From: Willaertia magna
Lineage: Eukaryota; Heterolobosea; Eutetramitea; Acrasida; Naegleriidae
NCBI GenBank assembly: GCA_902984215.1
Contig: CADWAF010001920.1
Location: 1 to 64,000, forward strand
DNA length: 64,000 nucleotides
Direction of reading: 5' to 3'
In this document: positions 1 to 64,000 of the stretch, in pieces
Position numbering within the stretch: the stretch's first letter is position 1
Layout of the letters: each line of letters opens with the position of its first letter
Translations under genes and position numbers: made by a program
The notes under the pieces: generated by a model
Databases searched by the model: none
What the model was told of the DNA's origin: nothing
Seen by the model: only the letters and a program-made list of their open reading frames with translations

Positions 1-11
1 GGCAATATTAA

Positions 12-1837
12 TTAAAAATAACCATTTCCAGGGCATGTTATTCCAGCTTTTAATTTGTTTACTTTCGTTTTATATAAACCCAAACAATAAACATACCAAA
101 CACTAGCTGCAATAACAATAAAACAATGCCAAATATTATGTGAAGAAAAAGCCAAATCAAAATATCCTGGAGCTAAACGTTCAGGTAATTTCGTTAGCCA
201 AAAGAATAAACCAACACCATAAAGACCCAATGTTAAACCAATGCCTACCATAAAATCTAAATTTTCATTAAATCCACCATTAAACTCTGATTTTTTAGGT
301 AATATAAATATGAACCAATGAGATATTGGGATAATTGCGCTGACAACCATAGAAATAAATAATACTGTTCTTACTATACGAAAAACTTTAAGGGCTCTTG
401 GACTTTTGAATGGCAAGCAAGGGAATAACATTCCAACTAATGCAAATAATGAAATTGAAGATATGTAAACTATTTGCCAACCAACATAACAATATAAATT
501 AAAATATAAAGCAGGGATAAAACTATTAGTGTCATTAATTGATTTAAGTTATTGGTGCTTTAATAGAAAATAAACTTACCTTGAACCAATTAGACCACTA
601 ATAGCTGACAAATCGCAACGGTAGGAAAGCATATGCATTTTGTGAGAGTGGCAGTTTACAGTATGGTACAACGTAGAATTTAAAAAACAATTTATAGCCA
701 TTATAATATAAATAATTAAAATAAACATATCAAAAATATTATAAGCATTTGCACCTGTTGGATGTACCATTACCATAAAATATATTGTATAAGCAATTAA
801 ACCAAAATATAATAAACCAGGAAGAAAATGTGTCCAAATATTGACAGTTTCATTATGTAATTTAAACATACTCTTTAAACATAATTTATATGAAAAATAT
901 TTTCTATAATGATTTCTAATGAATGGATTATTACGTAAAAAATCTAAATATTAATTTTATCCAAATAAATTAATTATTATCGAAAGTTCAGTAAATAAAT
1001 AAACTTACCTGGACATTCATCAAAAGAACATAATTGAAAATTTGTTTGAAATTTTATAGGTTTTCCAGATTCTTCCAAATTGTAAGGATTTGTATTTTTA
1101 ATTGTTTTTTCCAAATGACATTCATCTAACTCCATCATTTCTTCATCTTTATTATCGGAAGCTAATCTTATCACCTTATGATCTATTATTTCATGTAAAT
1201 GTATATCTTCTACATTATCTTGGGATGATGGAGACTTGGCATGATGATGTTGGTCCAGTATCTCTGTATTTCTCAAGCCTTCTTCTTCATTAAAAGCCTT
1301 CATTTCATTAATATCTCCTATTGAAGATGTCAGTTGACCATTATTTAACTTTTCTATAGAAAGCCTTTCTTCCTCTTCTTTAACCCTTTCTTCTTCTTCT
1401 TGTTCTTCATCAAAGATTTGTTTTAAAATATTAATTGGAGCAATACTAATCATATCAATAGCTTCTGTACCCGTTTGTTTTGTTGCAGTGGCTAGCTTTG
1501 AGGTAAATGTCTGTTGTTGGTGATGATAGTGGTATGGATGGGAATGAACGGAAGATAGTTCAGAAAAGTCTGTAGTTGTCGTTAAGGTATCGTCATGATG
1601 CAAAGCGTTGTGGTGATTATGGTGGACAATTAGTTCATTTTGATTTATTAGTGGCCTTGAAGAAGAAGTGGTAGGATTAATTTCCAAAGAACGTCTTCTT
1701 TCATTATCATTAATTGATGCATTGTTATTGTTAGTACTGTTATTATCTCCTTTATAATACAATGCATAATCAATAGAACTACTCCGCGTAAGGCTCTTCT
1801 TCATCGATGATGGTTTTTCATTGTCTTGTGGAGGCAT
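12..1837 (-). CDS. PAQR/adiponectin-receptor family seven-TM protein
   Basis: Three exons on the minus strand, 1009-1837, 580-943 and 12-522, joined by two short GTAAG...TAG introns, give about 567 residues. The first ~275 residues are a hydrophilic, low-complexity cytoplasmic head with His-, Asn- and Glu-rich stretches. The rest is a PAQR/hemolysin III core: ETVNIWTHFLPG opens it, the conserved S..YH tetrad follows (NSTLYHTVNCHS), then repeated TM helices, and a final HNIWH motif precedes the last helix. The conserved Ser/His/Asp residues of PAQR proteins bind zinc and are thought to give ceramidase-type hydrolase activity; that is family knowledge. The splice frames are continuous and restore missing family motifs (GSSFIPALYFN). 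The start is the only Met ahead of the low-complexity head. The long head is the odd feature. Confidence 0.88.
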
Positions 1838-2161
1838 TTTTTGTTGGTTTTGGCTAATGAGATTCGAATATTTTTAGATGCAAAGACTTTATTGAAAATA
1901 TTCTTAAGAAGTATTAAGAAAGCTATCAATAAACAGTCGTTGTAATTTTCAAAAATCAAACAGTCAAAGGTTTTGGCCTTTGTTGGTTTCTTTTAACTTT
2001 AATTCTCACAAAATAGATTTGAAAAACAAGTGAAAATTAAACACACATTCTTTATTTTCTCACACAATTAATTTTGTCGTATCATTAGTTTGTTCGTTTG
2101 AATTAATTTGTTTGAATTTTATATTATTATTATTATAATAACTTATTATTGTTAAAATAAT
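1838..2161. other. Intergenic region, promoter side of the PAQR gene
   Basis: AT-rich spacer between the PAQR start codon and the 3' end of the next minus-strand gene. It should hold the PAQR promoter and 5' leader. I see no further gene, repeat or RNA in it. Confidence 0.5.
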
Positions 2162-2497
2162 TTACCACCATCTTCCCCAACCACCGTATGGTAATCCATA
2201 ACCACCATAGCCACCAATAAATGGATAAGAATAAGAATTTAAACCATAATTATTATAATTTGGACCAGTATAATATGCACCATAATTTGCATAAGGTGTA
2301 TAACTTGTTGCTGCAACTTGATTACTATAAGCTTGTATATTTTGTGCATAATTATAATAAGGTGCTGAATAAGTTCCATAATTTAAACCTGATCCACCAT
2401 AATAACCTAATCCATAGTTATTAGATCCCCATTGACAATTTACAAAGTTGACTGCAAGTAATGCAACAATTAAACAGCTTACAATAATTGCTTTCAT
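2162..2497 (-). CDS. Small secreted Gly/Tyr/Asn-rich protein
   Basis: A 111-residue protein with a clear signal peptide: Met-Lys, then a hydrophobic core (IIVSCLIVALLAV), ending near NFVNC. The mature part is built of Gly, Tyr and Asn in short repeats (GYYGG, NNYG, GGYGGYG) and has no catalytic domain. Its centre (QAYSNQVAATSYTPYANYG) is closely shared with the larger protein encoded at 20649-21248, so the two form a small paralogous family. Such composition is typical of structural extracellular proteins (wall, cuticle or matrix). A role in the cyst wall or surface coat is only a guess. The start codon directly precedes the signal peptide, and Met-Lys is the usual beginning. Confidence 0.75.
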   Translation of the reverse strand: MKAIIVSCLIVALLAVNFVNCQWGSNNYGLGYYGGSGLNYGTYSAPYYNYAQNIQAYSNQVAATSYTPYANYGAYYTGPNYNNYGLNSYSYPFIGGYGGYGLPYGGWGRWW

Positions 2498-2752
2498 TGT
2501 TAATGCTTTTGTTTTAAATATTTTTTTTATTTGTTTGTTGAAAGATTACGGCAATCTTCGAATCAGTTTATTTAAATAGGAAAAAGAATGGAGCTTTAAT
2601 TGATAAATTACTAAATATGGAATAATTCTAATTTTCCAAAAATTACTATTTATTCTAAATTATTTTTATTGCTGAAATTATTTTTATTCAAGTAATTTTT
2701 AGGGATATACGTTATTGTAAACATTTATTTTTGTAAATGAATTATACTGTCC

Positions 2753-2819
2753 TTTCTTAATCTAAATTTAGTACTAGAACCGTTATCTTAAAACTTTTTT
2801 GCCATTTTAGATTAAGAAA
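2753..2819. repeat. 14-bp inverted repeat with 39-nt loop
   Basis: TTTCTTAATCTAAA at 2753-2766 is matched by its exact reverse complement at 2806-2819. AGTACTAGA also occurs twice in direct orientation just after each arm (about 2770 and 2833). The structure sits in the ~350-bp spacer between the small secreted-protein gene and the LRR relic. It may be a hairpin or a small transposon remnant. No coding sequence accompanies it. Confidence 0.5.
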
Positions 2820-2844
2820 TCTTTTAAAATAAGTACTAGACTAG

Positions 2845-4310
2845 GACCAATTAAAAACAGAAGATGAAGAAAAAGAAGAATCATTAGTGAAGATTAAATC
2901 CGAAATTCTTTTATTTACTTATGATATTATTACAGAAATTACTGAATTTATTAATAATTTGAAAGATTATGTTAATTTAGCAATGATAAATAAAGTAACA
3001 TTTCAATTAATGTTAAAAGAAAATATTAATGCTTTAAATAATATATTGAAGCGTAATAAAATTAATTATGTAAACTTTCCTAATTATTTACAAAATAATT
3101 TAGAACGTTTAAATATTGATTCAATGCATAATATTGAAGAATTATCAAAATTAACAAATTTAAAGTATTTAAAGATTAATAATTTAAGCGATTCTGATAA
3201 TTTTTTACAAAATTTATCTAATTTAGAAACATTAAAACTTAGATATTGTATCTTAGATGGTTATTGTTTATTAAAATTTAAAAATTTAAAGAAATTATCG
3301 TTAAAACAAGTTGAAAATATTAGTGATGAACATTTAATATGTTTACAAAATTTAAATGATTTAATAATTATTGATTGTGCAACTGTTAATGGAAATTGTT
3401 TACAAAATTTAACACAATTAAAAAAATTAAGAGTTTTTAATGTAAACTTAAAATATTTACACAAATTAATCCATTTAGAAACATTAAACGTTGATAACAT
3501 AACAGATGATGATTTAAAGAATTTAAAGAATTTAAAAAAATTACATTTAACATTTTTTGATAATAATAGTTTTTTTACAGGTGAAAGTTTTATTTATTTA
3601 TTAAATTTAAAAAAACTTATTTTTGAATCAAATTTTAGAATAAATGGAAATTTTTTATGTTATTCGAAAAAACTTGAAAAATTAACATTTCGTTTTAGCG
3701 ATAAATTTAATGAAGAAAATTTACAAAATTTGTTACAATTAAAATATTTAAAAATAATTTCTGAACATGTTCATCCATTTTCAGGTCAATACCTAAAAAA
3801 TCTCACAAATTTAACATATTTAGATATTCCATTTAGTGACGAGGTAGAAGATGAATGTTTAGAAAATTTAATTAATTTAAAATATTTAAATTTAAAACAC
3901 TGTTACAATATTACAGGAAAATGTTTATTAAATTTAAAACAATTAACATATCTTGATGTTAGCTATTCATATGTATCTGAAGATTATTTATTAAATTTAA
4001 AAAAATTAAAAACATTAATAATAGATAATTGTCCAGCAATTATTTAGAGAAAAATTATTACAATTAAAACAGTCAATAAGTGACAATAAATTTTTATTTA
4101 AAATTATTAAAAACGGAGAAGGTAATTGTAATGAAAGAAATGAATGGTATGATGAAAATGTTGAGGATGTATTATGTGAAAAAGTATTAAATACTCGTTA
4201 ACGAATTAAAAATAAAGGAATTACAAAATAAGATTGAAGAACAAAATGAATTAATAGAAAATCTTAAAAAACAAAATGAAGAATTAAAAATTAAGTACAA
4301 AGATTTATAA
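2845..4310 (+). pseudogene. Leucine-rich-repeat protein gene, frameshifted relic
   Basis: The main open frame runs to 4047 and encodes about 390 residues of tandem LRRs (NLKKLSLKQ, NLTQLKKLRV, NLTNLTYLDI, NLKYLNLKHC), of the cysteine-containing type common in amoebae, behind a short F-box-like N-terminus (ITEITEFINNLKDYVNLAMINK). No in-frame ATG exists: the frame is closed by TAG at 2842 and opens through acidic codons. After the stop at 4045 the coding sense continues in another frame (KLLQLKQSISDN... to LNTR*). After one more shift comes a heptad-like tail (KIEEQNELIENLKKQNEELK) ending at 4310. At least two frameshifts plus the missing start indicate a pseudogene, unless an upstream exon and sequencing errors explain them. 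The LRR identity is certain; the pseudogene status is likely. Confidence 0.7.
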
Positions 4311-4399
4311 TATTATATAATACGAAACTAAAAACTTTTTATAGTGAAATTATTACAAAGTTATTTTGTATTAATATATTCTTGTTAACCAGTGTTTAA

Positions 4400-5656
4400 T
4401 TAACTTTGTAAAATTATTGTAATGTCTTTCAAGTTATTTTTCGCACACAATAATTGATTCTTTAATTTACTAAAAAATAAAGTTTTTTTACAATTTTCAT
4501 TATAACCTTCCATATCAATAAAATAATTTGTCAATAAAATATAAATATCACTTCCAAAACTATCCAAAACATTAAAATAATTACTATTTTTAATATCTTC
4601 CATAATATTAGTAAGGTCAATCTTTGAATTTTCTCCAATCATATCTGATTGATCAGTTTTTACATTGTAATCTTTATCATTATCTTCAATCATTAAAGGA
4701 TCTAAGAAATGATAATTACAATACAGTTCTTTATCTTTTGTAATGTAAATTGTTCTATCTCCATAACAATCACTAATAATATTTGTAACAATTAAATTAT
4801 TTACGTTATTTAACTTTAAATATTGTATTGTTATTATTTTACCAATAAAATAAATATCACCAACTGTAGATAAATAAACTGTATGGATTGCTACACAACG
4901 AATAATTTTTACTTTAAATTGTAAATTCAGTTTTGTAAAGTATTTAATTTCTCTTGGAATATCATCATTTTCGTTACAATTTTCCAAAAAGGATTTATAT
5001 GGAATAATTTGACAATCAGTATTTGAACCACAGCCATAAACATTTCCAATTTTATCTAAAATAATACAATGACTATCACCACACCTTAAATCTTTAATTT
5101 CTATATTCTGTTTTTGTAAAGTATCATTCTTTGTAAATTCATTTAAAATTTCTGAATGACCTAACCCAAATTGGCCTGCCTCATTTTCTCCACAACCATA
5201 AATAACATTATTATTTGTTACAACAAATGTTAGATCATAAGAACATCTAATAAATTTAATTTCTTCTTCATTTGTTATAAATCTGTTAAGTTTTGTAAAC
5301 TTTACAACATTTTCAAACTTGTAGGTTGAAAAACCAAATTGATTATGATTGTTTTTTCCAGCCACATACACATTATTATTTTCCGTTACAATAATAAATC
5401 CTTGATATGAATTTTCAATAAATTTAATTTTTTCGTTATTAAATTCTTCAGGATTAATTTTATTAAATTCATTCGTCTTTAAAATAAACCTTTTAAATAG
5501 ATATGTATTTTCATTTCCGTAAATGTAAAGTGAATTGTCAGTTGTTAAAATTAAAATAAAATCATTTTCGCAACATTTAATTGATTTTATTGGTTCGGTA
5601 AATGGCAAGTTAAAATGTTCGTAGCTGGTTTTACTTCTTGCTATCAAGCGATGCAT
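4400..5656 (-). CDS. RCC1-repeat (regulator of chromosome condensation-like) protein
   Basis: 418 residues with degenerate RCC1 blades. Recognisable repeats include VYVAGKNNHNQFG, IYGCGENEAGQFGLG and VYGCGSNTD, each preceded by a hydrophobic beta strand (FIIVTENN, LTFVVTNNN, HCIILDKIG), the usual spacing of a seven-bladed propeller. Nothing outside the propeller is recognisable, so a Ran-GEF role cannot be inferred; most such proteins in amoebae are of unknown function and belong to expanded families. The start follows an A-rich leader (ACAAAAAAAATG). Neighbouring stretches at 7175-7567 look like a decayed relative. Confidence 0.8.
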   Translation of the reverse strand: MHRLIARSKTSYEHFNLPFTEPIKSIKCCENDFILILTTDNSLYIYGNENTYLFKRFILKTNEFNKINPEEFNNEKIKFIENSYQGFIIVTENNNVYVAGKNNHNQFGFSTYKFENVVKFTKLNRFITNEEEIKFIRCSYDLTFVVTNNNVIYGCGENEAGQFGLGHSEILNEFTKNDTLQKQNIEIKDLRCGDSHCIILDKIGNVYGCGSNTDCQIIPYKSFLENCNENDDIPREIKYFTKLNLQFKVKIIRCVAIHTVYLSTVGDIYFIGKIITIQYLKLNNVNNLIVTNIISDCYGDRTIYITKDKELYCNYHFLDPLMIEDNDKDYNVKTDQSDMIGENSKIDLTNIMEDIKNSNYFNVLDSFGSDIYILLTNYFIDMEGYNENCKKTLFFSKLKNQLLCAKNNLKDITIILQS

Positions 5657-5851
5657 TTTTTTTGTAAACGTTCAGGGATTATTCTTAAAAAGAACATTCC
5701 CTCTAGCGTTGAGAAAAGACTTGGAGAAATTATTAAGCCTATCATGAAAGAATTTTATCACTACATTGAAAACTGTTATAAAGTAGCAGAGTGGAACCTT
5801 TGCCCACAACTTAGAAGTTCTGCTACTTCTAACAGATTATTTTACGAATAA
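5657..5851 (+). other. Possible gene fragment, unrecognised
   Basis: An open frame that starts inside the opposite gene's first codons and ends at 5851. Its part outside that gene reads like protein (EKRLGEIIKPIMKEFYHYIENCYKVAEW) rather than random AT codons and has a GC content above the surrounding spacer. I recognise no family. It may be the 3' end of a lost gene or chance. Confidence 0.2.
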
Positions 5852-6258
5852 ATTTATATTTGAGTCAATGATGAATGAAAATTGTTATTATTTAAATAAA
5901 ACATGTTAGCTAAAAATATTACGGTATCCAGTTATTTACAAAATAATTTAAAAAATTTATGATTTTAAAAATAATATTGAAGATTTATCTAAATTTATTC
6001 TAAAATGTTATGTCACTATTTTGTTGATTCAGATTGCTGTTAACTGTCAAGTTATTAATTTTGGAAGAAGAAGCGTGATTATTATTGTTAGTAATGCTTT
6101 GCTAAGATTATCTTTGTTATTGTTGAAAAGAAGGAAAGAAAATAGACAGTTGTTTGGAAAGGATTGTTCATTATAACGTTAAGTGAAATTATTTGTACTT
6201 ATAAGACCACCATTATTATATTTAATAATACTTAATAATACTTAATATCTTCAAAGTC
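5852..6258. other. Intergenic region with an LRR gene scrap
   Basis: No intact gene. Positions 5927-5999 resemble the LRR relic at about 3083-3158: both contain TTATTTACAAAATAATTTA followed by AATATTGAAGA and a (T/A)TATC(T/A)AAATTA segment. This is a decayed fragment of a sister copy. A short tandem AATAATACTT repeat lies at about 6226-6246. Confidence 0.5.
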
Positions 6259-6914
6259 TCATTGTTGCTGTTTCGAACATAAAAAAGCATTCCATCCTAC
6301 TGAAATAAAATTAATTACCAGAGGTCTATAAATTAATGGAGTGACTATTTCTAATTTAAAAAATAAATAGTTCAATAATAAAACTTACAAAAATAATTTA
6401 CAGTTTGAACAAAAGGCCAAAATCTTACACTAACTGAATAAGTATCCAATAAATCTCTTTCAATTTTTGATTTTAAAACATTTATTAAAGAATCTCCTCT
6501 CAATCTTTGTTCATTAATAAAATTAGGTGTCTTTTCATCTGGATAATAATAATCAATTGTAGTATTTATAGTATAAAATGTGCTTGTGATAAATGGTGAA
6601 TAAATTGATATTTCCAATCCAACTCTTTTCAAAGTTGCAATGAATTTTTGTCTAGTTGTTGCATTTTGTGAAATAGGAAAGACAAATTCCAATAATTTTA
6701 ACCAATTATGAATAATTGGCCCAAGAAAACAACCATAAGCAAACATTTTACAAGACCGTATAAGGGAATGATTATCAGAAGATGAAGTTTTATTCACAAT
6801 ATTTTGAGTAATGGCATCTCCGAGTGATGTAATTATTCCACATGTTATAGATTTTGTTTTCACTGGATGCTCCAATAATAATTGTGAATATCCATGAATG
6901 AGTCGTTTAAACAT
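6259..6914 (-). CDS. Mpv17/PMP22 family membrane protein
   Basis: Two exons, 6389-6914 and 6259-6344, give about 203 residues. The second exon is needed for the family C-terminus: with the acceptor at 6345 the junction reads VNYF-FTPLIYRPLV followed by the conserved SVGWNAFLC. Earlier family marks are the N-terminal HPVKTKSITCGIITSLGD, the central YGCFLGPIIHNWL, and WPFVQTVNY. Mpv17/Sym1 proteins are four-helix proteins of the inner mitochondrial or peroxisomal membrane that may form channels; which membrane is used here cannot be told. Length matches the family. The start Met is at the usual family position with an A/T-rich leader. Confidence 0.88.
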
Positions 6915-7174
6915 TTTTTTTTCACACGGATAATGGAACTGCTTAGTGTAGGACTAATTTAATTGGAAAGAATCTTTGCATTTTGTTGTTGGTGTTTATG
7001 TTTACAATTACATTGTAATACTTTTATATTCTCCTATTTTCATTCATTCATTTATTATTTATTTTAAGATTTACAAATTGTAATCTTTTTAAAGATACAA
7101 ATAGTACAAAGCACAATGAAATTTATAAATTTGTTATTGATTAGTGTTTCCAAATAACAAGTGAATAGTTATTA

Positions 7175-7567
7175 TTAATATATTCTTTTCCTCTTTTTAT
7201 AATTAAAATCATTACAATAAATTAGTAAATCAATAAATCCATTCTTTTCATTTAAAACTTCAAAACATTTAATACCCAAAACATTATCTTCTTCTCCATC
7301 TTCTACTCTATTTTTTATTTTAAAATCACAAGTTATAAATATTGTAAAATATTCCATAGGCATTATATAACAATATTTTCTCTTTGTTTTAAAAATCTGT
7401 AATTTTGTAAACTTATTTAAATATTTCTTATCATTGTCAATATTTATACCAAATATATCTTCTAGCTCTCCACTAAAATAAATATCATTTTTATTATCAA
7501 GAATATATAAAGTACCAGTAAATGATGTAAAGAAATTATAATTTGATTTACAATTATTATTAATTTA
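7175..7567 (-). pseudogene. RCC1-like gene fragment without a start
   Basis: An open frame of about 130 codons with no initial Met in a suitable place, entered from a stop codon near 7568. It contains one blade-like element (LYILDNKNDIYFSGELEDIFG) resembling the VYLSTVGDIYFIG strand of the RCC1 gene at 4400-5656, then FTKLQIFKTKRKYCYIM and a hydrophobic strand with IFITCDFKIKN. It borders the AT-rich desert. It is probably the 3' remnant of an RCC1 paralogue. The similarity is short, so the family call is tentative. Confidence 0.4.
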
Positions 7568-7600
7568 TTAATTTTTTTATTCATCATAATATTAACAAAA

Positions 7601-7705
7601 ACAGTATAAATTTATACTGTTTTTTGTTTTTGTTGAATAAAAAGAGTATAAATTTATACTTTTTTATTTTATTTTTAAAATTATAAAAACTGTATAAATT
7701 TATAC
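7601..7705. repeat. Three palindromes with core GTATAAATTTATAC
   Basis: The perfect palindrome GTATAAATTTATAC occurs at 7603-7616, 7646-7659 and 7692-7705, spaced 43 and 46 bp apart. The first is extended to the 20-bp perfect palindrome ACAGTATAAATTTATACTGT, flanked by A and T runs that keep pairing. Each would form a strong hairpin in single-stranded DNA or RNA. Confidence 0.75.
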
Positions 7706-8539
7706 TTTTTAAACTAAAATTTTTTATGCTCTTCACAAAAAATTGTAGTTAAAACAATAATTAACTTTCATAATTAAATTAAGCACATCTAAAATAGTGT
7801 TTTAAAAAAAAAAGAAATTTTTGAAAAAAAGTTATTTTAAAGTTATTTTAAGACGTTTTATTAATATCTTTTTTGTTTTATTTTTGCATAAATAATTGGA
7901 AAACTGAAAATGATTTTAAGTACAATCATTATAAAACTGTTAAGCTCAAGACTTTAGAGTTTTTAAAATAATAAAAATTGTTGTTTATAAAGTGGTTTTT
8001 GTTAATATAGTAAATAATAGATTTAAATTTTTTAAAATAATAAATTTATTTACATCTATAAATTTAATTTTATAAAATATAAATTATATTATTTTTATAT
8101 TATTCAATAACCAAAAACAATTATTTTTTATATTAAATAATTATAAAATCTCTATATTTTAATTGTAGTGAAATATTTAGTATTTTATAATATTTATTAA
8201 TAAAATAAACTAAAATAAAAATTAAATTGAAAATTTATAAATTTTATAAAAACATTTTATTACTAAAACAATTCATAAACAATTTATTCACACCACTCTA
8301 TTAATAGATTTTAAAAATTTTAATATTATTAAATAAGATGAAAAATATAAAATTTTAAATTTTTATTTATACAAAAAAAAAAGATATAAAATAATTTATA
8401 TATTTGATTATATTTTTGAAAAATATTTAAATTTAATTTATTTTAACCATTTAAATACAGAAAATAAATTTTTTTTAATATTTTTAAACATTTAAAATAT
8501 TTAAAAATATTTTTTTATTCTTTATCAATAGACTATTTC

Positions 8540-9022
8540 ATTAATGATTTAAATAGATTAATAAATTTAAAAACTTTAAAAATAATGCATATTAATATTA
8601 AATATAATAATAATAAAAATTATAAAAAATTAATTAAATTATATAAAAGTTAAAATAAATTTTTATATAAAGATTTTACTTTATTATATTATTTAAAAAT
8701 ATATAAAACAAATTATAAATTTAATAATTGTATTAATTTAAAAATAATTTATATCTATCGCGTTTATTTTAATAAAAATATAATCATTAACATAAAAGAT
8801 TACAAAAATATTAATAAATTAGTTATTGTTAATTATGAAAATATTTATAAAAATAATGATTATTGTTATAATTTAAAATTAAGAAGCTTTAAATTAAAGT
8901 TTAAAATTTTTTATTTTGAAAAATATTTGAAAAATATAGAATATTTAAAGTATAAATTTATACAATTTTTTAAAAATTTATTAAATTTATTTTTTAGTTT
9001 GTTTTTTATTTTTAATTTTTAA
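8540..9022 (+). pseudogene. LRR-like relic in the AT-rich desert
   Basis: One frame is open for 122 codons (8654-9022) in DNA so AT-rich that TAA should occur often, and the same frame upstream of a single TAA (8651) also reads as LRR (DLNRLINLKTLKIMHINI). Downstream elements are NNCINLKIIYIYR, NINKLVIVNYENI, YNLKLRSFKLKF and YLKNIEYLKYKF, all with the N-L-K-x-L/I pattern of the LRR gene at 2845. No in-frame ATG starts it. It appears to be an old copy of the local LRR family that has drifted to A/T-only codons. Confidence 0.5.
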
Positions 9023-9130
9023 ATTTTATTTTATTTAAATTATAAAAAATTAATAAAATCTTATTTTATACTATTTAAAAAATGATGGTAAAATAAAAAT
9101 GAAAAAATAGAAAAAATAAAAATTTTAAAA

Positions 9131-9182
9131 AACAGTATAAATTTGTATTGTTTTTTGAATTAAAAAGTATATATTTATACTT
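9131..9182. repeat. Second, degenerate copy of the palindrome block
   Basis: AAAAAACAGTATAAATTTG... is followed 34 bp later by AAAAAGTATATATTTATAC. The order and flanks mirror the first two palindromes at 7601-7660, so the block seems to have been duplicated about 1.5 kb away and then mutated. Confidence 0.55.
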
Positions 9183-10151
9183 TTATAAACTAAATTTATT
9201 TACTTTATAAATTATTTATCTGTTATAATTTATTAATTAATATTGATATTTCTTTAATAACTAATAACAAACTTAATTTTAAAACTATAAAACTAAGAAA
9301 AAATAAAAGTGTTAATAATATATTAAATAAAAAAACAATTATTTTAGTACAAATATTATTATATTATATTTTAAAACTTCATTTTGTTGTTATTATAAAA
9401 TATAATTATTTTAATGTACTTTTTTTTATAAAAAAAGTGACAAAGATTGTTGTAAATTAATAAAAAATATTTTTATTTTATAATCTAATAACTTATCACA
9501 AGATTTTAATAATTTTATTAAAGTAATAGATTATTTAATAAATAATAAAACTGATTTAAATTTTTTTTTATATAATATAAATAAATATTTATTTTCTTTT
9601 AATTATATTCTTCTTTTTATTGTATTTCAAAGATTATTAATTATTTTGATATAAAAAATTTTAAAAAAGTATTACTTTATTAATTAAATTACCAAAAAAC
9701 CATTAAAAAGCAAATGTAAAGGTATTTTGGGTAGTGATATTTTTATTTTTATAAATTTTAATATTTTTTATATATTTTAATAAAAATAAAAATTTAAAGT
9801 TAAAAAAAATATAAATTAATTTATTATTAAATTTTTTTTTATATTAAAATTATATAAAATATATTTAATTTTATTTAATAATAATTTATTTTTATTTTAA
9901 TTTTTAATAATTATTAATATAAAAAATTATAAAATTTTAGTTATAATTTTAGTTATAATTTTATTATTTATTTTATTTGTAATAATATAAATTATATTTT
10001 AATATAATAAAAAATTATACCGTAAAGTATGTATTTTTATAAATAAATTATTTATCATTTTAATTTTTATATTTATATTTATTAAAATATCATTTTTATT
10101 ATTTTTTAAATTTAAAAAAAAGCTATAAAAATGATTATTTTATTAACTATA

Positions 10152-10250
10152 TATAGAATGTATTGAATGTTGTGATGGATTTGAAAATGTTATATTATAT
10201 TTTAATTATATTAATAGTAATGTCTTACAATATGAAAATGAAATATTGTA
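10152..10250 (+). pseudogene. Eroded 3' end of an importin-alpha copy
   Basis: About 100 bp closely match the 3' end of the intact gene at 11622-11721. Both encode an ECIECCDGFE segment and then N/S-rich residues with LQY.NEIL. The relic stops at a TAA, and even the GATTGGTAGT motif after the intact gene's stop has a counterpart at about 10270. Nothing upstream of 10152 is recognisable as importin. This is the remains of a tandem duplicate. Confidence 0.8.
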
Positions 10251-10453
10251 AAAAAAGTGCATCATTAAGTGATTGGTAGTTTAAAAAGCAAATATATATT
10301 TAAAGTAAAGTATACACTATGATCGGAATTGAATTTCTTGTAATTGTTGGAATTAAAAAAATATTTAAACTGAACAGCCACAGAATTAATTTTATCAACA
10401 ATAACTTTTAAATATACTATTTCATAATAAATATCAAAACACTATAACACAGC

Positions 10454-11749
10454 ATGTTAACTATTGAAAAATTACCTGAAATAGCTAAATGTATTCAATC
10501 AAACGATAAAACACAACTAAAGGGTGTCAAAGCACTTAGAAAATTATTAAGCTTGGAAAAACCACCTATTGATGAAGTTTTGCAAAGTGGTGTACTACCA
10601 TTTTTGGTTAACTTCCTAGAGAAAAAAGATGATACACTTTTACAATACGAAACTCTGTGGTCAATCTCAAATATTGCGTCAGGCACATCAGTTCATACAG
10701 AATCAGTTATTAAAGCAAATGCCGTTCCAATAATAATTAAATTATTAAACTCCCCGTCTGACGACGTAGTTGAACAATCCATTTGGGCATTAGGAAATAT
10801 AGCTGGTGATTCTGCAGAATGTAGAGATTATGTTTTACAAAAAGGAATAATGTCACCATTATTACATGTTATTAACAAACAACCCAAAATCACTACATTA
10901 AGATATGCTGCTTGGACTTTATCAAATTTATTTCGTTTTAAACCAATCCCTGACAGTTGTTTGATTAATGTAGCACTTCCTACTTTAGCTCGATTATTAA
11001 ATAATGATGATGAAGATGTAGTTAGTGACGGTGCTTGGGGCTTTTATTATTATTCAGATGGTCCAAATAGTAGAATTCAAGAAGTAATTGATTGTGGTGT
11101 TTGTAAAAGATTGACGACATTACTGACACATCAAAATAATTCAATAGTTACACCTGTTTTAAGAACTATTGGAAATATTGCAACTGGTGATGATTTACAA
11201 ACTCAAAATATTGTAAATGATACCGTTTTAAATAGTTTATTACAATTATTGACAAACAAAAAGGCGTCTATAAGAAGAGAAGCATGTTGGACAATTTCAA
11301 ATATCGTAGCAAGTGGAAACAGACAACAAATACAACCAGTAATGGATGCAAAGATAATACCTGAGATAGTCACAATAATTTCTAATGAAAGTGAAGATAT
11401 AGATGTCAAAACACAAGCAATGTGGGTAATGAATAATTTATTTGCGAGTGGAATTAAAGACTACATTGATTATGCTATTAGAAATTTAGAATGTATATTA
11501 CCAATTGTTAATTTATTAGATAATTGTACAGATCCTCAACTATTAGGTATTACACTTTACACACTTATATGTTTATTATGTTCAGGAGAGAGGTTTAGAG
11601 ATAATTATTCAGTTAATCCATATACAGAATGTATTGAATGTTGTGATGGATTTGAAAAGGTTAGATTATATTCTAATCATGTTAATAGTAATATCTTACA
11701 ATATGTAAATGAAATACTGCAATTCAAGAATAAAATGGATGTGTATTAG
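10454..11749 (+). CDS. Importin-alpha-like armadillo protein lacking the IBB domain
   Basis: 431 residues that align with the ARM-repeat core and C-terminus of importin-alpha: SIWALGNIAGDS, YAAWTLSNLFRFKP, ACWTISNIVASG and MWVMNNLFASG carry the Trp-x3-Asn pairs that bind nuclear localisation signals. The N-terminal importin-beta-binding (IBB) domain, about 70-100 residues rich in Arg/Lys, is absent: the protein opens directly with IEKLPEIAKCIQSND, which is where ARM 1 begins in canonical members (about 520 residues). No upstream exon with basic clusters is visible. One blade is divergent (GAWGFYYYSDG instead of CWALSYLSDG). Without IBB it could not use importin-beta in the normal way nor be autoinhibited. 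It may be a specialised cargo binder. The ATG has a good position and is preceded by the eroded duplicate at 10152. Confidence 0.85.
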   Translation: MLTIEKLPEIAKCIQSNDKTQLKGVKALRKLLSLEKPPIDEVLQSGVLPFLVNFLEKKDDTLLQYETLWSISNIASGTSVHTESVIKANAVPIIIKLLNSPSDDVVEQSIWALGNIAGDSAECRDYVLQKGIMSPLLHVINKQPKITTLRYAAWTLSNLFRFKPIPDSCLINVALPTLARLLNNDDEDVVSDGAWGFYYYSDGPNSRIQEVIDCGVCKRLTTLLTHQNNSIVTPVLRTIGNIATGDDLQTQNIVNDTVLNSLLQLLTNKKASIRREACWTISNIVASGNRQQIQPVMDAKIIPEIVTIISNESEDIDVKTQAMWVMNNLFASGIKDYIDYAIRNLECILPIVNLLDNCTDPQLLGITLYTLICLLCSGERFRDNYSVNPYTECIECCDGFEKVRLYSNHVNSNILQYVNEILQFKNKMDVY

Positions 11750-11801
11750 ATTGGTAGTGTTTTAATAAACCTGCACAACTTTCAAATAATTTTGATGGAT
11801 A

Positions 11802-13340
11802 ATGAAAAGATACAACAAAAAAATGTTTTTATATCTATTTGATAAATGTTGTGATGTATATTGTCATGTGACATGTAATTTAATTTTTTGTAACTACCAT
11901 TGGTGTTGCTGTTATCATTGTTGCAATGATGATGTTTCGGAATTAGAAAAAACTTTAAACGAAATTGAAATCAAAGATGAAAAAACGAATGAAACTAGAC
12001 CATTAACAATTGATGAAAAAGTATTAAAAAGAAAAGAAATTAGACATAAAAGAAATAAAGAAATAGAAAGATGGATATATCTACTTATAACAATAGGATT
12101 TATCTATATGATCTTACTTCCCTTTCTTTATTCAACTTTTTGGTTAGATATCTTTCAATTCTATCCCGAAAAAAATTTTACGGAAAGGCTTAGTTCTTTA
12201 TCTTTAGGTTTTTATAGGGAGATTCAATGGAGAAGTATTAATTGGTTTTATTATTTCTTTTTAGTTAGTTCAGTAGTTTGTTGGGTTGCTTATGAGTGGG
12301 CTAAGAGGAGTAATCCTGGAATATTAAAGGAAGAGAAAGTTAAAGAGGAACATGTAAAGAAAGAAAGGGAAGAAAGGAAGAAAAAAGATATTATAAAGGA
12401 ATTAACTAAAAATCAAATAGATGTCGAAAGTTTTGTTTTACTTCATTCACCTCGTTCTTCCGATGTTTCTTCTCCAAATAATTCTTCCAGTAACCCTTTC
12501 TCTCCAAGAAATAGAAGTCCAAGTAATGCTAATGGTGGATCTTCATTAAGAAGAAGAAGATTAAGTAGTGCAGCTGAAATTCCTAATAAAACAGTTAGTG
12601 AAATATTTCATGTTGAAGAAAGAAAAGAAGATGAAGAAAAAGAAAAGAAGGAAGAAAACAAAGAAATTAATAAGGAAAATAATATTATTAAAGATAAAAA
12701 AGAAGAAGATAATAGATTAATAGATAAGAAAGAAAGTAAAACAATAGATACCACTTATTTAAGAAGTAAATATTGTTCTAGATGTAAGGCTAGAATATTA
12801 AAATTTGATCATCATTGTTTTTGGACTGGAAACTGTGTTGGAGAGAAGAACCAATGGATTTTTATCTTATTCTTATTTATATTAGCCTTTCATATGTTTA
12901 TTTGCCTTTGTTTTATAATTTATTATTTTGTTTTCTTCTTCCAAGAAGCTTCATTAAGATTAAACATGACTAGTGAATTAGAGAAAAGAAAGAAGATGGC
13001 AGAAATGTATGGAAAGAAAATTACAGAAGTTTGGGGTGAAGAACAAATGAAAATGTTTTTACAAAATTCAACTTTATTTAATAACTTTATTTTCTTTGGA
13101 TTTTGTTTTGTAAATTTATTTAATTTATTTTTAAGTTTAATTATTTTAATATTTTCAATGTTTTTAATTGGAGTACAAGGTTATTTAATTTCAACAAATC
13201 AAACAAGTTTAGAATATTTTGAACCAAAGAAAACTAAATATGTTAAATCTAAAGAGGTTAGTCAATATGGTTTTAAGAAGAATATTTCATTGTTTATTCA
13301 ACAAATTATGTTACCAAAAGATCAACATATGCAATGGTAG
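11802..13340 (+). CDS. DHHC-type protein S-palmitoyltransferase
   Basis: 512 residues with two N-terminal TM helices (about 92-112 and 143-163), a long Lys/Glu/Ser-rich cytoplasmic insert, then the cysteine-rich catalytic domain ([16 protein letters not shown], catalytic tetrad at about 336-339, followed by NCVG) and two more TM helices. After the last helix comes a TSLE sequence matching the TTxE motif. These enzymes transfer palmitate to cysteines of membrane proteins at Golgi, endosomal or plasma membranes. Oddities are a Cys-rich N-terminus ([12 protein letters not shown]) that could itself be acylated or bind metal, DHHCFW in place of the common DHHCPW, and an unusually large insert between TM2 and the catalytic domain. 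The gene ends 9 bp from the convergent acyltransferase gene. Confidence 0.9.
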
Positions 13341-13349
13341 TTTTATATT

Positions 13350-14891
13350 TTACAAAAATGATTGAAATATTTCATGATGTTTTTCACTCATTGATGTTAT
13401 TAATTCCATTTTATCCAAATTAGGATCTAAAGGTAACGAAATTTGAATTTTTGGAATACTTTCATTACAATAAATAAACTTTTTTAACTTGCCTTCTTCA
13501 TTATTGTTATTAAATTGTAAAGTTTTATAAATAGAAGAATAACTATACAAACTTGAAAGTTGTATTAATTTCCCTAAATGTGAAGCGCAATACATCATAT
13601 CATTTAAATAATTATCTCCATTGAAATAACTAAAAGCTGTATAATTTAAGAAATTTTCATGTGAAGAATCTTTGTTATTTAAATTTTGTTTAATAAATAA
13701 TGCAATTTCTGAAATATCTTTCTTTAAAAGGAAATCCCTTTGTAGTGGAATAGTTAATGGATAAGCACTATCGTTTCCAAAATAGAATTCTTTAGATTTT
13801 TCTCTATTATTTAAAATTGTAATTAAATCTAATTCATTTAAAGAATTTAAATAAATTGCTTTTGATTTCATTAAAATTGCCATTAAAATTGTATTTCTTG
13901 AAATATTTTGTGAATTTTGTTTATATTTATCTATCAAATTCAAGTCAACTTGATAATATTTTCTAATTGGTTTATCTTTAGCTAGAGAAATTCCCGCAAA
14001 TAATCCAAATTTCCAATATTCTTCTTGTTGTTTTACAAAACACTCCTTTATTAATTTATTATTATTAAGTTCATTAAATTTCTCTGTATATTTTAATAAA
14101 CAATTTTCTTCCCTTTTAAATAAAATAATTTCATCTTTAAAAGATTCATTACTATAATAATAAGCCCAATGATCCATAAATGTAAAAAGAGAAGCAGCAT
14201 CACCTAAAGAATGACACATTGATATTGAGATTGCTGTATTTCCATTTGTTAAATAATTTATTTTAATTTTAAATAAAGAATTATTTTTTAAAATATTTAA
14301 ATCTAATGGAATTTTTACTGGAATGGAACAATTTAATTTTTTAATTATATTGTTGTCAACCATGGTTGTATTATTGTAAATATTAAATTCATTTAAATCA
14401 TTTATGGAAACATCCTTTTCTATAATTAGATCTATAGAAGGATTTTTAAAATCAAAATAAAGAACTGTTCTATTTTGGACTTTCATTAATTTAGTAATTT
14501 CTTTAAATTGTTTATTATTTTGTATAAAAGAATCTGAAATTGAAATTTCATTTATTGTAGAACCTAAAAATGGAAATTTAACTCCAATAACTTTAATTAA
14601 AGCATCAATTAATTTATTTTCATTTAATTTCCCATTAAAAATAAAACAATAATTTATTGGAGAAAGATAACAAAGAGTATCCATTGATGTCAATAATGAA
14701 AAGTGATTATTTTTGATGGAAGAAGAATTATCTGTTGGAATTGAAATTTTTTGAAAAGAAATATTTTCTTGTTGATTATTAATGTTGTTATTTAATGTAG
14801 GATAAGATTGTTTATTAGTTACAGGTGCCATTAAAAGTTTAAAGAAAGAAGAGCTAATAGTCTTCTTTATGGAAGGAATGATGTTGTTCAT
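13350..14891 (-). CDS. BAHD/transferase-family (HXXXD) acyltransferase
   Basis: 513 residues with the two-lobed CoA-acyltransferase fold signature. The catalytic HXXXD motif is HSLGD at residues 227-231, followed by the typical helix (AASLFTFMDHWA). The N-terminal lobe has the usual L-x-L-S-P-x-N sequence (LCYLSPINY) and FPFLGSTI. The plant-type DFGWG motif is missing; the C-terminal lobe has NREKSKEFYFGNDSAYP at the place of the N-R...GN motif. Such enzymes acylate alcohols or amines using acyl-CoA; the substrate is unknown. The first ~50 residues are Asn/Gln-rich and low complexity. No signal peptide or strong TM segment is visible. The start is backed by the AAAAAAAATG leader. Confidence 0.75.
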   Translation of the reverse strand: MNNIIPSIKKTISSSFFKLLMAPVTNKQSYPTLNNNINNQQENISFQKISIPTDNSSSIKNNHFSLLTSMDTLCYLSPINYCFIFNGKLNENKLIDALIKVIGVKFPFLGSTINEISISDSFIQNNKQFKEITKLMKVQNRTVLYFDFKNPSIDLIIEKDVSINDLNEFNIYNNTTMVDNNIIKKLNCSIPVKIPLDLNILKNNSLFKIKINYLTNGNTAISISMCHSLGDAASLFTFMDHWAYYYSNESFKDEIILFKREENCLLKYTEKFNELNNNKLIKECFVKQQEEYWKFGLFAGISLAKDKPIRKYYQVDLNLIDKYKQNSQNISRNTILMAILMKSKAIYLNSLNELDLITILNNREKSKEFYFGNDSAYPLTIPLQRDFLLKKDISEIALFIKQNLNNKDSSHENFLNYTAFSYFNGDNYLNDMMYCASHLGKLIQLSSLYSYSSIYKTLQFNNNNEEGKLKKFIYCNESIPKIQISLPLDPNLDKMELITSMSEKHHEIFQSFL

Positions 14892-15136
14892 TTTTTTTTC
14901 ACAATTTCATCTATTTTCTTATTGCATTAAAAGTTTGATACGTTTCAAACAGATGATGTTATTGTTGTTTTGAAAGAATTATCGTTCTTTTTACTTATTT
15001 TTGTAATGCCATTAATTCGTCCCTGCAAATATAGGAAAAAGTTAAATAAAGAGAATAATTATTTTTGTAACTGTTAAAATAACAATTTTAGTCAACTGTG
15101 AGAAAAAAAAAATTGAAACACAAAAACGTTATTAAA

Positions 15137-16486
15137 ATGGAAGAAGAATTAATTAATTTAACAATAATCGAAGACAACGAAGAAGAAGAAGGCTTTCACG
15201 ATTTAGAAGGTCCTTCAGAAAAGGAACTATTCAAACAACAAAAACGACAAAAAGAAAAAGACGATAAAAAAGGAAATAAACAACACAATTTATCTCCCAC
15301 TCACTTTTTTGCTATTCGTATTACTTCACCTATAATTTTAAAACATATTGAAGAATGGCAAGAAAAAGTTTTACAACATCATGAACAATTACAAAAAGAA
15401 TTAAAAGAAAAATTATTTAAAGAACAATCTACTGTTGAAAAACATTATGGTTTAAATTCAATTCATTCACCATTTAAAGATATTACTATTAAAGTAAATG
15501 CTCCAAAAAGAAAATATCAAAAAATTAAATCTAAAAACAATTCAAAAAAAGAAAATAAAAATTTTAAGGAAAACAAAAAAGATTTTAATAATGAAATTGA
15601 CAATAAAAAGAAAGAAAAATTTAAACAAACAATAAGAAAAGAAAAAAATAAAAACAAAATAGATAAGAATAATAAAATATTTAATTTAAAAAAGTATATG
15701 ATTAAATCATGTAAAATGCATTTAACAATGTTTGTATTACATTGTAAAACTAAAGAAGAAATTGAACAATTAAAAAATATTTTAAAATCTTTACAAACAG
15801 AATTACAACAACTAATTCAACAAACTTTACAAAATCAACACTTTTTCTTTCACTTAAAGGGAATTTCTACTTTTGGTAATGGTAAAATAATTTATACACA
15901 ACCAATTTTCAAAGAATTTAAAGATTTAAATTTATTTTTTAAAATATCAAACTTTTTATACAGTAAATTAAAAGAACAAGATATTGAAGTAGATAAAAAA
16001 GGAATAAATAAAGATTTACATTGTACATTATTTAAAACTAGTAGAGTAAGAGGAAGAGATGCAATGAAAAGTTTACCTGAATATGTTTATGAATTTGAAA
16101 AGAATTGTTGGTTTGGAAAGAATGAAGAACAAGAAGGAAATAACAATAATATATCAATAAACAAAGATGATGTATTAATTAGTTCAAAAGAAGAAGAAGA
16201 AATTAATATTGTTGATTTACCATTTGAAAGTAAAAATAGCAAAGATAGTCAATTGGTTTCAATGGAAGAAATAAGTAAAGAAGATAATGAAGAAAAGAAG
16301 AAGGTTAGTAAGGAAAGGGTTAGTAAGAAGAGAATGCAAGAATTAGAAAAGCTAATTGATAAAGAAATGAGTCATAAAGATAGTGCAGCTGAAATTGTTA
16401 GTGAAATTTTACTTTGTAGAATGAATGGCGTTGAAAAGGACGGTTTTTACTTTATTGAAGAACGAATTAAAATTAAAAATAATTAA
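15137..16486 (+). CDS. AKAP7/2'-5' RNA ligase-like 2H phosphoesterase
   Basis: 449 residues, mostly hydrophilic, with a two-lobed 2H domain. It begins at HNLSPTHFFAIRITSP, has the first HxT motif in CKMHLTMFVLH (His about 195) and the second in DLHCTLFKTS (His about 295), preceded by FHLKGISTFGNGKIIY, which matches the AKAP7_NLS family (kinase-anchor protein 7 and ASCC1 relatives). 2H enzymes act on 2',3'-cyclic phosphates or 2'-5' oligoadenylate; the exact substrate is not deducible. A Lys/Asn-rich insert (about 125-190) and an acidic C-terminus flank the domain. I chose the Met at 15137 (MEEELINLTI); an open frame continues 13 codons upstream but only to a GTG. Confidence 0.75.
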   Translation: MEEELINLTIIEDNEEEEGFHDLEGPSEKELFKQQKRQKEKDDKKGNKQHNLSPTHFFAIRITSPIILKHIEEWQEKVLQHHEQLQKELKEKLFKEQSTVEKHYGLNSIHSPFKDITIKVNAPKRKYQKIKSKNNSKKENKNFKENKKDFNNEIDNKKKEKFKQTIRKEKNKNKIDKNNKIFNLKKYMIKSCKMHLTMFVLHCKTKEEIEQLKNILKSLQTELQQLIQQTLQNQHFFFHLKGISTFGNGKIIYTQPIFKEFKDLNLFFKISNFLYSKLKEQDIEVDKKGINKDLHCTLFKTSRVRGRDAMKSLPEYVYEFEKNCWFGKNEEQEGNNNNISINKDDVLISSKEEEEINIVDLPFESKNSKDSQLVSMEEISKEDNEEKKKVSKERVSKKRMQELEKLIDKEMSHKDSAAEIVSEILLCRMNGVEKDGFYFIEERIKIKNN

Positions 16487-17384
16487 AGATAATCAGGTGT
16501 TGTTAGCTTTAATTATTTCATTGGGCATTTAAGCAAAGTTGAATGCAATACAGGTGGAAAAAAAAGTTTAAATGACTCTTCCTCTCTTCTCATTAACAGA
16601 AAGGCAAACGAATTAAGGAAAAGGATATTTTCCTTAAAGGAGATAAGAATAACTATATATTGAAATTGATATTTCTGATTTAATGGTGTGCAGTAGTGGT
16701 TTAACAAGTGCCTTATATCAATATTTACTTGTGGAAAAAGAGATTAAAGCTGTGTTCAAAGTATTACTGGGTGGAAGAAACGTGAGAATTTTATGTCAGA
16801 TAAAGAAATATTTGAGGATTTGGTCAAGCAATTAGATTATTTCCATGTAAAACATAATAACGTGATAACATAACAGAAAGCGATCAACCCATCCTCTCAA
16901 TTTTAAACTTCCTTTTTATCACAAATTTCAAACTTCATGAGAAAGCAATGCACAAAGCAATCAACGCTACAATCTAAAAAACGTAGAAAGCGACTGGTTG
17001 AGCAAAATAAAAAAAACCAACCAATCCTTTAAAATTAATAGATGTGGTTCATACCTTTTCCTATACTTTCACCCAATACAGTTGTAATAGATAGTAACAC
17101 TATTCATCAGTTAATAGATTTCACCAACTACATTTTATTTCACAGAACAAACACACCAATAAGTTTCTTTTTTCCAATTTACTTAATGACCAATGTACCA
17201 TTATTAGTTCAAGTGCATGGAGATCACCTTTGTTTTATGATCTTACTTTTATTAACATTTGCAATTCAACCCTATCCATAATCACGTGATAAATTCACGT
17301 GATAGTACTAACAAACAATAAATGTCTTGATAGTCTTCTTCTAATGGGTTATTATTTTAATAATAAAGGTTTTTTATAAAATTG
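16487..17384. other. Intergenic region, ~900 bp, no supported gene
   Basis: No conserved gene found on either strand. An 80-codon frame at 17042-17281 begins with ATG, but its product has no recognisable domain. Two TCACGTGA boxes lie at 17282 and 17295. GC is slightly higher than in other spacers, so an unrecognised RNA gene is possible. Confidence 0.4.
17282..17302. promoter_or_regulatory. Paired TCACGTGA E-box palindromes
   Basis: Two perfect copies of the octamer TCACGTGA at 17282-17289 and 17295-17302, 13 bp start to start. CACGTG is the core bound by bHLH-zip factors in other eukaryotes. Here the pair lies downstream of the CENP-S-like gene and in the spacer before it. A regulatory role is inference. 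Confidence 0.35.
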
Positions 17385-18074
17385 TTATTTTCTCTTTAAA
17401 TTTAGTTTTTTAGTGGCTGTAGTTGTTGTTTTCTTACTTGTTGGTTTTACAATAATTTCATCTTGTTCTTCATCTAATTGTTCTTCTTCATCGTCATCAA
17501 TTATTCTAAATTTACTTTTCTTTTTAGAAGAAATATTGTTATTAGAAGAAGAAGAACCAACAGAAGATGACAAATCTTTCTTATTAAATGTCTTTTCATT
17601 AAAATCTAATTTTCTTACAACATTGTCATCATCATCATCTTCAAAAGAAACAACATCATCATCTACAATAAAATCATTCATTTCATCTACTTCTTGAATT
17701 TCATCTTGTTCTTCCATCCAAATCTCTTCATTTTCTTCTTTATTGTCATCATTAGTTTCCAAAATCTTTCCCTTTTCCAATAATTGTTTTAATTTCTCTT
17801 GTACTGCTTTAGATCTATGTGCACACAATATTATATCTTTTGGTTGAATTATTTGTTTCTTTTTATTATAATCTTGTTCGGAACGATGAGCTGCAAATTG
17901 AATTAAATCTTTATTATGAATAGTTGTTAAATATTGAAACATAAATTGACAAATAAATTGAATTGTTTTTTTATCAAATAGAACTTGATTTTCTTTTGAT
18001 TTTTCTTCAATTTTCTTAATCATGTAATGATAGAGAGATAATTTTAATTTCTCTTGTTGTTGTTCATTAATCAT
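17385..18074 (-). CDS. CENPS: CENP-S/MHF1-like histone-fold protein
   Basis: 229 residues. The first ~110 form the CENP-S histone fold: LKLSLYHYMIKKIEEK, FICQFMFQYLTTI, DLIQFAAHRSEQD and IQPKDIILCAHRSKAVQEKLKQLL, matching the MHF1 helices and the conserved R/HRS tail. CENP-S pairs with CENP-X at kinetochores and with FANCM at stalled replication forks. Residues 115-229 are an acidic then Lys/Thr-rich tail, longer than in animal MHF1 (about 140 residues). I place the start at MINEQQQEKL, which has the A-run leader; the open frame continues upstream only because it enters the inserted SINE-like element. That insertion lies 4 bp beyond the start codon on the upstream side, so the gene's leader has been rewritten by it. 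Confidence 0.8.
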   Translation of the reverse strand: MINEQQQEKLKLSLYHYMIKKIEEKSKENQVLFDKKTIQFICQFMFQYLTTIHNKDLIQFAAHRSEQDYNKKKQIIQPKDIILCAHRSKAVQEKLKQLLEKGKILETNDDNKEENEEIWMEEQDEIQEVDEMNDFIVDDDVVSFEDDDDDNVVRKLDFNEKTFNKKDLSSSVGSSSSNNNISSKKKSKFRIIDDDEEEQLDEEQDEIIVKPTSKKTTTTATKKLNLKRK

Positions 18075-18077
18075 TTT

Positions 18078-18414
18078 TTTTTTAAAATTAAAAGTCACGC
18101 CTCGTAGCGCAGTGGGCTCTAAGCCGTACACCTTGCTCATCGTGACCTCTGAGCAACGGTGGTTCGATTCTCGTCTGGGGTCGAATTTCACACACCTTCA
18201 CAACACACAGTTACCCTACACCACATGCATAGCCCAATCTGATGAGGTTATGCTACACGTAAGTCGCAGATGTATTCACCAGGTGTCTTAATATCTTCGT
18301 ATGGAAGAAAAAGAAGTTACGGCACGCCTTGTAGGCACAGACCTATAAGATTAGCTTGTAATAATTAGCAGTTGCTTCGCAACCGTTAGTCAATAAAGAT
18401 TTTTTAAAATTAAA
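18078..18414 (+). mobile_element. tRNA-derived SINE-like retroposon
   Basis: Positions 18093-18399 form a block with far higher GC than its surroundings, bounded by a perfect 15-bp direct repeat TTTTTTAAAATTAAA (18078-18092 and 18400-18414), the size expected for a target-site duplication. The 5' part has a perfect Pol III A box, TAGCGCAGTGGG (18105-18116), and a near-perfect B box, GGTTCGATTCT (18161-18171), at tRNA-like spacing, but does not fold into a good cloverleaf, as in SINE heads. An unrelated ~210-bp body follows, including the hairpin GTTGCTTCGCAAC near 18371, and the six T of the repeat would terminate Pol III. A degenerate tRNA gene plus chance repeat is the alternative. It inserted at the start codon side of the CENP-S-like gene. 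Confidence 0.72.
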
Positions 18415-18452
18415 TAGTTTACAAATAGTTTACAAACAAATAATAAATTTTA

Positions 18453-19133
18453 TTAATTCTTTAACAATTCAAATTTCTTTACAAAATTTTTAAAATCATT
18501 AATTTCCAATTTAATTTTACCACTCTCTAAATTATTATTTACATTTTCTTTACCAATTAAAGTTAACATATCTTGTACTTGATCATCAAGTATATTTTCA
18601 CCTAAAATATGTCTAAAATAATGACATAATTCAGCTTTACCAATTGTACCTGAACTATTTACATCTAACATTTGAAATATTTCATTTAAATAAATTTCAT
18701 TTAAATTTTCATTTGATTTAATAAAATATTTATTTAAAAATTTTAAAAAGGATTTAAAATCCATTGGAATACTTTCAATATTCTTTTTTTGTTGTTGTTG
18801 TTGATTTTTATTATTTTCTTTAATTACAACAGTGGTAGTAGATGATTGTGGTTGGGTAGAAGTAGAGGAAAGTAAAATTAATAAATGTGGTGAATAAATT
18901 TGGATAAAATCGTAAATTTCTTGAATAGTAATTTCTAAACCTAAATTTATTCTAAGTAATGTACTACAATCTTTTAATGAAATTGTCAATTCTTCATTAA
19001 TTTGATTATTATTTACTTCCGAAGAAGTATTTTGTTGTTGTTGATTAGAATACATTTGAAATAATTGAAAGAGTTCTTGAATTTGTTCAGAACTAAATTG
19101 GAGAGGAGATTTATAATCTAATGATGCTTTCAT
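18453..19133 (-). CDS. EF-hand protein
   Basis: About 226 residues. One canonical calcium-binding loop is clear, DVNSSGTIGKAE, with D, N, S and E at coordinating positions, inside a helix-loop-helix (NEIFQMLDVNSSGTIGKAEL). A degenerate second hand follows (GKENVNNNLESGKIKLEIND). The N-terminal half has helices like those of calmodulin-family proteins (SSEQIQELFQLFQMY; FKSFLKFLNKYF) but broken loops and Gln/Thr low-complexity inserts. It is likely a calcium sensor of unknown target. I start at MKASLDYKS because its ATG follows a run of A; an in-frame Met 23 codons earlier is less likely. Confidence 0.75.
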   Translation of the reverse strand: MKASLDYKSPLQFSSEQIQELFQLFQMYSNQQQQNTSSEVNNNQINEELTISLKDCSTLLRINLGLEITIQEIYDFIQIYSPHLLILLSSTSTQPQSSTTTVVIKENNKNQQQQQKKNIESIPMDFKSFLKFLNKYFIKSNENLNEIYLNEIFQMLDVNSSGTIGKAELCHYFRHILGENILDDQVQDMLTLIGKENVNNNLESGKIKLEINDFKNFVKKFELLKN

Positions 19134-19239
19134 TTTTTTTTTAAAATTGTTATTTGAGTAGTAATATGTAAATTTAATTGTCAAACAACCATTATTATCC
19201 ACTAGATAATTTTGTAAAATATAACTTTAAGGTTACAAT

Positions 19240-20457
19240 TTATTCATCATTCATTTCAACATTTTCATCTTCATCATTCAATGCCATTTCTTCAACAACA
19301 TCTTCCCATGCTTCTTCATCATCTTCATTATCTTTTAATTCATTAACTGTAATTCCTTGATTTTTCAGTTTTTCTTTCATTAAATTTAATTCTTCTTTAA
19401 CTTCTTTTAAGAACATTCCATCTTCTTGTACTTTCTTACCTACTTTTAATGCTCTTTCAATACATTGTATACCAATCTCAGTTTTACCTAAACAATCATG
19501 ACAAATACCTAATAAATACCATAAATCAACAACTTCATCAAAATTTTCTTTTAATTGTTCTAAAATCTCTTTTGCTTCTTGATACATTTGTAATTCAATT
19601 AAATTTTTACTTGTAGATAATTTAAAATCATAATTATTTAACATTTCTGAATAACCTGTTTGTTCTTCTTTTAATCTATTACCTTCATCAATTATATTCT
19701 TAGCTACAACTTGCATCATTACTTTACCTTCTTCTGGTTTATTTTGACACATACGTAAATGTGATAATGTTTGAAGTAAATGAATATCCCATTGTTCTAA
19801 AGGAGTTGTTTGATACATATTCTTAGCTAATTCTACACATCTCTCACATTCTTGTTCTGCATTTGGTTCAAAACATAAATCTGTCATATAGAGTTCACAT
19901 ATTGAACAAAGACCTTGAATATAAAGTTTTTGTAATTCTTCTATTGGAATTTGTTGATTATTATTTTGATTCTTAACTGCTTCTTCAATTAATATTAAAC
20001 CTTTAGAGAAATAGTCAACACTTGTTTTACCTTGACTTACTTGTCCTAAATACATGTAAGAAGGGAAATGTTGTGGATTAGCTATTGATACCGATATTTA
20101 TTGATATAGGTATATTGTGTGAAAAAATTACTTACATTGAATAGCTTGTTTTAAGAAAACTGTAGCGTTAAGAGGATCTCCTTGTTCTAAATAGATTTCA
20201 CCTAATAAAAATTGTAATTCATATACTCTTGGATTATTTTTAAATTGTTGAATACCTTTTGATAATGCTTTCATACATAATTCATGTTCATATTGAGATT
20301 TTAAATTATATACTCTTTCTAATAATGTTTCTATATTTTCCGATATATTATTATTTGTTGTTGTTGTTGTTGAACCACTAGTATTAGATGAAGAAGTGGT
20401 ATTAGTTTTCTTCTTTGGTTTTTGTTGTTGTTGTTTTCTTCTGAAATTTCCAGGCAT
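19240..20457 (-). CDS. ACL4: TPR protein, ACL4-like assembly chaperone of ribosomal protein L4
   Basis: Two exons, 20136-20457 and 19240-20081, joined IQ-SNPQHFPSYMYLG, about 387 residues. After a Lys/Gln/Thr-rich start come TPR helices (LEQGDPLNATVFLKQAIQ; MYLGQVSQGKTSVDYFSKGL; LWYLLGICHDCLGKTEIGIQCIERAL). The C-terminus is strongly acidic (DNEDDEEAWEDVVEEMALNDEDE), as in yeast Acl4 and its relatives, which hold nascent ribosomal protein L4 and escort it to the nucleus. The GKTSVDYFSKG stretch resembles the family's conserved G-x-x-A-V-x-x-Y-x-K-G helix. The family assignment rests on overall pattern and acidic tail. The introns and start (ATGCCTGGAAATTTC) are clear. Confidence 0.7.
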
Positions 20458-20506
20458 TTTATTTGGTCAAAAAAAAATTCAAAAAATATTTGAAGCAAAA
20501 ATTTTT

Positions 20507-20553
20507 GTGCCTGGCTTTCGCAGAGTGGTTTAAGGGATAGGAATTAGGTTTAA
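20507..20553 (+). other. tRNA-Ser/Leu-like 5' half fragment
   Basis: The sequence GCAGAGTGGTTTAAGG is the D-arm signature of long-variable-arm tRNAs (Ser/Leu) and is followed by GATAGG as in tRNA-Ser. No anticodon stem, variable arm or T arm follows. It lies in the leader region of the ACL4-like gene. It could be a truncated tRNA or SINE head, or coincidence. Confidence 0.3.
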
Positions 20554-20648
20554 GCAAAAACAAAACGTTTATTGGATTTATACATTAATTGAATGATTTA
20601 AACGATTGTTGAAAGGGCACACACAAAATTGTTTTTTAAAATCTCTAC

Positions 20649-21248
20649 TTAATTACTCTTTTCAGATGACTTAACTAATGGAACGCCTGCACCAGCAAAG
20701 AATGGAGCTGCACCAAATCCTGCACCGAAACCTGCACCATTAATGAAAGGGGCTCCACCAAAACCTGCTCCAAATGCTGGACCACCAACGAATGGAGCTG
20801 GACCGCCAAAACCTGCACCATATCCAAAACCACCAAAGCCACCACCAAAACCTGCACCTCCAAAGTATGGTGCTGCACCAAAACCATATCCACCAAATCC
20901 ACCCCAAGGAAGGACAGGATTGGAGTAAGCACTAGCTGCATAGTTACTACCAGTTGGTCCTTGATAAGATGCTCCAAAGTTTGTGTAAGGAGTGTAGGAT
21001 GTTGCACCAACTTGATTATTGTAAGCTTGAGTGTTTTGGTTGTAATTGTTGTAGTTGGCTGCATTTGTTCCAAAGTTAGTGCCTTGTCCACCATAATAAT
21101 TTTGTGCATTAGTGTTATAACCACTAGCACCTGGACCAAATCCTCCAAATCCAAATCCACCAAAACCAGCGTCTTTTTCTTCACCTGCTAATGCAAAAAC
21201 TGCTCCAATAATTGCAATAAAAGCTAAAGAGAGTACAATCTTTCTCAT
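20649..21248 (-). CDS. Secreted Gly/Phe/Ala-rich repeat protein
   Basis: 199 residues. A signal peptide is evident (MRKIVLSLAFIAIIGAVFALA), followed by GEEKDAG and a long Gly-rich region with recurring GFGxGF, GGFGG and APFxxGxGFG units. The middle (NTQAYNNQVGATSYTPYTNFG) is shared with the smaller protein at 2162-2497. No enzyme domain is present. The composition suggests a structural extracellular or wall-associated role, which is inference. The repeats are encoded with comparatively high GC, which is why other frames across it stay open. The start is the only Met before the signal peptide. Confidence 0.78.
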   Translation of the reverse strand: MRKIVLSLAFIAIIGAVFALAGEEKDAGFGGFGFGGFGPGASGYNTNAQNYYGGQGTNFGTNAANYNNYNQNTQAYNNQVGATSYTPYTNFGASYQGPTGSNYAASAYSNPVLPWGGFGGYGFGAAPYFGGAGFGGGFGGFGYGAGFGGPAPFVGGPAFGAGFGGAPFINGAGFGAGFGAAPFFAGAGVPLVKSSEKSN

Positions 21249-21559
21249 TGTTTTTTGTTGTTGAATTGTTTACCTTAACTTTGCTGACAAGCTACGATTA
21301 AATAGCTATTATTCTAGAAGTGTATATTTGTTAATGTTACATAAATATATTTTAAGCTTTGGGGAATAATATACTTTCTTTACAATTCTTCTTGTTTGTC
21401 AAACTAAATGTGGATTTGTAAAAATCGAATCCAAAGGCAGATAAGTTTTCTTGTTTTGTAAAAAGCTTCAGTTTGTGACATAATATTGTTTAAATAAATA
21501 AAAGTTAAAACAAGAAAATATATTATAATAAATTAAAATTTTAATGTATAAATAAATAA
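21249..21559. other. Intergenic region
   Basis: AT-rich spacer of 311 bp between the secreted protein's start and the decarboxylase's stop, both on the minus strand. It should hold the secreted-protein promoter. No gene or repeat is seen. Confidence 0.5.
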
Positions 21560-23254
21560 TTATTGTACAGCTTTTTCATCCTTTTTACGAATGATAATAT
21601 TGTCTCCCAATTTAACTTTTTGACCTTTCTGTATATTAAATGCTAAATTATCATTAATGTCGCTTTCAAAAATTAAAATTATTGTTGAACCTAATTTAAA
21701 ATAACCAATTTCTTCACCTTTATCCAAAGATAAACCTCCTTGAACATAATCTCTTGATAAAACCACAATCTCTTCGCCTTTCTTTTTATCTTTAATATGT
21801 TCTTCGGTAGTTTTCTTCTCTAATAACTCTGCAGAATCAGTACTAGAAGATTTTGTCATATCTGATTTTGGAGTTTCTGTAGTGGTAGGGGTTGTTGGCT
21901 TCTTTACTTTTGGTCTTTTAACATTAGTTTTTAACGAATTGTCAAAATGAACTACAAATGAGCCAACGTTCAAAGCGCCAACAATAACATAATGCATGTT
22001 ACCATATTGCCATTTACCATTCAAAACAACTCGTTCATTTTGGGTGAATAAGTTAGGATATCCATTCAAATAGAGTGGCATTACAGGGAATAATTTACCA
22101 TAAATATGTTTTCTAGAATGTACATTAAAGTCACAAGGACTATGGAAACGGTGATAATCACCTGGTGCTAAATACAATACACAATAATGTAATTGTTTCT
22201 TTTGTTTTTGTTGTTGTTCGGATAATCCAGAAGTATTTCTCTTCTCTTTTTGAAGTAATTGTTGCATAGAATAAGTGACACCTTTAACTTGAGGTAAATA
22301 AACATGTTCATAACAATCATCGATATGATCTAGCTCAACGGATAATGTACCGAATCTAGCAACGGTACCATCTACTGGACTAACTAGTACTGAATTTAAA
22401 TATTGTCTTTCTCTTTCCGATAGTTCGGTTTTTTCATCAATTTGTTTCTTTTGAAGAACTTTTCGTTTATGTTGAACACTCAATGGAGGTCTTGCTTCAG
22501 GTTTTAGTCTTCTTGAAAAGAATTCTTGTAAACTTTTATATTCTTCTAAAGGTTTATCTACTTCATTCATATCAACACCATATAACCATCCGTATAATTC
22601 ATAGACAGGAGGTCTTAGGAATGCAGGTTGAATTTCAGTACTATTTATACTACCCCAACATCTTGATATGAAATTAGTAGGTATTGCTCTAGATAATAAT
22701 TGTAAAAAGGTTTGTTTTTCAGGTTGTACATGTTCAAAATTTGTTAAGAAAGTGTCATCTATGTCTGTCATATCCAAGGAATTATGAAAAGAACCCAAGA
22801 TTAAAAGTCCTGTTAGCGTAAAAGTACCTGTTAGAAGAAGGATTTTGAGAAATTTTTTAATGATACCTTTTTTTTTCTTTGGGGTTTGGTTCTCGCTTGT
22901 TTCAGGGTTGTTTGAGGTATTTTGGGTGTTGTCAGATTTGGTGTCATTCATTGCCTTTCCTTCTTCTGTTCCATTGGAAACAACTTTTAATTCACGTTCT
23001 GGTTGAAGGCTTGATGATGATTCGGTTTGTTTTTGCTTATTGTTATCTTGGGTAGTACCACTATTATTCATAACAACATTAAATGTGTGGAAGTTATTTA
23101 ATAATAAAACATTGTTATTTAATGAAATGTTTTTAATTTGGGACAAACCAATACTCTTTTTCATGAAATAAATGTTTTCACTTCCATTAATTGTTTTTAA
23201 GGATTTTGAGACAATTCCTTGTTTTTTAATAGATGTTCCAATAATTCGTTTCAT
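21560..23254 (-). CDS. PISD: Phosphatidylserine decarboxylase, mitochondrial type I
   Basis: 564 residues. It makes phosphatidylethanolamine from phosphatidylserine at the inner mitochondrial membrane. The N-terminus is basic and Ser/Asn-rich like a presequence; after a Thr/Lys-rich stretch comes one TM helix (FLKILLLTGTFTLTGLLILG, about 135-155). The catalytic region has EFFSRRLKPEARP, VSPVDGTV, LAPGDYHRFHSPCDF, LFTQNERVVLNG and the LGST motif at 521-524, where self-cleavage before Ser yields the pyruvoyl group. The catalytic Asp and His are in SPVDG and DYHRFHSP. An insert of about 60 low-complexity residues separates the DNSLK strand from the GGLSLDKGEEIGYF segment. Length is close to fungal and animal relatives plus this insert. 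Single exon; the start follows an A-rich leader. Confidence 0.93.
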   Translation of the reverse strand: MKRIIGTSIKKQGIVSKSLKTINGSENIYFMKKSIGLSQIKNISLNNNVLLLNNFHTFNVVMNNSGTTQDNNKQKQTESSSSLQPERELKVVSNGTEEGKAMNDTKSDNTQNTSNNPETSENQTPKKKKGIIKKFLKILLLTGTFTLTGLLILGSFHNSLDMTDIDDTFLTNFEHVQPEKQTFLQLLSRAIPTNFISRCWGSINSTEIQPAFLRPPVYELYGWLYGVDMNEVDKPLEEYKSLQEFFSRRLKPEARPPLSVQHKRKVLQKKQIDEKTELSERERQYLNSVLVSPVDGTVARFGTLSVELDHIDDCYEHVYLPQVKGVTYSMQQLLQKEKRNTSGLSEQQQKQKKQLHYCVLYLAPGDYHRFHSPCDFNVHSRKHIYGKLFPVMPLYLNGYPNLFTQNERVVLNGKWQYGNMHYVIVGALNVGSFVVHFDNSLKTNVKRPKVKKPTTPTTTETPKSDMTKSSSTDSAELLEKKTTEEHIKDKKKGEEIVVLSRDYVQGGLSLDKGEEIGYFKLGSTIILIFESDINDNLAFNIQKGQKVKLGDNIIIRKKDEKAVQ

Positions 23255-23493
23255 TTTGATACAAAATAATTATAATTACTAAAAGAAAGTGATGAGTTTT
23301 ATTCGGAAAAGAAGGAATAGGAAAAAGAAACTAGTGTGAAGAAATTGCAAGAATTATTGTTTGCGTTTTTTAATTCCAAAAAATATTACAGATTTTTAAA
23401 ACCTATTGGCAAATGCCCAAGAGATGCGATGAGCTTATTGATTTATTTTTACATAAAATTACAGAGTAAATTCATTCTGTTTGGGGAATGTGC

Positions 23494-26400
23494 TTAATTA
23501 TTGTTATTTTCCTTAGGTTCTGCAGCACAAGATATTTCAAATAGTTTATCTTCATTGAAATGGACTAGATTTGCTAATTTGTTCTTAAGTTCTAGTACTG
23601 GTTTAAAGTAATAAGGTTGTTGTTGGAATCTCTTAATACCAGTTTGAATAATTGCTGCCAACTTTTGTCTCTTGAAGAAGTTAATAATTTTCTTTTCTTC
23701 ATTAATAAAATCTTTGTTACCATCTTCAACAAATGTGATATCAGTCAATTGAATACCAATAAAAGGTAAAAGTGGAGGTGGGCATTCTTTGATGGTACTT
23801 CTCATTTCTTTATAGTTTTTAGCTGTTGAAACAATCTTTTCAAGTTCTTTATATTCTTCAAATAATTTCTTAGGTACTTGTGCCCAATGCTTCTTTAATC
23901 TACCAATTGGTATAGATCTTAATCCACCAATTATTTCCTTTAATCCATTAAAGTTATTTATTTTTCTTAATTCACGTGCAATTTTAATAAACTTTCTAAT
24001 TGCCCAAACTCTCTTTTCTTCTTTCTTTTGTTCTAAAATTTGATGGGCTACCCATAGAACTACTGTATTTGTTCTTTGGATAATTTCTACAACATTTGGT
24101 GATGCCTTTGGATTTTTGTTCCATGCCTGAGACAATAATTCTTTAGGTTGAATTTTCATAAAGATAGCACTTTCAATTAACGTAATTTGTCTTGCAATTT
24201 CAACAGAACTCCAATCTAATACCTTAGTTTCATTCAAGTTTCTAAATTTAAATGTTGATGGAAGGATTGGTTTTGGTGCATTAATTAATTCTCCCTTTTC
24301 TTGTTCTTTATCTTCTAATTCTTTCATTTGTTTTTCTAGATATTGTTTTTGAATGACAGATAAAGTATCTCTCTTTGTTCTTAACTTTTTCAATTCTATT
24401 CTTAAATTATCAGCCAAATTTTCAAATGTTTTTGCCATATGGTTTTCAATAAAGTTTGACAATTGCTTTGTTAGGTTTGCATTGTTTCTAAAATCATAAG
24501 AATGGTCACTAATCCATCTCTTTAATATTTTATAAATGTTAATTCTAATGGGTATTAAAGTTGTTTTAATAAAGTTGGCAAATGCGTTATTATCATTTCT
24601 AATTTCCTCTGTTGGTGGAGTATTCCATTTCAAAGTTAAATGATTTAAAAATGTTTCAGGAGTTGTTATTGAATGATAAGTTAATAAGAATGCATCCCTA
24701 ATAGTGTCTTGTGCGTGGGCTGTTGTCATTCTTTCAATTAATTTCTCAAGGGTAGCACCTATCATTTGTGCATGGTCATCAAATGATATGTTTACACTAT
24801 TCACTTCTGGTTCTTCGTAAATAGCATAATCCTTTCTATTTTTCATTACAGTATTAATATCGATAGAATATTTTGTTTCAGGGCTTTCATAAGCTGTTTT
24901 GAGATGTGACATTACTTGCTTAACTTCTGTTGGACTCATCATATTATTACCATTAGCATTTGTAACCATACGAATATACCTAATCCAACGTCTTCTTTCA
25001 TTGGAAGATTGACATTCAAATATCTTTTGTTTTTCTGGGGAATAAACAAGTTTAAATCCTTTTTCTTCCCACTTCTCAACTTGAGTTGTGCTATCAATGT
25101 AATATAATTTTCTTTCACGTTTCTTTGTTTGTTGATTCACCCAACTAATAATTAAAACATTTTCAAATAGATATGCCTCACATGGTAAACTCTTTTCAAG
25201 ATTTTTACTTTTTAATTTATAAATAAAACTATCATTATCAGTTTCTGCATAGTTCTTAGAAGTAGATTCTTTAGCATGAATAGAATAAATGAAACGAGGA
25301 AGTCTTAATGCATCACCTTCATCGTTAGATTCTTGTCCAATTTCTGGAGTTTTATCACTAACAATAAAATTAGACAAATTTTCAATACCTAATCTTCTTT
25401 GAATTTCGAAATGCTTATTTAATTGGTATGCTCTCTCTAATTTTTCTCTAGCAGCAATCATACTCTTTTCTAATTTGTAAATTGCAGTACTAAGCATTGG
25501 ACAAGCGTGATCATCTGGAATTAAAGGAGCAATAATATCTCTGAATTGAACTAAATAATAAGTTAATCTAGAAGTAGGTTGACTAATAATATCTTCAAAA
25601 CTTAAAACTTCTAACATATCTGAATCTTTTCTTTGATGTTCTCTTGCCTTAATATCTAATGAATTTTCAATTAATTGTAAAAGCTTCTTGTCATCATTTA
25701 AAAGTATTTGTTGAACCTTATATCTTAAACTTTTAGTATATTCAACCAAATATTGTTCAATATATTTTCCACATAAAGTGTACTGTACAAAATCCAAAAT
25801 AATTTCACCAAATTTAGTTAACCATTCATCATTTTGTTCAGAAATTATATTTTCAGCTAAATGTCTTTTTAATTCCATAACTTTTAAATGTTTTCCATCT
25901 GCACACATATTATTAATTAACCAAAAGAATAATCTATCCATTGTTGCCTTATCACTTGCATCTGTGATATTGTTCATAATTTCATCTTTATAATATTTTG
26001 GTAATAGTTCACCTAAATGATATAAATAATCTTCTTCTCTTTGAATGAATGCTTTAATTCTTAAGCTTAATTGTTTACGTGGAACTTCAGGTTTAACTTC
26101 TACAGGTTTTACGTCATCTTTAATTGGTTGAACTGGTTTTTGAGTTTCTACAAATTCATTAACAGGCTTAGAAAAACTACCAGTAGATTTTGTTTCCCTT
26201 TGATGACCCAAATCAATGATACTTTTAATACTTGGGGCAGAAGATTTGTTTTTAGATTGTTCTTCAAAGTATTTAATTCTTTCAGCAACACCAATTGCAC
26301 TGTCACCTAAAATTCTACGTTCGAATGAAATTTCTTCTTCTTGATCTTTTCTTTCTCTTTGCAATTGTTCCTTTTGATGAACATCAATCTTTGGAGTAGA

Positions 26401-27114
26401 AGGAATTTTAACAAGTGTTGATTGTTGTTGTTGAGGAATAGATTTTTCTACCTTTTCCTTTAATTCTTTAACTAAATTTGATTTTACATTATTCTCGGAA
26501 ATAACTTTCTTATCTTCAATAGGCTTCTTATTTAACTCCTCTTCTTTAACATCTTCCTTACCAACTTTTTGTTGTGGTGGTATTGGTAATGGTTTTATTA
26601 CTTTAGTTTCATTTTTAATAATTGGCGGTTTTACCTCTTCTGTAGTTTTTATTGTTTCATTTTCTTTTACGGAGGTAGTAGGAACTGTGGTTGTTGTAGA
26701 AGTTTCTTCAGAAGGAATTTTTTCAATAATTTCTTGTTTTTTAATAATTTCATTAACCATTACTTGTTCTTCCTCTTCAACTGCATCATCTTCATCAATA
26801 TCATCTTTTAGACCAAGTACTGATTGTAAACCTTCTGGTAATTGATTTAATTGATTTTTAAAATCCATATCATCAGAGAAATTATGAATAATTGATGAAA
26901 AACCTTGTCTTTCTTCATCTCCAACTAAAAGTTGTGTTAAATATCTTTAAATAATAATAACAAATTAAAATGTGATTAAATGGTTTTTAAATAGTTTATA
27001 AACTTACGTGAATATATTATAAAACAATTGACGAACGGATGGCACAAGAATTGCTGCTGTTGTTGCGCCGGTTAACAGCAAAGCAATACCAATATCTATA
27101 TAGGATACTATCAT
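23494..27114 (-). CDS. Membrane-anchored DH-PH-RasGEF (SOS-like) exchange factor
   Basis: Two exons, 27008-27114 and 23494-26944, joined at NIFT-YLTQLLVGDEE, about 1185 residues. The short first exon encodes a hydrophobic helix (IGIALLLTGATTAAILVP), a probable membrane anchor. A Pro/Glu/Lys-rich disordered region follows, then a DH-like (RhoGEF) domain (about 330-550), a PH domain (about 587-695; ends with RRRWIRYIRMV), a RasGEF N-terminal (REM) domain (about 757-860) and a CDC25 catalytic domain (about 927-1165; DWSSVEIARQITLIE, FNGLKEIIGGLRS, PFIGIQLTDITF). SOS proteins use the same order, activating both Rac and Ras. The anchor replaces the recruitment step used by animal SOS. The DH domain is divergent, so Rho-GEF activity is less certain than Ras-GEF activity. 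Confidence 0.85.
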
Positions 27115-27347
27115 TAATTTTTTTTAAACCTTTTGATTGTTAATTAATTGACGGGTCTACATTTGTTAACTATCATCTCAAGTTTTTAATATCCTTTCTG
27201 CCATTTTTAATTTTCATTGTAACATGTTATAACGTGTTGCTTATGGTTGACCATCACGTGTTTAATCACAATATTAATTTGAAGAAAAAATAGAAATTTT
27301 AATAGGTCGCATCGTTTGTCCTTTCACAAAAAAAACTAATTAACGAC

Positions 27348-28385
27348 ATGAAAATCGATACTTTTATTAATAACAAAATTGATAATTTAGAGAAACTGCT
27401 ATCAGTAAGCCTAGATCAAAACGAAAAGGTGAATTTAATTAAAAAGAAAACAAACTCGGGGGATGATATTGAAGCATTAATATATCCTCAACATTTCTTG
27501 TATCACAACTTTTATATCAGAAACTCCCACAGAAAGAACCCAATTTATTGGAAAGTAAAGGTATGCCTGTTTGAAAAGCTAAACGACGAGTCAGGAATAA
27601 AAGTGTGCCTTCTTGTAGGAAAATGGTTGGTGTATTGGGGAAAGGATTCATTGGTTAAGGTTTCTTATAATTTTACATACGCCACCGATTGTTTTTACAT
27701 TGCTGATGTTATTTTAATTCAAGAGAAAGAAAAGCTTGAAGAGTGGATGGTTAATTTTGCTGAAACCTGCTGCAAGTGGAATGCCTTAATGACCTATGAC
27801 AAAATGAATTGCAATGAATTAGATTTTGTTTGTCATATTGTGAAAAAGTTAAATTGTGCTGATGTTCTTTTTAATAAGGCGGAACCAGTGTCTTACTATT
27901 TATCAGATTTATTAATGGGGGATTGTTTTTCTCCTATCATTCCAATTAATGAAACTCTTTACTATAGCGCAAAGGGTTTTGATTTTAATGATAATATTAT
28001 GCTGCATGAAGAAAAAGATGAATTACAAAGGTTGATTAATAATATTGTCAATGAAAATAACAAGTATTTATTTGTCGAGAGTGAAATGGACATTATTAAT
28101 ATTATCAATTTGATTTTAAGAAGAAATAGAGCAATGTTTGGGAATTACGCTAATGTACAACCATCAATAGATGTTGAAACCAGAAGACTATTCGTTTTGT
28201 TGAAGCAAATTGGCAAGAGATTTTGGAGAGATAACAAAGTAAATAACAAGTTAAACATTAAAGTGGAGAATTTATTGGATTTTTACATTTCCAACTTTTA
28301 TGACAGCCAAACTATTGTGAGAATTAAATATCAAACCGGAAATTGTGAATGTTTTCCTTTACAAAAACCTCAATGTAATTTATAA
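27348..28385 (+). CDS. Orphan protein, possible NlpC/LRAT-like fold
   Basis: 345 residues with no signal peptide or TM helix. I do not recognise a firm family. The segment VCLLVGKWLVYWGKDSLVKV followed about 60 residues later by KWNALMTYDKMNCNELDFV resembles the order of strands and the Cys-bearing NCQxFV motif of LRAT/NlpC-like papain folds, but the catalytic His is not in place. If related, it may be inactive. The C-terminal half (FGNYANVQPSIDVETRRLFVLL; FWRDNKVNNKLNI) is helical. Codon use is less AT-biased than in neighbouring orphans, which argues for a real, constrained gene. The ATG follows ACAAAAAAAACTAATTAACGAC. Confidence 0.6.
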   Translation: MKIDTFINNKIDNLEKLLSVSLDQNEKVNLIKKKTNSGDDIEALIYPQHFLYHNFYIRNSHRKNPIYWKVKVCLFEKLNDESGIKVCLLVGKWLVYWGKDSLVKVSYNFTYATDCFYIADVILIQEKEKLEEWMVNFAETCCKWNALMTYDKMNCNELDFVCHIVKKLNCADVLFNKAEPVSYYLSDLLMGDCFSPIIPINETLYYSAKGFDFNDNIMLHEEKDELQRLINNIVNENNKYLFVESEMDIINIINLILRRNRAMFGNYANVQPSIDVETRRLFVLLKQIGKRFWRDNKVNNKLNIKVENLLDFYISNFYDSQTIVRIKYQTGNCECFPLQKPQCNL

Positions 28386-28710
28386 TGGAGTTTTGCATTC
28401 AAATAAAACCCTTGTTGTTTTTTAAGTCATAGCGTCTATGTGAATAAAGAAGGTAATAGACTTAAAACCAACCAAATATATTAGGTTATCGGAGGAAACA
28501 GTAAATTGTTTTGGTAAATCCTAGGAAATATCTTACTTCTTATTTATTCAATACAACTTGCACTATTTACCATTTTGTTAGTGGTATGCATACATTATGA
28601 TTAAAAAGGATAAAACACAAAGTGAAAGAAAATTTTGTTTTATTAACAATAACAAGATAAATTATTAGAGGATATTGGAAATATAGTACATAATCTAGAT
28701 TTTAAATAAC
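28386..28710. other. Intergenic region
   Basis: Convergent spacer of 325 bp between the orphan and the MADS-box gene. It should contain both 3' ends. No gene or clear repeat seen. Confidence 0.5.
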
Positions 28711-29595
28711 TTATTGGCCGTGATATTGATGGAATTGTGTTGTTGGTTGTTGTTGAAAGTTTTGTTGATTAAACATCATTTGTTGTTGATATTGTTGATA
28801 ATTTGGTTGTTGTTGTTGCATATTTTGATATTGTTGATTTTGAGGTTGTTGTTGGTTAATCATAACACGTTGTTGTTGAGGTGAATTCTCTTGCATAAAC
28901 CTTTGTTGATATTGTTGTTGTTGTTGAGGATTATACATACCACTACCTGTAGATTGTTGATCAGAAATGGATGGTAACATATTGGCATTAGACTGTAAAG
29001 CAGCAATATTTGGTTTAACATCTTGTTGTTCACCACCAATCATTCCTGTTGGTTGCATATAACCCATTTGTTGTCCTAAACCTATTTCTCCTTCATGATC
29101 TTCTTCTTCATCTTCTTCATTTTGTAATTGTTGCATTGGAATATCAGGAGCGTTTAAACAAGATTGAATCAAGTTCTTTCCTTCTGTTTGAGTTATGAGA
29201 GGTTGTAATTTTGGAGTTGCAAAGGTATAAACATGACCAGTTTCGGAAGCGACTAAAAGTAAAACTTGGGTACCAGTTAAAGTTGATAACTCATAAGCTT
29301 TCTTCATTATACCAGCCTTCCTTTTACTGAAAGTAATATGTCTTCTACTTTTGTCTTTTATGAACTCTATTGCAATCTTTCTTCTACCAGTTCTCTTTGG
29401 TTTTGGTTTGTCATTAGATTGATTTTGTTGAGAACCACCAGATGAAGAAGACTGTGCTTCTTGTTGTTGGGAAGTTGGTAACACATTGTCATTAGATAAG
29501 TTTATTTGGCTATTGTTCATCTGTCCTGTATTGTCAGTTACCTGTTGTGGGTTGCTCATTTGCTGCATCATTTCCTGTTTAGATTGGCTGCTCAT
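28711..29595 (-). CDS. MADS-box transcription factor, SRF/MCM1 type
   Basis: 294 residues. The DNA-binding MADS box lies at about 70-130: RRKIAIEFIKDKSRRHITFSKRK then AGIMKKAYELSTLTGTQVLLLVASETGHVYTFATPKLQP, the SRF/MCM1 (type I) form rather than MEF2. Both flanks are Gln/Asn-rich and likely disordered activation regions; the C-terminal third is nearly pure Q/N/M. In other eukaryotes such factors bind CArG boxes as dimers and control cytoskeletal or developmental genes; an equivalent role in amoeba-flagellate change is a guess. Single exon; the start is the first Met after stops. Confidence in the family is very high. Confidence 0.95.
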   Translation of the reverse strand: MSSQSKQEMMQQMSNPQQVTDNTGQMNNSQINLSNDNVLPTSQQQEAQSSSSGGSQQNQSNDKPKPKRTGRRKIAIEFIKDKSRRHITFSKRKAGIMKKAYELSTLTGTQVLLLVASETGHVYTFATPKLQPLITQTEGKNLIQSCLNAPDIPMQQLQNEEDEEEDHEGEIGLGQQMGYMQPTGMIGGEQQDVKPNIAALQSNANMLPSISDQQSTGSGMYNPQQQQQYQQRFMQENSPQQQRVMINQQQPQNQQYQNMQQQQPNYQQYQQQMMFNQQNFQQQPTTQFHQYHGQ

Positions 29596-29943
29596 TTCTC
29601 TTCGATAAAAACAGTGTAAATTTTAAAAATGTTTAACTGGTTGCCAAATAGCAATGTTGGTTTTTTTTGGTTTATTTTTATTGGTTAGAACACCTTTTTT
29701 GCAAACGGGCAATATTTATTTGATGTAGATTGTAACAAAGAAAGGAGCCAAGCAAACAAATTCGTTGTAAATTCCTAAAAGATAAAGGGGATATTTTTAA
29801 TTTGTTAACGAGGGAAATTGAACCTTATACATTTACGAAATTATCTTTTGGTTTGTCTGTAACTATGGATGTATTTGGCGAATTAGCAAAATGACTTTGT
29901 ACTTTTATAATTTTAAAGAGTTTTCCTTCTTCTATAGCTGTAA

Positions 29944-30267
29944 TTACCGAGTCAATTTTATAGCTTTAATTGTCATCAATATTCCAATAAAACAAGTTAA
30001 GCCGAGTAACATAACAAGACCAATAACAGAAACAAACATGATGGCGTATTCTCTAGGAGGAAAGAATTTTAGTATCCAAGTTTGATCTGAATGAATAAAA
30101 GGCTTTGTAGAACATTTTAAAACAATAAATATTTTAAAATTAATACCAATCCACTACATTTTCTATCTACATACTGTTACTAACACCCACATAGAATAAT
30201 AAATAAAACCAATAAATATAACAGCAAGACCAGTTGTTCCTACTTTCCTATGGTCATCAACAGACAT
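29944..30267 (-). CDS. DPM2: Dolichol-phosphate mannosyltransferase subunit 2
   Basis: Two exons, 30175-30267 and 29944-30102, encode 83 residues, the usual DPM2 length (about 84). Exon 1 gives MSVDDHRKVGTTGLAVIFIG and IYYSMWVLVT, a first TM helix; exon 2 continues PFIHSDQTWILKFFPPREYA and a second TM helix (MFVSVIGLVMLLGLTCFIGI) ending in a basic KAIKLTR tail. The W-V-x-L-x-PF(I/V)(D/H) junction and PPREYA (LPRAYA in animals) are the family's best marks. DPM2 stabilises the DPM1 catalytic subunit in the ER and thus supports N-glycans and GPI anchors. Its start codon is only 12 bp from the divergent phosphatase gene's start codon. Confidence 0.88.
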
Positions 30268-30279
30268 TTTTTCTAAAAA

Positions 30280-31344
30280 ATGAAGGAACCAATAGAAACA
30301 CAAGAGTTGGTGGATTTTGTTGGAAGAACAGAATGTTTTTGTTTGGTATGTTAAAATGTCTTGTGTTATGTTTGTTAATTGTTAATTGTTAATTGATAAA
30401 TAGGATTGCGATGGTGTTTTATGGAAAGGTTCTGAACTCATTCCAAATGTTAAAGAAACTCTAGATTCACTTAGAAAGTTAAACAAAAGATTTTTCTTTA
30501 TTACCAATAATTCAACAATTAGTAGAAAGAACTATTTGAAAAAATTCTTAAACTTCGGAATTCATGCAGAAACTGTAAGTATTATTTGTGATATCTTCAT
30601 ATTAAAATTATCAAGTCTGAAATTTTGTCATCTGCCTATGCAGCTTCTGTTTACATAAAGAGACATAATATCTCTAAAGTTTATGTAATTGGAGGTGACG
30701 GTATAAAAGAAGAATTGGAAGAAATTGGAGTAGTTGCTTGTGGATTTGAAGAACATTTAAAAAAAACATTTAAAGAAGATACTTTTATTCACGAATGGGA
30801 AGAATTCATTAAAACATACCCTATTGAGGAAATTGGAGCTGTTGTTGTTGGTTATGACAATCGTTTCAGTAACTTTAAGTTAGCAATTGCTCATCAAATT
30901 TTGAAGAGAAATCCAAAATGCTTGTTTGTTGCAACTAATACTGATTCTACTTTGCCTTACAAACAAGATTTCTTTTATCCTGGAGGAGGAACATTTGTTA
31001 ATTGTTTAGCTACTGCAATTGGAAGACAACCTGATATTGTTGCTGGTAAACCTTCAACATTATTAATTGATACTGCACTTTCTTTATTATATCAAGATAA
31101 AACTTGTTCTGTCAACCCAGAAAATAGAAATCAAACAGTTTGTATGGTTGGCGACAGATTAGAAACAGATATTGCATTGGGAAAACAAGCAGGTGTACAA
31201 TCTGTTTGTGTTTTGACTGGAGTTGCCACTAGAGAACAAATTTCAGAAATTAAACAAATTGACTCAAGTTCCACACTCATACCAGATTATTTAATTTCTG
31301 ATTTTGCTCAATTTCTTAAGGGAACACCAAATAACAAACTTTAA
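30280..31344 (+). CDS. PGP: HAD phosphatase, phosphoglycolate/4-nitrophenyl phosphatase type
   Basis: Three exons, 30280-30345, 30404-30574 and 30616-31344, give 321 residues. HAD motif I is DCDGVLW at the start of exon 2 (nucleophile Asp), motif II ITNNST, motif III Lys in AGKPS, and motif IV GDRLETDIALGKQAG. The GGGTFVNCLATAIGRQP segment is characteristic of the C2-capped phosphoglycolate phosphatase/PDXP group, which repairs toxic side products such as phosphoglycolate or removes phosphate from pyridoxal phosphate. The first exon supplies only MKEPIETQELVDFVGRTECF; its ATG is the sole candidate. The exon 1 intron contains a triple TTAATTG repeat. Start-to-start distance to DPM2 is 12 bp, implying a shared, overlapping promoter. 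Confidence 0.9.
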
Positions 31345-31532
31345 ACTCTTACAATGTGAAGATAACACAACAAAAGAAATAATTTATCAATTTATGACAT
31401 AAATTGTAAAGCATCCAATAAACAATTTGAATCAGATATCTTTGTTACTGAATAATTGCAAATTAGTTTTTGAAAGTTTTGTATTATTTTCAATTTGGCA
31501 AATTTTTAAAACAAAAAAATATTATAAAAAAA

Positions 31533-33044
31533 ATGAGAAAAAACATTCTTAATCTTGGAGTTAAAACAATTTCTAAAAAAACCTCTTCCAATATTTTTTC
31601 ACTTGAAAAACTTTCTAAACAATCCTTCTCAACACTAAACAATAATTTACAAGAAAAAACACATGGCGGATTAAAAGATAGTGATCGTATTTTTACTAAT
31701 TTATATAATGACTTTGATTGGCATGTTGATGGAGCAGTCCAAAGAGTATGTAAAATTATAGTTAACAAATTATTCTAATTAATTAATTTATAATTTTTGT
31801 ATTATTAATAGGGTGATTGGTATAAAACAAAAGATCTTGTTATAAAGGGATCTGATTGGATTATAGACCAAATCAAAAAGTCTGGATTAAGAGGACGTGG
31901 AGGTGCAGGTTTCCCTTCTGGTCTTAAATATAGTTTTATGCCTAAGAGTAATCCTGATGGTAGACCATCCTACTTGGTTATTAACTCTGATGAATCAGAA
32001 CCAGGTACTTGTAAAGATAGAGAAATTGTTAGACATGATCCACATAAATTAGTTGAAGGTGCTTTATTAGTAGGTGTTGGTATGAGAGCAAGAGCAGCAT
32101 ATATTTATATTCGTGGAGAATTCTATAATGAATATAGACATCTTCAACAAGCAATCGATGAAGCTTATGAAAAGGGTTTCATCGGAAAGAATGCATGTGG
32201 TTCTGGTTATGATTTTGATGTTTATGTTCATCGTGGTGCAGGTGCTTATATTTGCGGAGAAGAAACTGCATTAATTGAAAGTTTAGAAGGTAAACAAGGT
32301 AAGCCTAGATTGAAGCCTCCTTTCCCAGCAAATGTAGGTTTATTCAGTTGTCCTACAACAGTAACCAACGTTGAAACAGTTTCCGTAGTTCCTACAATTT
32401 TAAGGAGATCCCCAGAGTGGTTTGCAAGCTTTGGTAGAAAGAATAATGCAGGTACAAAGTTGTATGCAATTTCAGGACATGTAAATACTCCATGTGTTGT
32501 TGAAGAAGAGATGAGTATTCCATTAAAAGAATTAATTGAAAAACATGCAGGAGGTGTTAGAGGTGGATGGGATAATTTATTAGCTATTATTCCTGGTGGT
32601 AGTTCTGTTCCTTTACTTCCAAAACATATTTGTGAAACTGTTCTTATGGACTTTGATGCATTAAAAGAAGTACAATCTGGTTTAGGTACTGCTGCAGTTA
32701 TGGTTATGGATAAATCTACAGATATTATTGCTGCAATTGCTCGTTTATCTAAATTCTATGCTCATGAAAGTTGTGGACAATGTACTCCTTGTAGAGAAGG
32801 AACTGGTTGGTTATTAGCAATTATGGATAGAATGGTTAAAGGTAATGCAGAAATTGAAGAAATTGATACTCTTGAAGAAGTTACTCGTCAAATTGAAGGT
32901 CATACAATTTGTGCTTTAGGTGATGCTGCTGCATGGCCTGTTCAAGGTTTAATTCGTCACTTCCGTAATGAAATGGAAGATAGAATTAAGAAATATAAGA
33001 AAGAACAATTAGCAAAGAGAGCACGTACTCATGCTCATATCTAA
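31533..33044 (+). CDS. NDUFV1: NADH dehydrogenase flavoprotein 1 (complex I 51-kDa subunit)
   Basis: Two exons, 31533-31745 and 31812-33044, encode 481 residues. It accepts electrons from NADH at the tip of mitochondrial complex I. The N-terminus is a Lys/Ser/Asn-rich presequence ([19 protein letters not shown]). [19 protein letters not shown] and [15 protein letters not shown] form the NADH/FMN sites, [15 protein letters not shown] follows, and [11 protein letters not shown] plus a later Cys in [13 protein letters not shown] hold the N3 4Fe-4S cluster. All expected motifs are intact, so complex I is functional. Codon use is clearly less AT-rich than neighbours, as expected for a highly expressed gene. 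The upstream open frame to 31470 is not used: the ATG at 31533 follows the A-run leader. Confidence 0.96.
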
Positions 33045-33154
33045 GGCAATATATTTGTTTTAATATTTATGATAATTTTAAGGCTTTTTAATTTTTGTTG
33101 GGAATTATTTACACAACAATATGTTAACAATAATAATGTACAATTTATAATAAA

Positions 33155-34572
33155 TTAATCTTCTTCCATAAGTTTTACTGCCTCAATTAGATGATATAGA
33201 ACTTGTTTAACCTTTTCGTGTTTCCTTGATTTGTGTGACACTTGAACTGTTCTTCTTGGTTTCTTTATTCCACCAACTTTGTTTTTAGGTTGTTTTAAGT
33301 CATCCATTATTTTATTTGTTATTTGTCTACTCCTTTTAATTACTTCATCCAATTCTTCTTCTGTGGAAATGTCATCATCATCCTCTTCACTCGTGGTATC
33401 GTTATTAATACATTGGCGTGTGTCTTTGTTGTGTGATTGTTGTTGTTGCTTAGATTTTGGTGAGGGAACAGGTCTTATTAGAGATGCCTTAACAAAGGGT
33501 ATTGACACAATCTTTTCTACACCATAACACATGTTAAAGTTTATAAACTTCCTTAAAGGAACTAAATTTTCTTCTCTTACACGATTTTCATAACAAAATA
33601 ATCCTCTTCCAGATGTATGTATTTTCTTATGATTTAACAAATGATTTTGTAATCCAACAAATGAATTTCTATAAATCTTTCCATCATCCATCAATTTATA
33701 TTCAAATTGTAAATATCCATATAATAGATCATTTCTTTTATCTAAAACCTTAATTGATAAAACATCAGCTAATTTCTTTTGATAATAATTTAAAATACTA
33801 AAAGGTTGTTTCAAATTTCTTTCAATCATTAATTTATTATAATTTAAAATATTTTTATCATTTAATTTAAATAAAAAATTCTTTTCATAATCTTTTAAAA
33901 CATCAAATAACTCGTCAACATTCATTCCATCATCTTTTAAAAATAATTTTCTTTGTTTTTTTTCAATTTGTTCAAATTCATTTTCTGTTGTAATTATTTT
34001 AATATATGGAACAACTTCTCTATTAAAATAATTTTCTAATTCTCCTCTTAATTTTATATTATTACAATTTGTATTATTTTTTGTATTGTAAAGTTTGTTA
34101 TCAGTCACCTTTTTAGGTAATTCTAAATTATTAAAATTTTTAATGAAATTTTTCCTTTTCTAATATCAGAATTAAATATTTTATTTAAAGGATAAAATCT
34201 TCCATTATTTGCTTTATAAAAAAAACAATTATAAATATCACCACTAGTTAAATTATTAATACGTTTTAATTCTGTTAAACTGTCAGATTTCATTATATTT
34301 TTATTTTCACTATTATTTAATATTATAGAATAAAATACTATTGGATTTAATTGTTTATCTGTATGATTAAAATCTTTTAATGTTGCAATCATTGTGTAGT
34401 CATTATTATTATTTAAAGGTTTTAATCCACCTTTATTATTATTTAATGAATTATTGTTAACATTTAATTTATATAAATAAAAAGGTAAAGCTAAATCTAA
34501 TAAAGTCTTTGTAATATTACGATTATTTTCTTTTATACTATCGGAATCAATTTCCATTGAATTACATGACAT
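33155..34572 (-). pseudogene. Orphan gene split by one frameshift
   Basis: Two frames, 34123-34572 (149 residues, starting MSCNSMEIDSDS) and 33155-34122, join if one base is changed inside the A/T run around 34120-34130. The second has no ATG of its own and continues as IKNFNNLELPKK. Together they would make about 470 residues with an Asn-rich N-terminus, a middle helical region (KLADVLSIKVLDKRNDLLYG), and an acidic then Lys-rich tail. No family is recognised and no GTAAG-type intron spans the break. It could be a young pseudogene, a sequencing error in a homopolymer, or programmed frameshifting. Confidence 0.5.
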
Positions 34573-34820
34573 TTTATTAATCTTGATCTGCCTACTACTT
34601 TTATTCTTGTGAGTGGGAAATGTGAGAGAAAAGCCAAATTAAAATTAGGAAAGGAATTAGCTCAAGCAAAGTAGTTGTTTTGTTTTTTTGTGAATAATTT
34701 GATTGTGAATGATTGCCTATGAATTTCGGTTTGCCACAATTTTTTTTTGCACATCAGTTTAGAATTCTTTTGATGTATTCTTCTGGAACTGATGATTTTT
34801 ACAAGATAAATAATGTATTT

Positions 34821-35864
34821 TTATTTATTTGGTTCTATAATTAAATATTGTAATAATTGAGATAATGTTGTTTTGTCTTTTAATTCTTTGATTGTTGGTA
34901 ATTTATATTCTTCTTTAAATGTACAACATAATAATTTTACATTACTTAATGAAGCAGCAATTATTTGAATTAACATTTTAATATCTTTCGTTCCCATAAA
35001 AGCACCACAACCCCAAAATCCAGTCGTTATTAAAGAATTTAATGGACATTGTGAAAATGCAGTGTATGCCTTAATAATCTCTCTTACAATACATTCTTTT
35101 GATCTTTCTTGTAATGATTGATTACTGTCAAATTCTAAAGCATCCATAAATAGAAATGTAAATCTATTATTTCCATTAATAATTCTTTCATGTAATTCCT
35201 TAATCTTTTCTTCTTGTTCTTCTTCTTTAAAAGAAATGTGTCTGTTTTCAAATTGAATTTCATTTTGATTAATGAAACGCAATGCCCCATCAATTGTAAA
35301 TATTTCATCATCTTTTAAAGTGTAACATAACATTGTGAATGGTAATAGTTCTGGATGCAAACCAAATATAATTTCTTCTTGGGTTGCGTTAGAACCGTAA
35401 CCAATATCTTTATTACAGAAAACAGTCAAGTATTTTGTTTCAAAGATATTTTCCATTTGATCCATTTTAAATTGACAAATGTCAAGATCAATGATTAAAT
35501 CATTTGTAAATAATTTATTATCTATAATTTCTTGTGTGTCGTTGAATTTTACTCTTTTTAAATAAATATTTTCTGTTAAGAAAGGATCATTTAAATAATT
35601 TTCATTATTAATAATTAAATTATAAATAAAATTAAAATATCTATTTAAAATTTTACAATAAGTTGTCGTAGATTTATTTTCCTTATATATCCATTCTCTT
35701 AAAGAAGTATCATAACCAACAATTTTCTTAAATAATTGTTTTTTTGGTGATTGAATTGCACCAATTAACATACAGCTTAATAAACAAACAATTTGTAATC
35801 TTGACAATTGAACTTTTTGTAAAGTTGTTTGTAAACTATTTAATTCATTTTCGTTGTCATCCAT
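34821..35864 (-). CDS. PARG: Poly(ADP-ribose) glycohydrolase
   Basis: 347 residues covering only the catalytic core of PARG. The signature Q-E-E of the macrodomain is present (ATQEEIIFGLHPELLPF), and GFWGCGAFMGTKDIKMLIQIIAAS matches the family's N-W-G-C-G-A-F-G-G-D stretch. PARG trims poly(ADP-ribose) chains made by PARPs during DNA damage. The canonical Gly-Gly-Gly before the catalytic loop is altered to IGYGSNATQEE, which may affect ADP-ribose binding. The helical N-terminus (LQTTLQKVQLSRLQIVCLLSCMLIGAI) fits the family's Q-L-Y-C-L-L-A-x-A-F segment. Nuclear localisation is not evident. Single exon, start at the first Met. Confidence 0.85.
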   Translation of the reverse strand: MDDNENELNSLQTTLQKVQLSRLQIVCLLSCMLIGAIQSPKKQLFKKIVGYDTSLREWIYKENKSTTTYCKILNRYFNFIYNLIINNENYLNDPFLTENIYLKRVKFNDTQEIIDNKLFTNDLIIDLDICQFKMDQMENIFETKYLTVFCNKDIGYGSNATQEEIIFGLHPELLPFTMLCYTLKDDEIFTIDGALRFINQNEIQFENRHISFKEEEQEEKIKELHERIINGNNRFTFLFMDALEFDSNQSLQERSKECIVREIIKAYTAFSQCPLNSLITTGFWGCGAFMGTKDIKMLIQIIAASLSNVKLLCCTFKEEYKLPTIKELKDKTTLSQLLQYLIIEPNK

Positions 35865-35873
35865 CGCAGATAA

Positions 35874-36062
35874 AATTTAACAGGAGAAGTAATTCAAAGT
35901 GATGACAAAGAATCAAACAATACTATTACAATTTCTCTTACAAGTTTATTTGCAGGTGGAGAATTAATTATCAATTTAATTACTAAAGAAGTTAAATTGA
36001 CAATCTTTGGAAGTGGCATTCCAATAATTGAAATAATTAAAGGAAATGTTGTAGATAATTAA
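35874..36062 (+). other. Startless coding-like fragment
   Basis: 62 open codons without an ATG between two minus-strand genes. The reading GELIINLITKEVKLTIFGSGIP looks like beta strands of a real protein. No family recognised. Probably the 3' end of a lost gene. Confidence 0.25.
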
Positions 36063-36067
36063 ATTTA

Positions 36068-37447
36068 CTATTTTTGTTTTTTAAGAGAATTTAAAAATTC
36101 TTTGTAATTTTCTTGTAATAATTGATAATCTAATGGATTAGTTCCATTCAATTTCTGTCTTATCGTCAATTCTTCTTCATCAATCTTTTCTTTGTTCTTT
36201 TTTAAAGGTTTATTATTTGATAATACTCTTTGTTGATTTTTCTCTTCTAATGCATATTCAGGCATCATTATTCCATCTTTTGTTTTACTAAATGTCATTT
36301 CCTTTAAAACAACATCAGTATCTTGTTCTTCTTCTAATTGATTATTAAAATCATCTCCACTATTATTTAATAATCTTCTATCTTCTTCTTTAGATTTAGC
36401 ATCTTCTTCTAATAAAGATACTTTCTCAATATAATCAATATCAAATTGATCTAAATCTTCAATATCTTCAACTTGAAATGAATATTTATCTATATCTGAT
36501 AATGGTTCACCTGTAAATGTTAAACTTGCAATTCCAAAACCAACATCTTCTTCACTGTCAATTAAATCTTTTTGTAATTGAATTCCATCAAATGAATTAA
36601 TTGGATTAGAAATTACATCTTCTTCACTCAAAAATCCTAATTTTAAATCTAAATTTTCTTTATTTATTAATTTTTCTTCTTTCTTCTTTTTTATAGTTTT
36701 TAAATGTGAAATGTCACCAATTGGTGAAATTAAATTTCTTTGTTTATGATCTGGATTCATCCATGTACTATAACCATTAATTAAAACATTCATTTCTTCT
36801 TCATCATTTAATTCTGTATTATCTACTTCAATAAAAGATAAATGTTTTTTAATTGTTGATGGAACTAATTCATCTTGATCTATTACAAATTTTGTTAATT
36901 TATCATCCATATCATTAAATTCAAAAGTTAAATTATTTTCTTTTCTGAAATGAGCTTTAAAAATATAATTCATTGTTTTTTTACGAATAGTTGGTAATGA
37001 TTCATCTTCAACTATTAGTTCATTATTATTGGAAAGTTTAGAAAGTATTTGTTCCATAAATGGTGAATGCTCTTGTTCTTCTTTATTTATTATTAATTCT
37101 ATATCGTTATTATTGTCATTGGGTATTATTGGTGCGGTGGAAGAGTTTAATGTATTGTCGATAAATGAATTTAAATTATTATTGTCTTGTTGTGAAATGT
37201 TTGAAATGTTTTGAATTATATTTATTTTATGGGAAAGTGAACGTAATGCTACATGTTCATTATCGGAAGCAATATCATTTTGTAATTGTTTAAAATAGTT
37301 ATCATCATCATTATCATTTTCTTCTGTTTTAAATAGTTTTTTAGAATAATAATATTTATTTAAATGTAAAATATTATTATTTGCATAATTTCCGATGACT
37401 AATTTTTTGTGAAATGTTAAATTTCTGGATAGAAAGCCTTTCAGCAT
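36068..37447 (-). CDS. Orphan acidic protein with mitochondrial-type presequence
   Basis: 459 residues. The first ~35 are free of acidic residues and rich in Arg/Lys, Ser, Tyr and Asn (MLKGFLSRNLTFHKKLVIGNY), a plausible mitochondrial import signal. The rest is strongly acidic with low-complexity Asp/Glu/Asn runs and few hydrophobic blocks; the most conserved-looking parts are NGYSTWMNPDHKQRNLISP near the middle and the C-terminal RQKLNGTNPLDYQLLQENYKEFL. No domain is recognised; a mitochondrial ribosomal or assembly protein specific to this lineage is possible but not shown. Single exon; the start has an A/T-rich leader and the downstream stop is close to the next fragment. Confidence 0.65.
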   Translation of the reverse strand: MLKGFLSRNLTFHKKLVIGNYANNNILHLNKYYYSKKLFKTEENDNDDDNYFKQLQNDIASDNEHVALRSLSHKINIIQNISNISQQDNNNLNSFIDNTLNSSTAPIIPNDNNNDIELIINKEEQEHSPFMEQILSKLSNNNELIVEDESLPTIRKKTMNYIFKAHFRKENNLTFEFNDMDDKLTKFVIDQDELVPSTIKKHLSFIEVDNTELNDEEEMNVLINGYSTWMNPDHKQRNLISPIGDISHLKTIKKKKEEKLINKENLDLKLGFLSEEDVISNPINSFDGIQLQKDLIDSEEDVGFGIASLTFTGEPLSDIDKYSFQVEDIEDLDQFDIDYIEKVSLLEEDAKSKEEDRRLLNNSGDDFNNQLEEEQDTDVVLKEMTFSKTKDGIMMPEYALEEKNQQRVLSNNKPLKKNKEKIDEEELTIRQKLNGTNPLDYQLLQENYKEFLNSLKKQK

Positions 37448-37540
37448 TTTTTTATTTGAATTTTTACAATTTTTTTTCTAATTTCCCAAAAAAATACGGC
37501 CTCAATGAGTCGCACAAAAATTCAACAACCCTACTTTTAG

Positions 37541-38234
37541 TGATTTTCATTTTGAGTTTGATGGAAATCATGAATATTTATATTGTAATAAAGTAATTGA
37601 ATCAAAATGAATTCTTTAAATCTCTATTTAGGACCAATACTTTAGAAGTAAATGAAAATAAGATGAAAATTAATGATGATCCAAATATATTTTCATTGTT
37701 AATTAAATCTTTATATATCCCTGATTTAGAACTAAATTTTGAATCAATAAATGAATTATTACCTATTATCCTACTTGCTGACAAATATCAATTCTTAATT
37801 GCTAGAGATCAATGTTGCTATATTCTATTACTAAAGAAAATTGTGCTTTGATTTGGTTATTTTCAGACAGTAAAGAATATTTATCATTAGTAAATAGGTT
37901 AAAAAACGAATCAAAAAAGATAATTCCACAAAGTTTTAGTGAGGGAAGAGAAAGTTTTACTCTTTTTGGAAGTAAAAGATTCACTGCGTACCAAACAGTT
38001 CAGTTTTCAATAGTCGTTGTTAGAGACAGTATTGTAAACCGTATTGATAATACTCAAGGTCTTATTATTGGAATTGCCACTGATAATCAATCAAGAAAAA
38101 CGTGGTTAGTAGAGTTTTTAATTAATGGCCAATCGTTAGGAATAGCATTTGACAATTTACCTAGAATTGTTGCGTTTAGACCTGCTGCTTCAGTTGCTTA
38201 TAGCGCTTCTATTAATTTTTTAGAATTTGTTTAA
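37541..38234 (+). pseudogene. BTB-SPRY protein gene with two frameshifts
   Basis: Read in one frame, 37541-37608 gives DFHFEFDGNHEYLYCNKVIESK, the opening strand and helix of a BTB domain, then a stop. In a second frame 37597-37851 continues with NEFFKSLF... and LADKYQFLIARDQCC, the rest of the BTB fold. In a third, 37812-38234 gives SITKENCALIWLFSDS and then a SPRY-like domain (IGIATDNQ, VEFLINGQSLGIAFDNLP, FRPAASV). No valid start codon is evident, although a TTTTAG acceptor-like site precedes the first part. Two frameshifts inside one recognisable domain pair make a pseudogene the best call. Confidence 0.6.
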
Positions 38235-38526
38235 TGCTATAATATTTTAAAACTTTAATATTTGAAACATTGTAAAACAGTTTACAACAACCTAGTTTCG
38301 TAATGATGCAACAAAAACGAAAGAAAAAATTACATCAAGAGAATATAATTGGACTATGGGAAGATAATTAATGGTTGCTATTATGTTTTTTTGCAGTACT
38401 TTACACGAGAATGATGGATATTCCTTGACACCAAACTCACATAAATTTAAAACAACAATTTAATTGTAAGCAATTTCGCCGATTAATATTTAAAATTCTT
38501 TATTTTCTTAAATTATTTTAAAAAAA

Positions 38527-41214
38527 ATGTCAGAACCAATTTATTTAGATTATAATGCTACAACACCTGTACATCCAAAGGTAATTAATCACCTTAAATT
38601 ATTATTTATCCAAAACACTTAATAAAAGGTTGCCGAAGAAATGATCCCATACATTACCAAACATTTCGGTAATCCAAGTAGTTCACATCATTTCGGAATT
38701 CAAACAAAGAAAGCTGTGACTCATTCCAGAATTCAAGTAGCACAATTATTAAATTGTTTTCCTGAAGAAATAATATTTACATCTGGTGGAACGGAAAGTA
38801 ATAATTATGCAATTAAAGGATTAATTGAAGAAAAATTAAAACATCAATCAATTGTACATTGTATTACATCAAAAATTGAACATCCTTCAGTAATGGAAGT
38901 TTTTAAATATTTAGAACAATTTTATAAAGATAAAGTTTTTGTAACTTATTTAAATGTCAATAATGAAGGATTAATTGATTTAGAACAATTAAAACAAAGT
39001 TTAAAAAAGGAAACTATTTTAGTTAGTATTATGCATTCAAATAATGAAGTTGGAACTTTACAACCAATTCGTGAAATTGGTAAAATTTTATTTAATTTTA
39101 TTAAAGAAAATAATTTAAATGAAAATTCAATTCTATTCCATACAGATGCTGCTCAATCAATTGGTAAATTATTAATAACAATGTATAAAAAACAATTGTA
39201 TTCAACGATTGGTGTAAATAATAATTTTAATTTAGATGAATTGAAAAAGAAGATTAATGAAATTAATCCTTATTTAGTTTGTAATTTTTATGAAGAAGAT
39301 AATGATGATTCTAAAATTGTACCTGTACATTTAATGTCAATTGTGTCACACAAATTTTATGGACCAAAAGGAATTGGAGCATTATTTATTAGAAAGAATT
39401 GTGGAATTCAATTATCTAAACAAATTCATGGCGCTAGCGTCCACGAAAAGAATTTTAGATCTGGAACTGAAAATGTTATTGAGCTAGTTGGGTAAGCTAT
39501 CTATTTATTTACAATTTAATTATTTAATTATTTAGATTAGGTAAAGCATGTGAAGTGGCTTTATTAGAATTACCAGAAAGAATTAATCACATGAAAGAAT
39601 GTAGAGATTTATTGTATAAAAGTATTGTAGAGAAATTACCAAAAGATTTTGTAAAATTAAATGGTCATTTAGAGAATAGATTACCAAATACTTTAAATAT
39701 TTCCTTTTATAATATTGAAGCTAATACTTTATTAGATGCAATACAAGATAAAATTGCCGCTTCTGCTGGTGCTGCTTGTCACAGTTCACCACATGAAGAA
39801 GAAGGTGTAGATGAGGACAGTAGCAAGAAAATAATTACTGTTTCTCAAGTTCTCTCTGAAATGAAAGTTCCAATTGAATACGCAATGGGTACAATACGTT
39901 TCTCAACTGGTTCTTTACTAACTATTAATCAAGTAAAAGAGGCAGCTAATATTATTGTAGAGAATGTTACAAAATTAATGCCATCTAATGGTGATGATGA
40001 AATATTAAATGGAGAAGAATTAAGTTTACTTGGAGAAATAAAAGATATTAAGTTAACATCAACTACTAAAGGATTAGGATGTGGATGTAAGTAAATTATT
40101 AATTATTTATTACTAAATATATTGTACGTACGCTATAGGTAAAATAAGAGCACAAACATTGGAAAGCGTGCTTAAACATCTTCCAAAACAACCATACAAT
40201 CCAAACGTTTTGGTTGGAACGGAAACAAGTGATGATTGTGGAGTTTTTAAATTATCAGATGAGTTAGCTTTATGTGTCACAACAGACTTTTTCACACCAA
40301 TTGTTGATTCACCAAAAGATTTTGGTGCCATTGCTTGTGCAAATGCTTTATCAGATGTTTATGCTCAAGGTGGTGAACCTAAAATTGCTTTAAACATTGT
40401 AGCTTTCCCTGTAAAAAGATTACCTTTAAAGATTTTAGAATTAATTCTATTGGGAGCACAAGAGAAAGCAAATGAGGCAAATGTACAAATTATTGGTGGA
40501 CATAGTATTGAAGATAATGAAGCAAAGTTTGGAATGTCAGTTACAGGTGTTGTTCATCCAACAAAAATTTGGAAGAATTGTGGAGTGAAAGGTAAGCGAT
40601 TAATAATAATTATTCAATTTTAATTTTCATAAGAGGGAGATGTTTTATTATTAACTAAACCAATTGGTACAGGTATTATTACTACTGCATTAAAGAAGGG
40701 AATGATAACTAGTGAAAGTGACAGTGGAAAGAAAGCCATTCAATGGATGAGTTTGCTTAATAAATATGCATCCGATGTTATGCATGGTAAATTCAGGGAA
40801 AGTAAAAAACCTTATGAAATACATGCATGTACTGATGTAACAGGTTTTGGTTTATTAGGACATTTAAAGGAAATGATGACTAATGAGGAACAATTGATTG
40901 TTGAAATTGATTCTTCTAAAGTACCTTTACTTGATGAAGTTTATGAATTAATATTAAGTGATATTGTGCCTGGAGGAACTATTAATAATATTAATTTTGT
41001 TGAAAGTATAACAAAATATGAAGATAGTTGTGGAAATATAGTGAAAACTGCAATTTGTGACGCACAAACAAGTGGTGGATTGTTGTTTGCAATCCCTCAA
41101 AATGAAGAAGAAAGTATAATGGAAGATTTCAAACGACAACAAATTTCTGTTTGGAAAATAGGAATGATTAAATCAAAGTCAGGCAGTAATCCTTATAAGA
41201 TTCAAGTTCTTTAA
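38527..41214 (+). CDS. Selenocysteine lyase-selenophosphate synthetase fusion
   Basis: Five exons (38527-38580, 38629-39491, 39536-40086, 40139-40591, 40634-41214) in continuous frame, 833 residues. Residues 1-490 are a class V PLP enzyme of the NifS/SCLY group: MSEPIYLDYNATTP, HTDAAQSIGK, the PLP lysine in SHKFYGPKGIG, RSGTEN, and the catalytic Cys in SAGAACHSS. Residues ~500-833 are SelD: the GLGCGCK active-site loop (Cys form, not Sec), GTETSDDCGVF, TTDFFTPIVD, NALSDVYAQGG, IIGGHSIED, LTKPIGTG, CTDVTGFGLLGHL and CDAQTSGGLL. The first half would free selenide from selenocysteine, the second turn it with ATP into selenophosphate for tRNA-Sec and selenoproteins. The short intron 3 lies inside the SelD loop, so the reading through it proves the fusion in the genome. 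It ends 14 bp from a convergent gene. Confidence 0.9.
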
Positions 41215-41228
41215 TACAAATACACAAT

Positions 41229-41741
41229 TTATTTCAATTTTTCCAAGTTGATTGGAACTGTTTTAGAGCTGTCCAACCACAATGCATAAATTGAGTGTGC
41301 TTCCACTTCATTCTTATTATCTACAAATACTGGGTGAAGTAAGACAGGTTGTCCAACACATGTTGTTAAGGTCCAAGCCATCACTGTTGCAAAAAACTTT
41401 TCAACCAAATCCTTTCCAACAATATCACTAACAAATTATTATTAATATAAGTCTAACAACACTTACATTTCAAACATTGGTATTACATGAGGACCAACAG
41501 GGTGAGGCCAAACTTTTAGGGTTTAGAAATGCAGATCTAATTTCAACCTACCAACAACTCTCAAATCATTGCCGAATCTCTCTTTTGCTTCTTCAAACAA
41601 TAATTTACTACGTTCTAATTGTTCCGTATCATTTGGATAATAATAAATATGAAAACTTTATTGGATAAGTGTTTGATTTACTACTGTTCAAACTTACTGG
41701 TATCCTATAATCTCTTCTTCCTTTAACATTTTTTTGAACAT
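41229..41741 (-). CDS. DOPA 4,5-dioxygenase-like protein
   Basis: Four small exons (41698-41741, 41552-41655, 41467-41512, 41229-41427) encode 130 residues. The joined product has FHIYYYP near the start, VWPHPVGPHVIPMFEI across exons 2-4, VGQPVLLHPVF, and AHSIYALW, matching the small DOPA 4,5-dioxygenase family, where the His of HIYY, PHPVGPH and LHP are metal and substrate ligands. Such enzymes extradiol-cleave DOPA or related catechols and are known in plants (betalain pathway), fungi and bacteria. The substrate here is unknown. Exon 3 is only 46 nt. I used the first Met (MFKKM); a Met four codons later has the better A-run leader. The gene lies 25 bp after the elongase stop on the same strand. 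Confidence 0.8.
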
Positions 41742-41766
41742 TGAATCATTGTACAACTCCGGATTG

Positions 41767-42689
41767 TTACTCTGATTTTGGCTTTCTAATGTATGAAGTG
41801 ATATAAAAATTAATAAATTGTAAAATTAAGATACCATTAGTAACGTGTGACAAAATACCAGCATTGAAACCCTTCTTACATTCATTGGTATCTTTAATAA
41901 AGAACCAATAAGTTACAAGTAAGAAACCACTAAATAATTGAATAATTTGCCCAGCAGTCAATATTGTCTTCCATTTCAATGTATATCCTTGAGCAGTTCT
42001 TAAGTAGTAGTAATACATAACTGTGTGAATTAAAGAATTTACTAAAATACACCACCAACCTCCAACAAACCAATCATCAACAAGCCAAGACCAAGTAATC
42101 CAAACCATCATTACATGATGGAAAATATGTAAAGTAATTAATGGTTTTCTTTTTAAAATAATTAATAGGGTATCTATTAATTCATAATACTTTGAAACAT
42201 GATAAACAAAAAACCAAAATCCAATTGGACCAGTTGTAACTGGAGAGCTTTCATCCGTGTCTAGTGGACATACTGCCCCTCTGAAAATTCCTTCGCTCTA
42301 AACAAGGTTCGAATTTAAACAAAAATAGATCGTTGGTAAGAGATATCCATACAATAACCATTTAGAATGTTACTTACCATACATCTATTAAAAACAGTAT
42401 AAACAATTCCAACAAGCATTGCAAATGAAAGAGCAATCAAATTTATATTGTGAAATTGTGTGAAAAAATACATTATTGAACCATCCTTGTCTTTCTTATT
42501 TTTTATATCAGTAGTTTTACTGTTTTCACTTCTTTCTGGTTTTAGGAATAATTTTGCTGAGTATGCAACAATTAAATAAACAACAGAAGTAATCAATGGA
42601 TATTTCCAGTCCAATATTCCTTCTACATCTTTCACATTAAATTGATAATAATTTTCTTCAAGCCATTTTGCTGCAGCAAGAGGTAACAT
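41767..42689 (-). CDS. ELO-family fatty-acid elongase
   Basis: Two exons, 42378-42689 and 41767-42297, encode 280 residues joined NRCM-SEGIFRG. It carries the ELO signature: YHVSKYYELIDTLLIIL followed by the HxxHH box (HIFHHVMMVW) and HTVMYYYYLRTA, then a further helix with GQIIQL and the Lys/Ser-rich ER tail (SYIRKPKSE). At least six TM helices are evident. It would be the condensing enzyme that adds two carbons from malonyl-CoA to fatty acyl-CoA in the ER. DKKDKDG-like hydrophilic residues form the first loop. The 'H-x-x-H-H' form and S-K-x-x-E/D motif do not allow the preferred chain length to be told. Confidence 0.92.
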
Positions 42690-42879
42690 ATTTTGTCAAT
42701 TTTTTTAGCTCACCCAACATTGTGAATCTTCCGGAAAGTTTTGTAAATTCCCGGTACCGCCAAAACAAAATTGTATGAACAACCAATTTGAGGATTACAA
42801 ATTGCACTGTGCCCCTTTGAGGATTGCAAAAGTTGGACAGTAACAACCAAGTAGATGAACTAGAATCATCAGCACAGAT

Positions 42880-44763
42880 CTAAAGGTTCAGTTTAATGAT
42901 AGAAAGGTGTCCATCTACCATGTTGCAAATTCTTTCACCAAAGGTTTCATCTGGTAATAACCAAAAGATATTAACAATGTTTTGATTATCAATTGTTACC
43001 TTAATACTTCTAAAACTAATGCTTAATGACTCGGAATCCATCAATACTACTTCATTTGGAAATTGTCTTTGAATTATGCCATAAATTTGCTCTAATAACT
43101 CCTTTGCATTATTAGAATTTGTGGGTAATTTACGCATAAAACTAAGTTTGTGTTGGCGTAATCCCAATTCTTTTGCTGCTTGAGAAGGTTCAAGTAATGA
43201 TAGATCCGGTAATTGGGAATTAGGGTTATTTCTTGATATCAAAACGCCCTCAATCTTTTTCTTCTTTCCAAAGTCTAAAATTCCATCACTATCATCTAAT
43301 AATTGTTCTTTAATTCCTAACGATAATGTTCTCTTTAATAAATTTAAACTAACATTAACTGGTTGTGAGTGTTGTGTATCTGTTTTAATTTTCACAGTAA
43401 AACCGTTTGGTGGATCGAAACAAGGTATTTTAAATTCTGATTCAATTTTTTGTTTAAAGAATGCCATCTTATCTTTTTCACCATGTACCAACATTACATT
43501 CTTTGGTTGAGCAGTTCTAATTAATTGTAAAATACCTTTGGCATCTGCATGAGCACTAAAAGAAATTGGTTTAACTTCACATTTCATATCTATTACGGTT
43601 CTTGAATCCACTTCTATTTTAGCATTCTTATTATCTTTGTTTTTTAGCACTTTATTTCCAACTGTACCTTCAACACAATAACCAGGAAGAATTACCTTAT
43701 TATTTTCACTTGTTGCCCACTTTTTAAAAACTTCTAATGACATACCAGCATGCAACATACCTGGTGTTGCAAATAATACCATTGGACCAGGTAAATCCAT
43801 TAAGCTTCTGTCAAAAGATTGAATATTACTAAAATTAAATAAATTTCGTTTCTGATCAAATAATGTAGTTTTAATCTTTTCATTTGTCCAATTAATATAA
43901 AGTTGATAATAATAATTTGCTTTTTCAACTAAACCAGCTGAAAAATAAATTGGTACAGTTTTACCCAAGTTCTTTCTTTCCCAATAAGTTTCAAGTAAAA
44001 TACAAAGCTCTTGAACACGTCCAAGAGCAAAAACAGGGATAAGTACTTTTCCCTTCTTATTTACAACAGTATCATAGACTTGTTTACAAAAATCTCTTTC
44101 TCTACTACTCTTTGAATCTCTTATTGTTGTGGCATATGTTGTTTCTGTAATTAATAAATCAGGTCTACACCTGTCAATCGCTGCACTACCTAAATGTCTG
44201 TCAGCAGTCATATTATAATCACCTGTATAGACAACACTGGCTCCTGTAGCCAAATCTTTTACGTAGAACATAGCAGCGCCCAAAACGTGACCAGCGTAGT
44301 ATGGCTTAATTTCTAATTCATCATCCAAAACAACTGTTTGATGTAAATTTAATGGTTGAATTTTCTTCATACAATTTTTAATATCATCAGAAGAAAAGAA
44401 ATTCGTTGAAGAATCACCTTTCCTATCAACCATAACTCTTCTCATATCTTCTAATAAAATAGGAGCAATTGCTTTTGTAGGGTAAGTCATATAAATTGGT
44501 CCATCATATCCACAAACTTCTGTAAAATAAGGTAATGCGCCACAATGATCAAGGTGAAAATGTGAAATAATAACACAATCTATATTTTGAGTAAATTGTC
44601 CTGTTTTTGAAATGAATTTAAAATCCGGAAATTTTCTTTCATCATTATAACCCATGTGCATTCCGCAATCGAACATTATTGTTTTTCTACCCAAAGTAAC
44701 AATAACACAACTTCTACCTACATCTTGTCCAGCTCCTAGAGGTGTTACTTTGATATGACTCAT
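42880..44763 (-). CDS. INTS11: Integrator complex subunit 11, RNA endonuclease
   Basis: 627 residues. A metallo-beta-lactamase/beta-CASP nuclease, closest in pattern to INTS11: TPLGAGQDVGRSC at the start, the zinc site HFHLDHCGALPYF (His68-His73), YDGPIYMTYPTKAIAPILLED, VLGAAMF, YTGDYN, the Asp in LITETTYATT, FALGRVQELCILLE, and the later SAHAD and HGEKDKM motifs. It would cut nascent RNA ends (snRNA 3' ends and paused transcripts) in the nucleus as part of Integrator, paired with INTS9. The close relative CPSF73 lacks the QDVGRSC string. The C-terminal domain is Lys-containing and of normal length. Single exon, start after an A-run leader. Its 5' end faces C2CD3, with an E2F-like site between. 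Confidence 0.94.
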   Translation of the reverse strand: MSHIKVTPLGAGQDVGRSCVIVTLGRKTIMFDCGMHMGYNDERKFPDFKFISKTGQFTQNIDCVIISHFHLDHCGALPYFTEVCGYDGPIYMTYPTKAIAPILLEDMRRVMVDRKGDSSTNFFSSDDIKNCMKKIQPLNLHQTVVLDDELEIKPYYAGHVLGAAMFYVKDLATGASVVYTGDYNMTADRHLGSAAIDRCRPDLLITETTYATTIRDSKSSRERDFCKQVYDTVVNKKGKVLIPVFALGRVQELCILLETYWERKNLGKTVPIYFSAGLVEKANYYYQLYINWTNEKIKTTLFDQKRNLFNFSNIQSFDRSLMDLPGPMVLFATPGMLHAGMSLEVFKKWATSENNKVILPGYCVEGTVGNKVLKNKDNKNAKIEVDSRTVIDMKCEVKPISFSAHADAKGILQLIRTAQPKNVMLVHGEKDKMAFFKQKIESEFKIPCFDPPNGFTVKIKTDTQHSQPVNVSLNLLKRTLSLGIKEQLLDDSDGILDFGKKKKIEGVLISRNNPNSQLPDLSLLEPSQAAKELGLRQHKLSFMRKLPTNSNNAKELLEQIYGIIQRQFPNEVVLMDSESLSISFRSIKVTIDNQNIVNIFWLLPDETFGERICNMVDGHLSIIKLNL

Positions 44764-44799
44764 TTTTTTAATTGAATCATTTACTTGCGTATGAAATCA

Positions 44800-44807
44800 T
44801 TTCCCGC
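44800..44807 (+). promoter_or_regulatory. E2F-type site TTTCCCGC
   Basis: Exact TTTCCCGC in the 89-bp spacer between INTS11 and C2CD3 start codons, 46 bp before the latter. The sequence is the canonical E2F/DP binding core. GC-rich octamers are rare in these spacers. See the matching sites at 58462 and 59085. Confidence 0.45.
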
Positions 44808-44852
44808 TTAAATGCGATTATAATTTTCTAACCCAAAAAATGCAGGTAAAGG

Positions 44853-47800
44853 ATGAAGAAAGCAAACAAAGATAAAAAACCATTAAATAATACTGTACAT
44901 AATAATGTAAAGAATGATAATCCTTATTTTAATGTAGATAAATTTCAACCATTACTAGGTGAAAGTCTTCCTCCGAAAGTTCAAGGTTTAACTTTAGGAG
45001 AGGTTTACATTTGCGTTCATTGTATTTCATGGGAAACTGATTACAGAAATATTCACTTTCTAATTCATCCCTTGTGGTGGGGTTCTGATGAAAGGTTTGT
45101 TGAGTTAATTCCTCCAACAACAGAAGAGGAGATTGTTAAGGAAAAATCAAGAATTTCAGTAGTTTACCCAATTAAAAGACCAGAAGAAATATTTATTAAA
45201 TATTTATTTGGTAAGTTTAGAAAGAACTGACATTTTAATTTAAATATACAGGAGCAAAAGCGCTGACACTTTTAGTTATTAACCCTGTGTCTAAGGAAAT
45301 AATGGGTGAGGCAGAAATTCCCTTAATTGGGTTAAACTCCAATAGCCCTATAAACAAACAGTAAGTTTTTGTCATTTCTAAAATATTAAATTTTAAAGGT
45401 GGTTTAATGTACGAAGAGCAGACTTTGTAATTGCACATATGCAAGTGTCTTTAGCAATTACTTTCTTTTCTTCTTTTCCACCACAAACTGAGAAATCACC
45501 CACTACAATTGGGGCTCTTAAGCGAGAAATGTCACCAATACCTAACACAGAAACCAAATTCTTATTAGAAACTCCTCCTCCCCAACACATACAAGTACAA
45601 AAACAACCCTTCCAACAAGTAAAGTTTAGTAATGATGTAAATGAAAAATTAGATAATTGTAAAGACAAATTAGAAGAAAAAGTTGTGACAAACCCTTTTA
45701 ATACTCCTCCAACTAATACCATTAAAAAGCCTAATGAATTGAAAACTAATTTAATTGCTAACTTGTTACAAAATGCTAATCAACTAGGACAACAATTTAA
45801 TCAATATTTTGCAGATAGTAACATTCCATTAGTAGATACACAATTAATTCAACTGTTAAACAATTCTTCTTCCAGTATTAATAGTACTCCAAGAAAAGGT
45901 TTTTTAGTAGATGATTCATTTTCTCCTTCTATCTCAACAGTTTCTTCCAGAGCAACAGAAAGAAAAGAATTATTGTCAGAGATTTCTTTCAATGAAGAAG
46001 AAGAAGATGATAACGAACATCAATTTACTTCTCCAATCCAACAACAGCCCGTTTATGGCCACCCCCCTTATTTCCCTTTTTTTGCTCCTCCCCGTAATGT
46101 AATACCTCCTTTCTTTCCCCCTTCTGACAAAATGTGTAATAATCCAATCAATGAACAACCTCCATTATCCCCCATTACTTCCCCTAAGAAAAAACAAATA
46201 GAAAAAGGTAATAAAACACCTGAAAAGCCTATACATCAGCATACCCATTTACATGCACACTTGCATATAAAAGAAGAAACAAACCCACAAGTTGTTGTGA
46301 CAACAAAAGTAAGTAATTAGTATTTCAAACTATTTTTATTAATTTTATCGTTATAGTTCTGTATTATGTTCCATGTAATTGCAGCAACATTGCTCAAAAA
46401 ACCTGAGGAAGAACACAATACTTATAAAGTGAAAATGCAGTGTAGACTTCCTTTTGGAGGAGAGAGAGGAAAATCAACCCAATATATGGTAGTGACACAT
46501 AATGAAGAAGTCAGAGTAAATACCTATGAGATATTTGCTTTTTCCAATCAAAAGACTTTTTTACCAAAATTCAATGACTGTAGTTTTGTAATTGAATTAT
46601 TTGACAGCAAGAATAATTTCTTAGGGCTATCAATGCTTGAACTTTCTAAATTTTTTGAGGTTTTTTCAAAAGAGGAGCCACCAGTGTATTTATTCCCTCA
46701 TAAAGAAGAACCTGTAATTGGACACTATGGTCCTTGTCTTTGCACTAACCCTATAACAAATGAAACTATATGCGAATTAAATGCTGTGCTAGCATTTGGA
46801 AGTGAGTCACAAGTCAAGGGTTTCCTTAATTATCAACGAGCTGCCATGACAATCCAAACATTTTTCAGAACATCAATGTCCAAATCTAAAGATAGAAACA
46901 ATAACAAAAAAGAAGAAAATGAAATCGAAGAAATACATTATATCCCTCAAAGGGAAGATAACTGCCCTCAAAAAAGAATTGAGAAAGACTTGCCAACGTT
47001 ACTTCAAAACGAAGCTAAAATTGTAATGCCACAGAATGAATTAGAAGAACACTTTGATTCTTATGAAGAAGATTTAATAAGTCAAAATTCTAATGAAAGT
47101 TATGAAATTCCAGATATCAATGTTCAAAGACAAACTAAAATCTATATTCCAAGTTGTATACCACTGCCTACCTACTCCATTTTAACATTTAAAATTAAAA
47201 GAGCTACTGGTTTAAAAGAGGCTGCCATCCTCTGTAGTACTCACAACTCGCACGTCAGACTTGCCTGTCAGATTGGCCTCAACCCATTTATTGAGTTTGA
47301 AGGACTGTTTGAAGACGAAAAAGTAATTCAAACTTCAATTCAAGCTAAAACTTTTTGTCCAGTTTGGAATTTTGAAAAGGATTTTGAATTGTTGTTGGAT
47401 GAATCTACCTATTTATTCTTTATGCAAAAGGAAATAATTTTTAATGTTTATCACAAGATTGAGAAATCAAGAGTGGTTGGGGCTACAACCCCTTCCAATA
47501 CGCTTCTTGGTACAGTCTCTATATCCCTTAATCAACTATTCACTTCTAGAAATGGCATAAATGGTTGGTTTGATATTTTTTCATCAGAAAACAACCAAAT
47601 TGGAACACTAGATATTTCAATTCATTTTGACGAAGGAACTGTAAACAGTCTATTTTGTAATCATTTTACAACAGAGAAAATAATTGGACCACCTTTTGAC
47701 ATTTGTAGATTTACTATTATTTTGGAAGAATTAATAATTCCGAAAGATATAGTGAAAGAACTAACCCCTTTTTATATACTAGAAAGAGAAACTATGTATC

Positions 47801-49218
47801 CTTGTTACTTTTTTGTTTCATATAAATTTTATAAGGAAAAAAGAGTGGAAAGTAGACTTTACAAAGCATCTAGCTCTTTAGATAAGCTAACTTTACATCA
47901 CACCGTCGAATTTAAAAAGATATTGGACCAGGAAACTCTTAAACAAATTTCTCAAGATAAATTAGCTATTGATATTTTCTTTTCAGTTCAAGAAGAAAAA
48001 AAAGAAAATGAAAAATCAATAAGGGCAAATGCAAAACTGTTAGGGACTGCATATGTGGATGTTATAAAATTGTTGGATAAAAGAAAGTTGACTAAGGATA
48101 AGATTGTTTGGATAGGAGGGTTATACCGATTAATTAATACTGACACTGAAAGTGTGTCTAATGGAAATATTAAACTAAAAATCAATTGTGAATCTATTAC
48201 AAACGAAACAAATAATAACTATACAAAATATAATATAGTTAATGTGAAAGAAAAAGGAGTACAGTATAGTGATAACAATGATAGCGAAGATGAGGAACAA
48301 AGCCCTTTAAAAGAAAATGGGGAACCAGAATTTACTAAAGCTGAGTACGATCTTAAATTTCAGGAGTTAGATGATGAAATATTAAAAACGTCAACCTCAA
48401 AGCGTGTAAGAGCCTCTGTTACTACCACTTATTCTCGCTCCATTGCCTCAGAGCCAATTGACCCACAAGAACTAATTGAATTAATTAACGAAACCAAAAC
48501 TCCAATGAAATCCCCAATTAAAACTCCTCCAACCAAGATTGTGAACTACTTGAATGTTTATATTGAGGAAGCATTCAATCTTCCATTGCAAACTTCTGTC
48601 AAAAGTATTAAGCCCAAAGAACCTTCAACTAATGTTGCTATTGTTTCAAAAACTCATTCTATTCCTCAAGAAATTAAAACCCATTTCACTACAAAAGTTA
48701 TTGAAAGTGATTGTAATCCTAAATGGAATGAATATTATCAAATGCCACTGACTGCCTACATAGACACTTTGATATTCCAAGTTTGGCATTACGAAAACAA
48801 TAATGTATCTCCAAAATTAATTGGTCAATGTTTTGTTGATGTTACTGGTTTGAGCTATGGAATGAGAAGAATTGATGGCTGGTATCATATTGAGGATGTT
48901 GAAAAAAGACAAAATATAATTGCTCAACTTAAGGTAGCAATATCAGCAGAGCAACCAGTGGACTGGAAGCCAACAACTAATGAAATATTCCAAGACAACC
49001 ATGCAAATGACGAAGGAGATTACCAACCTGAGGCGAGCACTTTTGTTGCAAACATTGATTTTGATAACCTAAATATTGAGGATTTAATACAAGGAATTAG
49101 CAATTCTAAGCCAATTATTGAGGATGAGGTGGAAATAGACGAAAACAAGTTAGCCAATGACAAAGAGAAATTGAAAACAATGTTGGAAGATTTGGACAAT
49201 TTAAAGAATAAACTCTAA
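44853..49218 (+). CDS. C2CD3: C2CD3-like C2-domain protein, basal body assembly
   Basis: Four exons (44853-45210, 45252-45360, 45399-46308, 46357-49218), 1412 residues. The N-terminus has the C2CD3-type C2 domain (PPKVQGLTLGEVYICVH, GAKALTLLVINP, WFNVRRADFVIAHMQVSL), followed by a disordered Pro/Gln/Ser region, then further C2 domains (YKVKMQCRLPFGG; FKIKRATGLKEAAIL to GTVSISLNQLFTSRNGINGWFDI; DTLIFQVWHYENN to GMRRIDGWYHIED). An IQ-like motif (TIQTFFRTSMSK) lies after the second. C2CD3 caps the distal end of centrioles, sets their length and supports appendages. In an organism that builds basal bodies de novo when turning into a flagellate, it would serve that step. The Gly-Trp-(Y/F) ends of C2 domains support the family call. 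A short upstream ATG at 44840 is out of frame. Confidence 0.85.
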
Positions 49219-49239
49219 TTTATTAACAAAACTATTATA

Positions 49240-49359
49240 ATGCCTAGAAAAACGGTGCCACAAGAGAGAAAGGAAAAAGTTCAAGAAAGAGATGTTCTAA
49301 CATCAACATTTCTTGGACACTCTCCTTTTTCACTTGTAACTGGTGGAGAAATGTCTTAG
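49240..49359 (+). other. 39-codon small ORF
   Basis: ATG at 49240 opens a frame to TAG at 49359, encoding MPRKTVPQERKEK... and ending FLGHSPFSLVTGGEMS. It lies 21 bp after the C2CD3 stop, in the convergent spacer before the DCP2 stop. Higher GC than normal spacers and a mixed amino-acid composition make it worth noting, but it may just be 3' UTR. Confidence 0.25.
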
Positions 49360-49393
49360 GGAATGGTAGTTGTTGTTGAGGAAAACAGCTCAC

Positions 49394-50464
49394 TTAAACG
49401 ATAACCTTTTCAAAAGAGAAGGTATTTAACCACGAATCACCCATGTCCTCACATGGTTCATAGGAGTAACTTAATGCAGGTGAGTTGTTCTGAGGGGAAA
49501 GTTGTTTTCTTTGGAAGATGGAAAGATTTGGGGTTTGTTTGAATGGAGTACTAGTAGAATGGGAAGGGGAATGGTGAACAGAACGTTTGATATTTCTAGG
49601 AGGTGTTCTAGGAGCCTCAATTACATCACTAGGAGTATGCATAATGCTTGGCATTGTCATCTTGTAGTTGTTAATCCATTGTTTTAAATCTTGCAAGAAT
49701 GGTTTGACGGACCAGAAATTTCCTTTTGCTTCTTTTCTCATAATTTCGTCAATGTTAAACCAACAAATTTGAGAAATTTCTTTTCTTGTTTGAGTGTTAA
49801 ACTTTGTAGCTATTGGAACGAAAGGAGAAATAAATAATTTAACATATTGTTCGCTAAATTGCCCCTCCAAGTATTGATCTCTTAGAATATAAGAGGAGCA
49901 ATCAAAACCTACTTCTTCTTTTCCTTCTCTAATAGCGCAGGTAACTTCTTCTTCATCCTTATTAATTTTTCCTCTAGGGAATGACCAGGACTTAGAATTC
50001 CAACCTTTAACCAATACAACATTTTCTAAACTTTCATCAAGAAGCACAACACCACACACAGGAACACTAGTTTTGTAATTAATAAAGGATTTAATATGTT
50101 GTTCAACTGTTGCTTGATATGGTTTTAAATATGGACAGTGAGCAAATACCTTGTCCGCAAATTGATGGAGATTAAGTTTTGGTAGACTAGGATCATTTTC
50201 CCTGTAGAAATCCAAATAGAACCAATAGGCTTCTTCAATTTGGAAAAATAACCTATCGAACGACTCATGTTCTTCTTCTGGGCAGTTTAAAATAAATTTT
50301 ACGCATAATTCATCTAATACTTCTTCTAAACTTTTACCGCGATGATGCTTAGTCTCATTTTCATATTTAGAATATTTTCTAGGAGACCTTCTTGTTGGGG
50401 ATTTTCTATTATTGTTATTAGAAATAGTATTCATGTTCAAGTTATTTCTTGGTTTTAATACCAT
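49394..50464 (-). CDS. DCP2: mRNA-decapping enzyme DCP2
   Basis: 356 residues. The alpha-helical Box A regulatory domain is at about 40-135 (LDELCVKFILNCPEEEHES, FQIEEAYWFYLDFY, HQFADKVFAHCPYLKPY), then the Nudix domain with its full signature GKINKDEEEVTCAIREGKEEVGFD (spread over about 170-195), the metal-binding Glu in REGKEEVG, and Box B (TRKEISQICWFNIDEI). DCP2 removes the 5' cap before 5'-3' decay in the cytoplasm and P-bodies. The C-terminal ~80 residues are Ser/Pro-rich with short linear motifs. Both flanks of the protein are disordered and basic at the N-terminus. Single exon. All catalytic residues are intact. Confidence 0.95.
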   Translation of the reverse strand: MVLKPRNNLNMNTISNNNNRKSPTRRSPRKYSKYENETKHHRGKSLEEVLDELCVKFILNCPEEEHESFDRLFFQIEEAYWFYLDFYRENDPSLPKLNLHQFADKVFAHCPYLKPYQATVEQHIKSFINYKTSVPVCGVVLLDESLENVVLVKGWNSKSWSFPRGKINKDEEEVTCAIREGKEEVGFDCSSYILRDQYLEGQFSEQYVKLFISPFVPIATKFNTQTRKEISQICWFNIDEIMRKEAKGNFWSVKPFLQDLKQWINNYKMTMPSIMHTPSDVIEAPRTPPRNIKRSVHHSPSHSTSTPFKQTPNLSIFQRKQLSPQNNSPALSYSYEPCEDMGDSWLNTFSFEKVIV

Positions 50465-51440
50465 TGTTGTTGATATGAATGTTAGGAGTTGATATGTTTA
50501 AAAAAGAAAATGGGATATATAATTAAAAAGCAAGCCTACTACTATAAAGTATATATATACAGCACTTTATGCAAAAACTTGGAATATTAATTCTTCTTAT
50601 TACGTGCGTTTGAAAAAACTATAAAAAATTCAGTTATTTAAACCTTTGTTACGTTGCTGAACACTTTTTGATGTGCTCTATTAGAAGTTGGTTATTAATT
50701 TTTTTTTTGAAGAGTAAAAATGAGGAGGATGCGAAATTTTTTGTAATGGTTGAAGGGAACAAATCTAAACTTAGGTTTTGCACATAAAAAATTTTACAAT
50801 GATGCTTTTTGAATGATGTAACTTTTTGGACTTGTTATGTACATCAAAACCTTCGTAAGGTGCGAATATGCAAGGAGTGATGCTTACTAAATTTTAATTG
50901 ATTAACAAAAATTGATTTTTGGACTTTGACGTCTAATGGATTACACTTACTGGTGTACTGTCTAATAGGATCACAGATAACAAATTACTTCTAGGAACAT
51001 AATCTTTGAAGTATTTCGATGTTATCTATGCACTTTGAAAAGAGCAAACCTAATTATAAATTTAAACCGAATGTAAGTAAAACACAAAAATCTATTGTTG
51101 TGGAACTCGTTTGTTGTAAAGGAGAAAGTTAATTTATAGGAACTTCTATAATTACTTTGCAACTACGATTAACTGAATACAAATCTAGATTTGCTTCAAA
51201 AACGTGTTCGGTTTGCTGTTTTGGTTTTCTGGAAACCATACACATGAGAAGTAATTCCTTTAAACATAGAATTATACATTTAATATTATTATTTAACAAT
51301 TTCTTCCACCACAGGGACGACAAAACTCAATTAATTAGCGGCAGTCCCGGAATTGTCAATAATTTTTAGAGCCATAAAGAACTTTTGTTTTTTAATTCAA
51401 AAAAGTTTACAAAAAAAAGAAATTAATTTTAATCAAAAAA
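50465..51440. other. Intergenic region, ~980 bp, no supported gene
   Basis: Divergent spacer between DCP2 and the TUG-like gene. Short frames near 51129-51369 on both strands have no recognisable product. I looked for spliceosomal snRNA, SRP and tRNA signatures and saw none. It is more GC-mixed than the desert at 7.6-10.4 kb, so an unrecognised RNA gene or a lost gene is possible. Confidence 0.4.
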
Positions 51441-52886
51441 ATGTCTTCACTCACAATTGCCGGTCTCTCAATGAGATCAATATTGAAAATAGATGGACCT
51501 AACACAACAATGCAATCTATATTAAAGAACTTTTGTGAACAACATAAAATAAATCCAGATTATTATGGACTAAAATATAAAAATAAATCTGTTGATCTAG
51601 CTTTACGTAAGTAATTTTTATTATTAATATTTTAACCCTTTAAATTAGCATTTCGTTTAAGTGGTATTCCTAACAATGCAACAGTCGAAATTATTAAAAA
51701 ATCAAATTCCGAATCGCATAGCAAAGGAGCGGCAACATTAGGATTACAATTACCGGATGGACAAAGATTAAAAGGATTATTCCCATTAGATTATACTTTT
51801 TGGCAAGTTTTAAGAAAGTTTGAATTAAAAGAAGAAAATGTAAATATAACTAGATTTGTAGATGAAAAGAAGAATAAATATTGCATACCTTCATTAGCTT
51901 TAATGAATCAAGAAATTAAAACAATTGATGAATTAAAACAAACAAAATTAACTGAACTAGGTTTAAGAGATAATTCAAATGCTTTAATTAGATTATCTTT
52001 TATAATAACAGATAAAACCTTAGATGAAATGTTACCGGAAATAGAAGGTGGTGATGAAGGAGTACAGGTAAAGAAAAGAAAACAAACAAATTTAGTTGAA
52101 GAATCAAATAAAGAAGTAAAAGATCAAAACGAAATGCAAAAAGAAGAAGAACAATTAAATTCACCAACTTTAGGACAACAATCATCATCTTCATCAGATC
52201 CTATGGAAGAAGAAGAAGAAGATATTAAATTAGAAAATACAGTTGCAAAAGATATAAGATTATTTAAAAAGGGAGAAACATCATTTAATATTAATTTTGA
52301 AAATGTTGAAGAATCAGATTTTCAATTAAGTCAAACAGAATTACAATCAATGATTTCTTCTTTACATAAAGTACAAGAAGGTGGAGCTTTACTAACGAAA
52401 CAACAAAGAGAGAAGTTAGCAGAGAAGAAGGAAAGAGTATATAGTAAAGCATTAATAAGAGTTAGATTCCCAGATGGTTTAATGGTTCAAGGTACTTTTA
52501 AACCACAACATACTTTAAAACATGTTTATGATTTTGTTATTCAAACTTTACAAAACCCAGATACACCAATTTATTTATATGTTGCACCACCTATAAAACG
52601 ATTTGATGATTTAACACAAACATTAAAAGAAGCTAAACTTTTACCTGCAACTTTAATTAATGTTGGATTAGATTTAAAGAACCCAAATAGTAAACAATTT
52701 GATGAACCAAAATTAAAGGAAGAATTATTAAATCAAATAACTGAATTAGAATTTGTAGCTGTACCAAAGAATGAGAATGAAGAACAAAAACAACAAACCA
52801 AATCAAAATCGATAGCTTCTTCCTCTAAAGATAAAAACGAAAAACTTAAAGGATTACTTGCACGTATGACTAACAATAAGAAATAA
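51441..52886 (+). CDS. ASPSCR1: TUG/ASPSCR1-like UBX-domain protein
   Basis: Two exons, 51441-51606 and 51649-52886, encode 467 residues. The N-terminal ubiquitin-like fold follows the TUG1 pattern: LKIDGPNTTMQSILKNFCEQHKINPDYYGLKYKNKSVDLAL across the intron to PFRLSGIPNNATVEII. A second ubiquitin-like part (LQLPDGQRLKGLFP) and a C-terminal UBX domain (ALIRVRFPDGLMVQGTFKP, PIYLYVAPPIKRF) follow, with an acidic linker between. TUG proteins hold p97/VCP and tether vesicles; UBX binds p97. The PDG and FKP elements fit the UBX fold, though the F-P-R-type loop is replaced by VAPPIKRF. The gene is followed after only 2 bp by the next start codon on the same strand. Confidence 0.85.
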
Positions 52887-52888
52887 AA

Positions 52889-54108
52889 ATGTTTCAAAGC
52901 ATTACTTTCAAGAGTCAAGTAAGGCTGAAGCCATCATTATTTATTAAAAATTATAAAAATAATTTAAAATGTTTCTTCTTTCCTTCTTCTTCTTTTCTTA
53001 ATAATAAAACGTATCAATGTAAACATTATACGTCATCTTCTCTCTCCGATAATAACAATCTACTGCGTCATCATCTTCCAAACGACTACAAACAAAGAAT
53101 TGTGAAAAAAATGTCTTCTAATTTTCATTTAATTGATGGTCAAAAATTTGCAGAAGAAATCAAACAAAATATTAAAGAAAAGATTGCTGAGATAGTTAAA
53201 ATTCAAGAAGAAAAAGGAGTTTCAGAAGTTAAAGTTCCTGGATTAGCAGTCATTTTAGTAGGTAAGGAAATAATAATAATCTGATCCATCTTATAGTAAT
53301 TCCGATAAATAATTAAAAAGGTCAAAGAAAAGATTCACAAACTTATGTAGCATCTAAGAAGAAGACTTGTGTAGATTTAGGAATGAAAAGTTTTGAAGCA
53401 ACATTCCCTGATGCTGAAAATACAACTGAAGAACAAGTTATTGAGACAATTAAGAAATTCAATGAAGATGATAATATTCATGGAATTTTAATTCAATTAC
53501 CTTTACCAAGTCATATGGATGAAGAAAAGATATTGTCAACTGTTCGTTTAGATAAAGATGTAGATGGTTTATCAGTAACTAATATTGGACGTTTAGCAAT
53601 GAGAGGAAGAGAACCTAATTTCATTCCATGTACTCCTTTAGGTTGTTTGGAATTATTAAAACGTACTGCAAGTGAATTAAATGTTAAATTAGAAGGCTTA
53701 AATGCTGTTGTAATTGGAAGATCTAATATTGTTGGTATTCCAATGTCTCTTTTATTATTACATCGCTTAAATTGTACAGTTCAAGTTTTACATTCAAAAT
53801 CTAAGGATATTCCAGAGAAGGTACGTCAAGCTGATATTGTAGTTGCTTGTTGTGGTATTGCTGAATATGTCCAACCTGATTGGTTAAAAGAAGGAAGTAT
53901 TGTTATTGATGTTGGTATTAATGCTGTAACTGATGAAACAAAGAAATTAGGATATCGTTTGGTTGGTGATGTTAAATTTAATGATGAATTAAAACAACGT
54001 GTTGCTGCTTGTACTCCAGTGCCTAGAGGCGTTGGACCTTGCACAATAGCAATGTTAATGAGAAATACTTTTGACAGTTTTAAGGTTAAAAATCCTGAAT
54101 TGTTTTAA
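52889..54108 (+). CDS. MTHFD: Methylenetetrahydrofolate dehydrogenase/cyclohydrolase
   Basis: Two exons, 52889-53261 and 53321-54108, encode 386 residues. FolD-type bifunctional enzyme of one-carbon metabolism: LIDGQKFAEEIKQNI, VGQRKDSQTYVASKKKTC (catalytic Lys/Tyr region), LIQLPLPSHMDEEKIL, DKDVDGLSVTNIGRL, IGRSNIVGIPMSLLL (NAD(P) site), GVGPCTIAML near the end. The first 74 residues are basic, Ser/Asn-rich and free of conserved sequence, a good mitochondrial presequence. A second ATG (53111, MSSNFHLIDG) follows the perfect leader GTGAAAAAAATG and would give a cytosolic 312-residue enzyme. The long start lies 2 bp after the preceding gene's stop. Dual targeting by two starts is inferred. Confidence 0.93.
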
Positions 54109-54171
54109 TAATAAATTATTTATTAAATATTTAGAACCTACAAACAACAAAATTGTAAATAAATAAAAGAA

Positions 54172-55755
54172 TTACAATAAAACATCCAAGACCATCATTA
54201 CAATAAATCCCACAAAGAAACCTGCTGCCCCTAATCTACTGGTCAATTTATAAAATCTAGATTTCTTAACAACATTAACTTGAGGCACAGCGTCTTTATC
54301 TTCCTTAGATAAAATATCATCTTTGTTTGTTGTTTCCTTTCGATGGTGGTGGCTATGAGAATCTTCATCCTTTTTTTGAAATTCAGGAATTAGTTCATTT
54401 ACAACTACGAAAACCATACAAGCAGCTGCAAAACTGAGTGCGTAAGGCAAAATCTATTAAAGTTAGGATTTTCTTAAAATAAAATTTAATACTTACTTGC
54501 TTACTGACATACACTAAACTGCCACCAATCAAGCCACCAACAATTTCAATCAAAGCACTTGCACTTCCCATTAGAAATGCTTTAAGAGGAGAAGCTCCAT
54601 CTCTAATTAAAGGTAAAGAGACTGACAAACCTTCAGGTATATTTTGAATACCAACACCTATCGATAAACTTACAGCATTAGCAATAGAAATACCATCTTC
54701 CTTAGAATCACCAATAGATCCAAATGCAACGCCTACAATAATTCTAATAAAAAAATTAAAATTAATAAGAAAAATATTATTTATACGTACCCTTCAGGCA
54801 AGTTGTGAATTGTCTTGTAAAAAAAGTGTAATTTATTACAAAAATAAAAAAACTACTTACCATTGATAAAATTAATAAAAAAGATCTTCTAAAAGTAACT
54901 AATAAAGTACTTAATTTTCTTTTCCATGAATTTTGTACTTTACTTGACTTAATTTCCTCAATAATTTCTACATGTTTCTCATCTCCACTATGAATTGCCT
55001 CTTCTTCTTCAATTTTAACATTATTTTCATTCAATTTAAATCTCTCTTGACTCGCCTCACCAGTTGGTGTTGTAACACCATTATTATTACTAACACTTCC
55101 TCTATTAGAACTGTCAGTATTAATATTTAAACCTTCTTCTAATATTTGTTGTTGAGATGAACCATTTAATTCATTCAATTCAATATTTGTAGTTGATTCT
55201 TCGACAATTAATTTATCAATTGTACTTTTCTCTTTCTCTTTTAACATTTCAATTTCTCTATCATATTCATTCTTTTTCTTTTCAACATAATCATTTAAAT
55301 AATCAACTAAAATATCAAAAACAATAAAACTTAATATTCCAAGTAAAAATCCACTAAAAACAGGTACAACAGCTAATCCACCTTTATATTGTTTTTCAGA
55401 TAGTTCAACTGCTGGACTAAGTAAACTAAAAAAAGAAGCTGCCAACATGATTCCTTTATTTTTGTGTAAAATAATTAAATTGTAAATAAAATTGTAAATA
55501 AAACTTACCACCACCAATTCCAAATAATAATTCTAAAATTAAATTATATACTTTTGAACTAGTTGCTTTACAACAAATAAAAAAGAAACAAACTGCTGCA
55601 CCTAATGTTGTTAATAACCAATTAATTGTTGTAAATATACATCCTAATCCAATTGGATGAATAGTTAATAAAAAATCATAAAAAGAATTTGTTGAATTAT
55701 TATTTATATTATTTGTAACATTAGTTTCTAACAGTGAATAAAAATTATAATGCAT
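54172..55755 (-). CDS. ZIP-family zinc/metal transporter
   Basis: Five exons (55509-55755, 54861-55453, 54791-54813, 54497-54743, 54172-54453), 463 residues. Eight or so TM helices; the metal-binding signature in helices IV and V is TIHNLPEG and N-x-IQNIPEGLSVSLPL (GIQNIPEG). The pattern resembles the SLC39A11/gufA branch: LGAAVCFFF in helix I and G-E-x-x-G in the last third (ELIPEFQ). A long hydrophilic loop with Ser/Asn/Glu and a His-rich loop (HSHHHRKE) face the cytosol or lumen. The third exon is only 23 nt and encodes exactly TIHNLPE(G). Direction of zinc flux cannot be told. ATG at the far 5' end; the first Met is used. Confidence 0.87.
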
Positions 55756-56085
55756 TATAATAGTGTATTAATTATTAAATAAAAGATTAATCTATCTTAT
55801 CGGAAATGGTGATTAAATTTATCTTAACTGCAATTTACACCTTCTGCTGAACTAATGATGGACAATTTTTTAAAGCGAATTTTTTAAACAGTTGCAAGAT
55901 GGATCCTTACTGTTGCTGTGTTGTTTCTAATTGGAGATGAAGGATAGTGTAAGGCTTTAAGGAGATGTTAAATAAATTAGATCTGAATGCTAAACGAACG
56001 TACATGTAATTACAAGTGAATAATTAAGTTAAGTTCAAATAAAGGCTTTTTAAAGAAATTAGTACTAATTTATTTTACAAAAAGT
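55756..56085. other. Intergenic region
   Basis: 330-bp spacer between two minus-strand genes, holding the ZIP promoter. No gene or repeat recognised. Confidence 0.5.
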
Positions 56086-56583
56086 TCAACAATTTAACCA
56101 ACCCAACCATTTAATAAATTCTTGAAAACTAATTTCACCATCTCCACTTTTATCTATATATTTTAAAGCTGCTTCAATTTCTTTCATATTTGCATTATAT
56201 CTTTGATATAAATCTTTATAAAATCTAGAAAATTCATTCTTACTTAAAGTTCTACTCTTATTAGTATCATAATTATTGAAAAGATTTGCTGCATAAGTTA
56301 ATCTATAAATTTTAGTTTCTAGAGTTTCAGTATTTGCATTAAATACATGGTCTTGTACTAAAGAACTCCAACAATTGTAAAATTCTTCAAAATTAATTCT
56401 TCCAGAGTTATCTGCATCAATGTACATGATGAGTGCTCTACATTGTTCATCGTCAAATTCTAATCCTAAATCAGAAATTAAATTTTGTAATTCAAATTTA
56501 TTAATGTGACCGGAATCATCTTTGTCATACTTTTTAAAAAGACTTTGAATAGTTCTTCTATCGGTGGTATGTGTTAAACTCAT
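56086..56583 (-). CDS. Four-EF-hand calcium-binding protein
   Basis: 165 residues with four EF-hands spaced as in calmodulin or sorcin-like proteins. Loops are DKDDSGHINKFE, DADNSGRINFEE, DTNKSRTLSKNE and DKSGDGEISFQE; the first, second and fourth have full sets of acidic ligands, the third is altered (Ser-Arg in place of Gly-x). The linker between hands 2 and 3 (YNCWSSLVQDHVFNANTETLE) is longer than in calmodulin, and the C-terminus ends with FIKWLGWLNC. Proteins of this layout in amoebae are calflagin or calcium-buffer types; no N-terminal acylation signal is seen. Single exon, start after stops and an A-rich leader. Confidence 0.9.
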   Translation of the reverse strand: MSLTHTTDRRTIQSLFKKYDKDDSGHINKFELQNLISDLGLEFDDEQCRALIMYIDADNSGRINFEEFYNCWSSLVQDHVFNANTETLETKIYRLTYAANLFNNYDTNKSRTLSKNEFSRFYKDLYQRYNANMKEIEAALKYIDKSGDGEISFQEFIKWLGWLNC

Positions 56584-57002
56584 GTATTTTTTATTGTTGG
56601 TTTGAATAATTCATAACTCTTTAGACAAGTGATAAATTTACTGAAACGGTTCATTCATACAATCTGAAATGTCAGCCATGATTTATAGGGGGTAATGGAG
56701 TAACAATAATAGTTGCAATTTATTAATACCCTAGAGATTACAAAAGGATTGTAAACAAAATTGCTGGGTTTTGTTCTAATTCTTTTGGGCAATTATTATC
56801 ATGTGCTTGTGTGAATTGTTTCAACAATGTTTTTTAATAATAAATATTATTGCACAGCTTCAGCTTTATTTCCTCAATCAAAATTACTTTCAAAATAAAT
56901 TTTAAAAAATAATAAAAAATGATAAAAAGAAAAAAATAATTGTTTTCACATCTTCTTTCTTTCTTCTTCTTTTTAACTCTAAAATTTAATAGTAAATAAA
57001 TA
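56584..57002. other. Intergenic region, divergent promoter area
   Basis: 419-bp spacer between the EF-hand gene (minus) and TIM17 (plus). It ends in a long purine/pyrimidine-rich stretch before the ATG. No gene recognised. Confidence 0.5.
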
Positions 57003-57563
57003 ATGGATAGACAACCTTGTCCACATCGTATTTATGATGATTTAGGTATTGGATTTACTATGGGTGGTGTTGTTGGAGGAATATGGAACTTTGGAAAAGG
57101 TTATTATAATGCACCTAAAGGTGAAAAACTTTCAGGCTGTATAACAACAATGAAAACTAGAGGACCTGTTCTAGGAGGTAACTTTGCCGTATGGGGTGGG
57201 TTATTCTCAACTATTGAATGTGGATTAATGTATTATAGAGGAAAAGAAGACTTTATGAATTCAATAATTAGTGGTTTCCTTACAGGAGGTATCTTAGCTA
57301 TTCGTGGTGGTTGGAAAGCAACATTGCGAAGTGCTGCATTCGGAGGTATTTTCCTTGGTATGATAGAAGGTGTTGGTGTTTTATTAAATATGTTTGTTTC
57401 TATGCAACAACAACAAATGGTTCAACAACAGCAACAACAACAAGAAGGAGAAGGAACTGGTGGTTGGATACCTGAACCTCCTTCTGATACATTCCCTATA
57501 CTTAATTCAAAATCTTTAGATGGTGAATTTGATTTTGTTCCAGGAGGAGTAGAAAGAATATAA
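57003..57563 (+). CDS. TIM17: Mitochondrial import translocase subunit TIM17
   Basis: 186 residues. The Tim17/22/23 fold is unmistakable: CPHRIYDDLGIGFTMGGVVGGIWNFGKG, RGPVLGGNFAVWGGLFSTIECGL, YYRGKEDFMNSIISGFLTGGILAIRGGW, and ATLRSAAFGGIFLGMIEGVG, with four Gly-rich TM helices. The N-terminal 'REPCPxRI' and RGP segments are specific for TIM17 within the family, the central channel part of the presequence translocase (TIM23 complex). A Gln-rich patch and an acidic/Pro tail (QQQQQQEGEG) extend the C-terminus beyond animal TIM17 (about 170). Start preceded by TAAATAAATA. Single exon. Confidence 0.95.
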   Translation: MDRQPCPHRIYDDLGIGFTMGGVVGGIWNFGKGYYNAPKGEKLSGCITTMKTRGPVLGGNFAVWGGLFSTIECGLMYYRGKEDFMNSIISGFLTGGILAIRGGWKATLRSAAFGGIFLGMIEGVGVLLNMFVSMQQQQMVQQQQQQQEGEGTGGWIPEPPSDTFPILNSKSLDGEFDFVPGGVERI

Positions 57564-57687
57564 ATTTACTAAAATATTCACAGCCTTAAATTTTTTGATA
57601 ACTTTCTAATACCTCTCCGTAAATTTCAATGGATGTCAATAATACAGTTTAAATAAAAATAAAAAAATTTAATAGAAATTAAATAGT

Positions 57688-58212
57688 TTATTTAAAGATT
57701 TTACCAGAAGCATAGGTATATCCGTCGAATGCACCTTTATCTTCAGTCCAACAGAAATATTTAGTAACTAAATCTCTATCCTTTTCATTTTCTAATGGAT
57801 TAATTTTAACTAAATCAAATGATTCTGCCATACAAGCACCAACTTCAACAGTGTGGAATTTTGGTGGTAATTCTTGACCAGGAACTAACCAAACCATTCC
57901 GATTTTTTGTGCACCTTCATCATTAGTCATAACTAATGCTGATGCAAAACAATTCTTTTGGTATTCTTCTATATTTCTGAAGAAACCTCCAATTAAGTTA
58001 GATTGCATCCATACTGGACCAGATAATTCACCATTGAATTTATAATCTGCTAACCAGAAAGACCATTTTTCATTTCCAACATTTTCGAATAACCAATCAC
58101 AGACAGCCTTAGTGTCGCTTTCGTTGGAGTATTTTCTCTGTTTGTTATTATTTTGTTAGAATTATCTCATTTTCAATAATTTTCAGCTTACCTTGAATTC
58201 GTTGATATCCAT
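57688..58212 (-). CDS. Stand-alone eEF1B-gamma C-terminal domain protein
   Basis: Two exons, 58192-58212 (only MDINEFK) and 57688-58137, encode 156 residues. The whole protein is the eEF1-gamma C-terminal domain: WSFWLADYKFNGEL, FMQSNLIGGFFRNIEEY-like MQSNLIGGFFRN, MVWLVPGQELPP, and DLVTKYFCWTEDKGAFDGYTYASGKIFK. The glutathione-transferase half that normally precedes it (about 250 residues) is absent, and no exon for it is seen upstream. In the full eEF1B-gamma this domain follows a GST domain that anchors the exchange complex. The lone domain might bind RNA or tRNA-synthetase partners; its role is unknown. Exon 1 is tiny but its donor and acceptor are standard. Confidence 0.87.
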
Positions 58213-58461
58213 TGTATTATATTATTTTGTTTGTTTTGCTTTTTTTTCGAGCAAAAATTTTATTTATTTATATTGTAATCTTTGGTCCTGGTTTCAATCA
58301 TTTACATGGGCTTAGTTTGGTGCAATATTGGTTAAGAAACTGCAAAATCAGATCATCTACTAAAGAACCTTTTTGCAACGATACTTTTCAGAAACCATCA
58401 TGCAGTGAACTGTTTTAGCTTTTACACAACAGCTGCTGTTTTGTTGTATGATTTGGTTAAG

Positions 58462-58469
58462 TTTCCCGC
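58462..58469 (+). promoter_or_regulatory. E2F-type site TTTCCCGC
   Basis: Exact TTTCCCGC 18 bp before the DYNLT2B start codon, in otherwise AT-rich spacer. Same octamer as upstream of C2CD3 (44800). Function inferred only from the motif and its repeated position. Confidence 0.45.
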
Positions 58470-58486
58470 AAGATCAACTACAAAAA

Positions 58487-59026
58487 ATGAGTTTGAATTC
58501 GCAAGCGATATCCTCGTCTATTTCTTCATCGGAAATGTCTTCCTTTCAATTAAGACCAAACTTTAAACATAAGTAGGTTGATTAATTAAATAACAAATAA
58601 TTTATTTAATAAAAATTAGATTTAAGGCTCCAGAGGTGAAGGAAATAATAAAAGAAGTTGTAACGAATAAATTAAGGGGAAAGGATTACCAGATGGAACA
58701 AGTTCAACAATGGACAAAGGATATTTGTAATGATGTTAGGGATAGATGTATGGAATTAAAATACGAAAGATATAAATTTATTGTAAATGTAATGATAGGC
58801 GAACAAAGAGGGGAGGGAGTAAAGTAAGTGTTCCTTAAAATTATTAAGTTCAAACCTAATCATTTAAGAATGGGGTGTAGGTGTTTTTGGGATGGGGATT
58901 GTGATTCCTACTCTTCTCATACCTATATGAATGTAAGTTAATCCTTTAAATATATGATTTCAACCATAATTCTAATAGCATAGCTTGTTTTGTGTAGTGA
59001 CAGTGTTTGGGGTGTACAATTATTAA
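58487..59026 (+). CDS. DYNLT2B: Tctex1-type dynein light chain (DYNLT2B/TCTEX1D2-like)
   Basis: Four exons (58487-58572, 58620-58823, 58869-58932, 58979-59026) encode 133 residues. After a Ser-rich N-terminus comes SSFQLRPNFKHK-FKAPEVKEIIKEVV, then RGKDYQMEQVQQWTKDICNDVRDRCMEL, the strand YERYKFIVNVMIGEQRGEGV, RCFWDGDCDSYSSHTYMN, and the closing strand SLFCVVTVFGVYNY. These match the TCTEX1D2 family of dynein-2/IFT and axonemal light chains; 'PNFKHKFK' and 'RYKFIVNV' are typical. It would serve retrograde transport or inner-arm dynein in the flagellate stage. The last exon gives the right C-terminus only if its acceptor is at 58978, which matches the family. The first ATG is used, after CAAAAAATG. 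Confidence 0.88.
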
Positions 59027-59084
59027 ATTTTCGTTTGTAAATATGTTTCTTGTTTTGTTCCAAAACTATACGTTACAAAATTTA

Positions 59085-59092
59085 GCGCCAAA
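59085..59092 (-). promoter_or_regulatory. E2F-type site TTTGGCGC (minus strand)
   Basis: GCGCCAAA on the plus strand, i.e. TTTGGCGC on the minus strand, ends 2 bp before the ATAD5 start codon. E2F consensus is TTTSSCGC. ATAD5 is a replication gene, the classic E2F target class. Confidence 0.45.
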
Positions 59093-59094
59093 AA

Positions 59095-61833
59095 ATGAAA
59101 GAAAAGGCTTCCAACAAAAAGAAGAAGGAAACACCAACAAAGAAGAAACCTTTGTCGTTAATTGTGTCAAAGAATAAAGAAGAAAACGATAATTCAATAG
59201 ATAAAAATACAATGGATGTTGAGGAGATAAAAGAAGATGAATTTCAAGGAGTGATTTCAAGTGAAGTAGTTTTAGATTCAGATACAAAAGAAACAAAATC
59301 GGAACCTATAGTAATAGAGGATAGTGATGACACAAAGAAGAAAACCACAAAAACTTTATTAACACTTAAATCTAGGGATGACACTAATTCTGCAAAGAAA
59401 AGAAAACGTAAAAGTGTGAAGGAAGAAGATGTTGATCAGAAAAAGAAGAAACCAGAAGATGAAACAAACTATGTCTCAAAGAACGATAAAAATTCCGATG
59501 AGTTTTTATTAAAGGTTTCTGAAGTTTTCTTGACAAAAGAACAAAAACAAAGAAAAAGAGAAATATTGGCAAGAAAGGAATTTGAGAAAAATCAAGAAAA
59601 AAGAAAAGAAATCAATTCTATTTTTTGTAAAGGTACCGGTGAACACCCGTTAATGAAAATTAACAGAGAAAAGAAAAATAATACAAAGAAAACAAGTAAA
59701 TCACCAAATGTTGAAAATTTAGAGGACTGGGAGGGTATCACGCCTCTTAAATGTACCATTACAGCAGATAGTTTACAAGACTTTGGGGTTTGTTATCATT
59801 TAAGACAGGGTAATTTGATGAAAGAGAATATTGATATTAATGCCTCTTCTTTATTGGATGATATTTTAGGAAATGACATGAGTGATGGAGAAGAATACAC
59901 TTTTATTTGTAATACTGAAATAACATCATCTTGTCTGAAGAAACTAATATCTAATAATAGTTCTAAGGAAAGAAAGACTATTACAAATAATAAGACTATA
60001 GATATTGAAGATACAATAGATATTTCTCAATTACTGAGTGATGATACAGTAAAAGAAGCAATTGATGAGGCTATAGATTTGATTTATCCTTCTAATTTTC
60101 AAGAAAAATCAAAACAATTATTTTATCAAATGTACTCATCTTGCTTAAAGAAAAGATATGGAAAATGTTTAGAAGAAGATTCCAGTCAATCACAAAATAG
60201 TCAATCCAATAGTCTTTTCTCTACGTCACAAGATAATAATGAACACTCGCTATGGTTTACAAAATACTCTCCTTCTACCTATAGACATGTTTTATGTGAC
60301 AATCCAACTGCTAATATAGAACTTCATAATTGGCTAAAGCATTGGAAAGCACCAACAACAAAAGATAAAAGGAAATCTAAAGCTAATAAGAAAAAGAAAG
60401 AAAAGAACGCTGTTCTAAAAATGTTTTATAGAGAAGGAGATCCCTACGAGTATAATTTTTCAAGTGAAGATGAGGATGACTTGGAAGAATTAGACACATG
60501 TGTATTGTTACACGGTAAAACGTCTTCAGGGAAGACAGCCTCTGTTACCGCAAATGCAGAAGAACTAGGCTTATCTATTTTTGAAATTAATGCTACGAAT
60601 GACAGATCTTTTTCTAGTATTACTGATGTTGTTCATGAAACAACCCAATCTCGTAGTATTTCTTTTGGAAAGTCAGATAGTAAAGATAATAACTCGAGTA
60701 ATTTGATTGTTTTTGAAGATGCAAGTTTAAAGTTTGGAGAACATGACAAAGGGTTTGTGAAGGCAATCAAACAAATTTCAGAGAAAACAAAACGACCAAT
60801 CGTAATTGTTTGTGACGAGTTTGATAAGGAAAACAATGAATTCGCTTCTTTTGTCAATTATATCATTTGTTTCGATCAATTAAATCCTTTTCTTTCAACT
60901 GAGGAAGCCCAAAATCCATACTACAAAACATTATTGGATAAATTAATGTATACATATATTATTTGTCTAGCAGAGGGATATAATATAGATATTAGAAAGG
61001 AATTACTTCCCTTAATTATGCATTATGTTGGAGATTTAAAGAAAATTCTTTCATCTCTCCAATATTGGTTTAATGAAGATGGGAGAATGCCGTACAATTC
61101 AAAGCAAAAGAACCAACAAACAACAGGGAGGCTATTGGAGAATATTTATTCCATGGATGAAAATAGTTTGTTAAATGTTCATAAGGATATTTCGCATGAT
61201 CTACTTGTTTGTACAGAAGATACTTTTGAGCACAGATCCCAATTTCATATTCTATTTCACAATTACTTAAATAACTCTAAGAATGTTAATGTAGATTTTA
61301 TTACAAATCTTTCAGAATTTGATAATTTATTACGTAAAGACGATATTCTTTCTTGTAACGTACGTATAATTACTTAATAATTTTTAACTTTATTTTTTAA
61401 TTAGATATCCTCAGATTTAGAGATTTTGTTGACAACTCATTGTTTACCAAACCATCAGTTGGAGAAGGTGAAAACAAAAGAGGAATCAAATATTGTGGAA
61501 ATATTTGATAAACCTTATATGATATTATCTAGTGGATTAAAAGCAAGTAATAATATATTTAATTACAAAGTAGAATTAAGAAAACAATTCTTTGAAAAGA
61601 TTTTTAAAATGATATTAGAACAAACAGAATTTACTACCTTACATTTATCCAACTACCTTGACCATAGAAAAGATAGAATTTATGAAACAATTCATCATTT
61701 AACAAGTATATGTTCTTCTGAAAAAACCAAAAAACAATCTGGTCGTTCTAAAAGAAGATTTCATCACTATTTAACAGACATATTCAATGAAGAAGATATT
61801 GCTTTACTGACAAGCCTAAGTGAAGAATTATAA
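59095..61833 (+). CDS. ATAD5: ATAD5/ELG1-like PCNA-unloading clamp-loader subunit
   Basis: Two exons, 59095-61359 and 61405-61833, encode 897 residues. The first ~340 residues are a Lys/Glu/Ser-rich disordered region with several basic nuclear-signal clusters (KKKKETPTKKKP, KKRKRKSVK). The AAA+ part begins LWFTKYSPSTYRHVLCDNPT and has Walker A GKTSSGKT, EINATNDRS, Walker B LIVFEDAS, a second motif EKTKRPIVIVCDE, and lid helices (DLKKILSSLQYWF) matching ATAD5/Elg1 rather than RFC1. It would replace RFC1 in a clamp complex that removes PCNA after replication. The C-terminal exon encodes a helical collar-like end. Start after the TTTAGCGCCAAAAAATG leader. Confidence 0.87.
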
Positions 61834-61912
61834 TAATTAACATACTTTAAATTATTAAAATTTAAAGACCAATAAAGTAAGCCTTTACAGTTGTCCCAGA
61901 GCAACAAAAAAA

Positions 61913-62998
61913 ATGAGTATTAAAATTACTTCCACTTTGTTGGATCAATTCTCGGAAAGAAATGTTGTTGTTGATAAAACAATTAAAAAAGAAGAAGAAA
62001 TAAAACAAGTAAATTCTCAATTTGAAATTGGAATTTTATTTTCTTTAAAACAAAAAGATAATTTTATATTTTTTGATTCAATTTCAATGTCAAATCACAA
62101 TAATAATGAATTTCCATCTACAGAAGAATTTATAAATGATTTAAAGAAATTTAAAAAATGTATTGGTAATATTTATATTAATGGTATTTATTTAAAAAAT
62201 AATAATTTATTAAGAAATGATATTTTAGAGATTTATTTAAATAATTTAAAAAATGTTTTTAATTTAAATATTTGTTATTTATTTAATTTTGAAAATTTTG
62301 AATTTTTTAAATTTGATCAAAAATTACAAAAAATGAATTTTGAGAAATTTATTGTTGACAATCCTTTTCAAATTGATGTTGTCACTTGTAATTTATCAAT
62401 TCAAATTGATTTTTGTAAAGTTGAAGAGGTAAAAGATTATTTAAATCAAAATTTTATTTTTGATTTAAAAAATAATAAAATAATTTCTTATCAAAATGGA
62501 AATTTTATTAAAAAAGAGAATATTGAAAATGGAGATAATACAAAAAAGGAAAATATTACTTCTTTTAATGGAAATATTTCTGGATTAGTACACGTTTTAA
62601 ATAAAAATGTTTCTAAAAACGAAATTATTGAAGAAATGAAGAAAGAACTTTACAATAATATTTTACAAAAAGTAAATGAAAAGTCACAAAATGTTGAAGT
62701 TTTTTATTTAAAATTTAAAGATATTTACATGTCAGACATTTTGATAAATAATGATGATAAATTATTATCACAAAATTTACAATTTATTAGCGAATTTACA
62801 AAGGAAAATGCTGTTAAATTACTATTTTTAGAAAGATTACAACCAGAAGAAAAAATCATTTCTTTACAACAAGATAGTAAAGAAATTTCAAAAGAAATTG
62901 TAAAAGAAACACAACAAGAAAAGAATAATGAAAATACAATCATGTACTTTATTTACATGTTTTATTTATGGTTAATATCATTATTTAAAAAACAATAA
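61913..62998 (+). CDS. ODR4-like tail-anchored protein
   Basis: 361 residues, with a C-terminal TM helix (TIMYFIYMFYLWLISLF) followed by only KKQ, a tail anchor. The N-terminal part (FEIGILFSLKQKDNFIFFDSIS) is like the beta-strand start of ODR4/UFSP-type pseudo-protease domains, and FNGNISGLVHVLNKNVSKNEIIEEMKKEL followed by an Asn-rich helix resembles the ODR4 region after the core. ODR4 is an ER cofactor of receptor trafficking and of ufmylation proteases. The match is short and sequence divergence high, so this is a tentative call. The remainder is Asn/Lys/Phe-rich. Codon use is very AT-rich. Start after a long A-run leader. Confidence 0.5.
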   Translation: MSIKITSTLLDQFSERNVVVDKTIKKEEEIKQVNSQFEIGILFSLKQKDNFIFFDSISMSNHNNNEFPSTEEFINDLKKFKKCIGNIYINGIYLKNNNLLRNDILEIYLNNLKNVFNLNICYLFNFENFEFFKFDQKLQKMNFEKFIVDNPFQIDVVTCNLSIQIDFCKVEEVKDYLNQNFIFDLKNNKIISYQNGNFIKKENIENGDNTKKENITSFNGNISGLVHVLNKNVSKNEIIEEMKKELYNNILQKVNEKSQNVEVFYLKFKDIYMSDILINNDDKLLSQNLQFISEFTKENAVKLLFLERLQPEEKIISLQQDSKEISKEIVKETQQEKNNENTIMYFIYMFYLWLISLFKKQ

Positions 62999-62999
62999 A

Positions 63000-63165
63000 T
63001 TAATTATATGCACTATATTCTTCTTCACCACATTTACAATTATGTCCCCAAACTCTTCCAGAAAATAAAACAAAACTAGCTAAACAAGCAATTAATTTAA
63101 TTTTAAAATTTAATTAATGATCCAGAAATATAAGACCAAGTATTTGAAGGGATTTTAAGTTGCAT
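63000..63165 (-). pseudogene. Possible small TM protein with one frameshift
   Basis: ATG at 63163-63165 starts MQLKIPSNTWSYISGSL and then meets a stop. In the next frame the sequence carries on as FKIKLIACLASFVLFSGRVWGHNCKCGEEEYSAYN to a stop at 63000, 1 bp from the opposite gene's stop. One base in the TTAATTAAATTTTAAAATT run would join them into a ~54-residue single-pass protein. It could be a small real gene with an assembly error, or a relic. Confidence 0.35.
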
Positions 63166-63285
63166 TTATTTTTTTTATTTGATTTAAATTATTTATTTGT
63201 GTCTACCTTCTAATGTCACACATTAATTGATTTAGAAGATTAATTGCTCATTCCTATTGATAAATATTATTTGAAAAAAAGGAAT

Positions 63286-63967
63286 TTATAAATTTCGTTT
63301 CACTTCAAACCATCTACGTAAATAATAAACTTGTACTAAAGAAAGACAAACTAAAAGGAAAATTGAAAACATATTATAATATGTAACACGTTCATTTGTA
63401 GCTTCAGTAATAGATCTGTGAGCAGATTCTCTTGAACGAAATTCATGTTGTTCATTTTGAATATGTGCAAGTCCTTCAGATAATTTCATAATAGTTTGTT
63501 CAATTGGTGATAAATGTTCTAATTTTGCTGCATTTGTATCCATAAAATCACCAGTTGTTATTTGGAATGAAACTGTCTTTGGTGTTAATGTAGAAATCTT
63601 ATTAGAGAAACAAAATTTATAAGTTCCTCTCTTTTCTGCATTAATTGAAAACTTTCCTTCAGATTCTCTTTCTTGTTGATGTAATACTTCTCCATCAGGA
63701 TCAAAAACACTTTTTTATTCGTTTTTTAGAAGAAAAGATGATTAAATAATTTAATACCTACACTAAATCAATATCTAAAAATCCACCTCTAATTACTTGA
63801 TATTTTAAAGAAAGTTTTGATGGTTGATCTAATGTTTCAAATAAACATCTTTCTTCTGCAGGTTCTAATCCAAATGTTAAGCCTTCAACAAAATGATTAT
63901 CAAAACTCAATAAGCCTATTAAACAAAAGGCAATCAATAAACAACAACAAAGAATATTTTGGCGCAT
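63286..63967 (-). CDS. p24/TMED family cargo receptor
   Basis: Two exons, 63762-63967 and 63286-63709, encode 209 residues. It has a signal peptide (MRQNILCCCLLIAFCLIGLL), a GOLD domain beginning LTFGLEPAEERCLFE and running through VIRGGFLDIDLVVFDPDGEVLHQ to GTYKFCFSN, a coiled-coil stretch (AKLEHLSPIEQTIMKLSEGLAHIQNEQHEFRSRE), one TM helix (YYNMFSIFLLVCLSLVQVYYL) and the short cytosolic tail RRWFEVKRNL with an aromatic and basic ER-exit signal. The two Cys of the GOLD domain are present. p24 proteins pack secretory and GPI-anchored cargo into COPII/COPI vesicles. The intron joins DLV-VFDP in frame, as expected. The start is the only upstream Met. Confidence 0.93.
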
Positions 63968-64000
63968 TTTTTTTTATTGAATTCTTTCCGATAATAATTA

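Follow-up and report, generated by a model that had tools for sequence, protein, structure and literature searches.

The short spacer between two Willaertia genes raises the question of what a GC-rich block carrying tRNA-like promoter boxes is, and how it came to lie 18 nt from a start codon. The block occupies positions 18093–18399 on the plus strand (307 nt) of the window, by which we mean the whole 64-kb stretch of DNA that was analyzed. Its G+C content is 46.6%, compared with 26.9% for the window as a whole, and the GC-rich block of ~307 bp given in a preliminary description of this DNA was recovered with its coordinates unchanged. We consider it highly probable that the block is a SINE, a short nonautonomous retroposon that carries a type 2 Pol III promoter internally, and that it was copied by the reverse transcriptase (RT) of a LINE and inserted, with a 15-bp target-site duplication, into a spacer of ~56 bp between an EF-hand gene and a CENP-S-like gene. 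The support, as read from the sequence, comprises the promoter boxes, ends shared among copies, a 5'-truncated copy, the duplication, and the presence of LINEs with long open reading frames (ORFs) in the same genome. The letters themselves and comparisons among copies define the window copy as full length.

The element appears to be built of several distinct parts. The A box of the type 2 Pol III promoter (TAGCGCAGTGG, 18105–18115, plus strand) lies 12 nt from the 5' end of the element and is identical in the copy on contig C71, and the B box (GGTTCGATTC), identified by motif, follows at 18161–18170 on the same strand. Both boxes had been proposed before, and in a scan of both strands they formed the single A/B-box pair (25–60 nt apart) in the 64-kb window. 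The sequence GGTTCGANTC likewise has one occurrence in the window on either strand, inside the element. We note that the Pol III promoter is predicted by motif only. The boxes fall within a tRNA-like head with a short linker (18093–18204, plus strand), of which about 18140–18203 is common to the copies on contigs C363 and C828. The non-tRNA body that follows (18205–18363, plus strand) occurs only in the window copy, the copy on contig C447, and, for its first part, the C71 copy. A 3' hairpin (AUUAGC.A.GUUGC paired with GCAAC.C.GUUAGU; 18364–18390, plus strand) has a z score of −3.14, with 2 of 200 shuffles as stable, and a terminal UCAAUAAAGA (18390–18399, plus strand) begins at the last base of this hairpin. 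The run of six T previously placed at the end of the block is present at 18400–18405 on the plus strand. It may represent the Pol III terminator of the element, the start of the target duplication, or both.

The element is flanked by two perfect copies of a 15-bp repeat, TTTTTTAAAATTAAA, at 18078–18092 (left) and 18400–18414 (right), which we interpret as a target-site duplication. The repeat had been noted earlier, and we found TTTTTTAAAATTAAA nowhere else in the window on either strand. A repeat finder at default settings listed no direct repeat in 17900–18700, so the 15-bp repeat rests on the letters themselves. When positions in the intergenic DNA of the same window were paired at random, 3 of 296,093 pairs gave a flush repeat of at least 15 bp, as did 9 of 209,212 intergenic pairs lying 60–500 nt apart. 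A variant of this control that allowed overlapping pairs gave 0.27%, an excess that we took for self-overlap. Among runs of at least six T in the window, the same next 9 bases were shared by 18 of 58,322 ordered pairs, the pair of the element included. Part of the 15-bp repeat, read on the gene strand, is a leader, AATTTTAAAAAAAAAATG, that recurs before the ATG of the EF-hand gene and on contig C274. This leader was identical before different ATGs (window 18072–18090 and 19131–19148, and locus L098 near 640), and it may serve this genome as a motif for initiation or as a promoter motif. Clear target duplication is confined to the window copy among the copies found: the duplication of the C447 copy is 6 bp at best (ACAAAA), and none was seen by eye for the copies on C71 and contig C47.

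Copies of the element are dispersed in the assembly. We searched 19,240,052 bases (19.24 Mb) in 894 contigs, and the copy counts are lower bounds, as the assembly is possibly incomplete and the searches score only the best candidates. The 337-base query matched five places (the window, C71, C447, C363, and C828), and a search with the head pattern, allowing 3 mismatches at most, recovered the same five. The tail pattern added one further place, on C47. Reversed-pattern controls for the head, A-box, and tail searches gave no match. Within this assembly the element is not single copy, with six places found in all.

Both ends are present in the window copy only, and the other copies retain different parts of it. 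The C71 copy has the same 5' end as the window copy (AGTCACGCC), with the first 83 bases identical, and has lost its 3' part. Its similarity to the window stops after ~197 query bases, and when the C71 region was compared with the window and C447, similarity was confined to the element. The C447 copy is 5'-truncated, starting at query base 60 and stopping at the same CAATAAAGATTTT as the window copy, with which it shares 96% identity over 273 bp and 99% over the 174 bp of body and tail. The 3' end CAATAAAGATTT is common to the window, C447, and C47, the last of these consisting of 27 nt of tail only. C363 and C828 contain only a head fragment (~64 bases) joined to another short body, and the C828 copy likewise ends in a T run. 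Because the flanks of these two copies are alike (82% over 233 bases), we counted them as one, duplicated, event. In total, a shared 5' end was seen at two places and a shared 3' end at three, in different flanks, and the independent places number four, or five with the C47 fragment, which points to a low-copy family. The sequence GACCTCTGAGCAACGGTGGTTCGATTC around the B box was retained in all five head copies found, with one mismatch in C363. At a small number of positions following the B box, C71 agrees with C447 against the window, and the window agrees with C363 and C828; because of this pattern of base sharing, subfamilies seem to exist.

Some matches were set aside. Most matches of the C71-region search fell outside the SINE, in a neighboring stretch of AT-rich, low-complexity sequence. 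This stretch matches many places in the assembly and is similar to window positions 8000–10200, a region of ~2.2 kb in which 200-bp bins range from 1% to 12% G+C, AT repeats are short and degenerate, and ORFs of 150 aa are absent. Matches on C305, C19, C647, C531, C428, C891, and C509 were taken as the 3' part of a LINE beside the C363 head, and of these C647 and C531, plus C363 itself, were inspected. This LINE part directly adjoins the C363 SINE head fragment (locus L004, about 1300–1475).

The preliminary description called the element tRNA-derived and SINE-like. A SINE-like retroposon is supported by our results, but the resemblance to a tRNA extends only to the promoter boxes, as neither ARAGORN nor Rfam found a tRNA and we found no donor. 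ARAGORN, run on the window and on the five loci that carry a head, called no tRNA, and cmscan with permissive filters (E up to 10) gave no tRNA match to the head, which is not scored as a normal tRNA gene by either ARAGORN or the Rfam tRNA model. No Rfam family exceeded its curated score in 17500–19000 or 18085–18215, and we dismissed a known Pol III RNA (7SL, 5S, RNase P) on this basis. We compared the head with a set of 30 tRNA sequences drawn from 64 calls, in which several sequences differ only at their ends and not all isoacceptors are represented. The best alignment, with a tRNA of contig C438, was equaled by 9 of 200 shuffled heads, and the alignment with tRNA-Thr was equaled by 28 of 200, with similarity mainly at the boxes. 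From its tRNA density, we guess that C438 is a mitochondrial contig. Besides two copies of the SINE, the A-box pattern GCCTCGTAGCGCAGTNGGC with 3 mismatches matched 15 places that contain GCCTCTTAGCTCAGTCGGC, and 13 of these 15 loci were called as tRNA-Thr(AGT). A search for TAGCGCAGT..TTCGA matched only two copies of the SINE and a single further place, none of them an intact tRNA. The T-arm pattern matched the five heads and one place with 3 mismatches, and its reversed control also gave 2 matches. The genome-wide tRNA search, which found no donor tRNA, scored 63 of 1757 candidates, so a donor could have escaped detection. IMG/VR viral contigs gave no match to a 21-mer taken from the head. 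Judged by its motifs, the head is best described as a putative tRNA-like promoter head, and a tRNA origin is not supported.

LINEs are present in the same genome. The assembly contained 76 RVT_1 stretches (E up to 0.001). Among ten ORFs from RT loci, C180 alone had endonuclease (E 2e-5, under the Pfam cut-off), RT, and RNase H. Those on C647, C356, C311, and C74 had RT and RNase H without an endonuclease match, with the C356 RT just under the cut-off, and the rest consisted of three with RT alone, one with endonuclease alone, and one with nothing. The LINE ends on C311 and C74 consist of a hairpin, UCAAUAAA, and then (AAACTTT)n, with UCAAUAAAC directly after the hairpin. The SINE ends in a hairpin with UCAAUAAA at its base, followed by UCAAUAAAGA and then T. 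Hairpin z scores were −3.1 for the SINE, −3.5 for C74 (0 of 200 shuffles as stable), and −2.8 for C311 (3 of 200). When the SINE tail was aligned with the LINE tails, shuffled sequences aligned as well in 51 of 2000 cases for C74, 216 of 2000 for C311, and 1547 of 2000 for C647. Searching with the tail pattern at 3 mismatches added only the 27-nt piece on C47 and hit no LINE.

The C311 and C74 LINEs are like the SINE in having a 3' hairpin with UUAGC near its base and then UCAAUAAA, but differ from it in their stem and loop sequences and their (AAACTTT)n tail, and plain alignment between the two is weak. A second LINE kind, seen at the C647, C531, and C363 ends, has AATAAA and (AAACTTT)n after other sequence. 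Across the two LINE kinds, a terminal (AAACTTT)n after AATAAA was observed with different preceding sequence (loci L093, L094, L095, L078, and L004). The SINE 3' end appears to have the layout of the C311/C74 LINE family, one of the two LINE kinds compared, a likeness that the alignments support weakly.

The position of the window copy suggests possible consequences for the adjacent gene. The CENP-S-like gene (17385–18074, minus strand) matched PF15630 (E 1.6e-7, 32 bits vs. a cut-off of 28), in agreement with its earlier naming, and its ATG (18074–18072, minus strand) lies 18 nt from the block, with an A tract directly before it. Upstream on the same strand, domain search and coordinates place the EF-hand gene (18453–19133, minus strand). 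By coordinate arithmetic, the spacer between the two genes minus the element and one repeat copy is 56 bp. Upstream of its ATG, the CENP-S frame stays open over at least 120 nt and passes through the SINE head in antisense. It includes an in-frame ATG at 18140–18138, 66 nt upstream, that would give CENP-S 22 more residues. Since the CENP-S domain starts at residue 8, counted from 18074, the lower ATG suffices. A SINE-derived N-terminal extension of 22 residues through use of the upper ATG is only possible. From the position of the element we infer that it could have a promoter or coding role for CENP-S, and the supply of a promoter or leader, as suggested earlier, is plausible. Elsewhere in the window, the best named relatives of the phosphatidylserine decarboxylase include proteins of Naegleria gruberi, N. 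lovaniensis, and Acrasis kona, at 64%, 63%, and 44% identity, respectively.

Other copies also lie near open reading frames. The C447 copy is 10 nt upstream of the opposite-strand ATG of a 495-aa ORF, in an A tract, and the C47 fragment adjoins an opposite-strand open frame. This tail piece (locus L092 1497–1523; C47:5709–5735) abuts the open start of the ORF, where there is no ATG. The piece may supply a 3' splice site (TTGACTAG), or the gene there may be broken. The C71 copy lies at a distance of 145 nt from an ATG chosen by eye, which may not be a gene start because no ORF of at least 80 aa begins there. C363 and C828 are some 280–350 nt from ORFs that are F-box-like by eye. On the gene strand, the 3' junctions read AAAAAA in the window, ACAAAA in C447, and ACAAA in C47, each followed by TCTTTATTG, and the three junction-proximal A common to all of them may belong to the element. 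A run of at least six A was found within 25 nt before the ATG at 10 of 28 ORF starts in the window, including CENP-S, although these starts are ORF calls and some are surely not true starts. Among random 25-mers, such a run was found in 3.5% across the window and 5.7% in intergenic sequence (2,596 of 45,208). The placement of the window and C447 copies in A tracts, respectively 18 and 10 nt ahead of ATGs on the opposite strand, suggests that a U tail primes on gene leaders, and the two or three insertions would fit a U-tailed RNA that primes on A-tract leaders. A joined-flank search of the assembly matched the window itself and gave neither a second allele nor a paralogue that lacks the element. 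A further match, on C274, is not an empty site but an A-tract leader with 82% identity over 64 bases.

LINE-driven retroposition fits the shared ends in unrelated flanks, the 5' truncation, and the target duplication. Under this mechanism, a Pol III transcript would begin ~12 nt before the A box and finish in UUUU, a LINE RT would recognize the 3' hairpin and UCAAUAAA, and the U tail would prime on an A tract, which at this locus is the A-rich leader immediately before the ATG. The element would then stand divergent to the gene, the end that holds its promoter lying on the side of the start codon, and CENP-S would now have to be transcribed through or from it. A more general scenario is that the SINE lands 10–20 nt upstream of genes through A-tract priming, in divergent orientation, and repeatedly replaces promoters or extends proteins, with its LINE partner acting through the hairpin and UCAAUAAA. 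We regard this scenario as tentative and rather unlikely.

The low copy number would also suit a different origin, in which the block is a functional single-copy or few-copy gene that encodes a noncoding Pol III RNA from a tRNA-like promoter and the other places are its retro-pseudogenes. The 99% identity of body and tail between the window and C447, the stable 3' hairpin, and the T-run terminator would all suit such a noncoding RNA. However, the full-length window copy has a target duplication, so it also looks inserted, and its head is joined to two different bodies, as is seen in SINE families. No Rfam family matched over its curated score, and we judge an RNA gene of this kind to be improbable.

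Few copies and a target duplication would likewise be expected of a nonautonomous DNA element, or of another mobile unit that moves without an RNA intermediate, but none of the four inverted-repeat pairs in 17900–18700 (shortest arm 12) joins the ends of the element. The ragged 5' ends, the constant 3' ends, the Pol III boxes, and the T-run end also argue against such a unit, which we consider highly improbable. We give the least credence of all to a block that is native to the site, whether as a bidirectional promoter or leader of CENP-S or as a decayed tRNA gene, with its repeats arising by chance. Its location 18 nt before the ATG and the recurrence of AATTTTAAAAAAAAAATG-type leaders are consistent with a native leader, but the same block is found beside unrelated genes, and these dispersed copies largely contradict that reading. 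No tRNA was called that would mark a decayed tRNA gene, and chance rarely produces a flush repeat of 15 bp.

A SINE at this locus has implications for what is known of repeats in this group. The preliminary description knew of no SINE family in Naegleria-like organisms, and we found none in the accessible text of the open-licence literature, including PMC2888827, PMC6125883, PMC3266345, and PMC10161547. Repeats tabulated in the paper on the N. lovaniensis genome include DNA, LINE, LTR, and unspecified classes, and the term SINE is absent from its main text. It is likely but not proven that a SINE is undescribed in Heterolobosea, and as far as the accessible text of the surveyed literature goes, the element would be the first described there. 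Together with the LINEs of the same genome, it could provide a testable SINE/LINE pair in Discoba. The insertion may also serve as a natural experiment on the expression of a gene with an upstream spacer of ~56 bp after a promoter-bearing insert arrives 18 nt before its ATG.

Compared with known systems, the element most resembles tRNA-type stringent SINEs with LINE-like tails. According to the accessible text of Ohshima's review (PMC3747384), plant LINEs have a stem whose own bases vary while those flanking it are conserved, a pattern common in stringent LINE/SINE tails. The Willaertia SINE tail appears to show this pattern of variable stem and conserved flanks with one of the two LINE kinds compared. 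As those SINEs are portrayed in the accessible text of PMC3747384 and PMC5135761, the Willaertia element shares with them an A/B-box head, an unrelated body, a 3' hairpin with conserved flanks, 5' truncation, and target duplication. Unlike them, it has no recognizable tRNA fold or donor, was found at six places, occurs in Heterolobosea, and ends in a T run rather than in poly(A) or in the (AAACTTT)n of the LINE. Trypanosomes, for their part, contain short LINE-derived elements. In Diplonema papillatum, ~3600 scattered pieces of the 28S rRNA gene have been likened to TRIMs and SINEs in the accessible text of PMC10161547. The Diplonema pieces and the trypanosome elements are not described as built on a tRNA-like A/B-box head, unlike the Willaertia element, but they share with it the character of short nonautonomous repeats and membership in the same supergroup, Discoba.
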